Source: an uncultured Paracoccaceae bacterium
GTDB lineage: Bacteria > Pseudomonadota > Alphaproteobacteria > Rhodobacterales > Rhodobacteraceae
Direction of reading: 5' to 3'
Assembly (NCBI GenBank): GCA_947494675.1
Contig: CANLVP010000003.1
Coordinates: forward strand, 722,001-786,000
Length of the DNA stretch: 64,000 nucleotides
Position 1 is the first letter of the stretch, and each line of letters opens with the position of its first letter. Below are positions 1-64,000 of this stretch, in pieces. The position numbers were made by a program, and so were the translations under genes. A model generated the notes under the pieces. That model was not told the origin of the DNA, made no database searches, and was given only the letters and a program-made list of their open reading frames with translations.

Positions 1-30
1 GAAACAGTTTTTGGATTTCGGCGGGATTAG

Positions 31-45
31 GTGACCTAGGGTCAC
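31..45. other. Short inverted repeat upstream of the miaB 3' end
   Basis: The arms GTGACC and GGTCAC flank a 3-nt centre. It sits in the roughly 87 bases at the window edge that hold no gene I can identify. It could be an operator for a gene off the left edge or chance; nothing else supports a role. Confidence 0.25.
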
Positions 46-87
46 GAAACGCGGCTAAAGTGAGGCGAACTATTTTCGTAGCACAAC

Positions 88-1398
88 CTATGCGAGCAAT
101 TCGCCTTTCAAGGAGTTCGGGCTGGCTTGCGTGATTCTCACCGGAACAACCTGCCCCAGCACGCTGTCTGGCGCGTCGGCGTAGACCGCGTGCAAATACT
201 CAGACTTCCCAATCATTTGTCCCGCCTCGCGGCCGGCCTTTTCAAACAGGACTTTCACATCGCGCCCAACCATGCCGCTCTGGATGTCCTGCTGCTGGGT
301 CCGCAACAGGGCCTGCAATTGTTGCAGGCGGTCGTTCATCACATCTTCGGGCAGTTGCGGCTTTTCCGCCGCAGGCGTGCCGGGGCGGGTGGAATATTTG
401 AACGAATAGGCCTGTCCGTAGTTCACCTCAGTGATCAGATCCATCGTATCGGCAAAGTCCTGATCGGTCTCACCGGGGAAACCCACAATAAAGTCGCCCG
501 ACAACAAAATGTCGGGCCGCGCGGCGCGGATACGCGCGATCAGGCGGATATAGCTGTCGGCGGTATGTTTGCGGTTCATCGCCTTGAGGATCCGGTCAGA
601 GCCTGATTGCACCGGCAAATGCAGGTAGGGCATCAGCTTGTCACAGGTGCCATGCGCATCGATCAGTGCGTCGTCCATGTCGTTGGGGTGGCTGGTGGTA
701 AAGCGGATGCGTTCCAGCCCGTCGACCTTGTCCAGCGCCCAGATCAACCCCGCAAGGCCGCCCTCGTGCCCGTGATAGGCGTTGACGTTCTGCCCCAGCA
801 GCGTGATCTCTTTCACGCCCGCCTCAACCAGTTCCTGCGCTTCGCGGATGATGCGATCCGCAGGGCGGCTGACTTCGGCACCACGGGTGTAGGGCACAAC
901 GCAGAACGCGCAAAACTTGTCGCAGCCTTCCTGCACCGTCAGGAACGCCGTCGGCCCGCGCTTGGCCTTTGAACGTTTCTTGAGCGTGTCGAATTTGTCG
1001 TCCTCGGGGAAATCGGTATCGAGCGCTTTTTCGCCCTTGGCCACCGCGTCTTCCATCGCCGGCAACCGGTGATAGCTTTGGGGGCCGACCACCAGATCAA
1101 CCAGCGGCTGGCGGCGCATGATCTCTTCACCCTCGGCCTGTGCCACGCAGCCTGCAACACCGATCTTAAGGTCCGGCTTTTCCGCCTTCAGCCCCTTGAA
1201 CCGCCCCAGCTCGGAATAGACCTTTTCAGCGGCCTTTTCACGGATGTGACAGGTGTTGAGCAGGATCATATCCGCGTCATCAGGCGTCTGCGTCTCGACA
1301 TAGCCCTTACCGCCCAGCGCCTCGGCCATGCGTTCGCTGTCATAGACATTCATTTGACAGCCGTAGGTCTTGATAAAGAGTTTCTTAGGGGCGGACAT
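88..1398 (-). CDS. miaB: tRNA-2-methylthio-N6-dimethylallyladenosine synthase MiaB
   Basis: This radical-SAM methylthiotransferase adds the 2-methylthio group to i6A37 of tRNAs reading UNN codons, in the cytoplasm. The protein is 436 aa, normal for the alphaproteobacterial family. The N-terminal UPF0004 domain starts [16 protein letters not shown] and supplies cysteines for the auxiliary cluster (YGC, NTCHIR, AGCVAQ). The radical-SAM motif CDKFCAFC lies near residue 160 and a TRAM-like segment closes the C terminus. ATG at 1398 (MSAPKK) is chosen; an in-frame ATG at 1410 adds four residues. Much longer upstream extensions would run into the divergent gene. It is divergent from the gene at 1513. 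Confidence 0.95.
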
Positions 1399-1512
1399 GG
1401 TTTTTTCCATTACGCTATATAGGGTCGCGGGCGTTCTAGCCGTGCGGGCCACTACTTGCAATGCAACCCGATCCGCGCGACTTTGCGGGCCAGTAACAGG
1501 CACACACGTGAT

Positions 1513-2376
1513 ATGACCTACGACAGCCTCTCGATCTTTGCGCGCCATGCGAAATCGGCCCTCGGCAAGGGACCGGTTGCCGTGATCTTGCTTGAAGACG
1601 CGGTTGAGGCGGACAGCACCGTGCGCCACCATCTTGATAGCGGCTTTGGCGCAGTCGTTGTGGCCGGTGCGGCAGACATCCACTTGGCTGACGATCTGGC
1701 CGAACAAGTTGTGCGCGTGCATCACGACATGCTGGCCGATGCCGCGTTTGAGGATGTGGTGAACACAGTCATCAAGGCCGCACCGGGGCGCTGGGTCTAC
1801 TATGGCTACAACACCGAATACCTGTTCTTTCCGTTTTGCGAACACCGTACGATTGGGGAAATGCTGGCCTTCGCGACAGAAGAACGGCGCGATTCAATCC
1901 TGACCTATGTGGTTGATCTTTATGCCGGTGATCTGGGCGATCATCCCAGCGCGGTTTCGCTCGATGACGCACATCTGGACAAATCGGGCTACTACGCGCT
2001 GGCCCGCAAGGACAATCGCGGCGTCGTGCAAGAACGCCAGCTCGATTTCTTTGGCGGGCTGCGTTGGCGCTATGAGGAACACATCCCGATGAGCCGCCGC
2101 CGGATCGACCGGATTGGGCTGTTCCGGGCCAAACCAGGCCTCACCCTCTTGCCTGATCACACCTTTAACGACCCCGAATACAACACCTATGCCTGCCCAT
2201 GGCATCATTCGATGACGGCCGCGATCTGTTCGTTCCGCACGGCAAAGGCGCTCAAGCGCAACCCCGGCAGCGGCTACAAGATCGATAGCTTTCGCTGGAA
2301 GAACTCCGCGCCTTTCGCCTGGCATTCACAGCAGTTGATGGATTTGGGGCTGATGGAACCGGGGCAGTGGTTCTGA
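1513..2376 (+). CDS. Conserved protein, possibly glycosyltransferase family 2-like
   Basis: The protein is 287 aa, starting [15 protein letters not shown]. The N-terminal third alternates hydrophobic beta strands and acidic loops ([20 protein letters not shown]) as in a Rossmann-like nucleotide-binding fold. The middle has the distinctive block [11 protein letters not shown]...[16 protein letters not shown], which I associate with glycosyltransferase-like proteins of Rhodobacterales. No signal peptide or membrane helix is seen. I could not confirm a DxD motif or substrate, so function is open. It is divergent from miaB, and its stop is 4 bases from the stop of the convergent gene at 2381. Confidence 0.6.
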
Positions 2377-2380
2377 CGCC

Positions 2381-2848
2381 TTAAGCGGCCGCCGTCGTAT
2401 CCCATTCAGGGCTGTGGGCCGGGGTGTAATAGGGCCAATCAGCGCCGCGTTTCACCAAACCTTCGCTGAGTGCGGCATTCTGGATCATATCCTCATAAAG
2501 CGCCAAATCATCCGGCGTCTCGATGGGGCATTCCCAATATCTGCGCTGCCATAGCCCGGCTGGCGTGACCCCGCGCGGCAGCTGCACGTGGCGGGCAAAA
2601 TGGGATTTGATCGCCTTCAGACGCTTGCCATAGTCCGTATCTCCCGGCGGCAGGGTCCAAATCGTGTGCAGACGATTTGGCAAGACCACGCTGGCGCCAA
2701 TTTCAAACGGGGCCTGACGCCGACAGGCACGCACCGCTTGCCGCAGCACATTCACCTGCGCCACAAGCAGTTTCGACGACGGATCTTTCAATCGCACCGT
2801 AAAGAAAAAGCTGGCGGGTGGGGATGGAATAGGGCGGACATAAGACAT
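2381..2848 (-). CDS. REP-associated tyrosine transposase (RAYT)-like protein, catalytically degenerate
   Basis: The 155 aa sequence has the overall RAYT/IS200-like plan: FFFTVRL near residue 15, VVLPNRLHTIWTLPPGD in the middle, and LWQRRYWE downstream. The HUH metal motif, normally D-H-L-H, here reads N-R-L-H. The region that should hold the catalytic tyrosine (usually YxxxNPVKHG) reads MIQNAALSEGLV. Both catalytic elements are therefore lost, so it is either a decaying or a domesticated copy. No REP hairpin flanks it, unlike the second copy at 28216. The ATG at 2848 is the only good start. The fold assignment is confident; activity is doubtful. Confidence 0.75.
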   Translation of the reverse strand: MSYVRPIPSPPASFFFTVRLKDPSSKLLVAQVNVLRQAVRACRRQAPFEIGASVVLPNRLHTIWTLPPGDTDYGKRLKAIKSHFARHVQLPRGVTPAGLWQRRYWECPIETPDDLALYEDMIQNAALSEGLVKRGADWPYYTPAHSPEWDTTAAA

Positions 2849-2916
2849 GCGCCGATTTCACAGCACAATTGTAAACAATCCGTTAACGTTTATGGCGAAA
2901 AGGTTAACGCCTGAAA

Positions 2917-2932
2917 CTAAATCAGGATTTAG
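2917..2932 (-). terminator. Hairpin at the irr 3' end
   Basis: CTAAATC and GATTTAG form a 7-bp stem with a 2-nt loop, overlapping the irr stop codon. On the minus strand it is followed by GTTTC, only a weak U-tract, so termination is a modest inference. Confidence 0.35.
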
Positions 2933-3360
2933 GTGCGGCGCAGACGGATCACAACATCGACGCTTGCGATCTCTGCGCCGGCGGGTGCGCCTGGCAAACG
3001 GCTGATTTCCAGCTGCTCTGCCGGGGCGTCTGTCAGCTCTGCTGTTTCTTCCCAGTAAAAGTGCGGGTGATCGGTCATGTTGGTGTCAAAGTAGCTTTTT
3101 GACCCATCCACGGTGATTTCCCGCACCAGACCGGCATCGCAAAACGCACGCAGGGTATTGTAGACAGTGGCGAGAGAGACTTTCTCGTCCGACCGGGTGG
3201 CGGCGTCAAACAGGCTTTCGGCAGTGACATGACGATCCTGACCGTCGCCCACAAGCAAAGCCGCCAGCGTCACGCGCTGCCGCGTTGGGCGCAAATCGGC
3301 TGTCGCCAGCCAAGCGGCGCCATTGCGGGTCTTTTCATCTGTCAGCAATAAATCTGTCAT
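2929..3360 (-). CDS. irr: Fur-family iron response regulator Irr
   Basis: The 143 aa protein has the Fur-family winged helix (LRPTRQRVTLAALLVGDG, then VSLATVYNTLRAFCDAGLVREI) and the Irr signature VDGSKSYFDTN followed by DHPHFYWEE. The His-rich DHPHF segment is the heme-responsive type, and no CxxC zinc site of classical Fur is present. In Rhodobacterales, Irr represses iron and heme genes under low iron and is degraded or inactivated with heme. It often lies beside fabA; here fabA is 3.6 kb away with three genes between. The ATG at 3360 is preferred to a GTG one codon earlier. Confidence 0.9.
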   Translation of the reverse strand: MTDLLLTDEKTRNGAAWLATADLRPTRQRVTLAALLVGDGQDRHVTAESLFDAATRSDEKVSLATVYNTLRAFCDAGLVREITVDGSKSYFDTNMTDHPHFYWEETAELTDAPAEQLEISRLPGAPAGAEIASVDVVIRLRRT

Positions 3361-3405
3361 CACCCTACCAATATGGGGAAAATGCCCCCCGGATCAACGT
3401 GTTTG

Positions 3406-4272
3406 TCAGGGATCGTCGCCACCAAGGTCATTCCAGATGTCCTGCACCCAGCCTTTGATCACCTGCGCCTCGGCCCAGCGATCCGACATTTCGCGCCCCT
3501 GCGCATCAGTCATGGCGTATTCGGGCGGCCCCAATTCGCAGACAAAGATGCAATCGCCCGTCGCATTGCGTGCGCGCCAATCCGCCATGCCCTCGCGCCA
3601 CCAGCCCCTGAACAGATCGACCCATTTCTGGTGTTGCGGGAAATCAAGCTGTAGCTGAATTTGCTGACGGCTCGCCACCCGGCCCTGAAAACTATCGGAC
3701 CGCTGCAGCACCCGGCTGATCAGCCCCATGTCATGGTCCGACATCGGGAACCAGAACTCGCGATCCACCACATAATGGCTCAGATCAGCACAAATCCGCA
3801 TATCTGGGATACGATCCAGCAATTGCAGCGTCGTATAGAGGTCGTTGGTGATGCAGTTGCGGTGGGTCTCAAACTGTACCGGCACGCCGATCCGGTCCGA
3901 CATCTTCATCCAGGCCTCGATCACCGGCTCCATGTCATCCAGCGCAATCGGCATGACCTGCCCGATGATATCCACGAATGGTGCGCCAAAGTCCTTGGCC
4001 ATCCGCAGCGTGTCTTCCATGCTGTCGATGGTCTTGGGAAAGGCGACGATCAACGGCGTTAACCCATTTGCCTCCATATGCGGGCGGACCTCATGGGCCA
4101 CGGCGACATCCGCCGCGCCCAGATCAATCGCCATCCCGTCAAAGCCCGCCGCAGCGACCATCTGACACACCTGATCATAGGGCAGCTTGACCCCGCTTTG
4201 GTCATGCGGCTGCATCGCCCAGAGCGAAGTATAGACCTGTAACCGCCGCGCGGTGGTGGGCGCATCGCCCAC
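3406..4272 (-). CDS. Xylose isomerase-like TIM-barrel (sugar phosphate isomerase/epimerase family)
   Basis: About 288 aa from a GTG at 4272. The AP-endonuclease-2/xylose-isomerase fold is suggested by VCQMVAAAGFDGMAID near the N terminus, FVDIIGQVMP, VPVQFETHRNC (a metal-binding Glu and His) and MRICADLSHYV (Asp and His). Reaction and substrate are not deducible. The preceding desaturase stop (4274-4276) and this start fall inside a REP-like hairpin, so the original N terminus may have been replaced and the true start could be the ATG giving MQPHDQSG. The gene is translationally close to the desaturase at 4274, but no functional link is evident. Confidence 0.65.
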   Translation of the reverse strand: MGDAPTTARRLQVYTSLWAMQPHDQSGVKLPYDQVCQMVAAAGFDGMAIDLGAADVAVAHEVRPHMEANGLTPLIVAFPKTIDSMEDTLRMAKDFGAPFVDIIGQVMPIALDDMEPVIEAWMKMSDRIGVPVQFETHRNCITNDLYTTLQLLDRIPDMRICADLSHYVVDREFWFPMSDHDMGLISRVLQRSDSFQGRVASRQQIQLQLDFPQHQKWVDLFRGWWREGMADWRARNATGDCIFVCELGPPEYAMTDAQGREMSDRWAEAQVIKGWVQDIWNDLGGDDP

Positions 4273-4277
4273 CCTAC
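4255..4277. repeat. REP-like hairpin (GTAGGGTGGGC family)
   Basis: The arms GGTGGGCG (4255-4262) and CGCCCACC (4266-4273) flank a 3-nt loop, followed by CTAC; on the minus strand it reads GTAGGGTGGGCG. The TAG in the GTAG head is the stop codon of the desaturase gene (4274-4276), and the other arm supplies the likely start of the next gene. Relatives lie at 28165-28220, 28717, 38659 and 59623. Confidence 0.75.
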
Positions 4278-5254
4278 GCCTCCACCCGCAGGGTGCGGCC
4301 ACCGGTCGTGGGCACGATCCAGACCTCATCCATCGGGTATTGGCTTTCGTCTTTGGCGCGCAGCTTGCGGATCACTTGGATCTGAAACTCGATCCAGCCC
4401 ATGCGGTGCACCTCACCGGCTTGCGCCTCAATCTTGGCGTTCAGATCATGCAGTTTCCAGAAGGGCACGGCCGGAAAGGTATGATGCGCCGTATGATAAG
4501 GCATCTGCCAGCAGAGCCATTTGATGAACGGCCCCGCGCGCGTGCTGCGGGTGTTTTCCAGAATATCGCTCTCGTGGCTCAGCCCCAGATGCTCAATGGT
4601 GTTCTGCAATTGATGGATCGGCTTGGTCAGAACCATGGGCAGCAGCCAGAACGTCAACGGCCACCACGACCCCGCCGCAATTGCGGCCACAGCAATCACC
4701 CCGTAACCCAGCACATGCAGGCGGCTTTCGCGGATCACGCGAGCCTCTTCCTCGGCCCGGATAAAGGGTTCGACGATGATGCCACGCGCGCGCCGCACGA
4801 GCCCCAAAACCCGGTTGCGCCAATAGGTGATCCCGCTCAGCCACAGCAGATAGGTGGTCAGCGTATAGGGTTCGCGCACCAATTCGCCATCGCGGTCCCA
4901 GTCCTGCGTGTATTGGTGGTGGGCGAAATGCATGATCTGGTCAAAGTCGCGCGGAAAGATTTGTACAAATCCAATCACCCGCCCCCAAAACGTATTCAGC
5001 TTGCGGGTTTCAAAAACCGTCGCATGGCTCAGCTCATGCTGCGCGGCATAGGTGAAGTTCAGCAAGACACCCAGCGCCAGCCCGGTGACCAAGACCCACC
5101 ACGTCCCCATGGCAAACCCATGCAAAATCGCCACCAGCGCAATCGCGCCCAGATGGCTGCCCATTTGCTGCCAGCCCTTGGCATCCGACCGCGCGGTCAG
5201 GGCTCGCAACTCTGGCGGGGTCAGCAATTTGCGGCGGGAAAACTGCGCGTCCAT
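4274..5254 (-). CDS. Membrane fatty acid desaturase
   Basis: The 326 aa integral-membrane di-iron desaturase has the three histidine boxes in order: HELSH (near residue 75), HHQYTQ (near 110) and HTAHH (near 235). Hydrophobic pairs lie between them (AIALVAILHGFAMGTWWVLVTGL; VIAVAAIAAGSWWPLTFWLLPMVL). It would introduce a double bond into a membrane lipid acyl chain; regiospecificity cannot be read from sequence. The start ATG at 5254 has a strong AGGAGAG ribosome-binding site. Its stop codon lies in a REP-like hairpin. Confidence 0.85.
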   Translation of the reverse strand: MDAQFSRRKLLTPPELRALTARSDAKGWQQMGSHLGAIALVAILHGFAMGTWWVLVTGLALGVLLNFTYAAQHELSHATVFETRKLNTFWGRVIGFVQIFPRDFDQIMHFAHHQYTQDWDRDGELVREPYTLTTYLLWLSGITYWRNRVLGLVRRARGIIVEPFIRAEEEARVIRESRLHVLGYGVIAVAAIAAGSWWPLTFWLLPMVLTKPIHQLQNTIEHLGLSHESDILENTRSTRAGPFIKWLCWQMPYHTAHHTFPAVPFWKLHDLNAKIEAQAGEVHRMGWIEFQIQVIRKLRAKDESQYPMDEVWIVPTTGGRTLRVEA

Positions 5255-5385
5255 GTCGTCTCTCCTGTTTCGCGTTCACTCTAGCCGCAGGATGCGGCAC
5301 CGCCCAACAAAAATCTACCTGCCCCAATGTCGCTCTAAATTTGCCAGATCACGTGGTTAGGCCGGACCTGATAGCGACACCGGAC

Positions 5386-6918
5386 ATGCCCATGATCTAC
5401 CTTGCCCGCCTGATTTATCTGACCGCCGCAGCGCTTGGCCTTGGCTGCATTTTCGCACTGATGGCGCTGTTTGGACGGCGCGGCACGCCCTTAATTGATG
5501 CGCCAGAGTTCATTCCTTGGGCCATTTGTGGATTGGTTTTCGCGTTTGGCCTTGCACTGATGGCGCAGGTCATGGGCAATGATCTGGCCCCGCATCTACC
5601 CGGTGCCAAGGGCAAGGCCCCACGCGCAGCGCGGCCCGCAGGCAAACAGGCGGGCAATTCGGCTGACGCGCAGGCGATCTTGGCGCATTACGCGGGCGAG
5701 GCAGAGCTTTCGCCACTGGAACTCGACCGGACAAGGCGCCGGATGTACACCGCGCAAGAGGCTGCATTGACCCCGGAAGAGCGTGCCCGGCGTGACAGTA
5801 TCGCGCAATTGCAGGTAGACACTGCCCCTGTGCGCTTGCAGGTCATGGTGCCGCCCCAACCCTCTGACAGCTGGGTCGGTGGCAACCCGTCGATGCCGCC
5901 CGATTTGCCCTGGCCAGAGGTTGACGGGAAACCCGCCACCTTTTTTGCCCAGATCGCAGCCCATCAACTGCCGCCCGATATGTGGGGCTGGCAAGGTCCG
6001 CGCTCTGGCTGGCTCTTGTTCTTTGGCGGCGACCAAGGTTATGGCGGCGGGCTGGTTCTGCACACCACGTCTCTGGGCGAAGAACGCCCCCGCCCCTACG
6101 GCCAGGTCTTTCGATACTTCCGCTATGGTCGCTACGATGAACAGGCGGTTCAGATGATGGGTGACGCAGGGCTTCAGCCCCCCAGATGGCCGGTCAAGGT
6201 TGTGCCGGCCGGGGACCAAAGCGCGCGTCCCGCCAAGGTTGGCGCAGGTCAGGCCTTTGACCCCGACCACGCAGGTTGGCAGCCCTTTGACTGGCCAACG
6301 CTTGGCATCTTTGTCGAAGAGCTGATCGCCGAGGCAAAGAAGATCATGGACATGAGCAAATCGGCCAAAGCACCCGACAGAGCCGCGGCAGAGGCTGCGC
6401 GCTTTGTCTCCCTCAGCGCCATGCTGCCATCGTTGGAACAATTGGCCGAACTGATCCGCCAACGCGCCGAAACCGCGCCCTTTAGCCTCGCGGAACGTGA
6501 CCGCATCCTCGCTCCGATCCTTGCGCTGGAATATGACACGCCGCTCTATGACAACGGCAAGATGATCGGCATGGGCAAAAAGCATCTGGTGGAGCGGATC
6601 AAGAACTCTGAATATCCCGCGCTGCATGACATGCGCGCGCGGCACGTCTATTGCAGCGACCCCGCCGCGCTTCTGGCTGAGGTGCGCGCGCTGCTGGAAC
6701 CGCAATGGCAGGCCATCGCCGCTGATGAGGTGATCACAATGGGCGGGAGTGCCGCCAAGTTTGAGCGTGACGACGCGGTGATGCTGGAACTTGTGCCCAG
6801 CCGCCTGTTCAGCTGGACCTTCGGCGATTATTCCAACTTTGCAATCGTGCTGCCCAAGGGTCACCTGCTCGACGGTGCTTTCGACAAAGCAGAGGCGATC
6901 GACAACCACGGGATCTAG
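5386..6918 (+). CDS. Membrane-anchored DUF1963 (YwqG-like) protein
   Basis: 510 aa. Two N-terminal transmembrane helices ([25 protein letters not shown] and [22 protein letters not shown]) are followed by a proline-rich linker. A large cytoplasmic region carries DUF1963 signatures: [29 protein letters not shown] and [17 protein letters not shown]1963 proteins have no settled biochemical role. An upstream TTG at 5341 is in frame, but the ATG at 5386 places the first helix at the N terminus as expected. Confidence 0.7.
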
Positions 6919-6989
6919 CTGCTCTTGCCCGATCAAGCCCGCTAGTGGTAGTGGTCGGACAAGCGCAAACAACTAGAAAGACCGATTGC

Positions 6990-7499
6990 ATGGCCGATTT
7001 CCCCACCAGTTTCGACAAAGAAGGCCTGCTGGCCTGCGCCCGTGGCGAATTGTTTGGCGAAGGCAATGCCCAGTTGCCCGCGCCGCCGATGCTGATGATG
7101 GACCGGATCACCGATATCTCTGGCGATGGTGGTGAGCACGGCAAGGGCCATGTGGTGGCTGAATTCGACATCACTCCCGACCTTTGGTTCTTTGACTGCC
7201 ACTTTCCCGGCAACCCGATCATGCCCGGCTGTCTAGGTCTTGATGGCCTCTGGCAGTTGACCGGCTTCAACCTTGGCTGGCGCGGATGGCAGGGCCGCGG
7301 CTATGCGCTTGGCGTGGGCGAGGTCAAACTGACCGGCATGGTCCGCCCTGACCGCAAGATGCTGACCTATAAGGTTGATTTCACCAAGGCCCTGCAAACC
7401 CGTCGTCTGACCATGGGTGTCGCCAATGGCATCGTCGAGGCCGATGGCGAAGTGATTTATCAGGTCACCGACATGAAAGTCGCCCTGTCAGAGACTTAG
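6990..7499 (+). CDS. fabA: 3-hydroxydecanoyl-ACP dehydratase/isomerase FabA
   Basis: 169 aa with the FabA hot-dog fold signatures [15 protein letters not shown] and [25 protein letters not shown]. His71 and Asp85 are the expected catalytic pair. The enzyme dehydrates 3-hydroxyacyl-ACP and isomerises trans-2 to cis-3-decenoyl-ACP, committing carbon to unsaturated fatty acids. Family members are usually followed by fabB; here the next gene is a convergent GNAT, so the partner synthase must be elsewhere. The ATG at 6990 is chosen over upstream in-frame GTG codons. Confidence 0.95.
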
Positions 7500-7510
7500 A
7501 GGCGAGCCTT

Positions 7511-7987
7511 TCACACGACGTTCCGACAATAGAGCTGCATCGGATAGCCTTCGCCCCAAAAGTCGATGAATTCTTCGATTGGGGCAAAGCCTTGCCGTTC
7601 ATAAAACCTGCGTGTCCGGGCATAGCCCTTATGCGGATGCGACGGCCCAAGTGTCTTGACTGTCAGGAATTTTGCGCCCTTTTCGCGTGCGAAAAGCACG
7701 GCCTGATCGACCAGCGCCTGCCCAATCCCCTTGCCATGCTGGTCAGGGGTCACGGCCATCAAATGAATATCAACCGCCGCTGCTGAGGTTTGGCTGAGCG
7801 TCAGGATGCCAACCTCGCCTGCCTCGATCTGCGCCACAAAACTTGGCCGGGTTTCCAGATAGTCAAGATAGTCCTTGTAGATGTCATAAGGCCCAAACCA
7901 ATCCGGCAAGCCCCCCAAGATGGCGTCACAGACGACCTTGGTCGCCGCAACGTCCTGCGCCCAAACGATCTTGCACGCGGGGCTCAA
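7511..7987 (-). CDS. GNAT-family N-acetyltransferase
   Basis: 158 aa. The acetyl-CoA binding motif A reads LMAVTPDQHGKGIGQALVDQAVLFAREKG with the R/Q-x-x-G-x-G/A core, followed by TVKTLGPSHPHKGYARTRRFYERQGF, the typical beta5/alpha4 end. The substrate is unknown. Its start overlaps the stop of the upstream GNAT (7984) by 4 bases, so the two acetyltransferases form one transcript. Confidence 0.8.
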   Translation of the reverse strand: MSPACKIVWAQDVAATKVVCDAILGGLPDWFGPYDIYKDYLDYLETRPSFVAQIEAGEVGILTLSQTSAAAVDIHLMAVTPDQHGKGIGQALVDQAVLFAREKGAKFLTVKTLGPSHPHKGYARTRRFYERQGFAPIEEFIDFWGEGYPMQLYCRNVV

Positions 7988-8412
7988 AGCGCGCCGTCCC
8001 AGCCATAGAACACGCCCTCCAACTCCTCAGCATCCATACTGCGATAAAGCCCGCGCGCGGCGGTATTGTCGGTCTCTGTCCCCAGCCAAGCGCCTTCGCA
8101 CCCATGCTCCCGCGCCAGATCAATCAGCGCCTGCGTCACCTTGGTGGCCAGCCCGCGCCGCAGATACCCGTCACGCGTGCCCACCTCGTTGATGAAAAGC
8201 GACGGCGGTTTGTCGGGGTGCAGCAGCACAGTGCCCGTCGCCATGGCCACGACCTGATCGCCGTCAAAGGCCAGAACGCAGTGGTGCAGCGGATCATCCA
8301 AAAACGCGCGCGCCTGATCCGCCCGCATCGCCTGATCAAAAAGACCCGGCGCGACGCCCATCAAGACGTCAAAGTCGTCTGGACCCATAACCCGAACCGT
8401 GATTGTGTCCAT
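7984..8412 (-). CDS. GNAT-family N-acetyltransferase (AAC-like)
   Basis: 142 aa from the ATG at 8412 (MDTITVRVM). Motif A is EVGTRDGYLRRGLATKVTQALIDLAREHGCEGAWLGTETDNTAARGLYRSM, resembling the aminoglycoside-6'-acetyltransferase-like subgroup of GNATs. A resistance role is not implied by sequence alone. It is divergent from the enolase-superfamily gene with 28 bases between the starts, so the promoters must overlap. Confidence 0.8.
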   Translation of the reverse strand: MDTITVRVMGPDDFDVLMGVAPGLFDQAMRADQARAFLDDPLHHCVLAFDGDQVVAMATGTVLLHPDKPPSLFINEVGTRDGYLRRGLATKVTQALIDLAREHGCEGAWLGTETDNTAARGLYRSMDAEELEGVFYGWDGAL

Positions 8413-8440
8413 TTCAAATCCCTCCGACCCGGACAATATC

Positions 8441-9664
8441 ATGAAACTTGCCGACCTCGACATCATCGTCACCGCACCGCCCGCACCGGGTTGGGGCGGA
8501 CGCTACTGGATCCTTGTAAAGGTGACCACCGACACCGGAATCACGGGCTGGGGCGAATGCTATGCCTCATCCATCGGGCCGGACGCCATGACCCATGTGA
8601 TCCGCGATGTCTTTGACCGGCATATGGCCGACCAGAACCCCGAAGATATCGAACTGATGTTCCGCCGCGTCTACTCGGCAGGCTTCACCCAGCGGCCTGA
8701 CCTCACGGTCATGGGCGCGTGGTCAGGGCTTGAGATTGCCTGCTGGGACATCCTCGGCAAAGACCGCGACCGCCCGGTGCATGCCTTGATCGGCGGGCGG
8801 ATGAACGACCGCATCCGCGCCTATACCTATCTTTATCCGCAACCCCACCACCCCCTGCCTGCTTTCTGGGCCTCAGCCGAGATGGCCGCCGAAAGTGCTG
8901 TGGCCTGTGTCGATGCGGGCTATTCAGCCGTCAAATTCGACCCCGCAGGCCCCTACACAATCCGCGCCGGGCATATGCCGTCGATGTATGACATCTCAAC
9001 CTCTGTCGCATTTTGCCGCACGATCCGCGACGCGGTGGGCGACAAGGCCGATCTGCTGTTCGGCACGCACGGCCAATTCTCCACCGGTGGTGCCGTCCGT
9101 CTTGGCCAAGCGTTAGAGCCGTTCTCCCCCCTCTGGTATGAAGAGCCCTGCCCCCCTGACACCGACCTTTCAACCGTCGCTTCACAAGTGCGCATTCCTG
9201 TCGCGACAGGCGAGCGGCTCACCACCAAGGTCGAATTTGCAGCCGCCCTGCGCCAAGGCGTAAGCATCCTGCAACCGGCCTTGGGGCGCTCTGGCGGCAT
9301 TTGGGAGACCAAGAAAATCGCGGCCCTCGCTGAAACCTACAACGCGCAAGTGGCCCCGCATCTTTATGCAGGCCCCGTGGAATGGGCCGCCAACGTGCAG
9401 CTTGGCGCATCGATCCCCAACATCCTGATGGCCGAGACGATTGAAACCCCGTTCCACGCCGCACTGATCAAGAACACCCTGACGGTCGAAGATGGCTATA
9501 TCCCCATCCCCACGGCCCCCGGTCTTGGGATCGACGTGGACGAAGACCTCGCCCGCGCGCATCCCTACACCGGCGATGGGCTGCACCTGCAAATGCAGGA
9601 CGACCCGATCAGCTACCACGCAGTGAACAACTTTGCCGGTGGCGCGCCGGTGGTGGAAGACTAG
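8441..9664 (+). CDS. Enolase-superfamily enzyme (mandelate racemase/muconate lactonizing family)
   Basis: 407 aa. The N-terminal capping domain begins MKLADLDIIVTAPPAPGWGGRYWILVKV. The barrel has the metal-binding residues expected of the superfamily (LLFGTHGQFS, YEEPCPPD, ATGERLTTKVEF) and a catalytic candidate at AVKFDPAGPY; a C-terminal His lies in APHLYAGPVE. It probably acts on a sugar acid as dehydratase or cycloisomerase, but I cannot fix the substrate. Its stop overlaps the convergent stop of the next gene (9661). Confidence 0.8.
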   Translation: MKLADLDIIVTAPPAPGWGGRYWILVKVTTDTGITGWGECYASSIGPDAMTHVIRDVFDRHMADQNPEDIELMFRRVYSAGFTQRPDLTVMGAWSGLEIACWDILGKDRDRPVHALIGGRMNDRIRAYTYLYPQPHHPLPAFWASAEMAAESAVACVDAGYSAVKFDPAGPYTIRAGHMPSMYDISTSVAFCRTIRDAVGDKADLLFGTHGQFSTGGAVRLGQALEPFSPLWYEEPCPPDTDLSTVASQVRIPVATGERLTTKVEFAAALRQGVSILQPALGRSGGIWETKKIAALAETYNAQVAPHLYAGPVEWAANVQLGASIPNILMAETIETPFHAALIKNTLTVEDGYIPIPTAPGLGIDVDEDLARAHPYTGDGLHLQMQDDPISYHAVNNFAGGAPVVED

Positions 9665-10575
9665 CCCAGCGCGATCACCCGTACCGCCCCGATCGCAGCA
9701 CTATGCGACGCGCAACAGGGCACCGCGTTTTCATAGCCATGGGGCAGTGGCGGGATGATCCGGCCCGCCACGCCTGCCAAGTGAAAAACCTGTACGCCCG
9801 CCGCTTTCATCCGCGCCACATCGCGGCGTGATGGGCAAGGGAACACCTCATTCAACACCACAAGCCCCGGCCACATCTGCGGAATGTAATCTCGGATGGC
9901 CCCCTTGCGCGCGATGTCGATCAATAGGCAAGGCGCGCCGTGAAGCGCGACGGGCAACGCCGTCGCATGCCCGCGCGGATCAACAGCGTGGCAGGTATAT
10001 CCCCCGCCATCCAACGCAGCACAAAGGGCGCGACCCACGTGACCCCCACCCCCCAAAACGATCACATCGCGCAGGCCATCAGGGAAATGCGCTGCCTGCA
10101 CGTCGGCCACGGCGGCCTGCACAGCGGCCACAACAACCGCACGGGAATCGTTGACCTTGAGCACCCCCTTGCGCGCCAAAAGGCTTGGCAGGATGCCCGC
10201 AAGGTTGATGACGTCCACCCCCATCAGATCCGCGATCCGCCCCAGCCGTTGCTGTAACCGGCGGAAATCCGCGGCATTCGCGGGGTCCGCAAAATCACGC
10301 TCTGTGACCGGAGAGGCGAGCACCAGCCCCCAGCGTCCATCCTGCCGCATCACGCCAATCGGCACAGGCCGCCAGCGAAAGAACGCCACCATACCGGGCG
10401 GCGCATAGCTGTCGATGAAATCCCGCGACCCGGCATAGCAGTAAAACACCGACCCCCAATTGCCGCGCCAGGCATTCCACCAGCCGATCAACCGATAGGT
10501 CAGACCCGTCAAACTCAGCACAGCAAAGAAAAAGACAACCGTCTTCACGCCAAACCGGCGCGCCCAATCCCACAT
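9661..10575 (-). CDS. Membrane-anchored protein with Rossmann-type nucleotide-binding motif, unknown function
   Basis: 304 aa from the ATG at 10575 (MWDWARRFG). One N-terminal transmembrane helix (VKTVVFFFAVLSLTGLTYRLIGWW) is followed by a soluble region with a dinucleotide-binding fingerprint, VIVLGGGGHVGRALCAAL, around residue 180. The tail has paired cysteines (NAVPCCASH). I do not recognise a named family. Longer in-frame extension toward 10719 is possible but would remove the canonical N-terminal anchor position. Confidence 0.55.
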   Translation of the reverse strand: MWDWARRFGVKTVVFFFAVLSLTGLTYRLIGWWNAWRGNWGSVFYCYAGSRDFIDSYAPPGMVAFFRWRPVPIGVMRQDGRWGLVLASPVTERDFADPANAADFRRLQQRLGRIADLMGVDVINLAGILPSLLARKGVLKVNDSRAVVVAAVQAAVADVQAAHFPDGLRDVIVLGGGGHVGRALCAALDGGGYTCHAVDPRGHATALPVALHGAPCLLIDIARKGAIRDYIPQMWPGLVVLNEVFPCPSRRDVARMKAAGVQVFHLAGVAGRIIPPLPHGYENAVPCCASHSAAIGAVRVIALG

Positions 10576-10724
10576 CACAATACCTTTTGCTTTAATCCGC
10601 GCAGCTTGCCCGATGGGCACACCCCGCATCAAGTGCGGCTTTCCCGACCTGATGGCTTTTTGGTTCACAAATATCCCCGCCGGAGGCACCCGCCCTTTCC
10701 ACCAGCGCAGCGCTCGCATATAGC

Positions 10725-10737
10725 TGAACCACGTTCA
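10725..10737. promoter_or_regulatory. TetR operator-like palindrome upstream of tetR
   Basis: TGAACCACGTTCA is a TGAAC-N3-GTTCA palindrome 14 bases before the tetR start. Three more copies lie between tetR and the pspA-like gene, which fits autoregulation plus control of the downstream operon. Confidence 0.7.
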
Positions 10738-10751
10738 CTCGGATACACACC

Positions 10752-11357
10752 ATGGCCCGCAAAACCGCAGAGCGCCGCACCCAGCTGCGCGACAAACTCA
10801 TTGATGCTGCCGAGCAGATCATCACGACCCACGGCGCCGACGCCATCAAAGCGCGTGATCTGGCGGGGATGGCTGGCTGCTCGGTTGGGGCGATCTACAA
10901 CGTCTTTCACGACCTCAATGAGCTGATCATGGCCGTTAACGGGCGCACATTTCGCCGGTTGGGCGCGCATGTGTCCGGCATTCTGGAAGGCCAGGACATC
11001 GCGCCACAGAACAAATTGATCGTCATGGGGCACGGCTACCTCGACTTTGCCGCCAAGAATACGCTGCCATGGCGGGCGCTGTTTGATCTGAAGATGTCGA
11101 CGGAGATGACCGTCCCCGATTGGTATCTGGCAGAGCTGGGTCAGGTCTTTGGCCTGATCGCTGCCCCACTGCGCGAAATCTTCCCTGATTGGGACGACGA
11201 CAGGATCGATCTGATGACCCGCGCGCTGTTTTCCTCTGTCCACGGTATCGTGTCACTGGGGCTTGAGCGGCGCATCTCTGGCGTCCCGATGGAGCGGATC
11301 GAGGATATGATCGCCGTTGTCCTGACCAATATCACCTCTGAACACAGCGTTTCCTGA
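10752..11357 (+). CDS. TetR/AcrR-family transcriptional regulator
   Basis: 201 aa. The N-terminal TetR helix-turn-helix reads KLIDAAEQIITTHGADAIKARDLAGMAGCSVGAIYNVFHDLNELI (residues about 15-60); the C-terminal ligand domain shows no recognisable subfamily. One TGAAC-N3-GTTCA palindrome lies just upstream, another overlaps its stop codon (11355-11367), and two more flank the promoter of the pspA-like gene. It most likely represses itself and that operon. The inducing signal, probably a membrane-active compound or lipid, is inference. Confidence 0.85.
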   Translation: MARKTAERRTQLRDKLIDAAEQIITTHGADAIKARDLAGMAGCSVGAIYNVFHDLNELIMAVNGRTFRRLGAHVSGILEGQDIAPQNKLIVMGHGYLDFAAKNTLPWRALFDLKMSTEMTVPDWYLAELGQVFGLIAAPLREIFPDWDDDRIDLMTRALFSSVHGIVSLGLERRISGVPMERIEDMIAVVLTNITSEHSVS

Positions 11358-11424
11358 ACGGCGTTCATTTTTTTCTTGAACATCGTTCACTGTGTCTCTA
11401 TATCCAATTCATGAACAGCGTTCA
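11355..11424 (+). promoter_or_regulatory. Promoter of the pspA-like operon with three TetR operator copies
   Basis: The sites are TGAACGGCGTTCA (11355-11367), TGAACATCGTTCA (11377-11389) and TGAACAGCGTTCA (11412-11424). A sigma70-like promoter TTGAAC (11376-11381), 17-bp spacer, TATATC (11399-11404) has its -35 box inside the second site and its start region at the third. This geometry fits direct repression by the adjacent TetR. Confidence 0.75.
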
Positions 11425-11439
11425 CGAGAGGATAGACAG

Positions 11440-12114
11440 ATGTTCAAGACACTTTCCACACTGATCGTCGGGGCCAATGCCCGCGCCGAAGACCGCGTGC
11501 GTGATGCCTTTGCGATTGAGCTGATCGACCAGAAAATCCGCGAGGCCGAAGCCTCGCTCAAGGCGGCCAAGGCCACGCTTGCCAGCCTGATCCAACGTCA
11601 GCGCAGCGAAAACGCCCAGCGCACCAGCCTGCAAAAACGCATCGCGGACCTGACGAACCGCGCGAAAGACGCACTTGAGGCCAAGAACGAAGACATGGCG
11701 CTACAGGCGGCCGAAGCCATTGCACAGATGGAAAACGAACTGGCCCTGCGTGACGAAACCTGCGCCCGGCTCGAACAGAAGGTCATGCGCCTGCGCACCT
11801 CGATCGAGAACGGCCACCGCCGGATCATCGATCTCAAGCAAGGTGCCATTCAGGCCCGTGCGGTGCGCCGCGAACAGGATATCCAGATGAAACTGGGCTC
11901 GATCAGCCAAACCTCTGCCTCTGAAGAGGCCGAAGAGCTGATTGCCCGCGTCATCGGCAAGGATGACCCCTTCGAGCAGTCCCAGATCGTGGCCGAGATC
12001 AACCGTGACCTGAACCAGGGCGGCATCATCGACCGCATGGCCGACGCAGGCTACGGCGACCCAACACGGGCAACGGCACAAGACGTGCTGAACCGCCTGA
12101 AAACCAAGAAATAA
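11440..12114 (+). CDS. PspA/IM30-family protein
   Basis: The 224 aa protein is almost entirely alpha-helical and highly charged. It begins MFKTLSTLIVGANARAEDRVRD, as PspA-family proteins begin with a short amphipathic helix that binds stressed membranes. Long coiled-coil stretches follow (LIDQKIREAEASLKAAKATLASLIQRQ...; MALQAAEAIAQMENELALRDETCARLEQKVMRLR). PspA proteins form oligomers on the inner membrane that preserve the proton gradient. It is first in an operon with a YiaA-like protein. The usual pspF/pspB/pspC partners are absent and control appears to be by TetR instead. Confidence 0.85.
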   Translation: MFKTLSTLIVGANARAEDRVRDAFAIELIDQKIREAEASLKAAKATLASLIQRQRSENAQRTSLQKRIADLTNRAKDALEAKNEDMALQAAEAIAQMENELALRDETCARLEQKVMRLRTSIENGHRRIIDLKQGAIQARAVRREQDIQMKLGSISQTSASEEAEELIARVIGKDDPFEQSQIVAEINRDLNQGGIIDRMADAGYGDPTRATAQDVLNRLKTKK

Positions 12115-12138
12115 CCGACCTTAAGAGGAGACAGACAA

Positions 12139-12423
12139 ATGCAAAATACATTCAAATCAGACAACGCCCTCATCATGTTCTTTAACGGTATTGCGGTCGT
12201 GGTGGCCTACGGGATGCTCGCGCTTTCGCTTTACATGTCCCCCGACGTGCCACTGGCGACCAAGGGCTACTGGGGCATCGGCATTTTGCTGCTGACGCTC
12301 GCCTTGGTGAACTTTGTCAAATACCGCTTTGACGAACGCCTGTCGGATGACCGCATCCAGCGACTTGAGGACGCCAAGAACGAACGCCTGCTGTCGGAAT
12401 ACGTTGACGGCGACATCAAGTAA
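12139..12423 (+). CDS. YiaA/YiaB-like small inner-membrane protein
   Basis: The 94 aa protein has two transmembrane helices (ALIMFFNGIAVVVAYGMLALSLYM and KGYWGIGILLLTLALVNFVKYRF) and a charged C-terminal tail, matching the YiaAB two-helix domain. It lies 24 bases after the pspA-like gene behind an AAGAGGAG ribosome-binding site. It probably forms a membrane partner in the stress response; the molecular function is unknown. Confidence 0.75.
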   Translation: MQNTFKSDNALIMFFNGIAVVVAYGMLALSLYMSPDVPLATKGYWGIGILLLTLALVNFVKYRFDERLSDDRIQRLEDAKNERLLSEYVDGDIK

Positions 12424-12432
12424 GCCACGTCC

Positions 12433-12465
12433 CCGCCCCGCGCATCTCCGTGCGGGGCGGTTTCC
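12433..12465 (+). terminator. Rho-independent terminator after the pspA-yiaA operon
   Basis: CCGCCCCGC and GCGGGGCGG form a 9-bp GC-rich stem with a 10-nt loop, followed by TTTCCCTTT. It ends the TetR-controlled operon before plsC. Confidence 0.75.
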
Positions 12466-12501
12466 CTTTGCAAAGCCTGCATTTCGCGGCAAGGTTTCCC
12501 T

Positions 12502-13167
12502 ATGACTAGCGTAACTTCCGTCCTTCGCCGTTTTGCTGCCGATATCGTGGGCAATATCATCCGCCTTTTCGTGCGTTTTCTCACCGCCGTGCGCGCCGAT
12601 TGGAAGGGGATCGAACCGGTCCCAAAGCAGCGGATCTTCTTTGCCAACCACACCTCGAACGGTGATATGCCGATGATCTGGTCGGTGCTGCCACCTGCGA
12701 TCCGCCGCCAGACCCGGCCCGTGGCTGCCGCCGATTACTGGCTCAAGAACAAGCTTCGCGCCTTCGCCGGTGGCGAGGTGTTTCGCGCCGTGCTGATCGA
12801 CCGCCGCCGCGAAGTGAATGACGACCCGATGGCCAAGATTTTGGCCGCCATGGAAAGCGGCGACAGCCTGATCATCTTTCCCGAAGGCAACCGCAATATG
12901 GGCCCGGACCCGCTCTTGCCGTTTAAGGCGGGACTTTACAACATGGGCAAAGCCTTCCCAGAGGTTGATCTGGTGCCCACATGGGTGGCCAACCTCAATT
13001 CCATCATGCCCAAGGGCGAGGTGATCCCCCTGCCGCTGATTTGCACCGTGACCTTTGGCACGCCGCTGCACATCGGCGAATATGAAAGCAAAGACGACTT
13101 CCTCGCCCGTGCATCCGCTGCCCTGGCCGATCTGCGCCCGATTGAACCAGAGGAGGCGGCGCGATGA
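12502..13167 (+). CDS. 1-acyl-sn-glycerol-3-phosphate acyltransferase (PlsC family)
   Basis: 221 aa with the acyltransferase blocks FFANHTSNGD (the HX4D catalytic motif, about residue 50) and IIFPEGNRN (substrate-phosphate binding, about residue 130), plus PTWVANLNSI. It would acylate lysophosphatidate to phosphatidate at the membrane. The next gene, cdsA-like, overlaps by 4 bases and uses phosphatidate, so the two encode consecutive phospholipid steps. This pair is likely an accessory copy, since its location next to pspA is not the usual essential locus. Confidence 0.85.
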   Translation: MTSVTSVLRRFAADIVGNIIRLFVRFLTAVRADWKGIEPVPKQRIFFANHTSNGDMPMIWSVLPPAIRRQTRPVAAADYWLKNKLRAFAGGEVFRAVLIDRRREVNDDPMAKILAAMESGDSLIIFPEGNRNMGPDPLLPFKAGLYNMGKAFPEVDLVPTWVANLNSIMPKGEVIPLPLICTVTFGTPLHIGEYESKDDFLARASAALADLRPIEPEEAAR

Positions 13168-14135
13168 ACAACCCGATCCTTGACGCCGCCATGACTGGCA
13201 CCACGGGCAGCATCCTTTTGCTGGCGCTCGCGGGCTTTGGCGTGCTTGTGGCGCTCACATTGTTTGGCGAACTGATCCGGGCGCGACAAATGCCTGGAAC
13301 GCAGAACCCGGTGCTGGATACCTATATGACCCGCGTCGAAAGCTGGTGGGCGATGGTGGCGCTGATCTCGCTCGCGCTGCTGACCGGGCGGCTTGGGGTG
13401 ATGATCCTGTTCCTTTTTGCCAGCTTTGCGGCGATGCGCGAATTCCTGACGCTGACGGCCAAAAACCGCGCCGATCACATGTCACTGGCGCTCGCCTTCT
13501 TTGCTGTGCTGCCACTGCAATACTTCTTTGTCTGGTGCGGTTGGCATGGGATCTATACCGTGTTCATCCCGGTCTATGCCTTCCTGCTGTTGCCCATCGT
13601 CAGCGCCCTGCGTGGCAATTACACCCGTTTCATGACCCGCGTGGCCGAGACCCAATGGGGCCTGATGATCACCGTCTTTTGTGTCAGCCACGTGCCCGCG
13701 CTGATGGCGCTGGATATCCCCGGTTATGGCGAGCGCGGCGTGCTGCTGATCGCCTTCCTGATCGTGGTGGTGCAGCTGGGTGACCTGCTGGATTTCTTCT
13801 TTGGCCGCCGCTTTGGCAAGACCCGTATCGCGCCAGAGCTGTCGCCCAAAACATGGGAAGGTCTGGTCTGCGGCGTCGCCTCTGCCGCCGTGATCGGGGC
13901 CTGTCTGGCATGGCTCACGCCCTTTGGCATCATCGGGGCCGCGCTGATGGCAGCGATGGCGTCATTGGTGGGCATGTTCGGCAATCTGGTCTTTGCTGCG
14001 ATCAAACGCGACCGCGGTGTCAAAGACTGGTCGCACCTCATTCCGGGCCAGGGCGGTTTTGTCGATCAGCTTGACAGCGTCGTCTTTGCCGCGCCGATCT
14101 TCTACCACGTCACCCGGTATCTTTGGTCGGTGTAA
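13164..14135 (+). CDS. Phosphatidate cytidylyltransferase (CdsA family)
   Basis: 323 aa multi-pass membrane protein with about eight helices. The C-terminal CDP-alcohol signature reads KRDRGVKDWSHLIPGQGGFVDQLDSVVFAAPIFYH, which carries the conserved Asp residues and the GGxxDRxDS-like core (here GGFVDQLDS). It makes CDP-diacylglycerol from phosphatidate and CTP. The start overlaps plsC by ATGA. The Q in place of R within the core motif also occurs in accessory paralogues, so it may serve a special lipid or stress role. Confidence 0.85.
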   Translation: MNNPILDAAMTGTTGSILLLALAGFGVLVALTLFGELIRARQMPGTQNPVLDTYMTRVESWWAMVALISLALLTGRLGVMILFLFASFAAMREFLTLTAKNRADHMSLALAFFAVLPLQYFFVWCGWHGIYTVFIPVYAFLLLPIVSALRGNYTRFMTRVAETQWGLMITVFCVSHVPALMALDIPGYGERGVLLIAFLIVVVQLGDLLDFFFGRRFGKTRIAPELSPKTWEGLVCGVASAAVIGACLAWLTPFGIIGAALMAAMASLVGMFGNLVFAAIKRDRGVKDWSHLIPGQGGFVDQLDSVVFAAPIFYHVTRYLWSV

Positions 14136-14286
14136 GGCGACGCGCGTTAGACCTATCACGGGCGTCCTGCAGCGCGACGCGTCTCTTTTGCGGTTTTTCT
14201 AAACCATGTTAGCTTTCGTCTCAGCCCCCAGATTTACGGGGCGCATTTGATGAACAGTAGTGCATTTTCGCAAAGGACACATTCCC

Positions 14287-15966
14287 ATGGCCACAACAAT
14301 TATATCCTCTGATCAAAGCAGCGGCATCATCACCGTCTCGATGGGCACCGGCGACAACCTGATCGTACAACCTGATGTCTTGATCTACAGCACCGCCGAA
14401 ATGGCCATCGCTGGCGGGGGTCAAAATGACATCTTGCTGCGCGAAGGTGCCACGGTCCTGTCCTACACGAACACGAGTTTTGCGCCCCGGCCCGTGATCT
14501 GGGCGGGCTACACCACACCCAATGAAAACAAGCTGACAGTGCTTGATGGCGCGTCCGTCCTCAGTTCCTACGAAGGTGTCCGGTTCGACGGCAACCGCAA
14601 TGAGATTTCCAACTTCGGCCTGATCAAGACTGAATACACCTCTGTGTTGATGACGGGCAGCCTTAATTCGCTGTTCAATCATGGGGACATCTCAAGCGAA
14701 TTCCTGACCGCGGTTCACATGGGCAGCAGTGCCGAAATCCAGAACTTTGGCAGCATCACCTCTGCCGTCAACGGCCTTGGCGCGGTAAATAACGGCATTT
14801 GGATCGAGGGTGCGAATGGCTTTGTCACCAATGCGGGCAACATCACAGGCTACACGGGCATATTTTTCGATGGTCTCGCAAACTTCAACGCCACCGCCGA
14901 GCTGACCAATACCGGCACCATCAATGGCAAGGCCATTGGCGTCGCCACCGCCGATGAAGGGTCGCGCTTTATCAACACGGGCACAATCACCTCGACCATT
15001 TCGTTCTTGGCTACGATTTCTCACAACGCGTCTGACCCCGATGAGGAACATTTCCTACGCAACGACGGGCAGATCATCTCAGCCGGTCTCGCCTATTCCG
15101 GCGGCGCGGGCGAAGACCGCATCGTCAACACCGGCACGATCATCGGGGATATTCAACTGTCGGGCGGTGATGACACCTACATGGGTCGCAGCGGCAACGT
15201 GGATGGCGACGTGGAAGGCGGCGACGGCAATGACATGCTGATCGGTGGGGCCGAGGCGAATGCCCTCAAGGGCGATGATGGCAATGACGGCCTGTACGGT
15301 CTGGGCGGCATTGACGAACTCGACGGCGGCGACGGCAATGACCAATTGTTCGGCGGCGAAGGGACCGATTTTGGCGAAGGCGGACTTGGTGATGACATGA
15401 TCCGGGGCGGCGCGGGCGACGACTGGTTCTTTGGCGGCGCGGGCGATGACATCATGCTTGGCGGCGACGGCCATGACGAAATGGATGGCGAAGACGGCAA
15501 CGACACCCTGCGCATGGGCGCGGGTGATGACACAGCAGAGGGTCGCGCCGGGCAGGACATCATCCATGGCGGGGCGGGCGATGATATTCTGGGCGGCGGC
15601 ACCAGCAGCGACAAGCTTTTTGGCGGCAATGGCGATGACACGATCAACGGGGGCGCCGGTGCCGATCTGATCAATGGCGGTCGCGGAAACGACGAACTGA
15701 CAGGCGGAAACCTCTCCGACACCTTCGTCTTTCAGCGCGATGCGGGCTTTGACACGATCACCGACTTTCAGGATGGCGTCGACAAGATCGACCTGCGCGA
15801 TTTTGGCATCCCGATCCCAAGTTACGCCGCCGTCGTCGCCCCGGCCTTGTCAGACGCAGGCGGCGGAGACACACTGCTGGACTTGAGCGCCTTCGGCGGG
15901 GTTGGTAGCGTGCTGATCGAGGGGTTGGCTTTTGTCGATGCGGATGCCTCAGACTTTCTGCTCTGA
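14287..15966 (+). CDS. Secreted beta-helix/RTX calcium-binding protein (paralogue 1)
   Basis: 559 aa without a Sec signal. Residues about 1-290 hold degenerate parallel beta-helix repeats of the NxGxI type (NFGLIKTE, NHGDISS, NAGNITG, NTGTINGK). Residues about 300-460 hold many RTX nonapeptides GGxGxDxU that bind Ca2+ in a beta-roll. The tail (TFVFQRDAGFDTITDFQDGVDKIDL ... SDFLL) is the typical type-I secretion signal region. Export through a type I system is expected, but no ABC/HlyD/TolC genes are in the window. The start ATG at 14287 has AAGGA upstream. It is a tandem paralogue of the next gene. Role unknown; surface-layer, adhesin or biofilm matrix protein are options. Confidence 0.8.
   Translation: MATTIISSDQSSGIITVSMGTGDNLIVQPDVLIYSTAEMAIAGGGQNDILLREGATVLSYTNTSFAPRPVIWAGYTTPNENKLTVLDGASVLSSYEGVRFDGNRNEISNFGLIKTEYTSVLMTGSLNSLFNHGDISSEFLTAVHMGSSAEIQNFGSITSAVNGLGAVNNGIWIEGANGFVTNAGNITGYTGIFFDGLANFNATAELTNTGTINGKAIGVATADEGSRFINTGTITSTISFLATISHNASDPDEEHFLRNDGQIISAGLAYSGGAGEDRIVNTGTIIGDIQLSGGDDTYMGRSGNVDGDVEGGDGNDMLIGGAEANALKGDDGNDGLYGLGGIDELDGGDGNDQLFGGEGTDFGEGGLGDDMIRGGAGDDWFFGGAGDDIMLGGDGHDEMDGEDGNDTLRMGAGDDTAEGRAGQDIIHGGAGDDILGGGTSSDKLFGGNGDDTINGGAGADLINGGRGNDELTGGNLSDTFVFQRDAGFDTITDFQDGVDKIDLRDFGIPIPSYAAVVAPALSDAGGGDTLLDLSAFGGVGSVLIEGLAFVDADASDFLL
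15640..15882 (+). repeat. 3' segment nearly identical to 17849-18091
   Basis: This 243-bp stretch encodes the last RTX repeats and secretion-signal region of paralogue 1. It matches the paralogue-2 segment with roughly a dozen substitutions by eye, mostly synonymous. The N-terminal halves of the two genes are far more diverged. Confidence 0.85.
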
Positions 15967-16138
15967 AAGCAGTTCTTGGCGCGGCCAGCGCTGGCCTCGT
16001 CATCACGACACGCGCCTCTTTTTCCGGCGTGTGATCACGTCCAACAGGTGAACCGCAAAATTGGGTGAGCCTGTTTCCAATTTGTAGTCGCTGCATCCTG
16101 CGCAGCTATCCAACTTGTAATTTTGAAAGGGTACAATA

Positions 16139-18175
16139 ATGGCACAAGTCAGAACAATCACAGGCGGCGGCGCTGGCGCTCAGATCACCTTGGCAACCGG
16201 TGAGGACCTTGTCGTCGTCGATGGCGTTCAAGTCTACAGCGACGATGACAGCGTGATCGAAGGCGTTGGCCGCAACGACGTCTTCCTGTCGGCCAATGTT
16301 GGGATTTTCACCTTCACCGACAGCACAATCGAACCCGCGATCCTTCTGGGCACCAGCACCGCCCCGGTTTCGAACAACACGATCTTTATCTCCGAGACCG
16401 CATCGGTTGTCTCAACCGCCGACGCGATAGAGATCTATGGGTCCAGTTCTGAAATCACCAATTACGGGGTTATCGCGGCAGAGCAGATGGCCGTGGATAT
16501 GGTGGAAAGCAGCAACAAGTTCACCAACTTCGGCAGCGTGAATGGCGCCAACAACATTGGTGTGCGGACCTGGATGAACGGCGAAGTGGCCAACTACGGC
16601 AACATCAACGGCGGTTTTTGGGGCGTGGTTCAGCGCGAGGGTGGCAACACCCTGTTCAACGCAGGCACGATCACGGGCGACACCGGTGTCTACATGGGCG
16701 GGCTGGGGCTCGACACTTCTGGCAACAACGTGAACAACACCGGCGATATTCTGGCTGAGCGCTATGGCATCAACTCCATTGGCGAAAGTGCCACGATCGT
16801 GAACGCGGGCCGCATCATGGTGACCGAGACCAGCAATGCCGCGATCTGGCACAACCAATCCGCCTCACCGGAGATTTACCTCCTGGTCAACTCGGGTGAA
16901 ATTTCGTCCCCCAATTTGGCCTATCAGGGCAATGACAACGGTGAGACGATCGAGAACTCCGGCCTCATCAACGGCAATATAAATATGCTGGACGGCATCG
17001 ACATCGTCGACAATGTCGGCCTCATCAACGGCAACATCGACCTGGAGGACGGGGACGACCGGCTGGAAAGCCGCAATGGAGAGGTCAACGGCAGCGTCTA
17101 TGGCGGCAATGGCAGCGACCGGCTCTATGGCGGTGACAGCGCGGACTTTTTCTTTGGCGGCAACGATTCCGACACGCTGCACGGACGCGGCGGCGATGAT
17201 GAGTTGTCAGCCGGTTCCGGCAATGACTTCCTATATGGCGGTGACGGGTCGGACATCCTCAACGGCAGCATTTATCGTGAACTGATGGTCGGCGGAAACG
17301 GAGAGGACTTCATTTACGCCGGTGGCGGCAATGATGATATCTATGCGGGGGCCGACAGCGATGAGGTGATTGGCAGCGCCGGGAACGACGACATCTTTGG
17401 CGGAACAGGTGATGACTCACTCTACGGCGGCACCGGCGATGATGAAATTCGTGCAGGCGATGGCAATGACATCGTGTTTGATGAAAGCGGCGCGACCGAA
17501 GTCTTTGGCGGTGCCGGGGACGATGACATCACCACGCTTGGCAGCGACAGCCTGATCTATGCCGGAGAAGGGGATGACAGTGGCTCTGGTGGCACCGGGA
17601 ATGACATGATCCGCGGGGGCGAGGGTGCTGATGTCTTCTTTGGCGGCGCGGGCGATGACGTCATGCTTGGCGGCGCAGGCGATGACACCTTTGACGGCGA
17701 TACCGGGAATGACACCTTGCGGATGGGTGATGGCGATGACGTTGCCGAAGGACGAGGTGGTCAGGACATCGTTCATGGCGGAGGTGGTGATGATCAGCTT
17801 GGCGGCGGCACCAGCAGCGACAAGCTATATGGTGGGGCTGGCAACGACACGATCAACGGGGGCGCCGGTGCCGATCTGATCAATGGCGGTCGCGGAAACG
17901 ACGAACTGACGGGTGGAAACCTGTCGGACACATTCGTCTTTCAGCGCGATGCGGGCTTTGACACGATCACCGACTTTCAGGACGGCGTCGACAAAATCGA
18001 CCTGCGCGATTTCGGCATCCCGATCCCAAGTTACGCCGCTGTCGTGGCCCCGGCCTTGTCAGACGCAGGCGGCGGCGACACGCTGCTGGACCTGACGCAG
18101 CTGGGTGGCACCGGGTCTGTGCTGATTGAGGGGCTGGCGATTGGCGCAGCCGACGTTAGCGACTTCATCTTGTGA
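16139..18175 (+). CDS. Secreted beta-helix/RTX calcium-binding protein (paralogue 2)
   Basis: The 678 aa protein has the same architecture as its upstream neighbour. The N terminus is LVVVDGVQVYSDDDSVIEGVGRNDVFLS, followed by a beta-helix region with NxGxI repeats (NYGNINGG, NAGTITGD, NTGDILAE, NSGLINGN). It has a longer RTX block than paralogue 1 (GGNGSDRLYGGDSADFFFGG onward) and an almost identical C-terminal type-I secretion region ending SDFIL. A 172-bp spacer separates the genes. The repeated GGxGxD blocks are protein repeats, not a CRISPR. Likely secreted; function unknown. Confidence 0.8.
   Translation: MAQVRTITGGGAGAQITLATGEDLVVVDGVQVYSDDDSVIEGVGRNDVFLSANVGIFTFTDSTIEPAILLGTSTAPVSNNTIFISETASVVSTADAIEIYGSSSEITNYGVIAAEQMAVDMVESSNKFTNFGSVNGANNIGVRTWMNGEVANYGNINGGFWGVVQREGGNTLFNAGTITGDTGVYMGGLGLDTSGNNVNNTGDILAERYGINSIGESATIVNAGRIMVTETSNAAIWHNQSASPEIYLLVNSGEISSPNLAYQGNDNGETIENSGLINGNINMLDGIDIVDNVGLINGNIDLEDGDDRLESRNGEVNGSVYGGNGSDRLYGGDSADFFFGGNDSDTLHGRGGDDELSAGSGNDFLYGGDGSDILNGSIYRELMVGGNGEDFIYAGGGNDDIYAGADSDEVIGSAGNDDIFGGTGDDSLYGGTGDDEIRAGDGNDIVFDESGATEVFGGAGDDDITTLGSDSLIYAGEGDDSGSGGTGNDMIRGGEGADVFFGGAGDDVMLGGAGDDTFDGDTGNDTLRMGDGDDVAEGRGGQDIVHGGGGDDQLGGGTSSDKLYGGAGNDTINGGAGADLINGGRGNDELTGGNLSDTFVFQRDAGFDTITDFQDGVDKIDLRDFGIPIPSYAAVVAPALSDAGGGDTLLDLTQLGGTGSVLIEGLAIGAADVSDFIL
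17849..18091 (+). repeat. 3' segment nearly identical to 15640-15882
   Basis: This is the partner of the 15640-15882 segment, at an offset of 2209 bp. The sharply higher identity here than in the 5' halves suggests recent gene conversion or strong constraint on the secretion end. Confidence 0.85.
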
Positions 18176-18191
18176 CGGGGCGGGGGGGCGT

Positions 18192-18683
18192 CTAGAATGC
18201 GCTCCCCATCACCAGGACCCAATAGGTGCGCGCGCCACTGCCCGCGATGCCGATCCCAAACTCTTGCGCCCGGGGGTGCATCTGGTTGGATCGGTGATCG
18301 GCGCGGGCCTGCCACAGGCGCAGCACCTCGCCGGTCTCATAGGGGCCCCAAGCGATGTTTTCGGCCATCAGCCGCGGGTTGTAACCAGCCGCCTGCGCGC
18401 GCTGCCACGACCCGCGCCCGTCACGGCCAATATGTGAAAAGTTGTGGGTCGCGGCCATATCTGCTGCATGAGCCTGCGCGATCCGGTCAAGGGTCGGGTT
18501 CTGCCGCATCGCCGCCAACCCGTTTTGCGCGCGCATCGCATTAAGTACCTGCCCGACACTGACCTGCGTCACACCAACTTGCGGCACCGTAATGCCCGGT
18601 GTTGCGGCCCGCGTTGCCTGTGGCGGTTGCGCGTCGCACCCCGCCAGCGCCACAATAAGCGCCAAAAGTATTGGAAATTTCAT
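18192..18683 (-). CDS. CAP-domain (SCP/PR1-like) lipoprotein
   Basis: 163 aa. A lipoprotein signal MKFPILLALIVALAGC ends in the lipobox LAGC. The mature part is a CAP domain with NAMRAQNGLAAMRQNPTLDRIAQAHAADM, NFSHIGRDG (cavity His), GYNPRLMAENIAWG (cavity Glu) and GSGARTYWVLVMGSAF at the C terminus. Bacterial CAP proteins are secreted or envelope proteins of uncertain activity. It is convergent with the RTX gene; the 16 bases between the stops are G-rich. Confidence 0.85.
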   Translation of the reverse strand: MKFPILLALIVALAGCDAQPPQATRAATPGITVPQVGVTQVSVGQVLNAMRAQNGLAAMRQNPTLDRIAQAHAADMAATHNFSHIGRDGRGSWQRAQAAGYNPRLMAENIAWGPYETGEVLRLWQARADHRSNQMHPRAQEFGIGIAGSGARTYWVLVMGSAF

Positions 18684-18790
18684 CTGTCCCGCCTGCTCGA
18701 CCTTGGGTCTGTTTTCCGGCAAGCTACCAGATATTGGGGCGGTGACGAGCCCTTTTTGTTAACCTTTCTTAACGTGCGAAAGTCCGCCCA

Positions 18791-19708
18791 TTGTCCCGTT
18801 TCACCGATACCGACCGCGCCCATGCCCTTGCCACGGCGCAGGATCACATGGCGCAGGTCCCTTTCTGCCGGCTGGAGGAGCCGCTCAAAATAGGTGACAA
18901 CAGCCATGTCTTTGCCGGACACTACGGCGATGTCCGCGCGGTCTATAAATGGTTTCAAGGCCCCCGCGCCGCTGACATCGTGGCCGACAGCCAGTCAGAA
19001 CTGGCCGAGGTCACGCCGCGACTGTCGTCGGGTCCCTTACAGATCAATCGCTGCCTCTTGGCACGCCCCGACCTTGGTGTGGTCGTGCTGTCTCATGCCC
19101 CCGGCCCGCGCCTCACAGGCGTGATCGCCGACGCGGATCCCGACCACCGCGCCGCGCTGATGCAGCAAGCAGGCGCATGGCTTGCCGCCTACATCGGGCC
19201 CCGTCACCGCAGCGGCAGCTTTGGTCCGGGCTATTGGCTCAAACAGTTGCGGGCCCGCGCCGTGCCCCCCTTGGACGAAGGCTTGCTGACGGCGCTGATG
19301 GACACGCTTATGCCCATGGCGCAAGACCTGCAAGGCGCACCTGTCACCCAAGCCGCCACCCACGGCGACTTTGCTGCGATCAACCTGCACTATGCGGATG
19401 GGGTCATGACCGGCGTTGACGTGCAAGGCACCGCTTGGCTACCCGTTGCGCGCGACATCGCCAAATTCCTCGTCTGGTCCACCATCCACGGCCCCGCGCC
19501 AGGCCCGAGCCTATGCGGTGTCCCCCGCGCCGACCTCGCCGCGATCCTTGCGAGCAAAGCCCTGCCCCTGTCCGAGGCCGAAACCACCTTGCCGTTCTTC
19601 ATCGGCACCCAGCTTTATGGCCGCCTGCTGGAAAACCACCGACACAGCACCCGCGGCGACATCACCCGACAGGCGATCCTGAACTACTTGGAATGGCGCA
19701 AGACCTAA
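18791..19708 (+). CDS. APH-fold kinase-like protein (phosphotransferase family)
   Basis: 305 aa from a TTG at 18791; an ATG at 18848 would shorten it by 19 residues. The kinase catalytic loop reads TQAATHGDFAAINLHY (HGDxxxxN, about residue 195), followed by GVDVQGTA, the metal-binding Asp region. An N-terminal nucleotide-binding part contains VRAVYKWFQG (Lys). It belongs to the choline/aminoglycoside kinase fold; the substrate is not evident. It stands alone between divergent and unrelated genes. Confidence 0.65.
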   Translation: MSRFTDTDRAHALATAQDHMAQVPFCRLEEPLKIGDNSHVFAGHYGDVRAVYKWFQGPRAADIVADSQSELAEVTPRLSSGPLQINRCLLARPDLGVVVLSHAPGPRLTGVIADADPDHRAALMQQAGAWLAAYIGPRHRSGSFGPGYWLKQLRARAVPPLDEGLLTALMDTLMPMAQDLQGAPVTQAATHGDFAAINLHYADGVMTGVDVQGTAWLPVARDIAKFLVWSTIHGPAPGPSLCGVPRADLAAILASKALPLSEAETTLPFFIGTQLYGRLLENHRHSTRGDITRQAILNYLEWRKT

Positions 19709-19970
19709 CGGGCGTTCGGCGGATTTCCGCGGACCGGCTGTTCACGCAAGACACGACCGAAAAGCACCACGCCAACAACAGTATTGCGCCAAAAAGCGAG
19801 CCGTCGCACACGGCCACGCCGGGATTGTCCGCTCGCCCGGAGAATTCTCCCCGCAATGCCATGGCAACCTGTCCGAGAGTGATGTTAGGCTCAAAACAAC
19901 TTCAGGTAATTCGCCGCACAACACATCCCATAGATCCCCGATTTCACAAAAACAGAAGGAGAATTGTCTT

Positions 19971-21770
19971 ATGAAACCTATGCAAGTGATAACCGCTGCA
20001 GTCGCAGCCGTTCTTGCGGGCCCGCTTTCGGCCCAGACTGCAGCAGATGGTGTTGCACCAGAGGTGGCGACAGGTCTGAGTGAGTATTTTCCGGGTCTCA
20101 GTGAACAAGGCCTCGCCGCGCTCGAAAGCAAGAACGCTGGCGAATCCGTCGTAGCGAACGACTGGATGGTCGCCGCGGCGAACCCTTTGGCTGTCGATGC
20201 AGGTGCGGACGTGCTTCGTAACGGCGGCACGGCTGCCGACGCCATGGTTGCGGTGCAGGCGGTGTTGGGATTGGTCGAGCCGCAGTCCTCCGGTCTGGGC
20301 GGCGGGGCGTTCCTCGTCTGGTATGATGCCGAAAGCGGTGAGCTCACGACGCTCGATGGGCGCGAAACGGCACCGTTGTCGGTCACCCCGACCATGTTTC
20401 AGGATGCCGACGGTGAACCGCTGCAGTTCTTCGATGCCGTCGTCGGCGGGCTGTCGGTCGGGACGCCCGGCACACCGCGTTTGATGGAAGAGGCCCATCG
20501 GCGTTGGGGACAGGCGAACTGGCAAAGCCTGTTTGATGACGCGATCACCCACGCCGAAGATGGATTTGTGGTGTCCGAGCGTCTGGCGTCTTCGATTGCC
20601 AATGGCGCAGAGCGTTTGGGACGGTTTGAAGCGACGGCAGACTATTTCCTGCCGGGTGGAACCCCGCTGGCCGCTGGCACCACTTTGGTCAACGCAGACT
20701 ACGCTGATGTCCTGCGGCAGATCGCCGAAGGCGGCGCTGATGCGTTCTACGAAGGCAGGATTGCGGCGGACATCGTTTCGGTTGTGCAAAATGCTGAGGG
20801 CAACCCCGGTTTGCTTTCGATGGACGACTTTGCGCATTACGCCGTCATCGAACGCCCCGCAGTCTGCATGGAATACCGCGATGCGGATGTGTGCGGTATG
20901 GGGCCACCATCCTCAGGAGCATTGACCGTCGGTCAAATTCTTGGCGTTGCCAGCCAGTTTGACCTTGCTGCACTTGGTCCAGACAATGTCGAAAGCTGGC
21001 GTATCATCGGCGACGCCTCACGCCTCGCCTTTGCAGATCGCGGTCGCTACATGGCTGACAGCGACTTCGTGCCAATGCCGACGAGTGGTCTTCTTAACCC
21101 CGCCTATCTGACCGAACGTGCGGGTTTGATCGAAGGCACTGAAAACGCACTTGAAGAGGTGTCAGCAGGCAGCCCGCCTTGGGATCACGCGATGCTGCTG
21201 TCTGATGACCAATCGATTGAGCTTCCGTCAACAAGCCACATTTCAATCGTGGACAGCTACGGCAATGCCTTGTCGATGACGACCACAATCGAAAACGCCT
21301 TTGGCAGCCGTCTGTTTGTGAATGGGTTCTTACTGAACAACGAGCTGACAGACTTCAGCTTCCGCACGCACAGCAATGGTGTGCCGATTGCCAACCGCAT
21401 TGAACCCGGCAAACGCCCGCGTTCGTCCATGTCACCGACGATCGTCATGCAAGACGGGTCTCCGACGCTCGTGATCGGGAGCCCGGGCGGCAGCCGTATC
21501 ATCGGTTACGTCTCGCAAACCATCATCGCACATCTGGATTGGGGCATGGACATTCAAGAGGCGATTGCCATGCCGCATCTTGTAAACCGCTTTGGCACCT
21601 ATGACGTCGAAGACGGCACAGCTGCGACGGATTTCGTCGCACCTCTGACAGAGCTGGGTTTTGAAGTGAACCCACGTGACCTGAACTCTGGCCTTCATGC
21701 GATTGTGGTCGGTGACACGCTGATTGGTGGCGCAGACCCACGCCGCGAAGGCATCGCACTTGGTGAATAA
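19971..21770 (+). CDS. ggt: Gamma-glutamyltransferase (glutathione hydrolase), periplasmic
   Basis: 599 aa. A Sec signal peptide (MKPMQVITAAVAAVLAGPLSAQ) is followed by the large subunit (DWMVAAANPLAVDAGADVLRNGGTAADAMVAVQAVLGLVEPQSSGLGGG). The autoprocessing site is at TSHISIVDSYGNALSMTTT, with the nucleophile at about Thr421. The small subunit contains FLLNNELTDFSF and RPRSSMSPTIV. The enzyme cleaves gamma-glutamyl bonds of glutathione in the periplasm. AGAAGGAG precedes the ATG. Its codon composition is slightly less GC-rich than neighbouring genes. No operon partner is seen. Confidence 0.93.
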   Translation: MKPMQVITAAVAAVLAGPLSAQTAADGVAPEVATGLSEYFPGLSEQGLAALESKNAGESVVANDWMVAAANPLAVDAGADVLRNGGTAADAMVAVQAVLGLVEPQSSGLGGGAFLVWYDAESGELTTLDGRETAPLSVTPTMFQDADGEPLQFFDAVVGGLSVGTPGTPRLMEEAHRRWGQANWQSLFDDAITHAEDGFVVSERLASSIANGAERLGRFEATADYFLPGGTPLAAGTTLVNADYADVLRQIAEGGADAFYEGRIAADIVSVVQNAEGNPGLLSMDDFAHYAVIERPAVCMEYRDADVCGMGPPSSGALTVGQILGVASQFDLAALGPDNVESWRIIGDASRLAFADRGRYMADSDFVPMPTSGLLNPAYLTERAGLIEGTENALEEVSAGSPPWDHAMLLSDDQSIELPSTSHISIVDSYGNALSMTTTIENAFGSRLFVNGFLLNNELTDFSFRTHSNGVPIANRIEPGKRPRSSMSPTIVMQDGSPTLVIGSPGGSRIIGYVSQTIIAHLDWGMDIQEAIAMPHLVNRFGTYDVEDGTAATDFVAPLTELGFEVNPRDLNSGLHAIVVGDTLIGGADPRREGIALGE

Positions 21771-21871
21771 ACGTTCCTGCGTTTTCACCTAGATATAATC
21801 TGATGAAGGGCGGGCCTTGTTCCGCCTTTCATCAATGAAGGGGCATGCGCGCGCCAGCGACTATCAAAAAT

Positions 21872-21948
21872 TGGCGGTCCCTGAAGGATTCGAACCCTCG
21901 GCCTGCCGATTAGAAGTCGGCTGCTCTATCCAGCTGAGCTAAGGGACC
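21872..21948 (-). tRNA. tRNA-Arg (anticodon UCU)
   Basis: Read on the minus strand: acceptor GGTCCCT pairs with AGGGACC, D-stem GCTC, anticodon loop CTTCTAA (anticodon TCT), T-loop GGTTCGAATCC, discriminator G and an encoded CCA. Length is 77 nt. It decodes AGA and wobbles to AGG. Confidence 0.97.
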
Positions 21949-22089
21949 GCGCTGGCCCGGTATGGCGTGACAGGCCGCAATTTGGCAAGCCCCGACCGCA
22001 CCCTTATTGACCGGGCCTCCCCTTGAAAGCCCGCCCCGGTGACCCCACGTTAACCTTTATTAAGAATTGGTTAACGGGTGATTTCAGCG

Positions 22090-22326
22090 ATGCGCATTTT
22101 ATTGAGTGGTTTAACGGTGACGGCCTTGATGGCACCGAACCTTACATCAGCCCAGGAATGCGACCCCAACTATGCCGGAAAATGCGTGCCTATCGCCTCG
22201 GACGTGGATTGCGCCGGCGGCAGCGGCAATGGCCCGGCCTATGTGCAGGGGCCCGTGCGCGTGGTGGGTAGAGATGGTTACGGCCTTGACCGCGACAATG
22301 ACGGAATCGGTTGCGAAAACAGCTAG
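22090..22326 (+). CDS. Small secreted Excalibur-domain protein
   Basis: 78 aa with signal peptide MRILLSGLTVTALMAPNLTSAQ. The mature domain has four cysteines (ECDPNYAGKCVP, DVDCAGG, GIGCEN) and the calcium-binding Excalibur motif DRDNDGIGCE at the C terminus, as in extracellular nuclease tails. Here the domain stands alone. The ATG at 22090 is preferred to a GTG at 22078. Its stop abuts the convergent stop of the next gene. Confidence 0.8.
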   Translation: MRILLSGLTVTALMAPNLTSAQECDPNYAGKCVPIASDVDCAGGSGNGPAYVQGPVRVVGRDGYGLDRDNDGIGCENS

Positions 22327-22638
22327 TTAGTGGGTCCAGGCGCCGCGCCGGTTGGTGGCAAAGTTCTCACCATAGCCGCCGGGACGGATGTTGGCCTTGC
22401 GCGGCTTGGGCTCTGTCACCACCGCATCAATGCCGTTTTCGCGGGCATAGGCCACGGCAGCCTCTTTACTGTCAAACGTCAGCCGCACCTGTGTCTGGGT
22501 ATCATTTGAAGAGATCCAGCCCATCAGCGGATCAATCTCGCGAGCGCTGTCCTTTTCATAATCCAGCACCCATTGCTTGGTCTTGGCAGTGCCAGAGGAC
22601 ATGGCAGTTCGGGCGGGACGATAGATTCTGGCGCGCAT
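22327..22638 (-). CDS. NADH dehydrogenase accessory subunit, NDUFS4-like (ETC complex I conserved region)
   Basis: The 103 aa sequence [28 protein letters not shown] ... [38 protein letters not shown] is diagnostic of the alphaproteobacterial homologue of mitochondrial NDUFS4 (18 kDa/AQDQ subunit). It is a peripheral complex I subunit on the matrix/cytoplasmic arm. It is commonly encoded away from the nuo operon, as here. Confidence 0.9.
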
Positions 22639-22755
22639 GAGAAAGCTCCGGTTTGGCTGGGTGTTACTTGCCACAGGCGACCCCCCCGACACAAGGGGTG
22701 CGCGATGCGCGCAACCACACAATCCAGCGACAAGTTTACCGTTCCGGGGCGGCGA

Positions 22756-23994
22756 TTAGCTCGCCCATTCACCACCGCGCATCACGGGCACGCGCTCGCC
22801 CGCGCGAGTGATGCCGTCGATATCCACCGCGTCGCTGCCCATCATCCAATCCACATGGATCAGGCTTTGGTTGCCGCCCTTTTGCTTCAGCTCTTCGGGC
22901 GACAGCTCTGATCCGCCCTCAATCGTGTCGGCATAGCACTGGCCAAGCGCGATATGGCAAGAGGCGTTTTCATCAAAGAGCGTGTTGAAGAACAGCACAC
23001 CCGACTGCGAAATGGGCGAGGAATGCGGCACCAGCGCCACCTCACCAATGCGGCTGGCACCATCATCCACCGCCAGCAATTCGCGGAAGACGTCCTGCCC
23101 CTTGCTGGCCGTCGCCTCCACAATCTTGCCCGCCTCGAACCGGACAGAGATATCCTCGATCACAGTGCCCTGATGCGCCAGCGGCTTGGTGGCCGACACG
23201 GTGCCATCGACCTTATAGGCGTGGGGGCAGGTAAAGACCTCTTCGGTCGGGATATTCGGCTGACAGGTCACACCGTTCAGCGCAGGAGAGGCCCCACCTT
23301 TCCAGATATGCCCCTCGGCCAGTCCCAGCATCAGATCGGTGCCCGGCCCGGTGTAGTGCAAGCTGGCAAAATTGTGGTCGTTCAGCCACTTGACCCGCTT
23401 TTTGAGCTCTTCTGTATGTGCTTCCCAATTGGCCACCGGGTCGTCACATTCAAGCCTGCTGGCGGCATAGATCGCATCCATCAGCTTGCCCTGCGCCTCT
23501 TCCACCGGCAGGTCGGGGAACACCTGTGCCGCCCAGCCCTCGCCGGGATAGGCCACGATGTTCCAGTTCACCTCAAAGCCGACAATCGGGTCCATGGCGG
23601 GCTTGCGCGCAATGGAAGTCGCCTTGCTGACCCGCGCGACTTTGGCGGGGTCCACATCGGCGAGCAGCATCGGGTCCTCTGCTGAAACTGCCATGCGCGC
23701 GGCCCCTTCCCTGAACGCCTTGCCCATGCCCTCAAAGAACCAGCCGGGCGCCTTGTCGAAACTTTCATCCGCCCCATGCTCAAACCGCGCGAGCGTGATC
23801 GCGTCGTCACTAAAGAACGGCAAGACCTGCCCCGCGCCCGCCTTATAGGCGTGTTCCGTGATCAGACGAACCAGCGGGAGGGCCGCCATGGGGGCTGTAA
23901 TGATCAGGTCCTGGCCCGGTTGCAGGTTCACGCCGGTGCGCACCGCGACCTCTGCCAAACGGTTCAGTTTTTCGGGATCAATATGCTCAGACAT
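22756..23994 (-). CDS. M29-family aminopeptidase
   Basis: 412 aa. The N-terminal block LNRLAEVAVRTGVNLQPGQDLIITAPMAALPLVRLITEHAYKAGAGQVLPFF is typical of thermophilic aminopeptidase M29 (AmpS/PepS). C-terminal metal-binding stretches are VAYPGEGWAAQVFPD, GEVALVPHSSPIS, NTLFDENASCHIALGQCY and LIHVDWMMGSDAVDIDGI. It is cytoplasmic, cleaving N-terminal residues from peptides. ATG 23994 (MSEHIDP) has AAGGAG upstream. Monocistronic in appearance. Confidence 0.9.
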   Translation of the reverse strand: MSEHIDPEKLNRLAEVAVRTGVNLQPGQDLIITAPMAALPLVRLITEHAYKAGAGQVLPFFSDDAITLARFEHGADESFDKAPGWFFEGMGKAFREGAARMAVSAEDPMLLADVDPAKVARVSKATSIARKPAMDPIVGFEVNWNIVAYPGEGWAAQVFPDLPVEEAQGKLMDAIYAASRLECDDPVANWEAHTEELKKRVKWLNDHNFASLHYTGPGTDLMLGLAEGHIWKGGASPALNGVTCQPNIPTEEVFTCPHAYKVDGTVSATKPLAHQGTVIEDISVRFEAGKIVEATASKGQDVFRELLAVDDGASRIGEVALVPHSSPISQSGVLFFNTLFDENASCHIALGQCYADTIEGGSELSPEELKQKGGNQSLIHVDWMMGSDAVDIDGITRAGERVPVMRGGEWAS

Positions 23995-24045
23995 CGGGGG
24001 CTCCTTTGCGGGTTCGGGCAAAACCTACGCCGCACACCCCCCGCG

Positions 24046-24660
24046 TCAACGGCGAAACGCATCCTGCACCAAAGTCGCGGGAAATTCGCCTGTATCGCAA
24101 GCCGCCGGATCACCCGCTGACAGCCCTTTGTTCAGCCACCGGTTCCGCTCACGCAGGCCCAAGGTCACAATCGGGCCGCGCGCCAAGGGGTCACGTCCCC
24201 AATGACTGCCGGTAAAGGGTTCCTGCGCGAACATCTGTGTCAGGTCCATCGCCCCCGACCCGGCCCGGTGCAGGATCACGCCCGCGATACATTCCACCAT
24301 ACGCGTCACGTCCATCCGCAAGGCCGCTTCTTTGTCGCGGTTGGCCCGGATCGTCCGCAGCGCCACATCCGCCACCCCATGGCGCACCTGCACCGCATGG
24401 CCGTAGACATGCGCCAGTTGATAGGCCGCTGTGGGCCCCGTTGCCGTCAAAAAGATCGTGTTCTGCGAGGTGCAATAGGCCACAAAGCGGTTCACTTCGC
24501 CGTCCGCGCCGCAGCGCCCTGCGATCACATCGACTTGTTCGACCGCAGGCATGCGATCAAATGACCGCTCCGCCGCAGCGATGACCGCATCCACATCTTG
24601 TGCGACCGCGCTGCCGCTTAGTGACAGGCTGGCCATCATGGCCCATAAGATTGTTTTCAT
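24046..24660 (-). CDS. Secreted YpfJ-like zinc metallopeptidase relative lacking the catalytic Glu
   Basis: 204 aa with signal peptide (MKTILWAMMASLSLSGSAVAQ). It contains NTIFLTATGPTAAYQLAHVYGHAVQVRHG, which aligns with the NIFLT...AYVxAHExGHHVQ region of neutral zinc metallopeptidases, and later LRMDVTRMVECIAGVILH, like the RxELQADCxAGV segment. The HExxH motif is HVYGH, so the general-base Glu is gone; D and E in the second motif are also changed. It is probably a pseudoenzyme. Divergent from the MFS gene. Confidence 0.55.
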   Translation of the reverse strand: MKTILWAMMASLSLSGSAVAQDVDAVIAAAERSFDRMPAVEQVDVIAGRCGADGEVNRFVAYCTSQNTIFLTATGPTAAYQLAHVYGHAVQVRHGVADVALRTIRANRDKEAALRMDVTRMVECIAGVILHRAGSGAMDLTQMFAQEPFTGSHWGRDPLARGPIVTLGLRERNRWLNKGLSAGDPAACDTGEFPATLVQDAFRR

Positions 24661-24756
24661 AAGCTCACCTTGCACGAAACCTTTGCCCACAAGCCATAAA
24701 TTTATCGCGACCTGATCGGACACCCCATCCAAACCCGCTGGATCATCCTGATTGTC

Positions 24757-25881
24757 TTGTTCCTCGCACGTCTGACCATGGCGGCGCAGTTTCAAACCGT
24801 GGCCGCCCTGTCACCGCTGATGATCGACCGCTACGGGCTTAGCCTGGCTGACCTCGGCCTGTTGATCGGCCTCTATCTTGCGCCGGGCATCGTGATCGCA
24901 CTGCCGGGCGGGGCGATTGCTGCACGATTTGGCGACAAGAATGTCGTCATTAGCGGCATGGTCCTGATGATCTTGGGCGGCCTGCTAACCACTTTGCCGC
25001 CCGATACGCTGGCGTTCGGAGCTGGACGCCTGATCGCAGGCACAGGCGGTGTAGTCCTGAACGTGGTCATGACCAAGATGCTGGTCGATTGGTTCGCGGG
25101 CCATGAAATCGCGACGGCGATGGCGATCTTTGTCAACTCCTGGCCCGTGGGCATTGCCCTGACTTTGGCAGGCTTGCCGCTCATCGCCGCCTCCTTTGGA
25201 TTGACCGCCGCCATGATCGCCGTGCTGGCTCTGATTGCGGCTTGTCTCGTGCTGTTTGCACTGGCCTACCACCCGCCCGACACAGCAGCCGCAGCGACGG
25301 TTGAGCTCAAAGCCACAGCTTTTCCGCTGCTGCCCCTGACGCTCGCGGGGCTGATTTGGGCGTTCTACAACACCGCACTTGCGATGGTTTTCAGCTTTGG
25401 CCCGGCCCTTCTGGTGGCCGCAGGCTGGTCCGTTGCCCACGCGGGCACAGCGATCAGCGGCTTTATGATCGTCTTTTCCCTGGCCCTGCCCTTTGGTGGG
25501 ATCATCGCCGACCGCACGGGGCGGCGGGATATGATGATGGTCATCAGCCTTGTCAGTTTTGCGGCCCTGATGCCGCTGGCGCTTTGGGCTTCGGCCATCG
25601 GAGTCCTAATGATCTTCTTGGTGGTTGGGGTGTTGTTCGCGCTGGCCGCTGGCCCTTGCATGACCCTGCCCTCTGCCGTGCTGCCGCCGCAGTCGCGCGC
25701 CTTTGGCATGGGCGTCTTTTTCACCATCTACTACGCGGTGATGATGATCGCGCCGCGCCTCGCAGGTGCGCTGGCAGACGCGCGCAGCGATATTGGCGTC
25801 ACATTCCTCTTTGGGGCCGCACTTTGCCTGATCTCGCTGGCGGCTTTGGGGCTTTTCCGCAGGCTGACTGCATCCTCCTGA
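24757..25881 (+). CDS. Major facilitator superfamily transporter
   Basis: 374 aa from a TTG start with about 12 transmembrane helices. The MFS motif A is in [19 protein letters not shown] (loop 2-3) and a second copy is [13 protein letters not shown] (loop 8-9). Helix 1 appears cut short at this start: the frame stays open upstream to 24700 and encodes [13 protein letters not shown], the expected helix 1. The natural start may therefore be CTG 24712 or ATT 24700, since no ATG, GTG or TTG exists there. The CynX/NimT-like subgroup is plausible; substrate unknown. Confidence 0.75.
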
Positions 25882-25957
25882 CATGTCCTGTCAGGAGGTG
25901 GGGTTGATCCTGACAGCCGTGGGGCCAACTATAGGTCAACCGCAAAGGAATCCCCCC

Positions 25958-28168
25958 ATGGCCTACGCCCAGACCGACAAGCGCGAGATTTCGGACGCCG
26001 CCTATCTGTCCAACCCGGCCCCCGACGTGCGCAGCCGCGAAAAACTGGAAGGCGGCCGCGCCTTTGTGATGAAGACCGACTTTGAACCCGCAGGCGACCA
26101 GCCCACGGCGATCAAGGAACTGACCGCAGGTATCCTGTCAGGCGAACGTGACCAAGTGCTGCTGGGCGCCACCGGCACCGGCAAGACCTTCACCATGGCC
26201 AAGCTGATTGAGGAAACCCAGCGCCCCGCCATCATCCTTGCCCCCAACAAGACATTGGCCGCCCAGCTTTATGGCGAATTCAAAGGCTTCTTTCCCGACA
26301 ACGCCGTAGAATATTTCGTCAGCTACTACGACTATTATCAGCCCGAAGCCTATGTCGCCCGCTCCGACACCTACATCGAAAAAGAAAGCCAGATTAACGA
26401 ACAGATCGACCGCATGCGCCACTCGGCCACGCGGGCGCTGTTGGAACGCGACGATGTGATCATCGTGGCATCCGTATCCTGCATCTACGGTATCGGCTCG
26501 GTCGAAACCTACGGCGCGATGACGCAGGATATTCACGTCGGCAAGATGTATGACCAGCGCAAGATCATGGCCGATTTGATCGCGCAGCAATACCGCCGTA
26601 ACGATCAGGCCTTTCAGCGCGGGTCCTTCCGCGTGCGCGGCGATAGCCTCGAGGTTTGGCCCGCCCACCTTGATGACCGCGCGTGGAAACTGTCATTTTT
26701 TGGCGAAGAGCTTGAAAGCATCACCGAATTTGACCCGCTGACGGGCGAGAAAACCGACACCTTTGACAAGGTCCGCATCTACGCGAATTCTCACTACGTC
26801 ACGCCCAAGCCCACGATGCAGCAGGCCGTGATCGGCATCAAAAAGGAACTGCGCATCCGGCTCGATCAACTGGTCGCTGACGGAAAATTGCTTGAGGCAC
26901 AGCGGCTGGAACAGCGCACCAACTTTGATCTGGAAATGCTGGAGGCGACAGGCGTCTGCAACGGCATCGAAAACTATTCGCGCTATCTGACGGGCCGGGC
27001 ACCGGGTGAACCACCCCCCACCTTGTTTGAATTTATCCCCGACAACGCCATCGTCTTTGCCGACGAAAGCCACGTCTCCGTGCCGCAAATCGGCGGCATG
27101 TATAAGGGCGACTACCGGCGCAAATTCACGCTGGCCGAACACGGGTTCCGCCTGCCATCCTGCATGGATAACCGCCCGCTCAAGTTTGAGGAATGGGACG
27201 CCATGCGCCCGCAATCGGTCTTTGTCTCTGCGACCCCGGCGTCGTGGGAGATTGAGCAGACCGGCGGCGTTTTTACAGAACAAGTCATCCGCCCCACCGG
27301 CCTCTTGGACCCGCAGGTCGAAATCCGCCCGGTTGAAATGCAGGTCGATGATCTGCTGGATGAGGTCCGCAAAGTCGCCGCTGACGGCTACCGCACGCTT
27401 TGCACCACACTGACCAAGCGCATGGCCGAAGACCTCACCGAATATATGCACGAACAGGGCATCCGCGTGCGCTACATGCACTCTGACATCGACACGATCG
27501 AGCGGATCGAAATCCTGCGCGATCTGCGTCTTGGGGCCTTTGACGTGCTGATCGGCATCAACCTTTTGCGCGAGGGATTGGACATCCCCGAATGCGGGCT
27601 GGTGGCCATTCTGGACGCGGACAAAGAAGGGTTCCTGCGGTCAGAAACTTCGCTGGTGCAGACGATTGGCCGCGCCGCGCGGAACGCCGATGGCCGCGTG
27701 ATCATGTATGCCGACCGGATCACCGGATCGATGGAACGCGCCCTGAAAGAGACTGAGCGCCGCCGCACCAAGCAGATGGCCTATAACGTCGAACACGGCA
27801 TCACGCCCGAGACGGTCAAAAAGAACGTCGAGGATATTCTGGCGGGCCTCTACAAAGGCGACACCGATCAGGCGCGTGTGACCACGAAGATCGACAGCAA
27901 GCAGGCCGGTTCGAATATTGAGGCTGTGATGGAAGGCCTGCGGACAGACATGCGCAAAGCCGCCGAGAACCTGGAGTTCGAAGAAGCCGCCCGCCTGCGG
28001 GATGAGCTGAAGCGCTTGGAAACGGTCGAACTCACCCTCGCCGACGACCCCCTCGCGCGGCAATTTGCCGTGGATAAGGCGGTTGATGATGCGCAGAAAT
28101 CCTCGGGCCGTTCGACCATGGGCCGTGGCGGCATGCGCGGGGGCGTCAAGCGTCGCGGCAAACGGTAG
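25958..28168 (+). CDS. uvrB: Excinuclease ABC subunit B
   Basis: 736 aa. Walker A is [11 protein letters not shown]; the beta-hairpin region is [14 protein letters not shown]; helicase motifs include [10 protein letters not shown] and SATPASWE; the C-terminal UvrC-interacting UVR motif is [28 protein letters not shown]. UvrB verifies DNA damage and recruits UvrC for dual incision. The N terminus is extended by about 30 residues relative to E. coli, as usual in alphaproteobacteria. AAAGGA lies 10 bases before the ATG. The stop TAG is formed within a REP-like GTAGG head. Confidence 0.97.
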
Positions 28169-28220
28169 GGTGGGCAATCTGCCCGCCACTCGGGCCGGTG
28201 GGCAAATTGCCCAGCCTACG
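28165..28220. repeat. Inverted pair of REP-like hairpins between uvrB and the RAYT gene
   Basis: The first hairpin (28165-28187) starts GTAGGGTGGGCA and closes with TGCCCGCC. The second (28195-28220) has arms GGGCAA and TTGCCC and ends CCTACG, i.e. GTAGG on the minus strand. The heads face outward, as in BIME-type REP pairs. The uvrB stop (28166-28168) and the RAYT stop (28216-28218) are both the TAG of GTAGG. Confidence 0.85.
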
Positions 28221-28683
28221 CCGCCATGCGATTGAAAGACGAAAACGCCCAATCCTCTGCCCGCGCAACAAGCCCGTGCTTCACAGGGTTCTCTCTGCAG
28301 TGGCGCATCAGCGTGCTGTATTCGTCCGCATTCCTGACCATATGTTCCCAAAAACGGCGCTGCCAGATCCCTCGTTCCCGTTTGATCACCTTGCTATCGC
28401 TGCGCGGAAAGTCCTCGGCGATGGCCGCGCTGAACCTTGCCTTGATCTTGCGCCACCGGACCGAGAAATCGCTGTCGCCCTGCGGCATCGTCCAGATCGC
28501 ATGAAGATGATCCGGCAGGATCACCATCGCATCGCAGTGAATGGGATGTTCGGCATGTGTCTTGGCATAGGCCCAGCGCAGGGTGTTGATCCGGTCCACC
28601 AGCAGCGATTGACCCCGATCCGCCAGATTGACGGTGAAAAAGTAGGTCGCCCCGGCGACTCGCAAGCGTTTGTAATGCGACAT
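28216..28683 (-). CDS. REP-associated tyrosine transposase (RAYT)
   Basis: 155 aa with the IS200/IS605-like Y1 transposase fold of the RAYT group: VAGATYFFTVNLADRGQSLLVDRI, the HUH motif ILPDHLHAIWTMPQGDSDFSVRWRKIK, and GIWQRRFWEH. The block that normally carries the catalytic tyrosine (YxxxNPVKHG) reads HCRENPVKHGLV, with His at the Tyr position. RAYTs mobilise and cleave REP hairpins in single-stranded DNA. This gene is bracketed by REP-like elements on both sides, the classical REP-RAYT arrangement. The start ATG at 28683 is chosen over an upstream in-frame ATG. Whether it can still nick DNA is doubtful. Confidence 0.85.
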   Translation of the reverse strand: MSHYKRLRVAGATYFFTVNLADRGQSLLVDRINTLRWAYAKTHAEHPIHCDAMVILPDHLHAIWTMPQGDSDFSVRWRKIKARFSAAIAEDFPRSDSKVIKRERGIWQRRFWEHMVRNADEYSTLMRHCRENPVKHGLVARAEDWAFSSFNRMAA

Positions 28684-28716
28684 GGGTTCAGTGAACCGCA
28701 TCAAGGTTAACAAATT

Positions 28717-28739
28717 GTAGGGTGGGCAATTTGCCCACC
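28717..28739. repeat. REP-like hairpin upstream of the RAYT gene
   Basis: A GTAG head is followed by the perfect palindrome GGTGGGCAA-T-TTGCCCACC (28721-28739). It lies 34 bases upstream of the RAYT start, completing the bracket with 28165-28220. Confidence 0.85.
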
Positions 28740-28867
28740 TCCACCAAAACCGCCCCCATCCCAGGTAACGATAACCCCACTACCCACAGGCAGGCAACTT
28801 CCCCTACCCTCACCTCATTCAATCCACGCGCCAAAGTATTTTCGGCGCATAGCAATGGGACGACCCC

Positions 28868-29206
28868 ATGACGCATATGCTTTTTGGCTTCGGCTTCACC
28901 TGTCTGACCGCCCTCATCGTGATTGTCGGCGATACGCTTCTCAAACTCGCGGCCGACGGGGACCACCCCGTAACCTCGACGCTCGTCCTCGCGGGCTGCG
29001 CAATCTATGCGGTCTCGGCGATCTTCTGGCTCTATGCCATGCGCCACGTCACCCTCGCGCAAGCGGGCGTGACCTATTCGATGGTCACGCTTCTGGCACT
29101 CTGCGCAATCGGCGCGTTCTGGTTCGAAGAACCAATCCGCGCGCGCGAGGTTGCGGGCATTTTCTGCGCACTTTCCGCGATGCTACTCATGGTCCGCTTC
29201 AGCTAA
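28868..29206 (+). CDS. Small EmrE/EamA-type membrane transporter
   Basis: 112 aa with four transmembrane helices: FGFGFTCLTALIVIVGDTLLKLAA, STLVLAGCAIYAVSAIFWLYAM, AGVTYSMVTLLALCAIGAFWF and GIFCALSAMLLMVRF. This matches the SMR/half-EamA group that works as dimers. The membrane Glu that defines drug-exporting SMRs is not at the usual place in helix 1, where Asp of VGDTLLK may serve. A role in lipid or polyamine export is possible but unproven. Confidence 0.7.
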   Translation: MTHMLFGFGFTCLTALIVIVGDTLLKLAADGDHPVTSTLVLAGCAIYAVSAIFWLYAMRHVTLAQAGVTYSMVTLLALCAIGAFWFEEPIRAREVAGIFCALSAMLLMVRFS

Positions 29207-29223
29207 CGCACTACGTCCTTTGT

Positions 29224-29646
29224 ATGCGCCTGCTCATTGCCCTTGTCACCGCCGCCAGTCCCGCTACCGCGTGGGAGTTCACGCCGTCCCCCATCTGCAC
29301 GCTCACGCATAGCAATGCGATAGCCGAGATCACGATCACCTATGACGCCAATTTGCCGGAATACACGCTGACCATGACCCTGACTGACGGCACATGGCCC
29401 AGCGCGGCGACCTTTGGCATGCGCTTTGAAGGCGGGAACCAGATTGCCATCGGCACGGACCGGCACATGACCGACGGCCCAACCCTGACCGTCAGGGACT
29501 CCGGCTTTGGCAATGTCCTCGATGGGCTGCAATTCAACGAAACAGCCGCCGCGACCGCCGGCGATCTGACCATCACCGCAGACCTGTCAGACGCCGCCGA
29601 CCGTGTCGCCGCTTTCCGCCAATGCCCCGCCCCCGCGACATCGTAG
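29224..29646 (+). CDS. Small secreted protein of unknown function
   Basis: 140 aa with a short signal peptide (MRLLIALVTAASPATAWEF). The mature part is beta-rich (AIAEITITYDANLPEYTLTMTLTDGTWP, FGMRFEGGNQIAIGTDRHM) with two cysteines that could pair. I do not recognise a family. It follows the small transporter by 17 bases and may be co-transcribed. Its TAG stop lies within a second-family REP hairpin. Confidence 0.65.
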   Translation: MRLLIALVTAASPATAWEFTPSPICTLTHSNAIAEITITYDANLPEYTLTMTLTDGTWPSAATFGMRFEGGNQIAIGTDRHMTDGPTLTVRDSGFGNVLDGLQFNETAAATAGDLTITADLSDAADRVAAFRQCPAPATS

Positions 29647-29664
29647 GCCGGGCTTCAGACCGGC
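29643..29664. repeat. Second-family REP-like hairpin (GTAGGCCGGG type)
   Basis: The GTAGG head is followed by GCCGGGCTTCAGACCGGC, an imperfect hairpin. The head supplies the TAG stop of the preceding gene. A close relative is at 43095-43120. Confidence 0.6.
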
Positions 29665-29665
29665 A

Positions 29666-30568
29666 TCACTCAAACACAAAATCCCCAACGACCGGGTAGT
29701 GATCCGTCGGCCATTCACCGTCGAACTTCTGGCGCAGCACCTGCGTTTCACCGACCAAACGCACACCCTCCGATGCGCCCAAATGATCAATCGCACCAAA
29801 AAGGTTCAGCCCGCGGTTCAGGTGATAGGTCGCCCCCTTCACCGGCACAAATGTGATCCCCGCGGCCTCCACAATCGTCAAAGGCGCACCACCAGACATG
29901 GCATTAAAGTCGCCCACCACCATCACCCGTTCACCTGCGTCAATCCAAGGCGCGATCCGTTCCGCGATCAGCTCTGATGACAGCCGTCGGTTCGACCGGC
30001 TGGCGTAATCGTTGTGCACATTGACCACCCGCAAGACCTGCCCGCCCAAATCAAATTGCGCCCAAGACGCAAACGCCGACCAACCGCCATTAAACGTCCG
30101 GCTATAGATCACATCCGGCGTGTCGCTGAAAAAGAACCACCCCTGATCCAGCAATGACATCCGATCCGTCCGGTAGAAAATCGGCTGGGTTGATGGGAAG
30201 ACATTGGCATCCCCATTGGCCCCCGCCGCATAGCCGGGGTTCTGCGCCAGCAGCCAATCACGCGCGAGGTTGATGTTCTTGTCCATCCCCCGGCCAAAGC
30301 TTTCCATCTCTTGGAACGCCACGATATCGGCATCCAGCGCCTTGAAGGCCGCATCCATCGGCCCCTTGCGCCGTTCCCAATCGCCCACCGACCACGCGCC
30401 GGTTTCCTGGCTGAGGATAATGTAATGCGCATTCATGGAGGCGACGCGAAACGTGCCCTCAGGGGCCTGCGCAATCGGCACCGCGCGCGGGCTGCACGCC
30501 ACGAGCGCGCCCAAGCCGATGGCCGCGATCCCCGCCAGCCACTTCACCGCTTTTTTCCAGATTGCCAC
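29666..30568 (-). CDS. Endonuclease/exonuclease/phosphatase-family lipoprotein
   Basis: 300 aa from a GTG at 30568. The N-terminal signal GIAAIGLGALVACSPRA has lipobox LVAC. The EEP fold is shown by FRVASMNAHYI (Asn), DIVAFQEMESF (metal Glu), VVNVHNDYASR (His), VMVVGDFNAMSG (Asp and Asn) and the terminal WPTDHYPVVGDF (catalytic Asp-His). It would hydrolyse a phosphodiester or phosphomonoester in the periplasm; the substrate could be DNA, RNA or a lipid headgroup. It overlaps the 3' end of the upstream NYN gene by 25 bases. Confidence 0.8.
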   Translation of the reverse strand: MAIWKKAVKWLAGIAAIGLGALVACSPRAVPIAQAPEGTFRVASMNAHYIILSQETGAWSVGDWERRKGPMDAAFKALDADIVAFQEMESFGRGMDKNINLARDWLLAQNPGYAAGANGDANVFPSTQPIFYRTDRMSLLDQGWFFFSDTPDVIYSRTFNGGWSAFASWAQFDLGGQVLRVVNVHNDYASRSNRRLSSELIAERIAPWIDAGERVMVVGDFNAMSGGAPLTIVEAAGITFVPVKGATYHLNRGLNLFGAIDHLGASEGVRLVGETQVLRQKFDGEWPTDHYPVVGDFVFE

Positions 30569-31095
30569 ACAACCGATCCCTGTTTCCACGTCCCCCTGCG
30601 GAACCGTTTGTGGTTTTTCACCCAAGGATGCTGGTCTGTCCAATCACGAAACCGATCATTGGACACAACCTTCAGGCCCCGTTGCCCTGCTTCTGCAAGG
30701 ATGACCTCGTCGGCAACCACCCCCCGATCCACAACCAGAATGCGATCAGGCGTCACACCGATTGACGGCGCAAGGTCCCACGCGTCCATATAGTGACCAA
30801 TCAGCTTGTAGCCCGCGTTTGCATCAAAGCAGACGAAGGGGGCAAACCCCTCCCGTTCCAGTGACGCGATGACCTGCTGCACAACGGTCACAGACGGCTC
30901 ACCGCCCCAATGCATGACGTTGGACCCATCCACCAAGATTGCATTTTCGGGGGCGTCATCCCTGTCCAGCCCAGTGGTTTGGCTTTTGTCTCGAGACCGT
31001 TTCGTGCGGCGCGATCGGTCGCGCGTTACCAGAAGCGCCAGCAAAAGCGCAGTCAGCGCGGCCCCAAAGGCCACCAACACTTCGATATCGCTCAT
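30544..31095 (-). CDS. NYN-domain (Zc3h12a-like) putative ribonuclease with membrane anchor
   Basis: 183 aa. One N-terminal transmembrane helix (VLVAFGAALTALLLALLV) is followed by a basic linker and an NYN/PIN-like domain: AILVDGSNVMHWGG (first catalytic Asp), GVTPDRILVVDRGVVADEVILAEA and LKVVSNDRFRDW (further Asp residues). The fold is that of metal-dependent RNases of the Zc3h12a/Regnase group, so it may be a membrane-tethered RNase. It forms an operon with the EEP lipoprotein. Confidence 0.8.
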   Translation of the reverse strand: MSDIEVLVAFGAALTALLLALLVTRDRSRRTKRSRDKSQTTGLDRDDAPENAILVDGSNVMHWGGEPSVTVVQQVIASLEREGFAPFVCFDANAGYKLIGHYMDAWDLAPSIGVTPDRILVVDRGVVADEVILAEAGQRGLKVVSNDRFRDWTDQHPWVKNHKRFRRGTWKQGSVVWQSGKKR

Positions 31096-31171
31096 CTCTA
31101 CGGCCTCTGGGTTTTCATAAACCTAGGCAGTCAACGCGCGGATCACCATCCCTCTTGACCGACTCGCCGAA

Positions 31172-31190
31172 TGTATACAACGTGTGCACA
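31172..31190. promoter_or_regulatory. Operator candidate upstream of the gntR-led operon
   Basis: Two 8-bp palindromes, TGTATACA (31172-31179) and TGTGCACA (31183-31190), are 3 bases apart and end 16 bases before the regulator start. This is the size and position expected for autoregulation by a FadR/FCD-type GntR protein. Confidence 0.5.
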
Positions 31191-31206
31191 ACACTTAGAG
31201 GACCCC

Positions 31207-31911
31207 ATGCCAACCATCACCAAAGACGCCTGTCTCGCTGACCTGCAACTGCGCATCCTGACCACGGAACTGGCACCCGGTGCCGCCTTGGACGAGGTGT
31301 CGCTGGCCGCGCAATACGGGCTGTCGCGCACGCCGCTGCGCGAGGTGCTGCAACGGCTCGCGGGCCTTGGCTACATCACGCAAGCCGAGCATCGCGGGGC
31401 CAAGGTCGCCTCAATGGACATCGGCACCATGCGGACCTTTTTCCAGACCGCACCGATGATCTACGCCAATATCGCAAGCCTTGCGGCCGAAAACCGCACG
31501 ACCGCCCAGCTTGATAAACTCAAAGCCGCCCAGCGCGATTTCACGCAAGAGACCGCCAATGGTGACGCCGCTGCCGCCGCCCTGTCGAACCACCGCTTTC
31601 ACGCGCTGATCGGCGAGATGGCGCAGAACCCCTATCTGACCGCCTCGCTTGACCGCCTGCTGATCGACCACACCCGCCTGTCCCAGACCTTTTATCGCCC
31701 TGCCTCCACCGCCGAAAAGGACCTGATCCGCAAGGCCGTGGACCAGCACGACGCGATGATCTCTGCAATCGAAGCGCGTGAAACCGCCCTCGCCATCGAC
31801 CTCACTCTGCAACACTGGGACCTCTCGCGCGACCGGTTGGAACGCTTCGTGCGCCCCGACCCGCTGCCCGTTGATGTCGTCTCACTCAAGGACCGCCGCC
31901 ATGCAATTTGA
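31207..31911 (+). CDS. GntR-family regulator (FadR/FCD subfamily)
   Basis: 234 aa. The N-terminal winged helix (LRILTTELAPGAALDEVSLAAQYGLSRTPLREVLQRLAGLGYITQAEHRGAKVA) is followed by an all-helical FCD ligand domain with metal-binding His residues (NHRFHALIGEMAQNPYL, VDQHDAMISAIEAR). It heads a catabolic operon and overlaps the next gene by 11 bases, so it most likely represses the operon until a pathway substrate or intermediate binds. Confidence 0.9.
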   Translation: MPTITKDACLADLQLRILTTELAPGAALDEVSLAAQYGLSRTPLREVLQRLAGLGYITQAEHRGAKVASMDIGTMRTFFQTAPMIYANIASLAAENRTTAQLDKLKAAQRDFTQETANGDAAAAALSNHRFHALIGEMAQNPYLTASLDRLLIDHTRLSQTFYRPASTAEKDLIRKAVDQHDAMISAIEARETALAIDLTLQHWDLSRDRLERFVRPDPLPVDVVSLKDRRHAI

Positions 31912-32809
31912 AGGCATCTACACACCGCTCGTGACCCCCTATCACGCGGATTTTTCGGTGAACGAAGACGCGCTGGCCGACACGGTGGATCTCCTGATCG
32001 ACAAGGGCGTGAACGGCATCATCGTCGCGGGCACCACGGGCGAATACTATGCCCAGACGATGGAAGAACGTATCTGGATGATGGGCCGCGCCAAAGAGCT
32101 GATCGCGGGCCGCGTGCCTATGATCATCGGCACTGGCGCGATCCGCACAGAGGATTCCGTGGCTTATGCGGAACAAGCCCGCGCCCATGGGGCCGACGCC
32201 ATTCTGATCGCCACGCCGCCCTATGCCTACCCCACCGACCGCGAAATTGCGCTGCACTGCTTGGCCATTGACCGCGCCGCGAACCTGCCCGCGATGCTGT
32301 ATAATTATCCCGGTCGGATGTGCGTCAACATGGGCGAGGAAGCACTCGACCGCCTCGGCCGCTCCCCCAATTTCTGCGCCATCAAGGAAAGCTCGGGCGA
32401 CGTGAACCGCCTGCACATGCTGGCCCGCGACTACCCGCACATTGGCCTGTCTTGCGGCATGGACGACCAGGCGCTGGAATTCTTCGCATGGGGCGCGCGC
32501 TCATGGGTCTGTGCCGGGTCCAACTTCGCGCCAGAGGCGCACATCGCACTCTATCAGGCCTGCGCGGTGGAGGGCGACTTTACCAAAGGCCGCGCCATTA
32601 TGTCCGCCATGCTGCCGCTGATGCGCGTCCTCGAACAGGGTGGCAAATTCGTGCAATGCATCAAGCACGGCCTCTCCACCCGCGGCATCAACGCGGGCCC
32701 GCCGCGCAAGCCGCTGCAGCCGCTCAACAAAGACGACAAACGCGCGCTGGAAGAGGTCATTCGCACCATGAACACCGCCATTTCCGCCATCACCGGAGAC
32801 GCCACATGA
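31901..32809 (+). CDS. DapA-family class I lyase/dehydratase
   Basis: 302 aa TIM barrel of the dihydrodipicolinate synthase/N-acetylneuraminate lyase superfamily. The motifs are IVAGTTGEYYAQ (GTTGE), LYNYPGR (catalytic Tyr) and FCAIKESSGD with the Schiff-base Lys162. Family relatives include KDG/KDA dehydratases and the pyrroline-hydroxycarboxylate deaminase of hydroxyproline catabolism. Because an aldehyde dehydrogenase follows, production of an oxoacid semialdehyde is a reasonable inference. Start ATG 31901 overlaps gntR; its stop overlaps the next start (ATGA). Confidence 0.85.
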   Translation: MQFEGIYTPLVTPYHADFSVNEDALADTVDLLIDKGVNGIIVAGTTGEYYAQTMEERIWMMGRAKELIAGRVPMIIGTGAIRTEDSVAYAEQARAHGADAILIATPPYAYPTDREIALHCLAIDRAANLPAMLYNYPGRMCVNMGEEALDRLGRSPNFCAIKESSGDVNRLHMLARDYPHIGLSCGMDDQALEFFAWGARSWVCAGSNFAPEAHIALYQACAVEGDFTKGRAIMSAMLPLMRVLEQGGKFVQCIKHGLSTRGINAGPPRKPLQPLNKDDKRALEEVIRTMNTAISAITGDAT

Positions 32810-34278
32810 CCGACCTTCTGACACGCGCCGAATACGCCGCCATCGCGGCAGAGATCGACCTGCCGAGCACCCCTTTCATCGACGGCAAGTTCCGCAAAGG
32901 CTCCGGCCCGATGATGCCCACCACAAACCCCGCGACGGGCGAAGTGCTGACCCAGATCAGCACCGCCACTGCCGCTGATGTGGACCTTGCCGTGTCGAAA
33001 GCACGCGAGGCATTCGACCAAGGCCATTGGTCCAAAATGCACCCCTCCGACCGCAAGGACGTGCTGATCAAACTGTGCAAATACATCACCCGCCGCAAAC
33101 GCGAACTGGCGGTGATGGAAAGCATCGAATCCGGCAAACCGATCCGCGATTGCGAGCTGATCGACATCCCCGAAACCATCCACTGCATCAAATGGCACGC
33201 CGAGGCCGCCGATAAGATCTACGATCAAACCGGCCCCGCCGGTGACGACGCCATCTCAATGATCGTCCGGGAACCCATTGGCGTCGTCGCCGCCGTGCTG
33301 CCGTGGAACTTCCCGCTGATGATGCTCGCGTGGAAGATCGGCCCCGCGCTCGCCGCTGGCTGTTCCATCATCGTCAAACCGGCAGAGCAAACCTCCATGA
33401 CCGCCCTGCGCGTGGCCGAGCTTGCCCATATGGCGGGCGTTCCGCGCGGGGTGTTCCAAGTCCTGCCCGGCGACGGCCCATCGGTGGGCGAACCGCTCGG
33501 CCTGCACCCCGATATCGACATGGTCACCTTCACCGGCTCGACCGAGACCGGCAAACGCTTCCTGCGCTATGCCGCTGACAGCAATATGAAAAAAGTGACC
33601 CTCGAATGCGGCGGCAAGAACCCCGCCGTGGTCTTGGCGGACGCCGAAAACCTCGACCATGTTGCCGAACATGTGGTCAACGCTGCCTTCTGGAACGCGG
33701 GGCAAAACTGCTCTGCTGCGTCGCGCCTGATCGTGCATCACGACGTCAAAGCCCCCCTGATGGAGCGCATCACCGCCCGCCTGCGCGACTGGAAAACAGG
33801 CGACCCGCTCGACCCCGCCAACCACATCGGCGCGTTGATCGACACCGACCATGCCGCCAAGGTCTGGGGCTACATCGGCGAGACCGAGAAGAACATCTTC
33901 GTCACCCCCCGCGTGATCGAGATCGCCAAAGACGACCCCAAGGCCCGCGACGAAATCTTCGGCCCTGTGCTCTCGGTCATCACCGTCGCCTCCACCGAAG
34001 AGGCCATCGCCGTCGCCAACGACACCGCCTACGGGCTCGCCGCCTCTGTCTTCACCGCCAACACCCGCACCGCCATCCGCGCCGCCCGCGACATCCGCGC
34101 CGGCACGGTCACGGTCAACTGCTACGGCGAAGGCGACATCTCCACCCCCTTTGGCGGCTACAAACAATCCGGCTTCGGCGGCCGCGACAACGGCCTCCAC
34201 GCACACGACCAATACTGCGAAGTCAAAACCATCTGGATCGACCTCACCGATCCCGCAGAGGGCGACAATGTCGGTTGA
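32806..34278 (+). CDS. NAD(P)-dependent aldehyde dehydrogenase
   Basis: 490 aa, full length. The ALDH motifs are VVAAVLPWNFPLMMLAWKIGPALAAG, FTGSTETGKRFL (cofactor loop), VTLECGGKNP with Glu267, and NAGQNCSAASR with Cys302. The sequence resembles the PuuC/betaine-aldehyde branch. In this operon it may oxidise a semialdehyde made by the DapA-like enzyme or an aldehyde from amine oxidation. It overlaps dapA by 4 bases and the methyltransferase-like gene by 11. Confidence 0.9.
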   Translation: MTDLLTRAEYAAIAAEIDLPSTPFIDGKFRKGSGPMMPTTNPATGEVLTQISTATAADVDLAVSKAREAFDQGHWSKMHPSDRKDVLIKLCKYITRRKRELAVMESIESGKPIRDCELIDIPETIHCIKWHAEAADKIYDQTGPAGDDAISMIVREPIGVVAAVLPWNFPLMMLAWKIGPALAAGCSIIVKPAEQTSMTALRVAELAHMAGVPRGVFQVLPGDGPSVGEPLGLHPDIDMVTFTGSTETGKRFLRYAADSNMKKVTLECGGKNPAVVLADAENLDHVAEHVVNAAFWNAGQNCSAASRLIVHHDVKAPLMERITARLRDWKTGDPLDPANHIGALIDTDHAAKVWGYIGETEKNIFVTPRVIEIAKDDPKARDEIFGPVLSVITVASTEEAIAVANDTAYGLAASVFTANTRTAIRAARDIRAGTVTVNCYGEGDISTPFGGYKQSGFGGRDNGLHAHDQYCEVKTIWIDLTDPAEGDNVG

Positions 34279-35818
34279 CGCCGTCGGCACCACCCGCCGG
34301 GGTCGCGGTGCGCGTCAGGCGGCGCGGGCCAAGCGTGACTTCACCATGCTCCCCGCCCTCAAGCGTGGCTTGCCACTGACAGAGCCGATGGATGCCGAGC
34401 AGATCGCGCGGATCGATGCCGCATCAATGGATATCCTTGAGAACGTGGGCGTTGTGTTCCGTGACCCCATCGCTCTGGCGGATTGGAAAAAGGCCGGGGC
34501 GGATGTGCGGGGCGAAACCGTCCACCTTGACCGCGCGCTCGTCCGCGACCTCATCAAGACCATCCCCGAAACCTTTACCTACCACGCCCGCAACCCGGCC
34601 AATAACCTCGCGTTCGGCCGCGACCACGCGATGTTCGTCCCCATGACCGGCGCGCCATACCTGCGCGATCTCGATGACACCCGCCGCAACCCGCTGCTCT
34701 CTGACCTCGCGGATTTTCACAAGCTGTCGCACATGCTGCCCGCGATGCATTCATCCGCACATCACATTGTTGAGCCCTACGACCACCCGATCAGCCACCG
34801 CCACCTGCGGATCACCTACAGCTCCATTAAGCATTCCGACAAAACCTTCATGGGCATGACCACCAGCCCCAAGAACGCCGAGGACGTCCTCGATATGGCG
34901 GCGATCCTCTTTGGTGAGGATTTTCTGGAAACCCACCCCGTTGTCACCGGCAATTGTAACGGCAACTCGCCCCTCGTGTGGGACGAAACCATGCTGGGCG
35001 CGATGCGGGCGTTCAGTCGTCGCAACCAGCCCGTACTCTGCTCGCCCTTTGTGCTGGGCGGCGCGAACACCCCCGCGTCCGTCGCGCCCACCGTGGCGCA
35101 GCTCAATGCCGAAGCGCTCAGCGCACTGGCCTACACCCAAGTGATCCGCAAAGGCGCGCCCGCGATCTACGGCCACTACCTGTCCACCGTCAGCATGAAG
35201 TCCGGCGCCCCCATGGCTGGCACGCCAGAGATCAGCCTGATGAACTTCATGATCGGCCAAATGGCGCGGTTCTACGGCGTGCCGTGGCGCACCTCCAACA
35301 CGCTGGGCGGGGCCAAGACCTTTGACGCCCAAGCAGGTTACGAAAGCGCCACGACGCTGATGGCCGTGTTGATGTCGGGGGCCAATTACATCTGGCATTC
35401 CGCAGGCTGGAACGAGGCCGGGATGCATTGTTCCATGGCGAAATTTGTCGTGGATGCCGAACAATGCGCCATGGGCTACCGCATGGCGCAAGGCATCAAC
35501 TGGGACGATTTTGATGAGGCTTTGAAAGCCGTCGGCGACGTCGGCCCCGGCGGGCACTACCTTGGCCATCCGCATACGCTTGAGAACTTTCAGCGGGCGT
35601 TTTTCATGCCAGAGCTTTTCGACAACAACTCGATTGAACAATGGGTCGCCGAAGGCGGCATCGAAATCAATGAACGCGCCCGCAACTACGCCAAGGCGCT
35701 GCTCAAGGACTACGAAGAACCCACCCTCGACCCCGGCATCAACGAAAAACTCCTCGCCTATATTGCCCGGCGCGAGCGGGAAATCCCCGCTGCCGACGCG
35801 CTCAATCAGGATCACTGA
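34268..35818 (+). CDS. MttB-like methyltransferase family protein without pyrrolysine
   Basis: 516 aa TIM-barrel protein of the trimethylamine methyltransferase (MttB) superfamily: MDILENVGVVFRDPIALADWKKAGADV at the N terminus, then PVVTGNCNGNSPLVWDETML, LSALAYTQVIRKGAPAIYGHYLST and a C terminus rich in helices. There is no in-frame amber codon, so it belongs to the large non-pyrrolysine group (glycine-betaine, proline-betaine or carnitine demethylases are characterised relatives). No corrinoid protein or corrinoid-reductase gene lies nearby. The substrate is probably an N-methylated compound; the exact one is unknown. Confidence 0.8.
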   Translation: MSVDAVGTTRRGRGARQAARAKRDFTMLPALKRGLPLTEPMDAEQIARIDAASMDILENVGVVFRDPIALADWKKAGADVRGETVHLDRALVRDLIKTIPETFTYHARNPANNLAFGRDHAMFVPMTGAPYLRDLDDTRRNPLLSDLADFHKLSHMLPAMHSSAHHIVEPYDHPISHRHLRITYSSIKHSDKTFMGMTTSPKNAEDVLDMAAILFGEDFLETHPVVTGNCNGNSPLVWDETMLGAMRAFSRRNQPVLCSPFVLGGANTPASVAPTVAQLNAEALSALAYTQVIRKGAPAIYGHYLSTVSMKSGAPMAGTPEISLMNFMIGQMARFYGVPWRTSNTLGGAKTFDAQAGYESATTLMAVLMSGANYIWHSAGWNEAGMHCSMAKFVVDAEQCAMGYRMAQGINWDDFDEALKAVGDVGPGGHYLGHPHTLENFQRAFFMPELFDNNSIEQWVAEGGIEINERARNYAKALLKDYEEPTLDPGINEKLLAYIARREREIPAADALNQDH

Positions 35819-37149
35819 TGCAGGTCTCGCGCCTTCCCATTGATCCCGGTCCCGCCGCGTGGAACCGGCTCTTGCCCGACCCGGACCCAGCCACACCGCT
35901 GACAGGCGACACCACCGCCGATTGGCTGGTGATCGGCGCAGGCTTTGCGGGCCTCTCAGCCGCCCGCCGTCTCACGCAACTCGACCCCACCGGCAAGATC
36001 ATCGTGCTGGACGCCACCCGCGTCGGCGACGGGCCAGCGGGGCGCAACTCCGGCTTCATGATCGATCTGCCCCACAATCTGGCCTCTGACAATTACGCAG
36101 GCAAGCTTGATGCCGACCGCGCCCAGACCGCCGACAATCGCCGCGCCATTGCCTTTGCCGCCGAAGCGGCGCAGGCCTATGGTCTGAGTGCCGAAGCCTT
36201 TGCCCAAACCGGCAAGATCAACGCCGCGGCAACCATCAAAGGTCACCAACATAACCGCGATTTCGCCCGTCACCTGACCGCCCTTGATGAACCGCACGAG
36301 GTGCTGGACGCCGCGCAAATGCAGGCAATGACCGGCACAGATTATTACCGCTCCGGCCTCTTCACCCCCGGTGCCGCGATTATCCAACCCGCGATGTATG
36401 TCCGCGGCCTTGCGACCGGCCTACGCTCCAACCGCGTGACCATCCATGAAAACAGCCCCGTCACCGACCTCACACGCAACGGCGATTGGACCGCCACCAC
36501 GCCGAGTGGCCGCGTCACCGCCCCCCGCGTGATCCTTGCCGTAAACGGCCACCTGCAATCCTTCGGCTACCTTCCGGGTCGGTTGATGCATGTCTTCACC
36601 TATGCCTCCATGACCCGCGCGTTGACGGCAGACGAATGCGCCCGGCTTGGCGGCGCAACCACATGGGGCGTGACCCCCGCCGACCCGCTTGGCACTACGG
36701 TGCGCCGCATCTCTGGCACAGGCGGCGACCGGATCGTGATCCGCAACCGGTTCACTTTTGATCCCAGCATGGAAGTCCCAGACAGCCGTATCGCGCAGGT
36801 CGCCCGCGACCACGACCGCGCTTTCGCCGCCCGTTTCCCAATGCTCAAAGGGGTCACAATGGACTACCGCTGGGGCGGTCGGCTTTGCCTGTCCTACAAC
36901 AACACCCAAGTCATCGGCCCGCTGGATGATGGCCTTTGGTCCGCCTGCTGCCAGAACGGCCTTGGCACCGCCAAGGGCACTTTGGCAGGCATCCTCGCTT
37001 CAGAAGATGCCTGTGGCGTGACCTCACCTGCCCTGACCCGCGCCCGCACAGCACCCAGCCCCAGCAAGCTGCCCCCCGCACCGCTGGCCCGTCTTGGGGC
37101 TACGGCCCGCCTACGCTGGGGCGAATTCCGCGCCGGGTCAGAGCTTTAA
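35818..37149 (+). CDS. FAD-dependent amine/amino-acid oxidoreductase (DAO family)
   Basis: 443 aa. The N-terminal FAD-binding dinucleotide motif is DWLVIGAGFAGLSAARRLTQLDP, followed by VGDGPAGRNSGFM, typical of the PuuB/OrdL-like branch. The C-terminal substrate-domain motif is GVTMDYRWGGRLCLSYNN...IGPLDDGLWSACCQNGLGTAKGTLAG. It would oxidise a secondary amine, N-methyl amino acid or similar. Its start overlaps the MttB-like stop by one base (TGATG), ending the five-gene operon. Confidence 0.88.
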   Translation: MQVSRLPIDPGPAAWNRLLPDPDPATPLTGDTTADWLVIGAGFAGLSAARRLTQLDPTGKIIVLDATRVGDGPAGRNSGFMIDLPHNLASDNYAGKLDADRAQTADNRRAIAFAAEAAQAYGLSAEAFAQTGKINAAATIKGHQHNRDFARHLTALDEPHEVLDAAQMQAMTGTDYYRSGLFTPGAAIIQPAMYVRGLATGLRSNRVTIHENSPVTDLTRNGDWTATTPSGRVTAPRVILAVNGHLQSFGYLPGRLMHVFTYASMTRALTADECARLGGATTWGVTPADPLGTTVRRISGTGGDRIVIRNRFTFDPSMEVPDSRIAQVARDHDRAFAARFPMLKGVTMDYRWGGRLCLSYNNTQVIGPLDDGLWSACCQNGLGTAKGTLAGILASEDACGVTSPALTRARTAPSPSKLPPAPLARLGATARLRWGEFRAGSEL

Positions 37150-37181
37150 CTGGCCTCACGCAACGCCGGATCTGGCCCTAT
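37150..37181 (+). promoter_or_regulatory. Direct repeat upstream of tpa resembling the xsc promoter repeat
   Basis: CTGGCCTCAC (37150-37159) and CTGGCCCTAT (37172-37181) are spaced 22 bp start to start. The pair at xsc is CTGGTCCTAA and CTGGCCCTAC, spaced 23 bp. TauR of Rhodobacter capsulatus, as I recall it, binds direct repeats like CTGGACYTAA, so this is a candidate TauR site. Confidence 0.5.
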
Positions 37182-37263
37182 TGGCGAGGACCAAAACGCT
37201 GGCACACTCAATCATCAATGACCCGCCACGCGCGGGGATTCGCATGCCCGATAGGAGAGCGCC

Positions 37264-38646
37264 ATGAACCTGCAAGCCTTGACTAACGACCCTGACAAAA
37301 TCGTCGAAGCTGACCGTGCCCATATCTGGCACCACCTGATGCAGCACAAACCGTTTGAATCCGTCGACCCGCGCATCATCGTCGAAGGCAAGGGCATGCG
37401 CCTGTGGGATATCAAAGGCAAGGAACATATCGACTCAGTCTCGGGCGGCGTCTGGACCGTCAACATCGGCTACGGCCGCGAACGTATGGGCAAGGCGATC
37501 TCGGATGCCGTCACCAAGATGTGCTTCTTCGGCGGCACCCTTGGCACGATCCCCGGCTCGCAGTTTGCCGAAATGCTGATCGACAAGATGCCCGGCCTTG
37601 ACCGCGTCTACTATGCCAACTCCGGGTCAGAAGCGAACGAGAAGGCCTTCAAAATGGTCCGCCAGATCAGCCACAAGCACCACGGCGGCAAGAAATCCAA
37701 AATCCTCTACCGCGAGCGTGACTACCACGGCTCCACCATCGCCACGATGTCGGCAGGCGGTCAGGACGAGCGCAACGCGCAATACGGCCCCTTCACCCCC
37801 GGCTTCGTGCGCGTCCCGCATTGCCTTGAATACCGCAGTCAGGACGGTTCCACTGGCGAGGCATACGGCATCAAAGCCGCCGAAGCGATTGAAGAGGTGA
37901 TCCTGCGCGAAGGTGCCGACACCATCGGCGCGCTCTGCCTAGAGCCGATCACCGCAGGCGGCGGCGTCATCACCCCGCCCGAAGGTTACTGGCAAAAGGT
38001 GCAGGAGATCTGCAAGAAGTACAACATCCTGCTGCACATCGATGAAGTCGTCTGCGGCATCGGGCGCACCGGCACATGGTTCGGCTACCAGCAATACGGC
38101 GTCCAGCCCGACATCGTCACAATGGCCAAGGGCGTCGCCTCTGGCTATGCCGCGATCTCCTGCTGCGTGACCACCAATGCAGTGTTTGAGCAGTTCAAGG
38201 ATGACACCGACAAGATGGGCTACTTCCGCGATATCTCGACCTTTGGCGGCTGCACAGGCGGCCCTGCGGCGGCGATCGAGAACATGAACATCATCATGGA
38301 AGAGGGGCTGCTGGAGAACTCCACCACCATGGGCGCGCATCTGAACAGCAACCTGCTGGCCCTTCAGGACAAGCACAAATGGATCGGCGACGTGCGCGGC
38401 AAAGGCCTTTTCGCAGGCGTCGAACTGGTCACCGACCGCGACAGCAAAGAGCCTGTGGGCGAAAAGGAAATCGGCGCAATTGTCGCCGACTGCATGGCCC
38501 AAGGCGTGATCATCGGTGCGACCAACCGCTCACTGCCGGGCTTCAACAACACCCTGCTCTTCGCACCCTCGCTCATCGCGACAGCGGATGATCTGGACCA
38601 GATCACCGACGCAGTTGATCAGGCCATCACGCGGGTTTTGGGGTAA
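37264..38646 (+). CDS. tpa: Taurine-pyruvate aminotransferase
   Basis: 460 aa class-III PLP aminotransferase. The N terminus DPDKIVEADRAHIWHHLMQHKPFESVDPRIIVEGKG is characteristic of the Roseobacter Tpa group. PLP motifs are YYANSGSEANEKAFKM, LHIDEVVCGIGRTG and VTMAKGVASGY with Lys289. It transfers the taurine amino group to pyruvate, giving sulfoacetaldehyde and alanine. It lies 7.4 kb from xsc rather than beside it. The AGGAGAGC ribosome-binding site is 6 bases before the ATG. Regulation by TauR is suggested by a shared upstream repeat. Confidence 0.9.
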   Translation: MNLQALTNDPDKIVEADRAHIWHHLMQHKPFESVDPRIIVEGKGMRLWDIKGKEHIDSVSGGVWTVNIGYGRERMGKAISDAVTKMCFFGGTLGTIPGSQFAEMLIDKMPGLDRVYYANSGSEANEKAFKMVRQISHKHHGGKKSKILYRERDYHGSTIATMSAGGQDERNAQYGPFTPGFVRVPHCLEYRSQDGSTGEAYGIKAAEAIEEVILREGADTIGALCLEPITAGGGVITPPEGYWQKVQEICKKYNILLHIDEVVCGIGRTGTWFGYQQYGVQPDIVTMAKGVASGYAAISCCVTTNAVFEQFKDDTDKMGYFRDISTFGGCTGGPAAAIENMNIIMEEGLLENSTTMGAHLNSNLLALQDKHKWIGDVRGKGLFAGVELVTDRDSKEPVGEKEIGAIVADCMAQGVIIGATNRSLPGFNNTLLFAPSLIATADDLDQITDAVDQAITRVLG

Positions 38647-38658
38647 CTGCGCTGAAAC

Positions 38659-38682
38659 GTAGGGTGGGCAATCTGCCCACCC
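38659..38682. repeat. REP-like hairpin after tpa
   Basis: A GTAG head, then GGTGGGCA, a 3-nt loop and TGCCCACCC. It lies 13 bases after the tpa stop, where it could also stabilise or terminate the mRNA. Confidence 0.8.
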
Positions 38683-38721
38683 ATACGCGCGGGCCGCCGA
38701 CCAAATTCAACTTGTGGTCGT

Positions 38722-38740
38722 AAATTACAACGTGTAATTT
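38722..38740. promoter_or_regulatory. AT-rich palindrome upstream of lipoprotein gene
   Basis: AAATTACA and TGTAATTT are perfect 8-bp arms with a 3-bp centre, 30 bases before the TTG start at 38770. It stands out in GC-rich surroundings and looks like an operator. Confidence 0.45.
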
Positions 38741-38769
38741 TCACACCAATAGGGTGTGGGAGTAACGAT

Positions 38770-39366
38770 TTGTCTGTTTTGAAAACAATCGCCATTTGTG
38801 CGGTGCTAATTCTGTCTTTGTCAGCATGCGGGGGCGGCAGCACAGTCCCAGCGGCGAGTTTCGACCAACTTTCAGATCAATATGATACGCGCAGAGACAA
38901 CTTCGCTAACCTGCGTTTGACCCCTGCAGCAAAGGTTCCTACGTCAGGGCGCACCACTTATAGCGGCACCTTTCGCGGGTCGATCCAAGAACCCGTCAAC
39001 ACTGGCGAAGTTGCCAGAGAGACCATTGCTGGCAAAGCGGAAATCACTGTTAATTTCGGGCGTCGGGGGGTCAAGGGCAGGATCCATAGCGTCGTAGGTG
39101 AAACACTTGGCGCGATCAACGGTGATGTCACCTTTAACGGAGAGTCCAACTTCAGTCGCAATCTCTTCAATGGTACCTATCGGACAAATCTCGATCTTCC
39201 GTCGCCGGACGGGAGGCCCCGCACGGATGTTCGGTATTATGGACCAGCCACGACATTCATTGTCGGATCACAAGCGGGACGAGCCGCGACCGGCTTCGGC
39301 ATTGATCGCATCGGTGGCATTGGCGGCATCACTGGCGCGGCATACTACAGCGAGGTAGACCGCTAA
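38770..39366 (+). CDS. Lipoprotein with transferrin-binding-protein-like beta-barrel domain
   Basis: 198 aa from a TTG start. Signal ICAVLILSLSACGGG has lipobox LSAC. The mature region is beta-rich with a pattern seen in TbpB-like barrel domains: TYSGTFRG, AEITVNFGRRGVKGRI, INGDVTFNGESNFSRNLFNGTY and a terminal GGITGAAYY. Outer-membrane or periplasmic attachment is likely. No ligand can be assigned. Its stop overlaps the convergent gene by 3 bases. The gene is less GC-rich than its neighbours. Confidence 0.65.
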   Translation: MSVLKTIAICAVLILSLSACGGGSTVPAASFDQLSDQYDTRRDNFANLRLTPAAKVPTSGRTTYSGTFRGSIQEPVNTGEVARETIAGKAEITVNFGRRGVKGRIHSVVGETLGAINGDVTFNGESNFSRNLFNGTYRTNLDLPSPDGRPRTDVRYYGPATTFIVGSQAGRAATGFGIDRIGGIGGITGAAYYSEVDR

Positions 39367-41129
39367 AGCGTACACCCCTCAGGCCGCTCCAATTGCACCG
39401 GCTGGAAGTGGAACCACTTGCGCACCCATGGCCCGTGCAGCATCCCGTCGATATCGCTTTGGAAGTCAGCGGCAGAGACATCTGTGTAGCTCTGCCCGCC
39501 CATGTCAAAGCTGACCGTGACGCCCGGATTATCCGCCAGATGCGCAATCAGGTCGTAGTAGACAATCGCAAAGCCGCGCTGCTGATAGTCCCGCAGGAAC
39601 CCGCTCTCGGATGCTTCCGTGACTACCGCCACATCCTCAAGATAAGTAAACGGCCCCGGCGGGTTGGGGAATACGACGTGATTGCTCACGCCTTCCTCCA
39701 GCCGCAGGTTCGCGAACATATTGATCGACTGCGCGGTCTTCAGGCCAAAGTAAGGGGCCGCCCCGCCGGCAAAGTAGATCCCCGCCGCGATGAACCCGAT
39801 GACCCAGGCCGCCTTGGTGTGGCTCTGGCCCGTCTCCTCGCGCCCATAGCGCAGGATCAACCAGCAAAGCGGCAGCACAAAGGGCAGCAAACACAGGTTC
39901 GACAAGCTGAAATCATGGCGGTACATTGCCAGCGCGCCACCCGTCAGAAAGATCAGGAACGCGGCCGCACCCAAAGGCTGCTGAATACGTTCCCGGATAA
40001 ACGCCATCTCAGGCGAACCCACCATCCGAGCAGTCTGTGTCCGGCTCAGGAACAGCACATGCATCGCAATCGACAGCGTGGTGAAGGCGATATAGGCGGC
40101 ATAATCCGACAGCCCCAGCAACAGGTGAAACCCGATGCCAAAGACAAGGCCCAGATACCGCGTGCGCGGGATGATCAGGGCAATCGCAATCGCGCCCTCA
40201 ACCCCAAAAGTGCCATAGATCGCCAGTTGGTCCATCCAATAGCCCTGCACCATGCTCAGCGGCGCGGGCATGTCCTGCCACAGGCGCACGGCACAGCTGG
40301 TTTCGGGGTTCAGAAAGTCTGTGTTGATCTTGTGAAAGATGCCGAAAATATACATCACGATCAGCGACCCGCGCCCTGCCAGCACGAAGTTGCCAAAGAT
40401 CTCGCCAGGGTCCTTGGCGCGGACAAACGTCCACAAGAATGACAGCCAATAGCCGATCACCACGACCGTACGCAGCATCGTGTGGTTTGATTGCGCCGGG
40501 GCTTGGGCGATTGTGGAAATCAGGCTCGCCAGCATCAGTAGCGCCAAAGCCCGTGCCGAATGGGGCCGCCAAAGCAATAGCAAGGCCGCCGCAAAGACCG
40601 CAATCAGATCAGCCGCAGGCGGGTATCGCCCATAGGCAAAAGCGTAGTTAAAGACGTGAAAAAGCGAAAAGAGGCCAAAGAAAAAGCTGAACAGCATCTG
40701 CCGCGTGCCCGCATCAGCCCGCGCATTGATCCCCTCGCGGCCCATCGCAAAGAGCGTGATCCAGCGCCCGGCCCGCAGGATCGGATAGATCAGCATCGCC
40801 AAGAGCGGGATCGCGAAAATGGCACGGTTAAGCTTGTTGAACAGACCCGATCTCGTCGACATCAGCGCCAGCGCATTGGTTGCATCCGCGCCGCCCACCC
40901 GGCGACCATCCATCTCAACCACCATGCCCTGATCGACGTCAAAGCCCTCAGCCGCCAGCTCTGCCCGCATATCCGCGTCTTCGCGCAGGTCCACCAGAGT
41001 CACTTGCCCCACGGTTTCGCGCAGCCGCAACATGGTTACATAGCGTGCGCAAAACGGGCACTCACCGTCATAGTAGACAAGCACCTGCGCCGGATCGCTG
41101 ACCGCGCCAGAGATGTCGGTGGCGGTCAT
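39363..41129 (-). CDS. DCC-type thiol-disulfide oxidoreductase fused to HTTM-like membrane domain
   Basis: 588 aa. Residues about 10-120 form a DCC/thioredoxin-like domain: VLVYYDGECPFCARYVTMLRL with the CxxC pair, then LVDLREDADMRAELAAEGFDVDQGMVVEMDGRRVGGADA. The rest has roughly ten membrane segments and a region reminiscent of HTTM/vitamin-K-carboxylase-like proteins (FGNFVLAGRGSLIVMYIFGIFHKINTDFLNPETSCAV). A periplasmic tail ends in DISAADFQSDIDGMLHGPW-like sequence. It overlaps the upstream desaturase-like gene by 4 bases. Function unknown; redox-linked lipid chemistry is conceivable. Confidence 0.75.
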   Translation of the reverse strand: MTATDISGAVSDPAQVLVYYDGECPFCARYVTMLRLRETVGQVTLVDLREDADMRAELAAEGFDVDQGMVVEMDGRRVGGADATNALALMSTRSGLFNKLNRAIFAIPLLAMLIYPILRAGRWITLFAMGREGINARADAGTRQMLFSFFFGLFSLFHVFNYAFAYGRYPPAADLIAVFAAALLLLWRPHSARALALLMLASLISTIAQAPAQSNHTMLRTVVVIGYWLSFLWTFVRAKDPGEIFGNFVLAGRGSLIVMYIFGIFHKINTDFLNPETSCAVRLWQDMPAPLSMVQGYWMDQLAIYGTFGVEGAIAIALIIPRTRYLGLVFGIGFHLLLGLSDYAAYIAFTTLSIAMHVLFLSRTQTARMVGSPEMAFIRERIQQPLGAAAFLIFLTGGALAMYRHDFSLSNLCLLPFVLPLCWLILRYGREETGQSHTKAAWVIGFIAAGIYFAGGAAPYFGLKTAQSINMFANLRLEEGVSNHVVFPNPPGPFTYLEDVAVVTEASESGFLRDYQQRGFAIVYYDLIAHLADNPGVTVSFDMGGQSYTDVSAADFQSDIDGMLHGPWVRKWFHFQPVQLERPEGCTL

Positions 41130-42088
41130 GGGTGATGCTCCGGCTTGGCAATGGACGTGCCTTTGGTGATCTCTTCCCAGACCTCAATGAATGGCCCCAC
41201 CAGCGCATCTTTCAGCGTGGGGTGCTTCTGCGGGATTTTGTTGCCCTCACCATCGGCCAGACCATAGTCGAGTGTTTCATAGCCGTCCGGGACATAAAGC
41301 GTGCCAAACATCCAGTCCCAGATCGCAAAGACCTCACCATAATTCTTGTCGTGATGGATGGGATCGCTGGAATGGTGGATCTGGTGCTGCGCGGGGCTGA
41401 TCAGGATATGCTCCATCACCCGGCCATAGCTGACCCAGATATGGCTGTGCCGCAAATGCGCGCCAAAAAAGACATATGTGTTGAACGCGATGGTGCCTGC
41501 ATAAATCGCCCAAGGCTCAATCTGCCCGACCAGCGCCCACAGGATCAGCGCCTGCACGATCCCGACCAGCGCTGAGATCATCAGCGCCTGCAGTGCCGAA
41601 TACATCGGATGCGCCCGCAGGAAGGTCAGCGGCGTCATCACCTCTGCCGAATGATGCACCGCGTGAAACGGCCAGAGCACCTTGGTTTCGTGATGCAGAT
41701 AGTGGTTCCAATAGCGGCAGAAATCCTGCGTCAAAAACAGCAAGGCCGCCGCCGCAATCCCATGCCAGAGCCCACCGGCTTCGGCCAATTCACCGCCCAG
41801 TTGCTGCAAAACCGCGATGGTCACGTAGGGCGTGACCAACAGCACCGAAATCGCACCTGTCGCGGTGAAGAGCGTGTTGAACAACCCCACCTTGATATCC
41901 ACCAGGGTCGAGGGATGCACATAAAGCTCGCGCGGCAACATAAACCGCAAGAACCCTGTCGGCTTGCCACGATAGAGCCAGACCGCCCAGACGATCAGCA
42001 CCGTCGCGCCCAAATAAACCGGAGATAACAGGAACTTAACACCAAAAGTTTGGCTGAGATGTTCCAACGATGTTGCCCAAAAATCCAT
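41126..42088 (-). CDS. Sterol desaturase/fatty acid hydroxylase family membrane protein
   Basis: 320 aa from the ATG at 42088 with four or more membrane helices and the di-iron His boxes HYLHH, HAVHHS and HQIHH in the expected order (FCRYWNHYLHHE, WPFHAVHHSAEVMTP, ISPAQHQIHHSSDPIHHDKNYGEVF). These enzymes hydroxylate or desaturate lipids. It forms a two-gene operon with the DCC-fusion gene (4-base overlap). Confidence 0.88.
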   Translation of the reverse strand: MDFWATSLEHLSQTFGVKFLLSPVYLGATVLIVWAVWLYRGKPTGFLRFMLPRELYVHPSTLVDIKVGLFNTLFTATGAISVLLVTPYVTIAVLQQLGGELAEAGGLWHGIAAAALLFLTQDFCRYWNHYLHHETKVLWPFHAVHHSAEVMTPLTFLRAHPMYSALQALMISALVGIVQALILWALVGQIEPWAIYAGTIAFNTYVFFGAHLRHSHIWVSYGRVMEHILISPAQHQIHHSSDPIHHDKNYGEVFAIWDWMFGTLYVPDGYETLDYGLADGEGNKIPQKHPTLKDALVGPFIEVWEEITKGTSIAKPEHHP

Positions 42089-42249
42089 GACGGACTCCCA
42101 CTTGATCATCCCGGTATCGCGCGCAAAAGGGGCAAATCCGGGGCTGATTGGTGATGATTTGGGGACAATCCGCCGGTCTGATATTGGATAACGCTGTTGC
42201 CTTGGCGTTTATCTGCTATGTCGCTGCCATTGATAAACCGGAGCCTTTG

Positions 42250-42894
42250 ATGCGTCTTTTCCTTATCGTTCTTTTGACCAGTTTCGCCTCTTTGGCGAGC
42301 GCGCAGACGTTCCAGTTGTCACTTGGCGGCGACACCATCGGCACATTGACAGTGACCGGTGACAGCATCCGGTCCAACATCACCGACAGCCCGCTTGGCG
42401 TGGCCAACGGCAGCTTTACCGCCAGCGCCAAACGGGTGCAGACCGCCGATGGCCAAGTCGTCACGCAATACCTGGCCGATATCCCGCGCAAGGGCCGCAA
42501 AATCTCGGTGCTCAGCGATGGGGGTCGGGTGATTGAAACGGTCGTCAGCCCGGCAGAGGATCGCACCGATCTGTCCGATCCAGCGGCGGTGCCTGCCGGG
42601 GTTTCGACGCCTGTTGCCGTGCTGAACGCGCTGATCAACGCCAGCGGCTGCCCCGGCACGATGCGCTTCTACGAAGGTCGCCGGGTGATCACACTGTCCG
42701 CGACAGGCGCGACCCAAACCGGGACGATGCTGTCTTGCGACATGTCCTACCGCGTGACTGGCGGCCCCGGCCATCTGTCACCGCTCTACATCAAGAACGC
42801 CACGATGGAGGTGACCTACGACACCTCGTCCGGCCAGCGCATGACAGAGCTTCAGATCGGCTCCGGCCCCTTCACGCTTTACGTGACGCGCTAG
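42250..42894 (+). CDS. Secreted beta-rich protein of unknown function
   Basis: 214 aa with signal peptide (MRLFLIVLLTSFASLASAQ). The mature part resembles DUF3108-like periplasmic proteins in pattern (FQLSLGGDTIGTLTVTGDSIRSNI, ADIPRKGRKISVLSDGGRVIETVVSP, CPGTMRFYEGRRVITLSA); the assignment is weak. Two cysteines could form a disulfide. Monocistronic; followed at once by an inverted-repeat element. Confidence 0.6.
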   Translation: MRLFLIVLLTSFASLASAQTFQLSLGGDTIGTLTVTGDSIRSNITDSPLGVANGSFTASAKRVQTADGQVVTQYLADIPRKGRKISVLSDGGRVIETVVSPAEDRTDLSDPAAVPAGVSTPVAVLNALINASGCPGTMRFYEGRRVITLSATGATQTGTMLSCDMSYRVTGGPGHLSPLYIKNATMEVTYDTSSGQRMTELQIGSGPFTLYVTR

Positions 42895-42896
42895 GC

Positions 42897-43033
42897 GATC
42901 CATCACCAGTCCGCGGGATGGTGACCCTACGCCACTTCCCGAGCGCTTTATGGATCAAGGACATCGCGACGTGGACCTGTCGCACCAAGCCCAGCCAAAT
43001 CACCAGCCCGGTGGGGCGGACTGGTGATGGATC
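42897..43033. repeat. 137-bp element bounded by 18-bp perfect inverted repeats
   Basis: GATCCATCACCAGTCCGC (42897-42914) is repeated in inverted form at 43016-43033. The core ATCACCAGYCC occurs again inside near 43000. No open frame of note lies between. It could be a non-autonomous mobile element remnant, a structured RNA or a long terminator. Confidence 0.6.
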
Positions 43034-43094
43034 GGCGGCCTGCGCCCTTGTCCCGATCCGGGCGACACCACGCGCGCAACCTCACCCCCCTTGG

Positions 43095-43120
43095 GTAGGC
43101 CGGGGTTTACCCCGGCACGC
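43095..43120. repeat. Second-family REP-like hairpin (GTAGGCCGGGG type)
   Basis: After the GTAG head come GCCGGGG (43099-43105), loop TTTA and CCCCGGC (43110-43116). It lies just 3' of the ribN stop codon. Related to 29643-29664. Confidence 0.65.
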
Positions 43121-43123
43121 CCC

Positions 43124-43969
43124 TCATTCCCGCAGGGCCACCGCTGCCGCCGCGACAATCATCGCCGCCCCCAGCCACATCGCACCGGGCGGCGCGAACC
43201 CGAACACCACAAGCCCAAGCCCTACATTCAGCGGCAGCTTCAAATGATCAAAGGGCTGCAAGAACGCCGCATCCGCCCGCCGATAGGCACTCGCCAGCGC
43301 CCATTGCGCGACCACGGTAAACACCGCTGCCGCCGCCACCGGCCAAACCGCCGTGCCGACGCTGAACCCGCCGGGCAAGGCCAACGCGGCATTGATCGGC
43401 ACCAAAAGAACCAGCAACCATAACGTCAGGGTCGCTGCACTCTCGGTCGCGGTCAGCCGCTTGGTCACCAGCGATGACGCGGCCCAGAATGCCGCCGCCC
43501 CCACCGGCAGCAATACCGACCATTGGAACGCCTCCGACCAGGGCGCCAGGATCACCACGCCGCCCAGCGCCCCGACCAACACCGCGCCAACGCGCCGCCA
43601 GCCCAACCGCTCACCCAGCAACGCCCAGGCGCCCAAGGTCACAAACAGGGGTGAGGTCAGGATCAGCGCAATCGCCTGCCAGATCGGCACGACGGCCAGC
43701 CCTGCCACCCATAATTGTACCCCAACCGCAGCCAAAGCGACTCGGGTGATATGCAACAGTGGCTGGGTCGTGCGCCAATCCCGCAGCAGCGGCACCGCCA
43801 GCACCAAGGCCCCCGCATATTGCCAAAACGCCACTGCACCGGGCGAGGCCCCATGCCACATGCCTGCCGCCTGCACGGCAATATTGGCCCCGGCAAACAA
43901 GGCCCCGGCCAGCACCATAAAACTGGCCCCGGCCCATGCGGGGTTTTTCATCGTCATAGAATAGGTCAC
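43124..43969 (-). CDS. ribN: EamA-family riboflavin transporter (RibN type)
   Basis: 281 aa from a GTG at 43969, which has AAAGGA 7 bases upstream; ATG codons follow at 43957 and 43951. It has ten transmembrane helices in two EamA halves (WAGASFMVLAGALFAGANIAVQA ... ILTSPLFVTLGAWALLGERLGWRRVGA; LPVGAAAFWAASSLVTKRL ... PLNVGLGLVVFGFAPPGAMWLGA). The family is broad, but an FMN riboswitch in its leader makes riboflavin uptake the best assignment, as for rhizobial RibN. Flavin sufficiency would shut expression through the riboswitch. Confidence 0.85.
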   Translation of the reverse strand: MTYSMTMKNPAWAGASFMVLAGALFAGANIAVQAAGMWHGASPGAVAFWQYAGALVLAVPLLRDWRTTQPLLHITRVALAAVGVQLWVAGLAVVPIWQAIALILTSPLFVTLGAWALLGERLGWRRVGAVLVGALGGVVILAPWSEAFQWSVLLPVGAAAFWAASSLVTKRLTATESAATLTLWLLVLLVPINAALALPGGFSVGTAVWPVAAAAVFTVVAQWALASAYRRADAAFLQPFDHLKLPLNVGLGLVVFGFAPPGAMWLGAAMIVAAAAVALRE

Positions 43970-44042
43970 GTCTCTGTCCTTTCGTTGTCCCGTGACCCAA
44001 GGCAACGCGGAACGAAGGCGCGCAACGCACCTCGCACCCGCT

Positions 44043-44172
44043 CTCTTTCATCCGGACTATGACCGTCGGCTCTGGCATCTCACCAGATCTGCTGACCCCG
44101 ACATTGTGCCGGGCGCTCGCGGGCTCGTCATCGCTGACATACCGCCGGTGGGGAATTTCGCCCCGCCCTGAG
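44043..44172 (-). promoter_or_regulatory. FMN riboswitch (RFN element)
   Basis: On the minus strand the conserved blocks occur in order: AGGGCGGGGCGAAATTCCCC and ACCGGCGGTA (5' side), AGCCCGCGAGCGCC, then CAGCAGATCTGGTGAGATGC, CAGAGCCGACGGTCATAGTC and CGGATGAAAGAGAG (3' side). It precedes the EamA transporter start by about 75 bases. Whether control is by termination or by blocking translation is not clear; no obvious U-run terminator was seen. Confidence 0.95.
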
Positions 44173-44208
44173 AACGCGCCGCATGATTGCGACTCCCTGA
44201 CGGTAGCA

Positions 44209-44230
44209 GTGCATCAATCATGTATCAATA
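44209..44230 (+). promoter_or_regulatory. 11-bp phased direct repeat (array A1) between ribN and tauR
   Basis: The two units GTGCATCAATC and ATGTATCAATA are directly adjacent. They share TGYATCAAT with array B before soeA. The site lies close upstream of the ribN riboswitch and 180 bases before tauR. Confidence 0.6.
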
Positions 44231-44273
44231 CCCAACCCACCGTTCAGGTGTTAACGCCGCTTAGGACTTTCAT

Positions 44274-44328
44274 GTGCATGGTTTGTGTATCGGTCGTGCA
44301 TGGTTTCTTCACAGGTTCTGCATGGTCG
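44274..44328 (+). promoter_or_regulatory. Five-unit 11-bp phased repeat array (A2) upstream of tauR
   Basis: The units are GTGCATGGTTT, GTGTATCGGTC, GTGCATGGTTT, CTTCACAGGTT and CTGCATGGTCG, contiguous with an exact 11-bp period. The array ends 84 bases before the tauR ATG. A 25-base stretch immediately before it matches the one preceding array C at 54.3 kb. Binding protein unknown; TauR is the obvious candidate. Confidence 0.7.
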
Positions 44329-44412
44329 ATTTCGGGCTTGGCCTTTTGTCCACGTTGCATGTTGCTGGCCTGTTGCTGTAAGTCCAACGCAACCACCCCT
44401 TTAAGGCCAAAA

Positions 44413-45879
44413 ATGTCAGTCTCCGTTGAAACCTTCTTTTTGGATCCGACCGTGCCCGGCACGTTGCAGGCCCGGATTCAGCAGATGGTGGCGCAGGGGA
44501 TTTTGGCCGGTCGGTTCCGCCCCGGTGAACGTCTGCCATCCTCGCGACAAATGGCAAAGCACCTTGGCGTCAGCCGGATTACAGTGACGCTCGCCTATAC
44601 CGAATTGGTGGCCGACGATTACCTGATTTCCAAGGGGCGGTCGGGCTATTTCGTCTCTGACAACGCCCCTGAACCGCCCGCTTTTCCTGCCCAGCGCGCC
44701 GCTTCAAGCAGCGTGGATTGGTCCCGCGCGATTGGCCAGCGCTTTAGCCCCGGGCTGGGAATGGAAAAGCCTGCGGATTGGGCGGATTACAAGTATTCCT
44801 TTATATACGGGCAGGCGGATCCGACACTTTTTGACAGTGCAAACTGGCGGCTCTGCGCGTTGCAAGCGCTTGGAAAGCGTGACTTTTCCGCGCTGACGGC
44901 AGATTACTTTGACGGCGACGACCCAGAACTGGTGGAATTCATCGCCCGCCAAACCTTGCCCCGGCGCGGCATCCTTGCAGGCCCCGACGAAATCCTTGTG
45001 ACCATGGGTGCACAGAATGCGCTTTGGCTGACGGCACAGGTCTTGCTGACCCAGCGCCGCCGCGCCGTGGTCGAGGACCCATGCTATCCCGCCTTGCGCG
45101 CCATCCTGACCCAATCGCGCTGTCAGCTGACGCCGGTGGCGGTGGACCGCGACGGCCTGCCGCCAGATGCCCTGCCCGCCGATACTGATGTGGTGTTCAC
45201 CACCCCCAGCCACCAATGCCCGACAACCGCCACGATGCCCTTGTCGCGGCGGCATGATTTGCTGGACCGGGCAGAGCGTGATGACTTTCTGGTGGTCGAA
45301 GATGACTATGAATTTGAGATGGCATTCCTCAAATCCCCCTCGCCCGCGCTCAAGTCGCTCGATCGCAATGGCCGGGTGATTTATGTGGGATCGTTTTCCA
45401 AATCGCTCTTCCCCGGATTGCGGCTGGGTTACCTTGTTGGCCCCGCTCCTTTTATCAAAGAAGTCAGAGCCTTACGCGCCTCGATCCTGCGCCACCCGCC
45501 GGGGCTGACCCAGCGCACCGTCGCCTATTTCCTGTCCCTCGGCCACTACCACGCGCTGGTCCGGCGGATGTCCCAAGCCTATCACACCCGGCGCAAAGTG
45601 CTGGACGAAAGCCTGCATAAAAATGACATCAAAGTCGCGGGGCAAGGCGCATATGGCGGGTCCTCGGTCTGGATCTCGACACCCCCACACGTGGACACCA
45701 CGGTTCTCGCCACGCGGCTCCGGCAACAGGGCGTTTTGATCGAGCCGGGCGCGCCGTTCTTTGCCAGCGAATCCCCACCCACAAACTTTGCGCGGCTGGC
45801 CTATTCGTCCCTGCCCGCCTCTCGCATTCCCGAAGGCGTCAACCGTATCACGCAGGCAATCCGGCAAATGACTTCTTGA
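44413..45879 (+). CDS. tauR: MocR-type regulator TauR of taurine/sulfonate metabolism
   Basis: 488 aa from the ATG at 44413 (AAGG 6 bases upstream). The N-terminal GntR-type winged helix is GRFRPGERLPSSRQMAKHLGVSRITVTLAYTELVADDYL (residues about 32-70). A fold-type-I aminotransferase domain follows with VVEDPCYPALR and SFSKSLFPGLRLGYLVG, with PLP Lys330. MocR proteins sense an amine through PLP; TauR activates taurine genes in related bacteria. It is directly upstream of xsc in the same orientation. The open frame extends farther 5', but that part covers the phased repeat array and is unlikely to be translated. Confidence 0.88.
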   Translation: MSVSVETFFLDPTVPGTLQARIQQMVAQGILAGRFRPGERLPSSRQMAKHLGVSRITVTLAYTELVADDYLISKGRSGYFVSDNAPEPPAFPAQRAASSSVDWSRAIGQRFSPGLGMEKPADWADYKYSFIYGQADPTLFDSANWRLCALQALGKRDFSALTADYFDGDDPELVEFIARQTLPRRGILAGPDEILVTMGAQNALWLTAQVLLTQRRRAVVEDPCYPALRAILTQSRCQLTPVAVDRDGLPPDALPADTDVVFTTPSHQCPTTATMPLSRRHDLLDRAERDDFLVVEDDYEFEMAFLKSPSPALKSLDRNGRVIYVGSFSKSLFPGLRLGYLVGPAPFIKEVRALRASILRHPPGLTQRTVAYFLSLGHYHALVRRMSQAYHTRRKVLDESLHKNDIKVAGQGAYGGSSVWISTPPHVDTTVLATRLRQQGVLIEPGAPFFASESPPTNFARLAYSSLPASRIPEGVNRITQAIRQMTS

Positions 45880-45894
45880 TTTCTGAAATACGCC

Positions 45895-45921
45895 ATTATT
45901 GAGACTAAATATCTCAATAAT
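45895..45921. promoter_or_regulatory. AT-rich 10-bp inverted repeat between tauR and xsc
   Basis: ATTATTGAGA (45895-45904) and TCTCAATAAT (45912-45921) are perfect arms around a 7-nt loop, beginning 15 bases after the tauR stop. No T-run follows, so operator or mRNA 3' stabiliser is as likely as terminator. Confidence 0.45.
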
Positions 45922-45924
45922 TGA

Positions 45925-45961
45925 TTGACTGGTCCTAACCCGACGCTATAACTGGCCCTAC
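45925..45961 (+). promoter_or_regulatory. xsc promoter with CTGG-type direct repeat
   Basis: A sigma70-like promoter TTGACT (45925-45930), 16-bp spacer, TATAAC (45947-45952) overlaps two direct repeats CTGGTCCTAA (45929-45938) and CTGGCCCTAC (45952-45961). The repeat resembles the TauR box recalled from Rhodobacter capsulatus and the repeat upstream of tpa. Because the repeats overlap the core promoter, either the promoter guess or the activator model may need adjustment. Confidence 0.5.
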
Positions 45962-46047
45962 TGCAAGCGTGTACATATTCTATTGTATGCGAGACGCGTC
46001 AGGCCGAGCTGCGGCCCGCAAAACCTGCCACACAAGGGATACATCCG

Positions 46048-47817
46048 ATGAAAATGACCACCGAAGAAGCTTTCGTCAAAACGCTTCAGATGCATGGTAT
46101 CAGGCACGCATTTGGTATTATCGGCTCTGCCATGATGCCGATCTCTGATATTTTCCCTGCCGCAGGGATCAAATTCTGGGACTGCGCCCATGAAATGACT
46201 GCTGGCATGATGGCCGATGGCTACACCCGCGCCACCGGCGAGATGTCGATGATGATCGCGCAGAACGGCCCCGGCATCACGAACTTTGTGACCTCGGTAA
46301 AGACCGCCTATTGGAACCACACACCGCTGCTGCTGGTCACCCCGCAAGCTGCCAACAAGACCATCGGTCAGGGCGGTTTCCAAGAGATGGAACAGATGAA
46401 CCTGTTCGCCGATTGTGTGGCCTATCAGGAAGAGGTCCGCGATCCATCCCGCATCGCCGAGACCCTGAACCGCGTGATCATGCAGGCCTACCGCGCCTCT
46501 GCCCCCGCACAGATCAACATCCCCCGTGATTTCTGGACCCAAGTGGTCGACATCGAACTGCCTGTGAAGGTCGAATTCGAACGCCCCGCTGGTGGCGAAG
46601 AAGCGGTGAAAACCGCCGCTGAGCTTCTGTCCTCTGCCAAATTCCCTGTCATCCTGAACGGCGCTGGCGTCGTTCTGGCTGACGGCATTGAAGCCTCTGC
46701 CAAGCTGGCCGAAACGCTCGATGCGCCTGTCTGCGTGGGCTATCAGCACAACGACGCCTTCCCCGGCAACCACCCACTGTTTGCAGGTCCCTTGGGCTAC
46801 AACGGCAGCAAAGCCGGGATGGAGCTGATCTCCAAGGCTGATGTCGTGCTGGCCCTTGGCACGCGCTTGAACCCATTCTCGACCCTGCCGGGCTACGGCA
46901 TTGATTACTGGCCCACCAATGCCAAGATCATTCAGGTCGACATCAACCCCGACCGCATCGGCCTGACCAAAAAGGTCACCGTGGGTATCGTGGGCGATGC
47001 CAAGAAAGTCGCCGAAGGCATCATGGCGAACCTTTCGGACGGTGCGGGCGACGCAGGCCGTGCAGACCGCAAGGCGATGATTGCGCAGACCAAGTCGGCT
47101 TGGGCGCAGGAACTGACCTCGCTTGACCACGAAGAGGATGATCCCGGCACCACATGGAACGAACGCGCGCGGTCTGCTGAGCCCGAAAAGATGTCGCCCC
47201 GCATGGCATGGCGCGCCATTCAAGCCGCCCTGCCCAAGAACGCGATCATCAGCTCTGACATTGGCAACAACTGCGCCATCGGCAACGCCTATCCGTCGTT
47301 TGAAGACAGCCGCAAGTATCTGGCCCCCGGCCTCTTTGGCCCCTGCGGCTATGGCTTCCCCGCGATCTGCGGCGCCAAGATCGGCTGCCCGGATGTGCCC
47401 GTTGTCGGCTTTGCCGGTGATGGTGCGTTTGGCATCTCGATGAACGAAATGGTGTCCGTTGGCCGCGGCGACTGGCCTGCGATGACCATGATCATCTTCC
47501 GCAACTACCAGTGGGGCGCGGAAAAGCGGAACACGACGCTGTGGTTTGATGACAACTTCGTCGGGACCGAGTTGGACACCAATGTGTCCTACGCCAAAAT
47601 CGCGGATGCCTGCGGCCTCACCGGCGTGCAAGTGTCGTCGATGGACGAACTGACCGATGCGCTCAACACGGCGATCAAAGGCCAGATGGAAGGCAACGTC
47701 ACCACCTTTATCGAAGTGCTGCTCAACAAGGAGCTGGGCGAACCTTTCCGCCGCGACGCGATGAAGAAACCGGTGCGCGTAGCAGGCGTCGCCGCCGCAG
47801 ATATGGCAGCCGAGTAA
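46048..47817 (+). CDS. xsc: Sulfoacetaldehyde acetyltransferase
   Basis: 589 aa thiamine-diphosphate enzyme. N-terminal Pyr domain FVKTLQMHGIRHAFGIIGSAMMPISDIFPAAG with the catalytic-Glu region CAHEMTAGMMADGYTRATG. Central domain. C-terminal PP domain GPCGYGFPAICGAKIG ... VVGFAGDGAFGISMNEMVSVGRGDWPAMTMIIFRN with the GDG metal motif. It converts sulfoacetaldehyde and phosphate to acetyl phosphate and sulfite. Length and the DIFPAAGI segment separate it from acetolactate synthases. It is the first gene of the module xsc-tauE-pta-ackA-tauE-soe, downstream of tauR. Confidence 0.95.
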   Translation: MKMTTEEAFVKTLQMHGIRHAFGIIGSAMMPISDIFPAAGIKFWDCAHEMTAGMMADGYTRATGEMSMMIAQNGPGITNFVTSVKTAYWNHTPLLLVTPQAANKTIGQGGFQEMEQMNLFADCVAYQEEVRDPSRIAETLNRVIMQAYRASAPAQINIPRDFWTQVVDIELPVKVEFERPAGGEEAVKTAAELLSSAKFPVILNGAGVVLADGIEASAKLAETLDAPVCVGYQHNDAFPGNHPLFAGPLGYNGSKAGMELISKADVVLALGTRLNPFSTLPGYGIDYWPTNAKIIQVDINPDRIGLTKKVTVGIVGDAKKVAEGIMANLSDGAGDAGRADRKAMIAQTKSAWAQELTSLDHEEDDPGTTWNERARSAEPEKMSPRMAWRAIQAALPKNAIISSDIGNNCAIGNAYPSFEDSRKYLAPGLFGPCGYGFPAICGAKIGCPDVPVVGFAGDGAFGISMNEMVSVGRGDWPAMTMIIFRNYQWGAEKRNTTLWFDDNFVGTELDTNVSYAKIADACGLTGVQVSSMDELTDALNTAIKGQMEGNVTTFIEVLLNKELGEPFRRDAMKKPVRVAGVAAADMAAE

Positions 47818-47820
47818 TCG

Positions 47821-48561
47821 GTGCTTTTCGACCTTGGCCCCGGCACGGCGGCCGCCCTTGCAGTAGCACTGTTGGGGGCTGCCTATGTCCGGGGCTATTC
47901 GGGTTTTGGGTTCTCGGCGATCTTCATCGCCTCCGCGGCGTTGCTGACGAACCCATTGCCCCTGATCCCGGTGGTATTCACGTGCGAGATCATCATGACC
48001 GCCTTGCAGGCCCGCGGCATTTGGCGCCACGTCGACTGGCGGCGGGTGGGCTGGCTGCTGTTGGGGGCGGCCATCGCTTTGCCCGTCTCGGTCAGCGTGA
48101 TCATCTCAATCGGACCAGAGGCGGCACGCCTTGCAGTCTCGGCCATCGTCTTTGTCATGTCGCTGATCCTGCTGTCGGGTTGGACCATCACCCGCACCAT
48201 TCCGCGCCCCGGATACGCGGGCGTCGGGATCATTTCAGGCATTTGCAACGGTGCGGGCATTGGCGGTCTGCCGGTGGCCGCGTTTCTCGCGGCACAGCCT
48301 ATCGCCGCACCAGTGTTTCGTGCCACGATGATCGTCTATCTGACCGGGCTCGATTTTATCACGATGCCGCTGATGTGGCACGGCGGTCTGGTCACATGGG
48401 ATACGCTATTGGGTGCGGCCATCGCCTTTCCCATTCTGGCCCTTGGCATCTGGCTGGGCGGGCGACAATTCCTGTCCGCCTCACCGACCGAGTTTCGCCG
48501 CTTTGCGGTTATTCTTCTTCTCGCGCTCTCGGCCCTTGGCCTGATCCGCGCCCTGATCTGA
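47821..48561 (+). CDS. TauE/SafE-family sulfite exporter (copy 1)
   Basis: 246 aa from a GTG at 47821, three bases after the xsc stop. It has about eight transmembrane helices with the family signatures GAAYVRGYSGFGFSAIFIA near the N terminus and GIISGICNGAGIGGLPVAAFLAAQPI in the second half. Export of sulfite, the product of Xsc, is the accepted role for relatives in such operons. Confidence 0.88.
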   Translation: MLFDLGPGTAAALAVALLGAAYVRGYSGFGFSAIFIASAALLTNPLPLIPVVFTCEIIMTALQARGIWRHVDWRRVGWLLLGAAIALPVSVSVIISIGPEAARLAVSAIVFVMSLILLSGWTITRTIPRPGYAGVGIISGICNGAGIGGLPVAAFLAAQPIAAPVFRATMIVYLTGLDFITMPLMWHGGLVTWDTLLGAAIAFPILALGIWLGGRQFLSASPTEFRRFAVILLLALSALGLIRALI

Positions 48562-48570
48562 GGTAGTTCC

Positions 48571-49512
48571 ATGTCCAGCCCGTTTATCGACGAAGATGCA
48601 CCGCAAGCCCCCGCCGACCTGATGGCGCTGGCGGCACAATTCGCCCCGCCCCGCGTGGCGATTGCCCGCGCTGGTGCGCCCTTGCCGATGGCGGCGGCTG
48701 AAGAGGCGACAAAATCCGGTCTGATGATCCCTGTTCTCGTGGGCGAGGCCGATGACATCCGCGCCGAGGCCGAGGCGCTGGGTTGGGACATCACGGGCTA
48801 CACCATCGTGCCGACCACGGGCGAGGAAGAGGCCGGGCGCACCGCCGCCAACCTTTGCGGTGCGGGCGAGGCCGATGTGTTGATGAAGGGCCAATTGCAC
48901 ACCGATGTCTTTATGAAATCCGCTGTGAGCCGCGATGCTGGCCTGCGCACTGGCAACCGGTTTGTGCATATTTTCCACATCTCGCCCCCTGGCGGCGGCA
49001 AACCTGTGCTGATCTCGGACGCGGCTGTGAACGTGGCCCCCAATCTTGAGACGCGGCAATCCTCAATCCAAGAGGTCGTCAGGCTGCTGCACAAGCTGGG
49101 CAACCCGCGCCCCAAGGTCGCGATGCTGTCGGCCACCGAAAGCCCGATCCCATCGGTGCCATCAGCGGTTGAGGGACGCGAATTGGCGGAATGGGCGACA
49201 GCCAATATCGCAGACGCTGATTTTTCGGGCCCGCTGGCGCTGGACCTGATCCTGTCGTCGGACGCGGTGGCGACCAAGGGGCTGACGTCTGATCCCGTCG
49301 CCGGTCACGCCGATGCAATCATCGTTCCGGATATCGTGTCGGGCAACGCGCTGTTCAAATCCTTCGTCTATCTGGCAGGGGGCTGTGCCGGTGGCATCGT
49401 CTCGGGCGCAAAGGTGCCGATCCTGCTGACCTCGCGTGCGGACCCGGCGGCGGCCCGATTGGCGTCGGTCGCATTGGCCTCCATCACCTGCGCATTGCCC
49501 AAGGACGCCTGA
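48571..49512 (+). CDS. pta: Phosphate acetyltransferase
   Basis: 313 aa PTA_PTB domain protein without the N-terminal regulatory domain of enterobacterial Pta. Motifs are EADVLMKGQLHTDVFM, GLRTGNRFVHIFHISPPGG (substrate binding), VAMLSATESPIPSVPS, SGPLALDLILSSDAVATKG and ADAIIVPDIVSGNALFKSFVYLAGG. It transfers the acetyl group from Xsc-made acetyl phosphate to CoA. Compact Pta paired with Xsc is usual in taurine degraders. It is 9 bases after tauE and 1 base before ackA. Confidence 0.92.
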   Translation: MSSPFIDEDAPQAPADLMALAAQFAPPRVAIARAGAPLPMAAAEEATKSGLMIPVLVGEADDIRAEAEALGWDITGYTIVPTTGEEEAGRTAANLCGAGEADVLMKGQLHTDVFMKSAVSRDAGLRTGNRFVHIFHISPPGGGKPVLISDAAVNVAPNLETRQSSIQEVVRLLHKLGNPRPKVAMLSATESPIPSVPSAVEGRELAEWATANIADADFSGPLALDLILSSDAVATKGLTSDPVAGHADAIIVPDIVSGNALFKSFVYLAGGCAGGIVSGAKVPILLTSRADPAAARLASVALASITCALPKDA

Positions 49513-49513
49513 G

Positions 49514-50578
49514 ATGATCCTTGTCCTCAACGCCGGTTCATCATCGCTGAAGGTCGAGGTTTTCGACCCTGCCTTGGTGTCTGTGCTGTCGGGGCAGGTG
49601 CAATCCATTGGCACCGCGGGCACGCTGACGCTGGGCGACCGCGAAGACGCGGTAGATACGCGCGACCACGCAGAGGCCTTGGCCCTGATGCTGGACGCCT
49701 TGTCGGATGCGGGCCACCCGCTGACCAGCTTTACCGCTGCTGCCCATCGCGTGGTGCACGGCGGCACGATCCTGACCGCGCCCGCCCGCGTGACTCCTGT
49801 GGTGATCGAGGCGATCCGGTCCTGTATTCCGCTGGCACCCCTTCATAACCCCAACAACCTCGCCGCCATGTTGGCCCTGCAAGAGGCCGCACCAGACTTG
49901 CCGCAATACGCCAGTTTCGGGACCGCGTTTCATGCGACGAACCCCGATGTGGCGACCCGCTATGCGATCCCCAAGACCCAGACCGACGCAGGCATCCGCC
50001 GCTACGGGTTTCACGGGCTGAGCTATGCCAATATGGTCGCTGATTTCGGCGCAGATATCCCGCGCCGCTTGCTTGCCTTCCACCTTGGCAACGGTGCCTC
50101 GCTCTGTGCGATCCTCAAAGGGCAGTCGGTGGCGACTTCCATGGGCTATTCGCCGCTGTCAGGTCTGACCATGGGCACACGATCGGGCGACATCGACGGC
50201 GCTGCCGTCCTGCGCATGTCAGAGGCGTTTGGAGAGGCCGAGACGGACCGCCTGCTGAACCGTGCGTCGGGCCTGAAGGCGCTGGCAGGTGACAACGATA
50301 TGCGCACCCTGCTGGCCCGCGAGGACGCCGATGCGCAATTCGCCATCGACCATTTCTGCTATTGGGCCGCCCGCCACGCCGGATCGGCCATTGTCGCCAT
50401 GGGCGGGCTTGATGCCGTCGCCTTTACCGGTGGCATCGGCGAGAACGCAGCCCCCATCCGCGAACAGATCATGGGCCATCTGGCCTGTTTCGGCGACGTG
50501 CCCGTCCATGTGATTGCCGCGGACGAGGAAAAGGCCATCGCCCGCGATGCGCTGCAGGTGATGGAACAAAGCCGATGA
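49514..50578 (+). CDS. ackA: Acetate kinase homologue with altered active site
   Basis: 354 aa, about 45 residues shorter than typical AckA. It retains MILVLNAGSSSLKVEVF, AHRVVHGG, RRYGFHGLSY, LAFHLGNGASLCAI, TSMGYSPLSGLTMGTRSGDID, FTGGIGENAAPIRE and the C-terminal ADEEKAIA. In FDTAFH, which carries the catalytic Asp (Asp148 in the Methanosarcina enzyme), position 136 here is Gly (SFGTAFH), and GFHGTSH has become GFHGLSY. If active it would yield ATP and acetate from acetyl phosphate. Its stop overlaps the next start by ATGA. Confidence 0.85.
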   Translation: MILVLNAGSSSLKVEVFDPALVSVLSGQVQSIGTAGTLTLGDREDAVDTRDHAEALALMLDALSDAGHPLTSFTAAAHRVVHGGTILTAPARVTPVVIEAIRSCIPLAPLHNPNNLAAMLALQEAAPDLPQYASFGTAFHATNPDVATRYAIPKTQTDAGIRRYGFHGLSYANMVADFGADIPRRLLAFHLGNGASLCAILKGQSVATSMGYSPLSGLTMGTRSGDIDGAAVLRMSEAFGEAETDRLLNRASGLKALAGDNDMRTLLAREDADAQFAIDHFCYWAARHAGSAIVAMGGLDAVAFTGGIGENAAPIREQIMGHLACFGDVPVHVIAADEEKAIARDALQVMEQSR

Positions 50579-51330
50579 CCGAGATCCTCAACCTCACGAC
50601 GTCGGAAATAGGCTGGCTGGTGCTGATCACCCTGCTCGCTGGCATCGTGCGCGGGTTTTCCGGCTTTGCGCTTTCGGCGCTGATCATGGCCACCGCGGTA
50701 ATCTTCCTGCCGCCGGTAGAGCTGATCCCGATGCTGTGGTGGTTGGAGATGTCGGCCTCCGTCATGATGCTGAAAGGCGGATGGGCGGACGCAGACCGCC
50801 CCACGGCCTACGGCCTTGTGATCGGATCAACGATCGGCTGGCCCTTCGGGCTTTGGATGACGACGAGCCTGCCTGCTTCCACCTCAAAAACCATCGCCCT
50901 GTCGATCATCGTGGCCCTTGCGGCGACGCTCTTGGCCAAGATCCGGCTCAGTTTTCTCGACAGCAAACCGGGGCTTTATGCCAGCGGTTTTGTCGCGGGT
51001 ATTGCCAGCGGTTTGGCCCATGTGGGCGGCATGGTCGTGGCACTTTACGTGCTGGCCCGGAACGCCCCCGCGGCATCGATGCGGGGGTCACTGGTGCTGT
51101 TTCTCTTCCTTGGCTCGCTGACCTCAATGGTCACGCAATTGGCGTTTGGCGTCATGGACATGTCCGGCGTCGCGCGGGGCCTCACCTTTGCCGTGCCGAC
51201 AATGATCGGCGTCTTCTTGGGCCAGCAACTCTTTATCGAACGGCTGACCCCTTACTACCGACCCTTCTGCCTGACCTTGCTGATCTTTTTGGCGGGCGTC
51301 GGGCTGCTGCGACAGGTGATTTTCGTATGA
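50575..51330 (+). CDS. TauE/SafE-family sulfite exporter (copy 2)
   Basis: 251 aa with about eight helices. The motifs are LAGIVRGFSGFALSALIMATAVIFLPPVELIPM and YASGFVAGIASGLAHVGGMVVALYVLARNAP, the two family repeats. It is clearly diverged from the copy at 47821, so the two may export different oxyanions or act under different conditions. Translationally coupled to ackA by a 4-base overlap. Confidence 0.87.
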   Translation: MTEILNLTTSEIGWLVLITLLAGIVRGFSGFALSALIMATAVIFLPPVELIPMLWWLEMSASVMMLKGGWADADRPTAYGLVIGSTIGWPFGLWMTTSLPASTSKTIALSIIVALAATLLAKIRLSFLDSKPGLYASGFVAGIASGLAHVGGMVVALYVLARNAPAASMRGSLVLFLFLGSLTSMVTQLAFGVMDMSGVARGLTFAVPTMIGVFLGQQLFIERLTPYYRPFCLTLLIFLAGVGLLRQVIFV

Positions 51331-51340
51331 CCACTTGGCG

Positions 51341-51362
51341 CATTGATACACCTTTGATACAC
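51341..51362 (-). promoter_or_regulatory. 11-bp phased direct repeat (array B) before soeA
   Basis: On the minus strand two adjacent units read GTGTATCAAAG and GTGTATCAATG. The array ends 20 bases before the soeA ATG, directly abutting the ribosome-binding region (GGGAGG). Orientation is opposite to arrays A2 and C, which favours a DNA rather than an RNA site. Confidence 0.65.
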
Positions 51363-51382
51363 ACCCTGTCGGGAGGCACCTC

Positions 51383-54208
51383 ATGACCAAACAACCCGTG
51401 CTCGATACCTCGCCGCCAGTCAGTGATGAGGTCCGCAAGACGACGTGCTACATGTGCGCCTGCCGTTGCGGGATCAACGTCCACATGAAGGACGGTAAGG
51501 TCGCCTATATCGAAGGCAATAAGGACCATCCGGTCAATCAGGGCGTGCTCTGTGCCAAGGGCAGTGCGGGCATTATGCAGCACAACGCGCCGTCGCGTCT
51601 GCGTGCCCCGCTCAAGCGCGTTGGCCCGCGCGGGTCCGGCGAATATGAAGAGATTACGTGGGACGAGGCGCTGACCATCGCCACCGATTGGCTAAAGCCG
51701 ATCCGCGAAGAAGCCCCTGAAAAACTTGCGTTTTTCACCGGCCGTGACCAGTCGCAGTCGTTCACATCGCTTTGGGCGCAGGGTTTTGGCACGCCCAACT
51801 ACGCGGCCCACGGCGGGTTCTGTTCGGTGAACATGGCCGCCGCTGGCATCTACACGATGGGCGGCGCGTTCTGGGAATTTGGCCAGCCCGACTGGGACCA
51901 CACCAAGATGTTCATGCTTTTTGGTGTGGCCGAAGATCACGACAGCAACCCGATCAAGATCGGCATCGGCAAGATCAAGGCGCGCGGCGCCCGCGTCATT
52001 GGCGTGAACCCCATTCGCACCGGCTATAACGCTGTCGCGGATGATTGGGTTGGCATCACGCCCGGCACCGACGGGCTGTTCATTCTGGCGCTGGTGCATT
52101 GCCTGATGAAGGCAGGCCGCGTCGATCTGGATTATCTGGCGCGATTCACCAATGCCTCTGTCCTCGTGAACGAAGACCCGAAGTCTGAACAATTCGGCCT
52201 GCTGCTGCGCGGTAAGGATGGTGAGCCGCAGGTCATCGACCGCCGCACCGGCAAGCTTGCTGCGTGGAACGGCCAAGGCGTCGAACCTGATCTGTCCGCC
52301 AGCTATCGCCACAAGGGTGTCACCCATCGCCCGGTCTTTCACCACATGGCTGACCGCTATCTGATGGATGAATACGCGCCCGAGGCCGTCGCCGAGCGCT
52401 GCGGCATCCCCGCGAAGCGTATCCGCGCCATTGCCGCCGATCTGGCCCGCGTTGCCTTTGACGAAGCGATTGAGCTTGACCGCGAATGGACCGATTTCCG
52501 CGGTGTGAAGCACGACAAAATGGTCGGACGCCCGGTGTCGATGCACGCGATGCGCGGCATCTCGGCCCATTCCAATGGCTTCCAGACGTGCCGCGCGCTG
52601 CATGTCCTGCAGATCATCCTCGGCACGGTTGAGGTCCCCGGCGGGATGCGCTTCAAACCGCCCTACCCCAAGCCGCCGCATGCGCACCCCAAGCCACATG
52701 GCCGCACGCAGCCCGGTGGGCCACTGAACGGCCCGCACCTTGGCTTTGTGCATGGGCCTGACGATCTGATGGTCAAGGACGACAACAGCGCGATCCGCAT
52801 CGATAAGGCGTTCACATGGGACAACCCGATGTCCAGCCATGGGCTGATGCATATGGTGATCTCGAACGCCCATGCGGGCGATCCTTACAAGATCGACACA
52901 CTGTTTATGTATATGGCGAATATGTCGTGGAACTCCTCCATGAACACCTCCGGCGTGATGAACATGCTGACGGACACGGATGAGAACGGCGACTACGTCA
53001 TCCCGCGCATCATCTATTCGGACGCCTATAGCTCTGAGATGGTGGCCTATGCCGATCTGATCCTGCCGGACACCACCTATCTGGAACGGCACGATTGTAT
53101 CAGCCTGCTGGACCGCCCGATCTGCGAGGCCGACGCCGTCGCCGACGCGATCCGCTGGCCGGTTGTCGAACCTGACCGCGACGTGCGTGGCTTCCAGTCG
53201 GTGCTTTGTGAACTTGGCGCGCGGCTGGACCTGCCCGGCTTCGTGAATGAGGACGGCAGCCAGAAATACGCGGATTACGCTGACTACATCACCAACCACC
53301 TGCGCCGCCCCGGTGTCGGGCCGCTGGCGGGCTGGCGGATGGGCGAAACGGGATTACAGGACGGACGCGGCGAACCCAACGCAGGGCAGCTTGATAGCTA
53401 CATCGCCAATGGCGGCTTCTGGATGGAACACGTTCCGGAAAACTGCGCCTACTACAAACCGTTCAATGTCGATTATCAGGCTTGGGCGGTGAAAATGGGC
53501 TTTTACGACAGCCCGCAGCCTTACATTTTCCAACTTTACGTTGAACCGATGCGCCGGTTCCAACTCGCCGCCGAAGGGCATGGCACCCGCCAGCCGCCCG
53601 ATCATTTGCGCGAACAGATCAAGCGCGTCATGGACCCGCTGCCGATCTGGTATGCCGCCCTTGAAGACGGGCACGTTGATCCGGTTGAATACCCTATTCA
53701 CGCGCTGACCCAGCGCCCAATGGCGATGTATCACTCATGGGGCACCCAGAACGCGTGGCTGCGGCAAATCCACGGGGTGAACCCGCTTTATGTGCCAACC
53801 AAAATCTGGGAAGCCAATGGCTTCAAAGAAGGTGACTGGGCGCGCGTGACCTCCACCCATGGGGCGATCACCGTGCCGGTGGCGCATCAGGCCAGCCTGA
53901 ACGAAAACACCGTCTGGACGTGGAACGCCATCGGCAAGCGCAAGGGCGCTTGGGCGCTAGATGAAGACGCGTCCGAGGCGACAAAGGGGTTCCTCTTGAA
54001 CCACCTGATCCACGAGCTCTTGCCGCCCAAGGGCGACGGGCTGCGCTGGTCAAACTCTGACCCGATAACCGGTCAGGCGGCCTGGTTTGACTTGCGCGTG
54101 AAGATCGAGAAATCCGGCGCGCCAGACGTGACGCAACCGGCCTTCCCCGCGATCAAGTCACCGGTGCCCAAGGGGCCGACAGATCAGGCATGGAAGGTGG
54201 GCAAATGA
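51383..54208 (+). CDS. soeA: Molybdopterin-containing sulfite-oxidising enzyme, catalytic subunit
   Basis: 941 aa of the DMSO-reductase (CISM) superfamily. The N-terminal [4Fe-4S] ligands are Cys22, Cys25, Cys29 and Cys57 (CYMCACRC ... GVLCAKG). The molybdo-bisPGD domains follow (FGTPNYAAHGGFCSVNMA, LFGVAEDHDSNPIKIGIGKIKARGARVIGVNPIRT, DLILPDTTYLERHDC). No Tat signal is present, so it acts in the cytoplasm, matching SoeA. Linkage to xsc and to soeB/soeC supports oxidation of sulfite to sulfate. Thiosulfate or polysulfide reductase homologues normally carry a Tat signal. GGGAGG precedes the ATG; a phased repeat lies between this gene and tauE. Confidence 0.88.
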   Translation: MTKQPVLDTSPPVSDEVRKTTCYMCACRCGINVHMKDGKVAYIEGNKDHPVNQGVLCAKGSAGIMQHNAPSRLRAPLKRVGPRGSGEYEEITWDEALTIATDWLKPIREEAPEKLAFFTGRDQSQSFTSLWAQGFGTPNYAAHGGFCSVNMAAAGIYTMGGAFWEFGQPDWDHTKMFMLFGVAEDHDSNPIKIGIGKIKARGARVIGVNPIRTGYNAVADDWVGITPGTDGLFILALVHCLMKAGRVDLDYLARFTNASVLVNEDPKSEQFGLLLRGKDGEPQVIDRRTGKLAAWNGQGVEPDLSASYRHKGVTHRPVFHHMADRYLMDEYAPEAVAERCGIPAKRIRAIAADLARVAFDEAIELDREWTDFRGVKHDKMVGRPVSMHAMRGISAHSNGFQTCRALHVLQIILGTVEVPGGMRFKPPYPKPPHAHPKPHGRTQPGGPLNGPHLGFVHGPDDLMVKDDNSAIRIDKAFTWDNPMSSHGLMHMVISNAHAGDPYKIDTLFMYMANMSWNSSMNTSGVMNMLTDTDENGDYVIPRIIYSDAYSSEMVAYADLILPDTTYLERHDCISLLDRPICEADAVADAIRWPVVEPDRDVRGFQSVLCELGARLDLPGFVNEDGSQKYADYADYITNHLRRPGVGPLAGWRMGETGLQDGRGEPNAGQLDSYIANGGFWMEHVPENCAYYKPFNVDYQAWAVKMGFYDSPQPYIFQLYVEPMRRFQLAAEGHGTRQPPDHLREQIKRVMDPLPIWYAALEDGHVDPVEYPIHALTQRPMAMYHSWGTQNAWLRQIHGVNPLYVPTKIWEANGFKEGDWARVTSTHGAITVPVAHQASLNENTVWTWNAIGKRKGAWALDEDASEATKGFLLNHLIHELLPPKGDGLRWSNSDPITGQAAWFDLRVKIEKSGAPDVTQPAFPAIKSPVPKGPTDQAWKVGK

Positions 54209-54393
54209 CCAATCTGCAAGTCCTGCTGCTGATCGCCGCCTTCCTGACGCTGACCATCGGCAGTTTCATCTGGTATATCGCCACATGGGACAGCACCGCA
54301 CGCACGAGTAAGGTTAACGGGCCTTCAGACTTTCATGCGCATGGGATGTGCATGGGTTGTGTATCGGTTCTGCATCCCGAAATTCGAGGTTAA
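54205..54393 (+). CDS. Small single-helix membrane protein between soeA and soeB
   Basis: 62 aa. One N-terminal transmembrane helix (LQVLLLIAAFLTLTIGSFIWYIATW) and a tail containing HAHGMCMGCVSVLHP. It overlaps the soeA stop by ATGA, as a co-translated gene would. The last 20 codons run through phased repeat array C, so the tail may be a by-product of the DNA site. I do not know a named family; it may be an accessory membrane peptide of the Soe complex. Confidence 0.5.
   Translation: MTNLQVLLLIAAFLTLTIGSFIWYIATWDSTARTSKVNGPSDFHAHGMCMGCVSVLHPEIRG
54337..54380 (+). promoter_or_regulatory. Four-unit 11-bp phased repeat array (C) before soeB
   Basis: The units are GCGCATGGGAT, GTGCATGGGTT, GTGTATCGGTT and CTGCATCCCGA, contiguous with an 11-bp period, ending 17 bases before the soeB ATG. 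The bases preceding it (from GTTAACG at 54313 to TTTCATG) match the sequence before array A2 with few differences. Confidence 0.7.
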
Positions 54394-54397
54394 TGAC

Positions 54398-55159
54398 ATG
54401 ACGACACTTCCGACCTCAACCGATAAGAAACTCGGCCTCGTGATCGACCTTGATACCTGTGTTGGCTGTCATGCCTGCGTAGTGTCCTGCAAGGGCTGGA
54501 ACACCGAAAACTACGGCGCGCCACTGTCGGATCAGAACGCCTATTCCGGGGCGGCATCCGGCACGTTTCTGAACCGCGTGCATTCATACGAGGTGCAACC
54601 TGCTGATAAAGCAGCACAATTGATCCACTTCCCCAAGTCCTGCCTGCATTGCGAGGACGCGCCCTGCGTGACCGTTTGCCCCACCGGGGCCAGCTACAAG
54701 CGGGTCGAAGACGGGATCGTTTTGGTCAACGAGAAAGACTGCATTGGCTGCGGGTTGTGCGCATGGGCCTGTCCCTACGGCGCACGCGAGCTCGACGCCG
54801 AAGAGAAGGTGATGAAGAAATGCACCCTCTGCGTGGATCGCATTTATAACACCAACCTACCCGAAGAAGACCGCCAACCCGCTTGCGTCAGAACCTGCCC
54901 CGCGGGGGCGCGGCATTTCGGTGATCTGGGTGATCCTGACAGCGATGTGAGCCAGCTGGTGGCTGAACGAGGTGGCTTTGATCTAATGCCAGAGCAAGGC
55001 ACCAAGCCGGTCAACAAGTACCTGCCGCCACGGCCCAAGGATGTTGAACCCGAATTCGACATTCTGGCCCCCTACCTCGAACCCATCGCCACCGATGGCA
55101 AAGGCTTTGTCGGCTGGCTCGACAAGGCGCTGTCGGCCCTTCCAGGAGGTGCCAAATAA
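54398..55159 (+). CDS. soeB: Sulfite-oxidising enzyme iron-sulfur subunit
   Basis: 253 aa ferredoxin-like electron-transfer subunit of the DmsB/NrfC type. It has four cysteine groups for [4Fe-4S] clusters: CVGCHACVVSC, CLHCEDAPCVTVC, CIGCGLCAWACPYG and KCTLC with a later CVRTC. It would carry electrons from SoeA to the membrane subunit. The ATG at 54398 follows GAGG; the open frame extends upstream through array C but has no good start there. The next start overlaps its stop (TAATG). Confidence 0.9.
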   Translation: MTTLPTSTDKKLGLVIDLDTCVGCHACVVSCKGWNTENYGAPLSDQNAYSGAASGTFLNRVHSYEVQPADKAAQLIHFPKSCLHCEDAPCVTVCPTGASYKRVEDGIVLVNEKDCIGCGLCAWACPYGARELDAEEKVMKKCTLCVDRIYNTNLPEEDRQPACVRTCPAGARHFGDLGDPDSDVSQLVAERGGFDLMPEQGTKPVNKYLPPRPKDVEPEFDILAPYLEPIATDGKGFVGWLDKALSALPGGAK

Positions 55160-56031
55160 TGCATCCCGCACCGTCAGTTATTATTTTCACGACGTTCTCT
55201 GGGCTAGGCTTTGGCCTGCTGTTCTGGCTTGGCATTGACGCCACGGCCCCAACGGGTTGGGTGGCATTCGTGTTCTTTGCCATCGCTTACCTGATGGCCG
55301 TGGGCGGTTTGGTCGCGTCGACCTTTCACCTTGGCCACCCCGAACGGGCGATCAAGGCGTTCAGTCAATGGCGGTCGTCATGGCTGTCGCGCGAGGGCAT
55401 TGCGGCCGTGTTTACCCTTCTTATCATGGCCTTATACGGCGCTGGCCTCGTATTTTTTGGGGCGCAATGGTCGCCCTTGGGCTGGCTTGGGGCGCTTGGG
55501 GCATTGGCGACGGTGTTCACCACGTCGATGATCTACACGCAGCTCAAAACCGTGCCGCGCTGGCACCACTGGACGACGCCCGCGCTGTTTTTGGCGCTGT
55601 CGCTGGGCGGCGGGGCATTGTTGTCGGGCCGCGTGACAGTCGCGTTGGTGCTGCTGTTGGTCGCGGCAGCCGTGCAAATTGCTGCGTGGTATTTCGGCGA
55701 TACACGGCTGAAGGCCTCGGGCACATCGCTGGCCTCGGCCACCGGTTTGGGCGGCATCGGGGAGGTCCGCGCATTTGAGCCACCGCACACCGGCACCAAC
55801 TATCTGCTGAAGGAATTTGTGCATGTGGTGGGGCGCAAGCACGCTACGCAGCTCCGGTTGATCACCTTGCTGCTGGCCTTTGCCGTGCCGATTGCGATCC
55901 TGCTTTTGGGCGTCAATCACATCACCGCATTGCTGGCCGTCGTCAGCCACATCGCTGGGGTCTTGTGCCTGCGCTGGCTGTTCTTTGCGCAAGCTGAACA
56001 TGTCGTAGGCCTCTACTACGGTAAGCGTTAA
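55159..56031 (+). CDS. soeC: Sulfite-oxidising enzyme membrane anchor (DmsC/NrfD-like)
   Basis: 290 aa with about eight transmembrane helices. The N-terminal block SVIIFTTFSGLGFGLLFWLGI and STFHLGHPERAIKAFSQWRSSWLSREGIAA are typical of DmsC-type quinone-reactive anchors. The C terminus ends HVVGLYYGKR. It would pass electrons from sulfite oxidation to ubiquinone in the inner membrane, holding SoeAB on the cytoplasmic face. A terminator-like hairpin follows at 56068. Confidence 0.88.
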   Translation: MHPAPSVIIFTTFSGLGFGLLFWLGIDATAPTGWVAFVFFAIAYLMAVGGLVASTFHLGHPERAIKAFSQWRSSWLSREGIAAVFTLLIMALYGAGLVFFGAQWSPLGWLGALGALATVFTTSMIYTQLKTVPRWHHWTTPALFLALSLGGGALLSGRVTVALVLLLVAAAVQIAAWYFGDTRLKASGTSLASATGLGGIGEVRAFEPPHTGTNYLLKEFVHVVGRKHATQLRLITLLLAFAVPIAILLLGVNHITALLAVVSHIAGVLCLRWLFFAQAEHVVGLYYGKR

Positions 56032-56067
56032 ATCGCTCAGCAGGTTCCTGCCAAACCAGCACCAAAA

Positions 56068-56110
56068 CAGCGGCGACCCTGATCCTGGGGCTGCCGCTGT
56101 GCTATTTTGG
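56068..56110 (+). terminator. Terminator-like hairpin after soeC
   Basis: CAGCGGC (56068-56074) and GCCGCTG (56093-56099) form the outer stem, with CCC/GGG pairing inside, followed by TGCTATTTT. It is placed 36 bases after the soeC stop. Confidence 0.6.
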
Positions 56111-56136
56111 TGCGCGGACGCGTAGTAGGAGTAGCC

Positions 56137-56313
56137 ATGAAAAAGACCCCAATTGTCGGCGGAATTGCAGGCCTTATTTTTGGATTTGCCGTTGGCATCA
56201 CGGCCTTTGGAAACCCTGTCACCGCGATTGGCATCGCGATGGCATTTGGATGCGGCATTGGTGGCGTCCTTTTGGCCTTTGCGACCAGCCAGGATCCAGA
56301 TCGCGACCCTTGA
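56137..56313 (+). CDS. Small two-helix membrane protein, unknown
   Basis: The 58 aa sequence is MKKTPIVGGIAGLIFGFAVG...NPVTAIGIAMAFGCGIGGVLLAFATSQ, with two glycine-rich transmembrane helices and a charged tail. A TAGGAG ribosome-binding site lies 6 bases before the ATG. The stop abuts the convergent ABC ATPase stop. No family recognised. Confidence 0.55.
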   Translation: MKKTPIVGGIAGLIFGFAVGITAFGNPVTAIGIAMAFGCGIGGVLLAFATSQDPDRDP

Positions 56314-57378
<1,065 letters not shown>

Positions 57379-57380
57379 GA

Positions 57381-58184
57381 TTATATCCCTGATTGTGGTT
57401 GGTGATGGTGATCGGGAAAGCTCCAGGCTTGGGCTTCTCTGGCGATCGATTTGGCGGCAATTTGGAGCGTGGGGAGCTGTTTCTCGAGCCCCGCAAGATT
57501 GGTCCGGCTGGTGGTGCTGGTGACAGAGACCGCGCCCAAAACGCGATTCTGGTCAGTGAGAATGGGTGCGGCGATGCAGATGATTCCCGGCTCGTGTTCT
57601 TCGCGGTCAAAGCCGTAGCCATTGGCGCGGATGTCGACCAATTCTTCGCGCAGGCTTTTGGCGTCCGACAAGGTGTGCGGCGTAAAGGTGTGAAAGGACT
57701 GCTGTTCAATCACTTCGGCCACCTCTTGCGGTGGCAGATACGCCATCATGACTTTACCGACGCCGGTGCAATAAAGCGGGCCGACCTTGCCCGCTTGGCT
57801 ATACATCTCAACCGGTTGGGCGGCATTCAGCTTATCAAGATAGAGGACCTGCGCATGGTCAAGCTGCGCAAGGTGCACCGTCTCGCCAGTGGCTTCGCTG
57901 AGCCGTAGAAGATGCGGACGCGCAACCCGCGCGAGCGAAGACTGTGACCACGCGGCATGAGCCAGCCTCACCAAACGCCCACCCGGCGCATAGGTTTGCC
58001 GTTCCACATCATAGTCGAGCATACGTTGACTGGTGAGGGTCTGCATGATCCGGTAGAGCGTGGGCTTGGGAAAGGCGGACACGGCCAGCACTTCGCTAAA
58101 GCGGACAGGGCGGCCGAAATCGGCGACCTGCTCAAGCACATCCAGCGCTTTGCCTACTGTTCCGTCACCGGCTTCTTTCGCCAT
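57381..58184 (-). CDS. IclR-family transcriptional regulator
   Basis: 267 aa. The N-terminal winged helix is VGKALDVLEQVADFGRPVRFSEVLAVSAFPKPTLYRIMQTLTSQRML. The IclR effector domain has VHLAQLDHAQVLYLDKLNAAQPVEM, PLYCTGVGKVMMAYL and EHEPGIICIAAPILTDQNRVLGAVSVTSTTSR. It is divergent from the binding-protein gene, and a palindrome at 58298-58314 in the shared promoter region is a plausible operator. It likely responds to a galactoside or galactose catabolite. Confidence 0.9.
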   Translation of the reverse strand: MAKEAGDGTVGKALDVLEQVADFGRPVRFSEVLAVSAFPKPTLYRIMQTLTSQRMLDYDVERQTYAPGGRLVRLAHAAWSQSSLARVARPHLLRLSEATGETVHLAQLDHAQVLYLDKLNAAQPVEMYSQAGKVGPLYCTGVGKVMMAYLPPQEVAEVIEQQSFHTFTPHTLSDAKSLREELVDIRANGYGFDREEHEPGIICIAAPILTDQNRVLGAVSVTSTTSRTNLAGLEKQLPTLQIAAKSIAREAQAWSFPDHHHQPQSGI

Positions 58185-58297
58185 GACATTCCTCCCGCCC
58201 GGTGGTCATTCTCGCGCTCCTCCCGATTGCGATTTGATGCCTTGGGCTGTTGACAAGCGTAAGTGAGTCGCAGTTTAGTATCAATATCCAAAACAAA

Positions 58298-58314
58298 GTT
58301 TCAAATAATGAAAC
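58298..58314. promoter_or_regulatory. IclR operator candidate
   Basis: GTTTCAAATAATGAAAC is a 6-bp inverted repeat with a 5-bp AT centre, in the divergent region between iclR and the binding-protein gene. Size and symmetry match known IclR-family operators. Confidence 0.55.
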
Positions 58315-58349
58315 CTGTTTTGACCATGGGAGCATTTAGGGAGGATACC

Positions 58350-59609
58350 ATGCATTCCATTCTCAAGACGTCGCTTGCGGCGTTGGTTGCCGCTGGCGTG
58401 GCGACAACTGCATCCGCTGACGGCCACGGCCTGTCGGGCGAGTTGCGCATCATTTCGGACATGTCGAACCCTGCACCGCGCGCGGTGATGGAAAAGCTCG
58501 CTGCGGACTTTGACGCGATGCACGACGACCTGACCGTGGACCTGACCATCGTTGACCGCGAAGCGTGGAAGACACAGATCCGCAACGCACTGGGCGCTAA
58601 CCCACCGGACGTTGTGAACTGGTACGCGGCGACACGTATGACACCATACGTCGATGCGGGCCTGTTCATGGACATCTCTGACCTGTGGGAAGACCCCGCA
58701 ATGGAAGGTCTGGCATCCACAAAAGGTGCGATGACGCTGGATGGTAAGCAGTGGGGCGTGCCCTACACATACTACCAGTGGGGTGTTTACTACCGCAAAG
58801 ACATCTTCGAAGAGCTGGGTCTGGCCGAGCCTGCCACCTGGGAAGAAGAGCTGGCAAACTGTCAGGTCATCATCGACAGTGGTCGCAAGTGCTACACCAT
58901 CGGGTCCAAGTTCCTTTGGACTGCAGGCGGTTGGTTCGACTACATCAACAGCCGCACAAACGGTTATGACTTCCACATCCAGCTGGCCAATGGCGAAGTT
59001 GAGTGGACAGATGATCGCGTGCGTCAGACTTTCGCCAACTGGCGTCAGCTGATCGACATGGGCGCCTTTATCGACGACCACCAGTCCTACAGCTGGCAGG
59101 AAGCCATGCCGTTCATGGTTGACGGCGAAGCCACCGCCTATCTGATGGGTAACTTCTCTGTCGCGGCGTTCCGTGACGGTGGCCTGACGGACGATCAGCT
59201 GGACTTCTACCAGTTCCCAACGATCAACCCTGACGTCGCACCAGCAGAAGACGCGCCAACGGATACGTTCCACATCGCCTCTGGCGCACAGAACGTGGAC
59301 GCGGCCAAAGCGTTCCTGCTTTACGTGACCTCGCCTGAAGTTCAGTCCGAGATCAACGGCGGCGATGCGCTGGGCCAATTGCCTGTGAACGCAGCAGCAA
59401 GCGTTTCTGATGACAAGTTCATTCAGGAAGGTTTCGAGATGCTGTCGAACAACGCATCCGGCGGCATCATGCAGTTCTTTGACCGTGACTTCCCTGCCGA
59501 GATGGCATCGGTTGGCATGGAAGGCCTGCAGGAGTTCATGGTGTTCCCAGACAATCTGGACGACATCCTGGCCCGTCTGGAAGAAGCACGTCAGCGCATC
59601 TACCAGTAA
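58350..59609 (+). CDS. Sugar ABC transporter periplasmic binding protein
   Basis: 419 aa from the ATG at 58350 (GGGAGG 6 bases upstream). The Sec signal is MHSILKTSLAALVAAGVATTASA. The mature part is a family-1 extracellular solute-binding protein: LRIISDMSNPAPRAVMEKLAADFDAMHDDLTVDLTIVDREAWKTQIRNAL, a hinge, and FHIASGAQNVDAAKAFLLYVTSPEVQSEING. Codon usage is strongly biased, as in highly expressed genes. Ligand probably an alpha-galactoside, from the linked GH36 enzyme. Confidence 0.92.
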   Translation: MHSILKTSLAALVAAGVATTASADGHGLSGELRIISDMSNPAPRAVMEKLAADFDAMHDDLTVDLTIVDREAWKTQIRNALGANPPDVVNWYAATRMTPYVDAGLFMDISDLWEDPAMEGLASTKGAMTLDGKQWGVPYTYYQWGVYYRKDIFEELGLAEPATWEEELANCQVIIDSGRKCYTIGSKFLWTAGGWFDYINSRTNGYDFHIQLANGEVEWTDDRVRQTFANWRQLIDMGAFIDDHQSYSWQEAMPFMVDGEATAYLMGNFSVAAFRDGGLTDDQLDFYQFPTINPDVAPAEDAPTDTFHIASGAQNVDAAKAFLLYVTSPEVQSEINGGDALGQLPVNAAASVSDDKFIQEGFEMLSNNASGGIMQFFDRDFPAEMASVGMEGLQEFMVFPDNLDDILARLEEARQRIYQ

Positions 59610-59622
59610 GTCTTGACTAAAG

Positions 59623-59647
59623 GGGTGGGCAGCATTGCCCACCCTAC
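59623..59647. repeat. REP-like hairpin between binding-protein and permease genes
   Basis: GGGTGGGCA and TGCCCACCC are perfect 9-bp arms with a 4-nt loop, followed by TAC (GTAGGG on the minus strand). It sits 14 bases after the binding-protein stop, inside the ABC operon, the same place where malE-malF carries REP elements that protect upstream mRNA. Confidence 0.85.
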
Positions 59648-59715
59648 CCCCAACAACCCATCCGCAAGCCCCACCAACGGGTTTTCGCATGTGTTGACCG
59701 CGAGGGAGGAAGACC

Positions 59716-60660
59716 ATGTCATCCGCAACGACAAACGGGGCACGCGCCGAGCGTGGCTGGTACAAGCGCAACGAGATTGCGATCACGCCGTGGCTGTTTC
59801 TGGCGCCCGCGATGTTGTTCTTTGCGGTCTATGTGATCATCCCAATCGGCCAGTCGTTCTGGATTTCGTTCCACCAATGGGACGGTCTGGGCGAGGCGAC
59901 ATGGGTCGGCACCGCCAACTATGAACGCCTCTTGGGCATTGGCGAGCAGAACATGGACCGCAAGTTTGAGGTGTCGTTCTGGAACAACCTCAAATGGCTG
60001 GTGCTTTATCTGTTGGCGATCCCGATGGGGCTGTTTATCTCGCTTTTCCTGAACCAGACGGTGACGGGCATCCGGCTTTATAAGTCGCTCTTTTTCTTTC
60101 CTTTCGTGATCTCCCAGGTCGTCGTTGGCCTGGTGTTCAGCTGGTTCTATCTGCCCAATAACGGCCTGTTCGATCAAATTGTCGGCCTTGTGGGCATCGA
60201 CATCAAAGGCGGCATGCTGGGCAATCCCAACACCGCGACCTATGGCATCATCGCCGCCGGCCTATGGCCGCAGACGGCCTATTGCATGATCCTGTATCTC
60301 ACGGGCCTCAACGCAGTTGACCCCGAACAGGTAGAGGCTGCGCGGCTGGACGGGGCCAAGGGCCGCAAGATGCTTTGGTATGTGATCCTACCGCAGTTGA
60401 AGCCCGCGACCTTCATCGCCTTTGTGGTGACCATCATCGGCGCACTACGTTCCTTTGACCTGATCAGCGTCATGACAAACGGTGGTCCATTCGGGTCCAC
60501 CCGGGTCTTGAGCTTCTTCATGTTCGAGGAATCGCTGTCAGAGTTCGGGTTCCGCATGGGCTATGGCGCCGCGATCGCGGTGGTGCTCTTCTTCATCATG
60601 CTCTTCTTCATCGTCTACTTCCTGTGGTCGATGTACCAAGACGAAAAGGGAGGGCGCTAA
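59716..60660 (+). CDS. Sugar ABC transporter permease (MalF/UgpA type)
   Basis: 314 aa with six transmembrane helices and the EAA loop EAARLDGAKGRKMLWYVILPQLKPA that contacts the ATPase. The N terminus PWLFLAPAMLFFAVYVIIPIGQSFWISF is typical of the family. GGGAGG precedes the ATG. It pairs with the next gene, whose start is one base after this stop. Confidence 0.93.
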   Translation: MSSATTNGARAERGWYKRNEIAITPWLFLAPAMLFFAVYVIIPIGQSFWISFHQWDGLGEATWVGTANYERLLGIGEQNMDRKFEVSFWNNLKWLVLYLLAIPMGLFISLFLNQTVTGIRLYKSLFFFPFVISQVVVGLVFSWFYLPNNGLFDQIVGLVGIDIKGGMLGNPNTATYGIIAAGLWPQTAYCMILYLTGLNAVDPEQVEAARLDGAKGRKMLWYVILPQLKPATFIAFVVTIIGALRSFDLISVMTNGGPFGSTRVLSFFMFEESLSEFGFRMGYGAAIAVVLFFIMLFFIVYFLWSMYQDEKGGR

Positions 60661-60661
60661 G

Positions 60662-61510
60662 ATGTTTCCACGTCCGATCCAACAACAAAGCCCGGCCCGT
60701 CAGGCGACCTATCAGGCGCTCTTGCCGCTGGCGCTGGTCGTCTGGTTGCTGCCGCTGATTGCCGTGTTCATCTTTTCGATCAAGCCTGACGCAGATTTTG
60801 TCAGCGGCAATTTCTGGGGCATTCCGTCTTCGTTTGAGATGTTCAACAACTACGGCAAGGTGTTCTTTGAATCGAACATGCCGCGGTATCTGTTCAATTC
60901 ATTGCTGATCACAGTGCCCACGGTCATCGGGGCCGTGGCCCTGTCGGCCATGGCGGGTTTTGCGCTGGGCATCTACCGGTTCAAAGGTAATCTGCTGATC
61001 TTTTTCATGTTCATCGCGGGCAACTTTGTCCCGTTCCAAATCCTCATGGTCCCTGTGCGCGATCTGACGATTGGCTTGGGCCTTTATGACACGATCACCG
61101 GGCTGGTGCTGTTCCATGTGGCGTTCCAAACCGGGTTCTGCACGCTCTTTATGCGCAACTTTATCCGCGCCCTGCCGTTCCCGCTGATCGAGGCGGCACG
61201 GGTCGAAGGTATCTCAGAAATCCGCATATTCTGGTATGTGGTCCTGCCCCTGATGAAGCCTGCTTTGGCTGCACTGGCGGTGCTGATCTTTACCTTTATC
61301 TGGAACGATTATTTCTGGGCCGTCGTGCTGACCCAAGGGCCGGATGCGCAGCCGGTCACGGCTGGCATTACAGAGTTCAACTCTCAGTTCCGCGCGGCCT
61401 ATCATTTGATGAGCGCAGGTTCGATTGTGGCTGCCTTGCCGCCGGTCGCCATGTTCTTTTTGATGCAAAAGCATTTCATCGCTGGCCTGACGCTTGGCGC
61501 CGTAAAGTAA
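60662..61510 (+). CDS. Sugar ABC transporter permease (MalG/UgpE type)
   Basis: 282 aa with six helices. The EAA loop is EAARVEGISEIRIFWYVVLPLMKPALAALAVL and the C terminus FLMQKHFIAGLTLGAVK is the hallmark of MalG-type permeases. Start ATG 60662 follows GGGAGG located within the preceding gene. Confidence 0.93.
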   Translation: MFPRPIQQQSPARQATYQALLPLALVVWLLPLIAVFIFSIKPDADFVSGNFWGIPSSFEMFNNYGKVFFESNMPRYLFNSLLITVPTVIGAVALSAMAGFALGIYRFKGNLLIFFMFIAGNFVPFQILMVPVRDLTIGLGLYDTITGLVLFHVAFQTGFCTLFMRNFIRALPFPLIEAARVEGISEIRIFWYVVLPLMKPALAALAVLIFTFIWNDYFWAVVLTQGPDAQPVTAGITEFNSQFRAAYHLMSAGSIVAALPPVAMFFLMQKHFIAGLTLGAVK

Positions 61511-61516
61511 GACGAC

Positions 61517-63598
61517 ATGACACGACAATATCGCCTCGACGATGGCCGACAGACGCTTGTTCTGGCGGCGCACAATGACCGCCTGCCAGAGGTTGTTTAT
61601 TGGGGCCCAGCGCTGCCAGCGGATGAGGATTTGGCAGTGTTGCAGGCGGCCCATGCCATCGACGTCACGGGTGGGATGCTGGATGAAAACCCGCCTCTGT
61701 CGCTTTGCCCCGAGGCCACGCGCAGTTTTCCGGGCCAACCCGGTCTGATCCTGCGCGATACGGACGGCACGCCGCTTTTGCCCAAGTTCTGCTTTGCGTC
61801 AGAGGATCACGCAGGCGGGCTGACACTTTCGTATGATGACACCGAGAATGGGCTGACGCTGACATTCACATTCCGGCCTGATCCCGACACCCATGTCATC
61901 ACCTGCCAGACGGTGCTGGATGCCACCCGGCCAGTGCATTTGCATTGGCTCGCGGCACCCGTTTTGCCCGGCCCGCAGCAATCGGACGAGATGATTGATT
62001 TCTCGGGCCGCTGGTGTGGCGAATTTCAGACCAACCGCACCGCATGGTCCGCTGGCATCCGCTACCGCGAGAACCGCACGGGCCGCACCGGACATGAGCA
62101 TTTCCCCGGTCTGATCGTGCCTTGTACAGGGGCCACCAACACCCGTGGAGAGGCGTACGGGTTCCACTACGGCTGGTCCGGTGGACACCGGATGGTCGCC
62201 GAAGAGCTGCCCGATGGCCGTCGCCAGATCCAATGGGGTCATGCGGCCCGGATGGAAACCGCGGCCGCGACGCAATTCAAGACCGCGCCGCTTTATATCA
62301 CTTATTCCGAAACTGGCCTGAACGGCTGCGCAACGGCGTTCCAGCGGCATCTGCGCGACCGGATCGTGACTTGGCCCAAGCCATCGGTGCAGCGGCCTGT
62401 GCATTACAACTGCTGGGAAGCGGTCTATTTCGATCACAAGCTGCCAGTGCTGCAAGACATTGCAAGCCGCGCTGCTGATCTGGGGGCCGAGCGTTTCGTG
62501 CTGGATGACGGCTGGTTCGGGAACCGTGACGATGACACGCGGTCCCTGTCTGACTGGACGGTTGATCCGCGCAAATACCCTGACGGGCTTGGGCCCTTGA
62601 TCGATCATGTGCACCACTGCGGGATGACCTTTGGCATCTGGTTTGAGCCTGAGATGATCAATGAAGACAGCGACATCCACCGCGCCCATCCCGATTGGGT
62701 GCTGGGGTCCGAAGATCAGACCTTGGGCCGTCAGCAAAAGGCGCTGAACATGGCGCTGCCCGAGGTGCGCGACTACCTTTATGACCGGATGTCGGCGATC
62801 CTTGCCGCCCACGACATCGACTATATCAAGTGGGACCATAACCGCGTGCTGCCGATGCCTGACGCGGCCCAGACACGCGGGTCATATGCACTGATTGACC
62901 GGCTGCGTGCTGATTTTCCGATGGTGGAGATTGAGAGCTGCGCGTCAGGTGGTGGCCGTATCGACTTTGGCATCTTGCTGCGCACGCAGCGGGTCTGGCT
63001 GTCTGACAGCAATGACGCGTTGGAGCGTTTGCGCATCCAGCATGACGCCGCCCTTTTCCTGCCGCTCGCTGTCACAGGCAGCCATGTGGGCCCGCGCAAG
63101 TGCCACACCTCCGGTCGTATCTTTGACATCTCTTTCCGCGCCTGGGTCGCGGCCCAGCGCCACATGGGGTTTGAGATGGACCCGCGTGAGCTGGATGATC
63201 ACGAGGCGACTGTACTGCGCGAGGTCACGAGCTGGTGGAAAGCGAACCGCGATTGGATGCACGCGGCGGACATTCTGCGCCTTGATAGCGCTGATCCCGC
63301 CGTCTTGGCCGAGGAACAGCTGGCCCGCGATGGCAGTCGGTTCGTTGTCTTCGCAGGCAAAGCCGCGACCAGCGCACAGATCGCGCCGCGCCCCTTGCGG
63401 CTGACCGGGTTGGAGGCGGAGGCGCAATACCGCGTCCATCTGGCCAATCGCAACGCGGCACCCGCGCTGTCGCGGGGCAGCCCGGTGTTGAAATCGGACA
63501 GCGTGACGCTGTCGGGCCGCTACCTGATGCACCATGGCCTTGTGCTGCCTTGGTCCTTCCCCGACACGATGTGGGTGCTCGAGGGGGAACGCCTATGA
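61517..63598 (+). CDS. Alpha-galactosidase, GH36 family
   Basis: 693 aa, no signal peptide, so it hydrolyses imported alpha-galactosides in the cytoplasm. It has an N-terminal beta-supersandwich, a (beta/alpha)8 barrel with ERFVLDDGWFGNRDDD, the nucleophile Asp440 in YIKWDHNR and the acid/base Asp497 in LSDSNDA, and a C-terminal beta domain (ALSRGSPVLKSDSVTLSGRYLMHHGLVLPW). Melibiose or raffinose-type sugars are likely substrates. It is 6 bases after the permease gene and overlaps the next gene by ATGA. Confidence 0.93.
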   Translation: MTRQYRLDDGRQTLVLAAHNDRLPEVVYWGPALPADEDLAVLQAAHAIDVTGGMLDENPPLSLCPEATRSFPGQPGLILRDTDGTPLLPKFCFASEDHAGGLTLSYDDTENGLTLTFTFRPDPDTHVITCQTVLDATRPVHLHWLAAPVLPGPQQSDEMIDFSGRWCGEFQTNRTAWSAGIRYRENRTGRTGHEHFPGLIVPCTGATNTRGEAYGFHYGWSGGHRMVAEELPDGRRQIQWGHAARMETAAATQFKTAPLYITYSETGLNGCATAFQRHLRDRIVTWPKPSVQRPVHYNCWEAVYFDHKLPVLQDIASRAADLGAERFVLDDGWFGNRDDDTRSLSDWTVDPRKYPDGLGPLIDHVHHCGMTFGIWFEPEMINEDSDIHRAHPDWVLGSEDQTLGRQQKALNMALPEVRDYLYDRMSAILAAHDIDYIKWDHNRVLPMPDAAQTRGSYALIDRLRADFPMVEIESCASGGGRIDFGILLRTQRVWLSDSNDALERLRIQHDAALFLPLAVTGSHVGPRKCHTSGRIFDISFRAWVAAQRHMGFEMDPRELDDHEATVLREVTSWWKANRDWMHAADILRLDSADPAVLAEEQLARDGSRFVVFAGKAATSAQIAPRPLRLTGLEAEAQYRVHLANRNAAPALSRGSPVLKSDSVTLSGRYLMHHGLVLPWSFPDTMWVLEGERL

Positions 63599-64000
63599 CC
63601 CACGCAATCTACCATGATCTAGACGGGGCCTCGGTCTTTATCTCTGGCGGTGGTGCTGGGATTGGCGCGGCGCTGACCGAAGGGTTCTTGCGCCAAGGTG
63701 CCCGTGTCGCCTTTGTTGGCCGCTCGGACTACACCGCGTTTGCGGCCCAGATGGGCGACGCCACCGGAAACACCCCACTTTTCATTCAATGCGACGTCAC
63801 GGATACCACTGCCCTACAAGCTGCGATGGATCAAGCCGCAGCCGCCCATGGGCCGTTCAAAGCGGTGATCAACAACGCCGCCAACGACATGCGGATGGAT
63901 GCAACAACGGTCACGGTAGACCAGTGGCACGCGATGATTGACGTCAACCTCAAGCACTACTTCTTTGCCGCGCAAAAAGCCGCAGAGGTGATGGGCAATG
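63595..64000 (+). CDS. Short-chain dehydrogenase/reductase (partial, runs off the window)
   Basis: The first 135 residues are visible. The cofactor motif is VFISGGGAGIGAALTEGF (TGxxxGIG type), then CDVTD and INNAAND (NNAG-like), and DVNLKHYFFAAQ before the edge. The Ser-Tyr-Lys triad lies beyond 64000. As the last visible gene of the galactoside operon it may be a sugar (galactose) 1-dehydrogenase feeding the oxidative De Ley-Doudoroff route. That role is inference. Confidence 0.8.
   Translation, partial: MTHAIYHDLDGASVFISGGGAGIGAALTEGFLRQGARVAFVGRSDYTAFAAQMGDATGNTPLFIQCDVTDTTALQAAMDQAAAAHGPFKAVINNAANDMRMDATTVTVDQWHAMIDVNLKHYFFAAQKAAEVMGN

Follow-up and report, generated by a model that had tools for sequence, protein, structure and literature searches.

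In a sugar-uptake ABC operon, the genes of the binding protein and of the first permease are separated by a gap with a hairpin, H1, which is a copy of a GTAG-tagged REP. In the orthologous gaps that we compared, the conserved feature is the position of a hairpin and not the repeat. We read H1 as an interchangeable 3' barrier to mRNA decay of the malE–malF type, lying in a hairpin slot that is filled here by a GTAG-tagged REP, and put the probability of this reading at about 0.62.

The window, the whole stretch of 64,000 nt that was analysed, corresponds to positions 722001–786000 of contig C3 in the genome (3.9 Mb) of a marine bacterium related to the Rhodobacteraceae. The binding-protein gene shows its kinship with members of this family, including Pseudooctadecabacter, Octadecabacter, Loktanella and Yoonia. 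An IclR-type regulator gene and an ATPase gene are divergent to the operon, whose features are as follows.

58350–59609, plus strand: gene of the periplasmic solute-binding protein (SBP), 419 aa, at the head of the operon (open reading frame; SBP_bac_1, PF01547, E 2e-34)
59622–59645, plus strand: H1, intercistronic hairpin GGGGTGGGCA-GCAT-TGCCCACCCT (fold, repeat copies and orthologous gaps)
59624–59647, minus strand: GTAG-tagged REP unit GTAGGGTGGGCAATGCTGCCCACC, which is H1 read as a repeat (pattern matches)
59654–59696, plus strand: H2, a core at 59659–59691 with an outer CAAC/GUUG helix (covariation and covariance model)
59702–59709, plus strand: Shine–Dalgarno-like GAGGGAGG upstream of permease gene 1 (read from the sequence)
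59716–60660, plus strand: permease gene 1, ATG at 59716 (Pfam BPD_transp_1, E 1.7e-16)
60662–61510, plus strand: permease gene 2 (Pfam BPD_transp_1, E 2.2e-14)
61517–63598, plus strand: GH36 alpha-galactosidase gene (Pfam Melibiase, E 1.1e-101)

The SBP gene ends with the stop codon TAA at 59607–59609. It had been called highly codon-biased in a preliminary description of this DNA, which holds within the operon only: its effective codon number (39.0) is the lowest of the four genes (42.1 and 41.8 for the permeases, 45.6 for the galactosidase), but only the sixth lowest among the 29 genes scored of the 58 called in the window.

H1 is a single unit that starts after 12 nt beyond the SBP stop, and its stem consists of nine Watson–Crick pairs plus a G–U pair, with no bulge. 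The preliminary description had placed a hairpin between the binding-protein and permease genes, and the sequence is as described there. The 116-nt segment 59605–59720 folds with a z-score of −2.33 (3 of 200 shuffles were equally good), and H1 is absent from the 25 longest among the 62 inverted repeats of the window. The sequence 3' of the stem, ACCCCCAACAAC, has no U-tract, so H1 does not have the form of an intrinsic terminator; the segment CUACCCCCAACAACCCAUCC behind it is C-rich and G-poor. A stable hairpin without a U-tract, set in the SBP/permease interval, has the layout of the malE–malF type, and the malE–malF-like niche suggested earlier is indeed occupied by a GTAG-tagged REP.

Read on the minus strand, the repeat is GTAG-GGTGGGCA-loop-TGCCCACC. 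The letters CTAC at 59644–59647 are its GTAG tag (59647–59644), the last G of which is paired in the window copy. The perfect core palindrome is found at 38 sites in the genome, compared with none for the reversed-pattern control, and 36 sites have a perfect tag together with perfect arms; the tag and these copies bear out the earlier identification as a REP element. In the window, GTAGGGTGGGC with at most one mismatch occurs six times including the H1 copy, against 0.92 expected. The congeners G001–G005 have 3, 0, 6, 6 and 6 tagged copies, respectively, and 14 of 101 genomes have any.

Neighbourhoods of REP copies were studied in stretches fetched around copies chosen by pattern match (up to three mismatches), with genes called from codon usage by a simple procedure of our own, and the figures describe this sample rather than the whole genome. 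Of the 44 copies, 17 lie between convergent and 25 between co-directional genes, one is divergent intergenic and one is inside a called gene. The distance to a gene 3' end could be measured for 42 copies and does not exceed 17 nt for 37 of them; by our own gene calls, the TAG of the tag supplies the stop codon in 15 of the 42, for example at 28165–28187 of the window and in loci L151 and L161. Because the sampled REPs generally adjoin gene 3' ends, a position right after a gene is unremarkable for a REP. Inverted dimers were also seen (e.g. L159, L176 and the copies at 28165 and 28197 of the window). The latter pair occupies 28165–28219, between convergent genes, and a third copy (28717–28739) lies past the next gene, between divergent genes. 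In genome G036, five tagged REPs are clustered at 859–1316 of contig C57, in the orientations + − + − −.

The repeat is thus a short palindrome that ends in GTAG, has many copies, is extragenic near gene 3' ends and forms inverted dimers, as in the GTAG-tagged REP superfamily. The window REP belongs to this superfamily, in which it is placed by its tag rather than by comparison of its stem with the published consensus families, of which there are 24 (PMC3733652). The superfamily as defined includes the Escherichia coli REPs, which are part of GTAG-3 (Di Nocera et al. 2013, PMC3733652). The proposal that the repeat family is independent was therefore too strong, although the stem is perfect and lacks the bulge of E. 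coli.

The copy nearest in sequence to that of the window is at 2497–2520 of locus L165 (contig C2, about 49.9 kb). It is located 16 nt past an SBP_bac_5 gene, with a permease gene following, and the two copies have 35 identical nucleotides, flanks included, a likeness that is perhaps due to gene conversion between the two slots. Among 19 REP-neighbouring genes scanned there are two further binding proteins, of other Pfam families (NMT1 and SBP_bac_8). We also considered that H1 is a native hairpin that has drifted into its present form. The stems GGGCGGGCC of related species, two compensated changes apart from the window stem, and the loop letters GAAT, common to G002 and G004, are compatible with drift. 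A repeat family is favoured by the tag, by the 38 copies and by the 35 nt shared with the other SBP slot, and drift is the less likely origin of H1.

A resident transposase was rejected as the source of the repeat: by Pfam there is no Y1_Tnp (RAYT, PF01797) gene in the same genome or in the five congeners, against 17 positive genomes among 101, and at 20 RAYT loci taken from other genomes the pattern G[TC]AGGG[TC]GGG has no match, leaving these loci without a REP-like flank. There may be a divergent RAYT beyond the reach of the Pfam model. The genomes G000, G025 and G036 are REP-rich members of the family in which no Y1_Tnp gene is detectable. A clean empty site as proof of mobility was likewise discarded, as in the one gap compared, that behind sucD, which holds a REP pair, the five congeners have other, longer sequence.

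A search of 61 genomes gave orthologues of the binding protein in 16, among them G000. With 80 named loci, the best of at least 586 confirmed by profile, this gives 96 gaps, of which 93 are distinct over their first 70 nt. A strong hairpin was defined as at least eight pairs and a score of at least 21 within 60 nt past the stop codon. By this definition 90 of the 93 distinct gaps have a strong hairpin, compared with 7 per cent of 930 shuffles, and it starts at a median of 10 nt past the stop (quartiles 8 and 14). The three others are those of G003 and G005, where the slot stem has seven pairs in the scoring, and of L145, where the stem is bulged; the definition is strict, but the replacement among congeners described below rests on the shorter stem. 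For the 80 named loci, the same definition gives 78 hairpins after the SBP stop, one in 240 coding windows and two in 80 before the matched start, which in 22 of the 80 loci is a few residues inside the gene.

The stems of these hairpins share no sequence. There are 78 distinct 8-nt arms among the 93, and the mean identity of the stem arms (0.381) is close to that expected from base composition (0.374). In 15 of the 93, at least four of the next eight nucleotides are T, and TTTT is present there in two; some of the hairpins resemble terminators, for example that of L062, CCCCTTTTT. GTAG-like tags are present at the best slot hairpin in eight of the 93, some of them doubtful (e.g. L146), a count that is blind to degenerate tags, as in G001, and to second-best hairpins. 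In Pseudooctadecabacter jejudonensis (L074) the slot hairpin, from 9 nt past the SBP stop, is tagged on both sides (GTGTAGGGCGGG...CCCGCCCTACAC). Palindromes of the form GCACCC...GGGTGC are found in the slots of L077, L083 and L087, with similar ones elsewhere; they were not retained as a third repeat family, the exact pattern having a single site in each of 3 genomes and none in the other 14 of the 17 searched. As far as these comparisons go, they speak for a functional slot that asks for a strong hairpin about 10 nt past the stop and shows no demand on its sequence. It seems that any hairpin can serve there if it is strong enough, mobile repeats being one source.

Turnover of the hairpin can be followed among close relatives. 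The SBP genes of G000, G001, G003, G004 and G005 are 89–91% identical in DNA between species pairs, and 99.3% between G003 and G005. The slots of G000, G004 and G001 have the same stem, GGGGTGGGCA...TGCCCACCC, with unlike flanks and the loops GCAT, GAAT and GCTT, respectively; in G001 the tag is decayed (ATAG) and the stem intact. This identity of stems in three congeners could be due to homogenisation among repeat copies rather than to selection. The slots of G003 and G005 are occupied by GGCGGGGTGAACCCCGCCCTAC, a second GTAG-tagged repeat, with a further hairpin behind it. Its core has 13 copies in the genome of G003 and 9 in that of G005, slot included, by a search pattern in which, of the four tag letters, only the final two were required. 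In G025, which belongs to a different genus, two inverted units of the second repeat occupy the slot, and the genome has 62 copies of its core. The slot of G002 has a non-REP hairpin, which is neither repeat. At least two GTAG REP families occupy the slot among the genomes compared. In the tree, G001 is grouped with G003 and G005 with moderate support (88/90), and therefore the second repeat has probably replaced the first in the slot of these two strains. The preliminary description had looked to sister strains lacking the REP for conservation: where the REP is absent an unrelated hairpin is present at the same place, so that it is the hairpin that is kept and not the REP.

Other slots in the same genome were surveyed with 23 binding-protein genes of two Pfam families (14 of PF01547 and 9 of PF00496), counting any co-directional next gene, permease or other. 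There are 22 such genes with a co-directional neighbour, and 16 of their gaps are at least 40 nt long (one of them, at 318 nt, being just beyond the control range). A strong hairpin is present in 15 of these 16 gaps, against 8 of 45 other co-directional gaps (Fisher p = 9.3e-8); the controls were gaps of 40–300 nt without a REP in the sequence sampled, 14 REP-bearing gaps having been set aside. REPs constitute 2 of the 15 hairpins, that of the window and that behind the SBP_bac_5 gene. The other six of the 22 genes, with gaps shorter than 40 nt, have no such hairpin, and hence not every ABC operon requires one.

The second hairpin, H2, lies between H1 and the Shine–Dalgarno-like sequence of permease gene 1, and its core is CAU-C-CG-C-AAG...CUU-U-CG-C-AUG. 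Of the 96 gaps, 45 have the motif by text search, 41 of them distinct. Pairing statistics were obtained for 38 of the 41 sequences, three irregular ones being left out. Core pairing amounts to 96.2 per cent of 418 cells against 86.4 per cent in shuffles, a level biased upwards by this omission and by the choice of sequences that resemble the motif. Two-sided changes, found in 38 cells against 10.6 in shuffles, are less open to this bias. The covariation score is 0.321 against 0.151 (at most 0.058 for slid controls), with the caveat that related sequences can exceed shuffles without structure. One pair is C–G in 27 sequences, U–A in 9 and G–C in 2, and is never broken. The first 1 × 1 mismatch is unpaired in 37 of the 38 (C.C in 32) and the second in all 38 (C.U in 35). 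In the outer CAAC/GUUG helix, 144 of 164 cells are paired in the 41 sequences, compared with a mean of 124 and a maximum of 135 in 2000 shuffles; the mismatch beneath this helix is weaker, being paired in 10 of the 41.

A covariance model of H2 matches the window at 59656–59701 (59.7 bits). With strict filters it has one match in the same genome at E ≤ 0.1, and 8 of 61 genomes have a match with E no higher than 2e-7, each in the same gap; weaker matches elsewhere have E-values of 1e-4 to 0.1. Among 93 loci (three duplicates removed) there are 48 sense-strand matches in the gap at E ≤ 0.05, those used to build the model matching by construction, and two further matches, a distant one in L100 and one on the opposite strand of the L102 site. 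Rfam gave no match at E up to 1 in 58200–61600 of the window, and none at the gathering score in 6 loci of the 93. The loop of H2 varies widely in length and its mismatches are kept. An internal promoter or a DNA operator was considered, and the variable loop and kept mismatches speak against an operator. We propose that H2 is a cis-acting RNA element that would mark the 5' end left on the permease segment by cleavage or would control permease translation. It looks like an undescribed covarying RNA element of Rhodobacteraceae sugar operons.

If H1 acts as a decay barrier, the SBP–permease mRNA would be cleaved by an endonuclease downstream of H1, and 3'–5' exonucleases would be halted there. 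The SBP mRNA would then outlive the permease mRNA and yield binding protein in excess, as in E. coli malE–malF and Rhodobacter puf. Transcription through the gap, cleavage, arrest of the exonucleases and the change in protein ratio are all inferred. In E. coli, five ABC operons, malEFG among them, keep the mRNA of the binding subunit longer (Dar and Sorek, PMC5927463), and of 34 gene pairs reported there with a stabilised 5' gene, 26 end at a stable hairpin without a U-tract (PMC5927463). The main competitor is partial termination at H1, intrinsic or Rho-assisted, which would lower transcription of the permease genes. The position and strength of H1 fit this, some orthologous hairpins have T-rich tails (15/93), and rut sites are C-rich and G-poor, a description that also fits CUACCCCCAACAACCCAUCC, so that this stretch could serve Rho. 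Both this stretch and the terminator-like orthologues count against the decay barrier, as does the moderate codon bias of the SBP gene. However, H1 is without a U-tract, only 2 of the 93 have TTTT, and termination would lower both permeases and the galactosidase further downstream. Because most of the hairpins have no T-rich tail, as in the decay-barrier profile of Dar and Sorek, the decay barrier is preferred and termination is considered unlikely.

The window copy could also be functionless, REPs simply landing beside gene ends or into existing hairpins. Landing near a 3' end is ordinary for them (37 of 42 within 17 nt, with the tag as stop in 15), and with about 40 copies for roughly 3,900 genes (estimated from genome size) one or two behind SBP genes would not be astonishing. 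Against this, 90 of 93 orthologous gaps have a hairpin whatever its sequence, and in G001 the stem has outlasted its tag; for these reasons the hairpin, if not its REP identity, seems constrained, and we regard neutrality as improbable. Rated lower still, and least probable of the four, is an effect on terminating ribosomes, which H1 would slow or rescue, tuning SBP translation or its coupling to the permease. The narrow spacing speaks for it, the median of 10 nt past the stop being about the reach of a terminating ribosome, and so does a precedent in E. coli, where an effect has been reported for REPs no more than about 15 nt from a stop codon; but its expected result is less SBP, contrary to the needs of ABC systems. 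We thus prefer the decay barrier to partial termination, neutrality and a ribosome effect, in that order.

A more tentative and rather doubtful reading makes the gap an RNA processing cassette of two parts. H1 would be a sequence-free niche, emptied and refilled over time, more than once by different mobile REP families, and would set the SBP/permease ratio. H2 would be an undescribed, operon-specific family of cis-acting RNAs, with a helix that is interrupted by conserved pyrimidine mismatches; acting through a protein or RNA partner, it would mark the point of cleavage or control translation of the permease. If this were true, mobile repeats would be standard spare parts for operon stoichiometry.

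It has long been asked whether REPs do anything or simply survive. The slot is an orthologous site open to comparison in many species, among which a hairpin is retained whereas its sequence, and even the family of repeat that it comes from, differs. Such a comparison of orthologous slots separates selection on the hairpin from inheritance of the repeat, and the differing slots are ready-made natural replacements for a stability assay. A search of the open-licence literature on Roseobacter, Rhodobacteraceae and Rhodobacterales repeats, RNA motifs and intercistronic hairpins found no earlier description of the H1 slot repeat or of H2, which is weak evidence of absence.

Compared with the GTAG superfamily, the window repeat has the same tag, a 9-bp stem, a short loop, inverted pairs, a location at 3' ends and tag-supplied stop codons. 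The siting habits reported for GTAG REPs are the same, at gene 3' ends of co-directional or convergent genes and often with the tag as stop codon (PMC3733652). The association with a RAYT, frequent in the superfamily but not constant, is missing, no Y1_Tnp having been found in the same genome or in the five congeners. With the E. coli REP/TnpAREP system the repeat shares a GTAG tetranucleotide beside the palindrome (PMC8266576). The stem of the E. coli type has a conserved bulge (PMC8266576), whereas that of the window is perfect, and no transposase of the TnpAREP kind was found.

The Rhodobacter puf decay-terminator stem-loop is likewise an alphaproteobacterial hairpin between genes of one operon; the window hairpin belongs to another operon, and the puf case has been shown experimentally. 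To our knowledge, the puf stem-loop is not a repeat. A further close parallel is malE–malF of E. coli, where the intercistronic structure is a REP. Both systems have a REP hairpin without a U-tract in the SBP/permease gap of an ABC sugar operon. The upstream mRNA is stabilised in malE–malF and would be so in the window; the window stem is different and perfect, that of E. coli bulged; and the window has one unit, 12 nt past the stop, followed by the covarying H2 before the permease gene.
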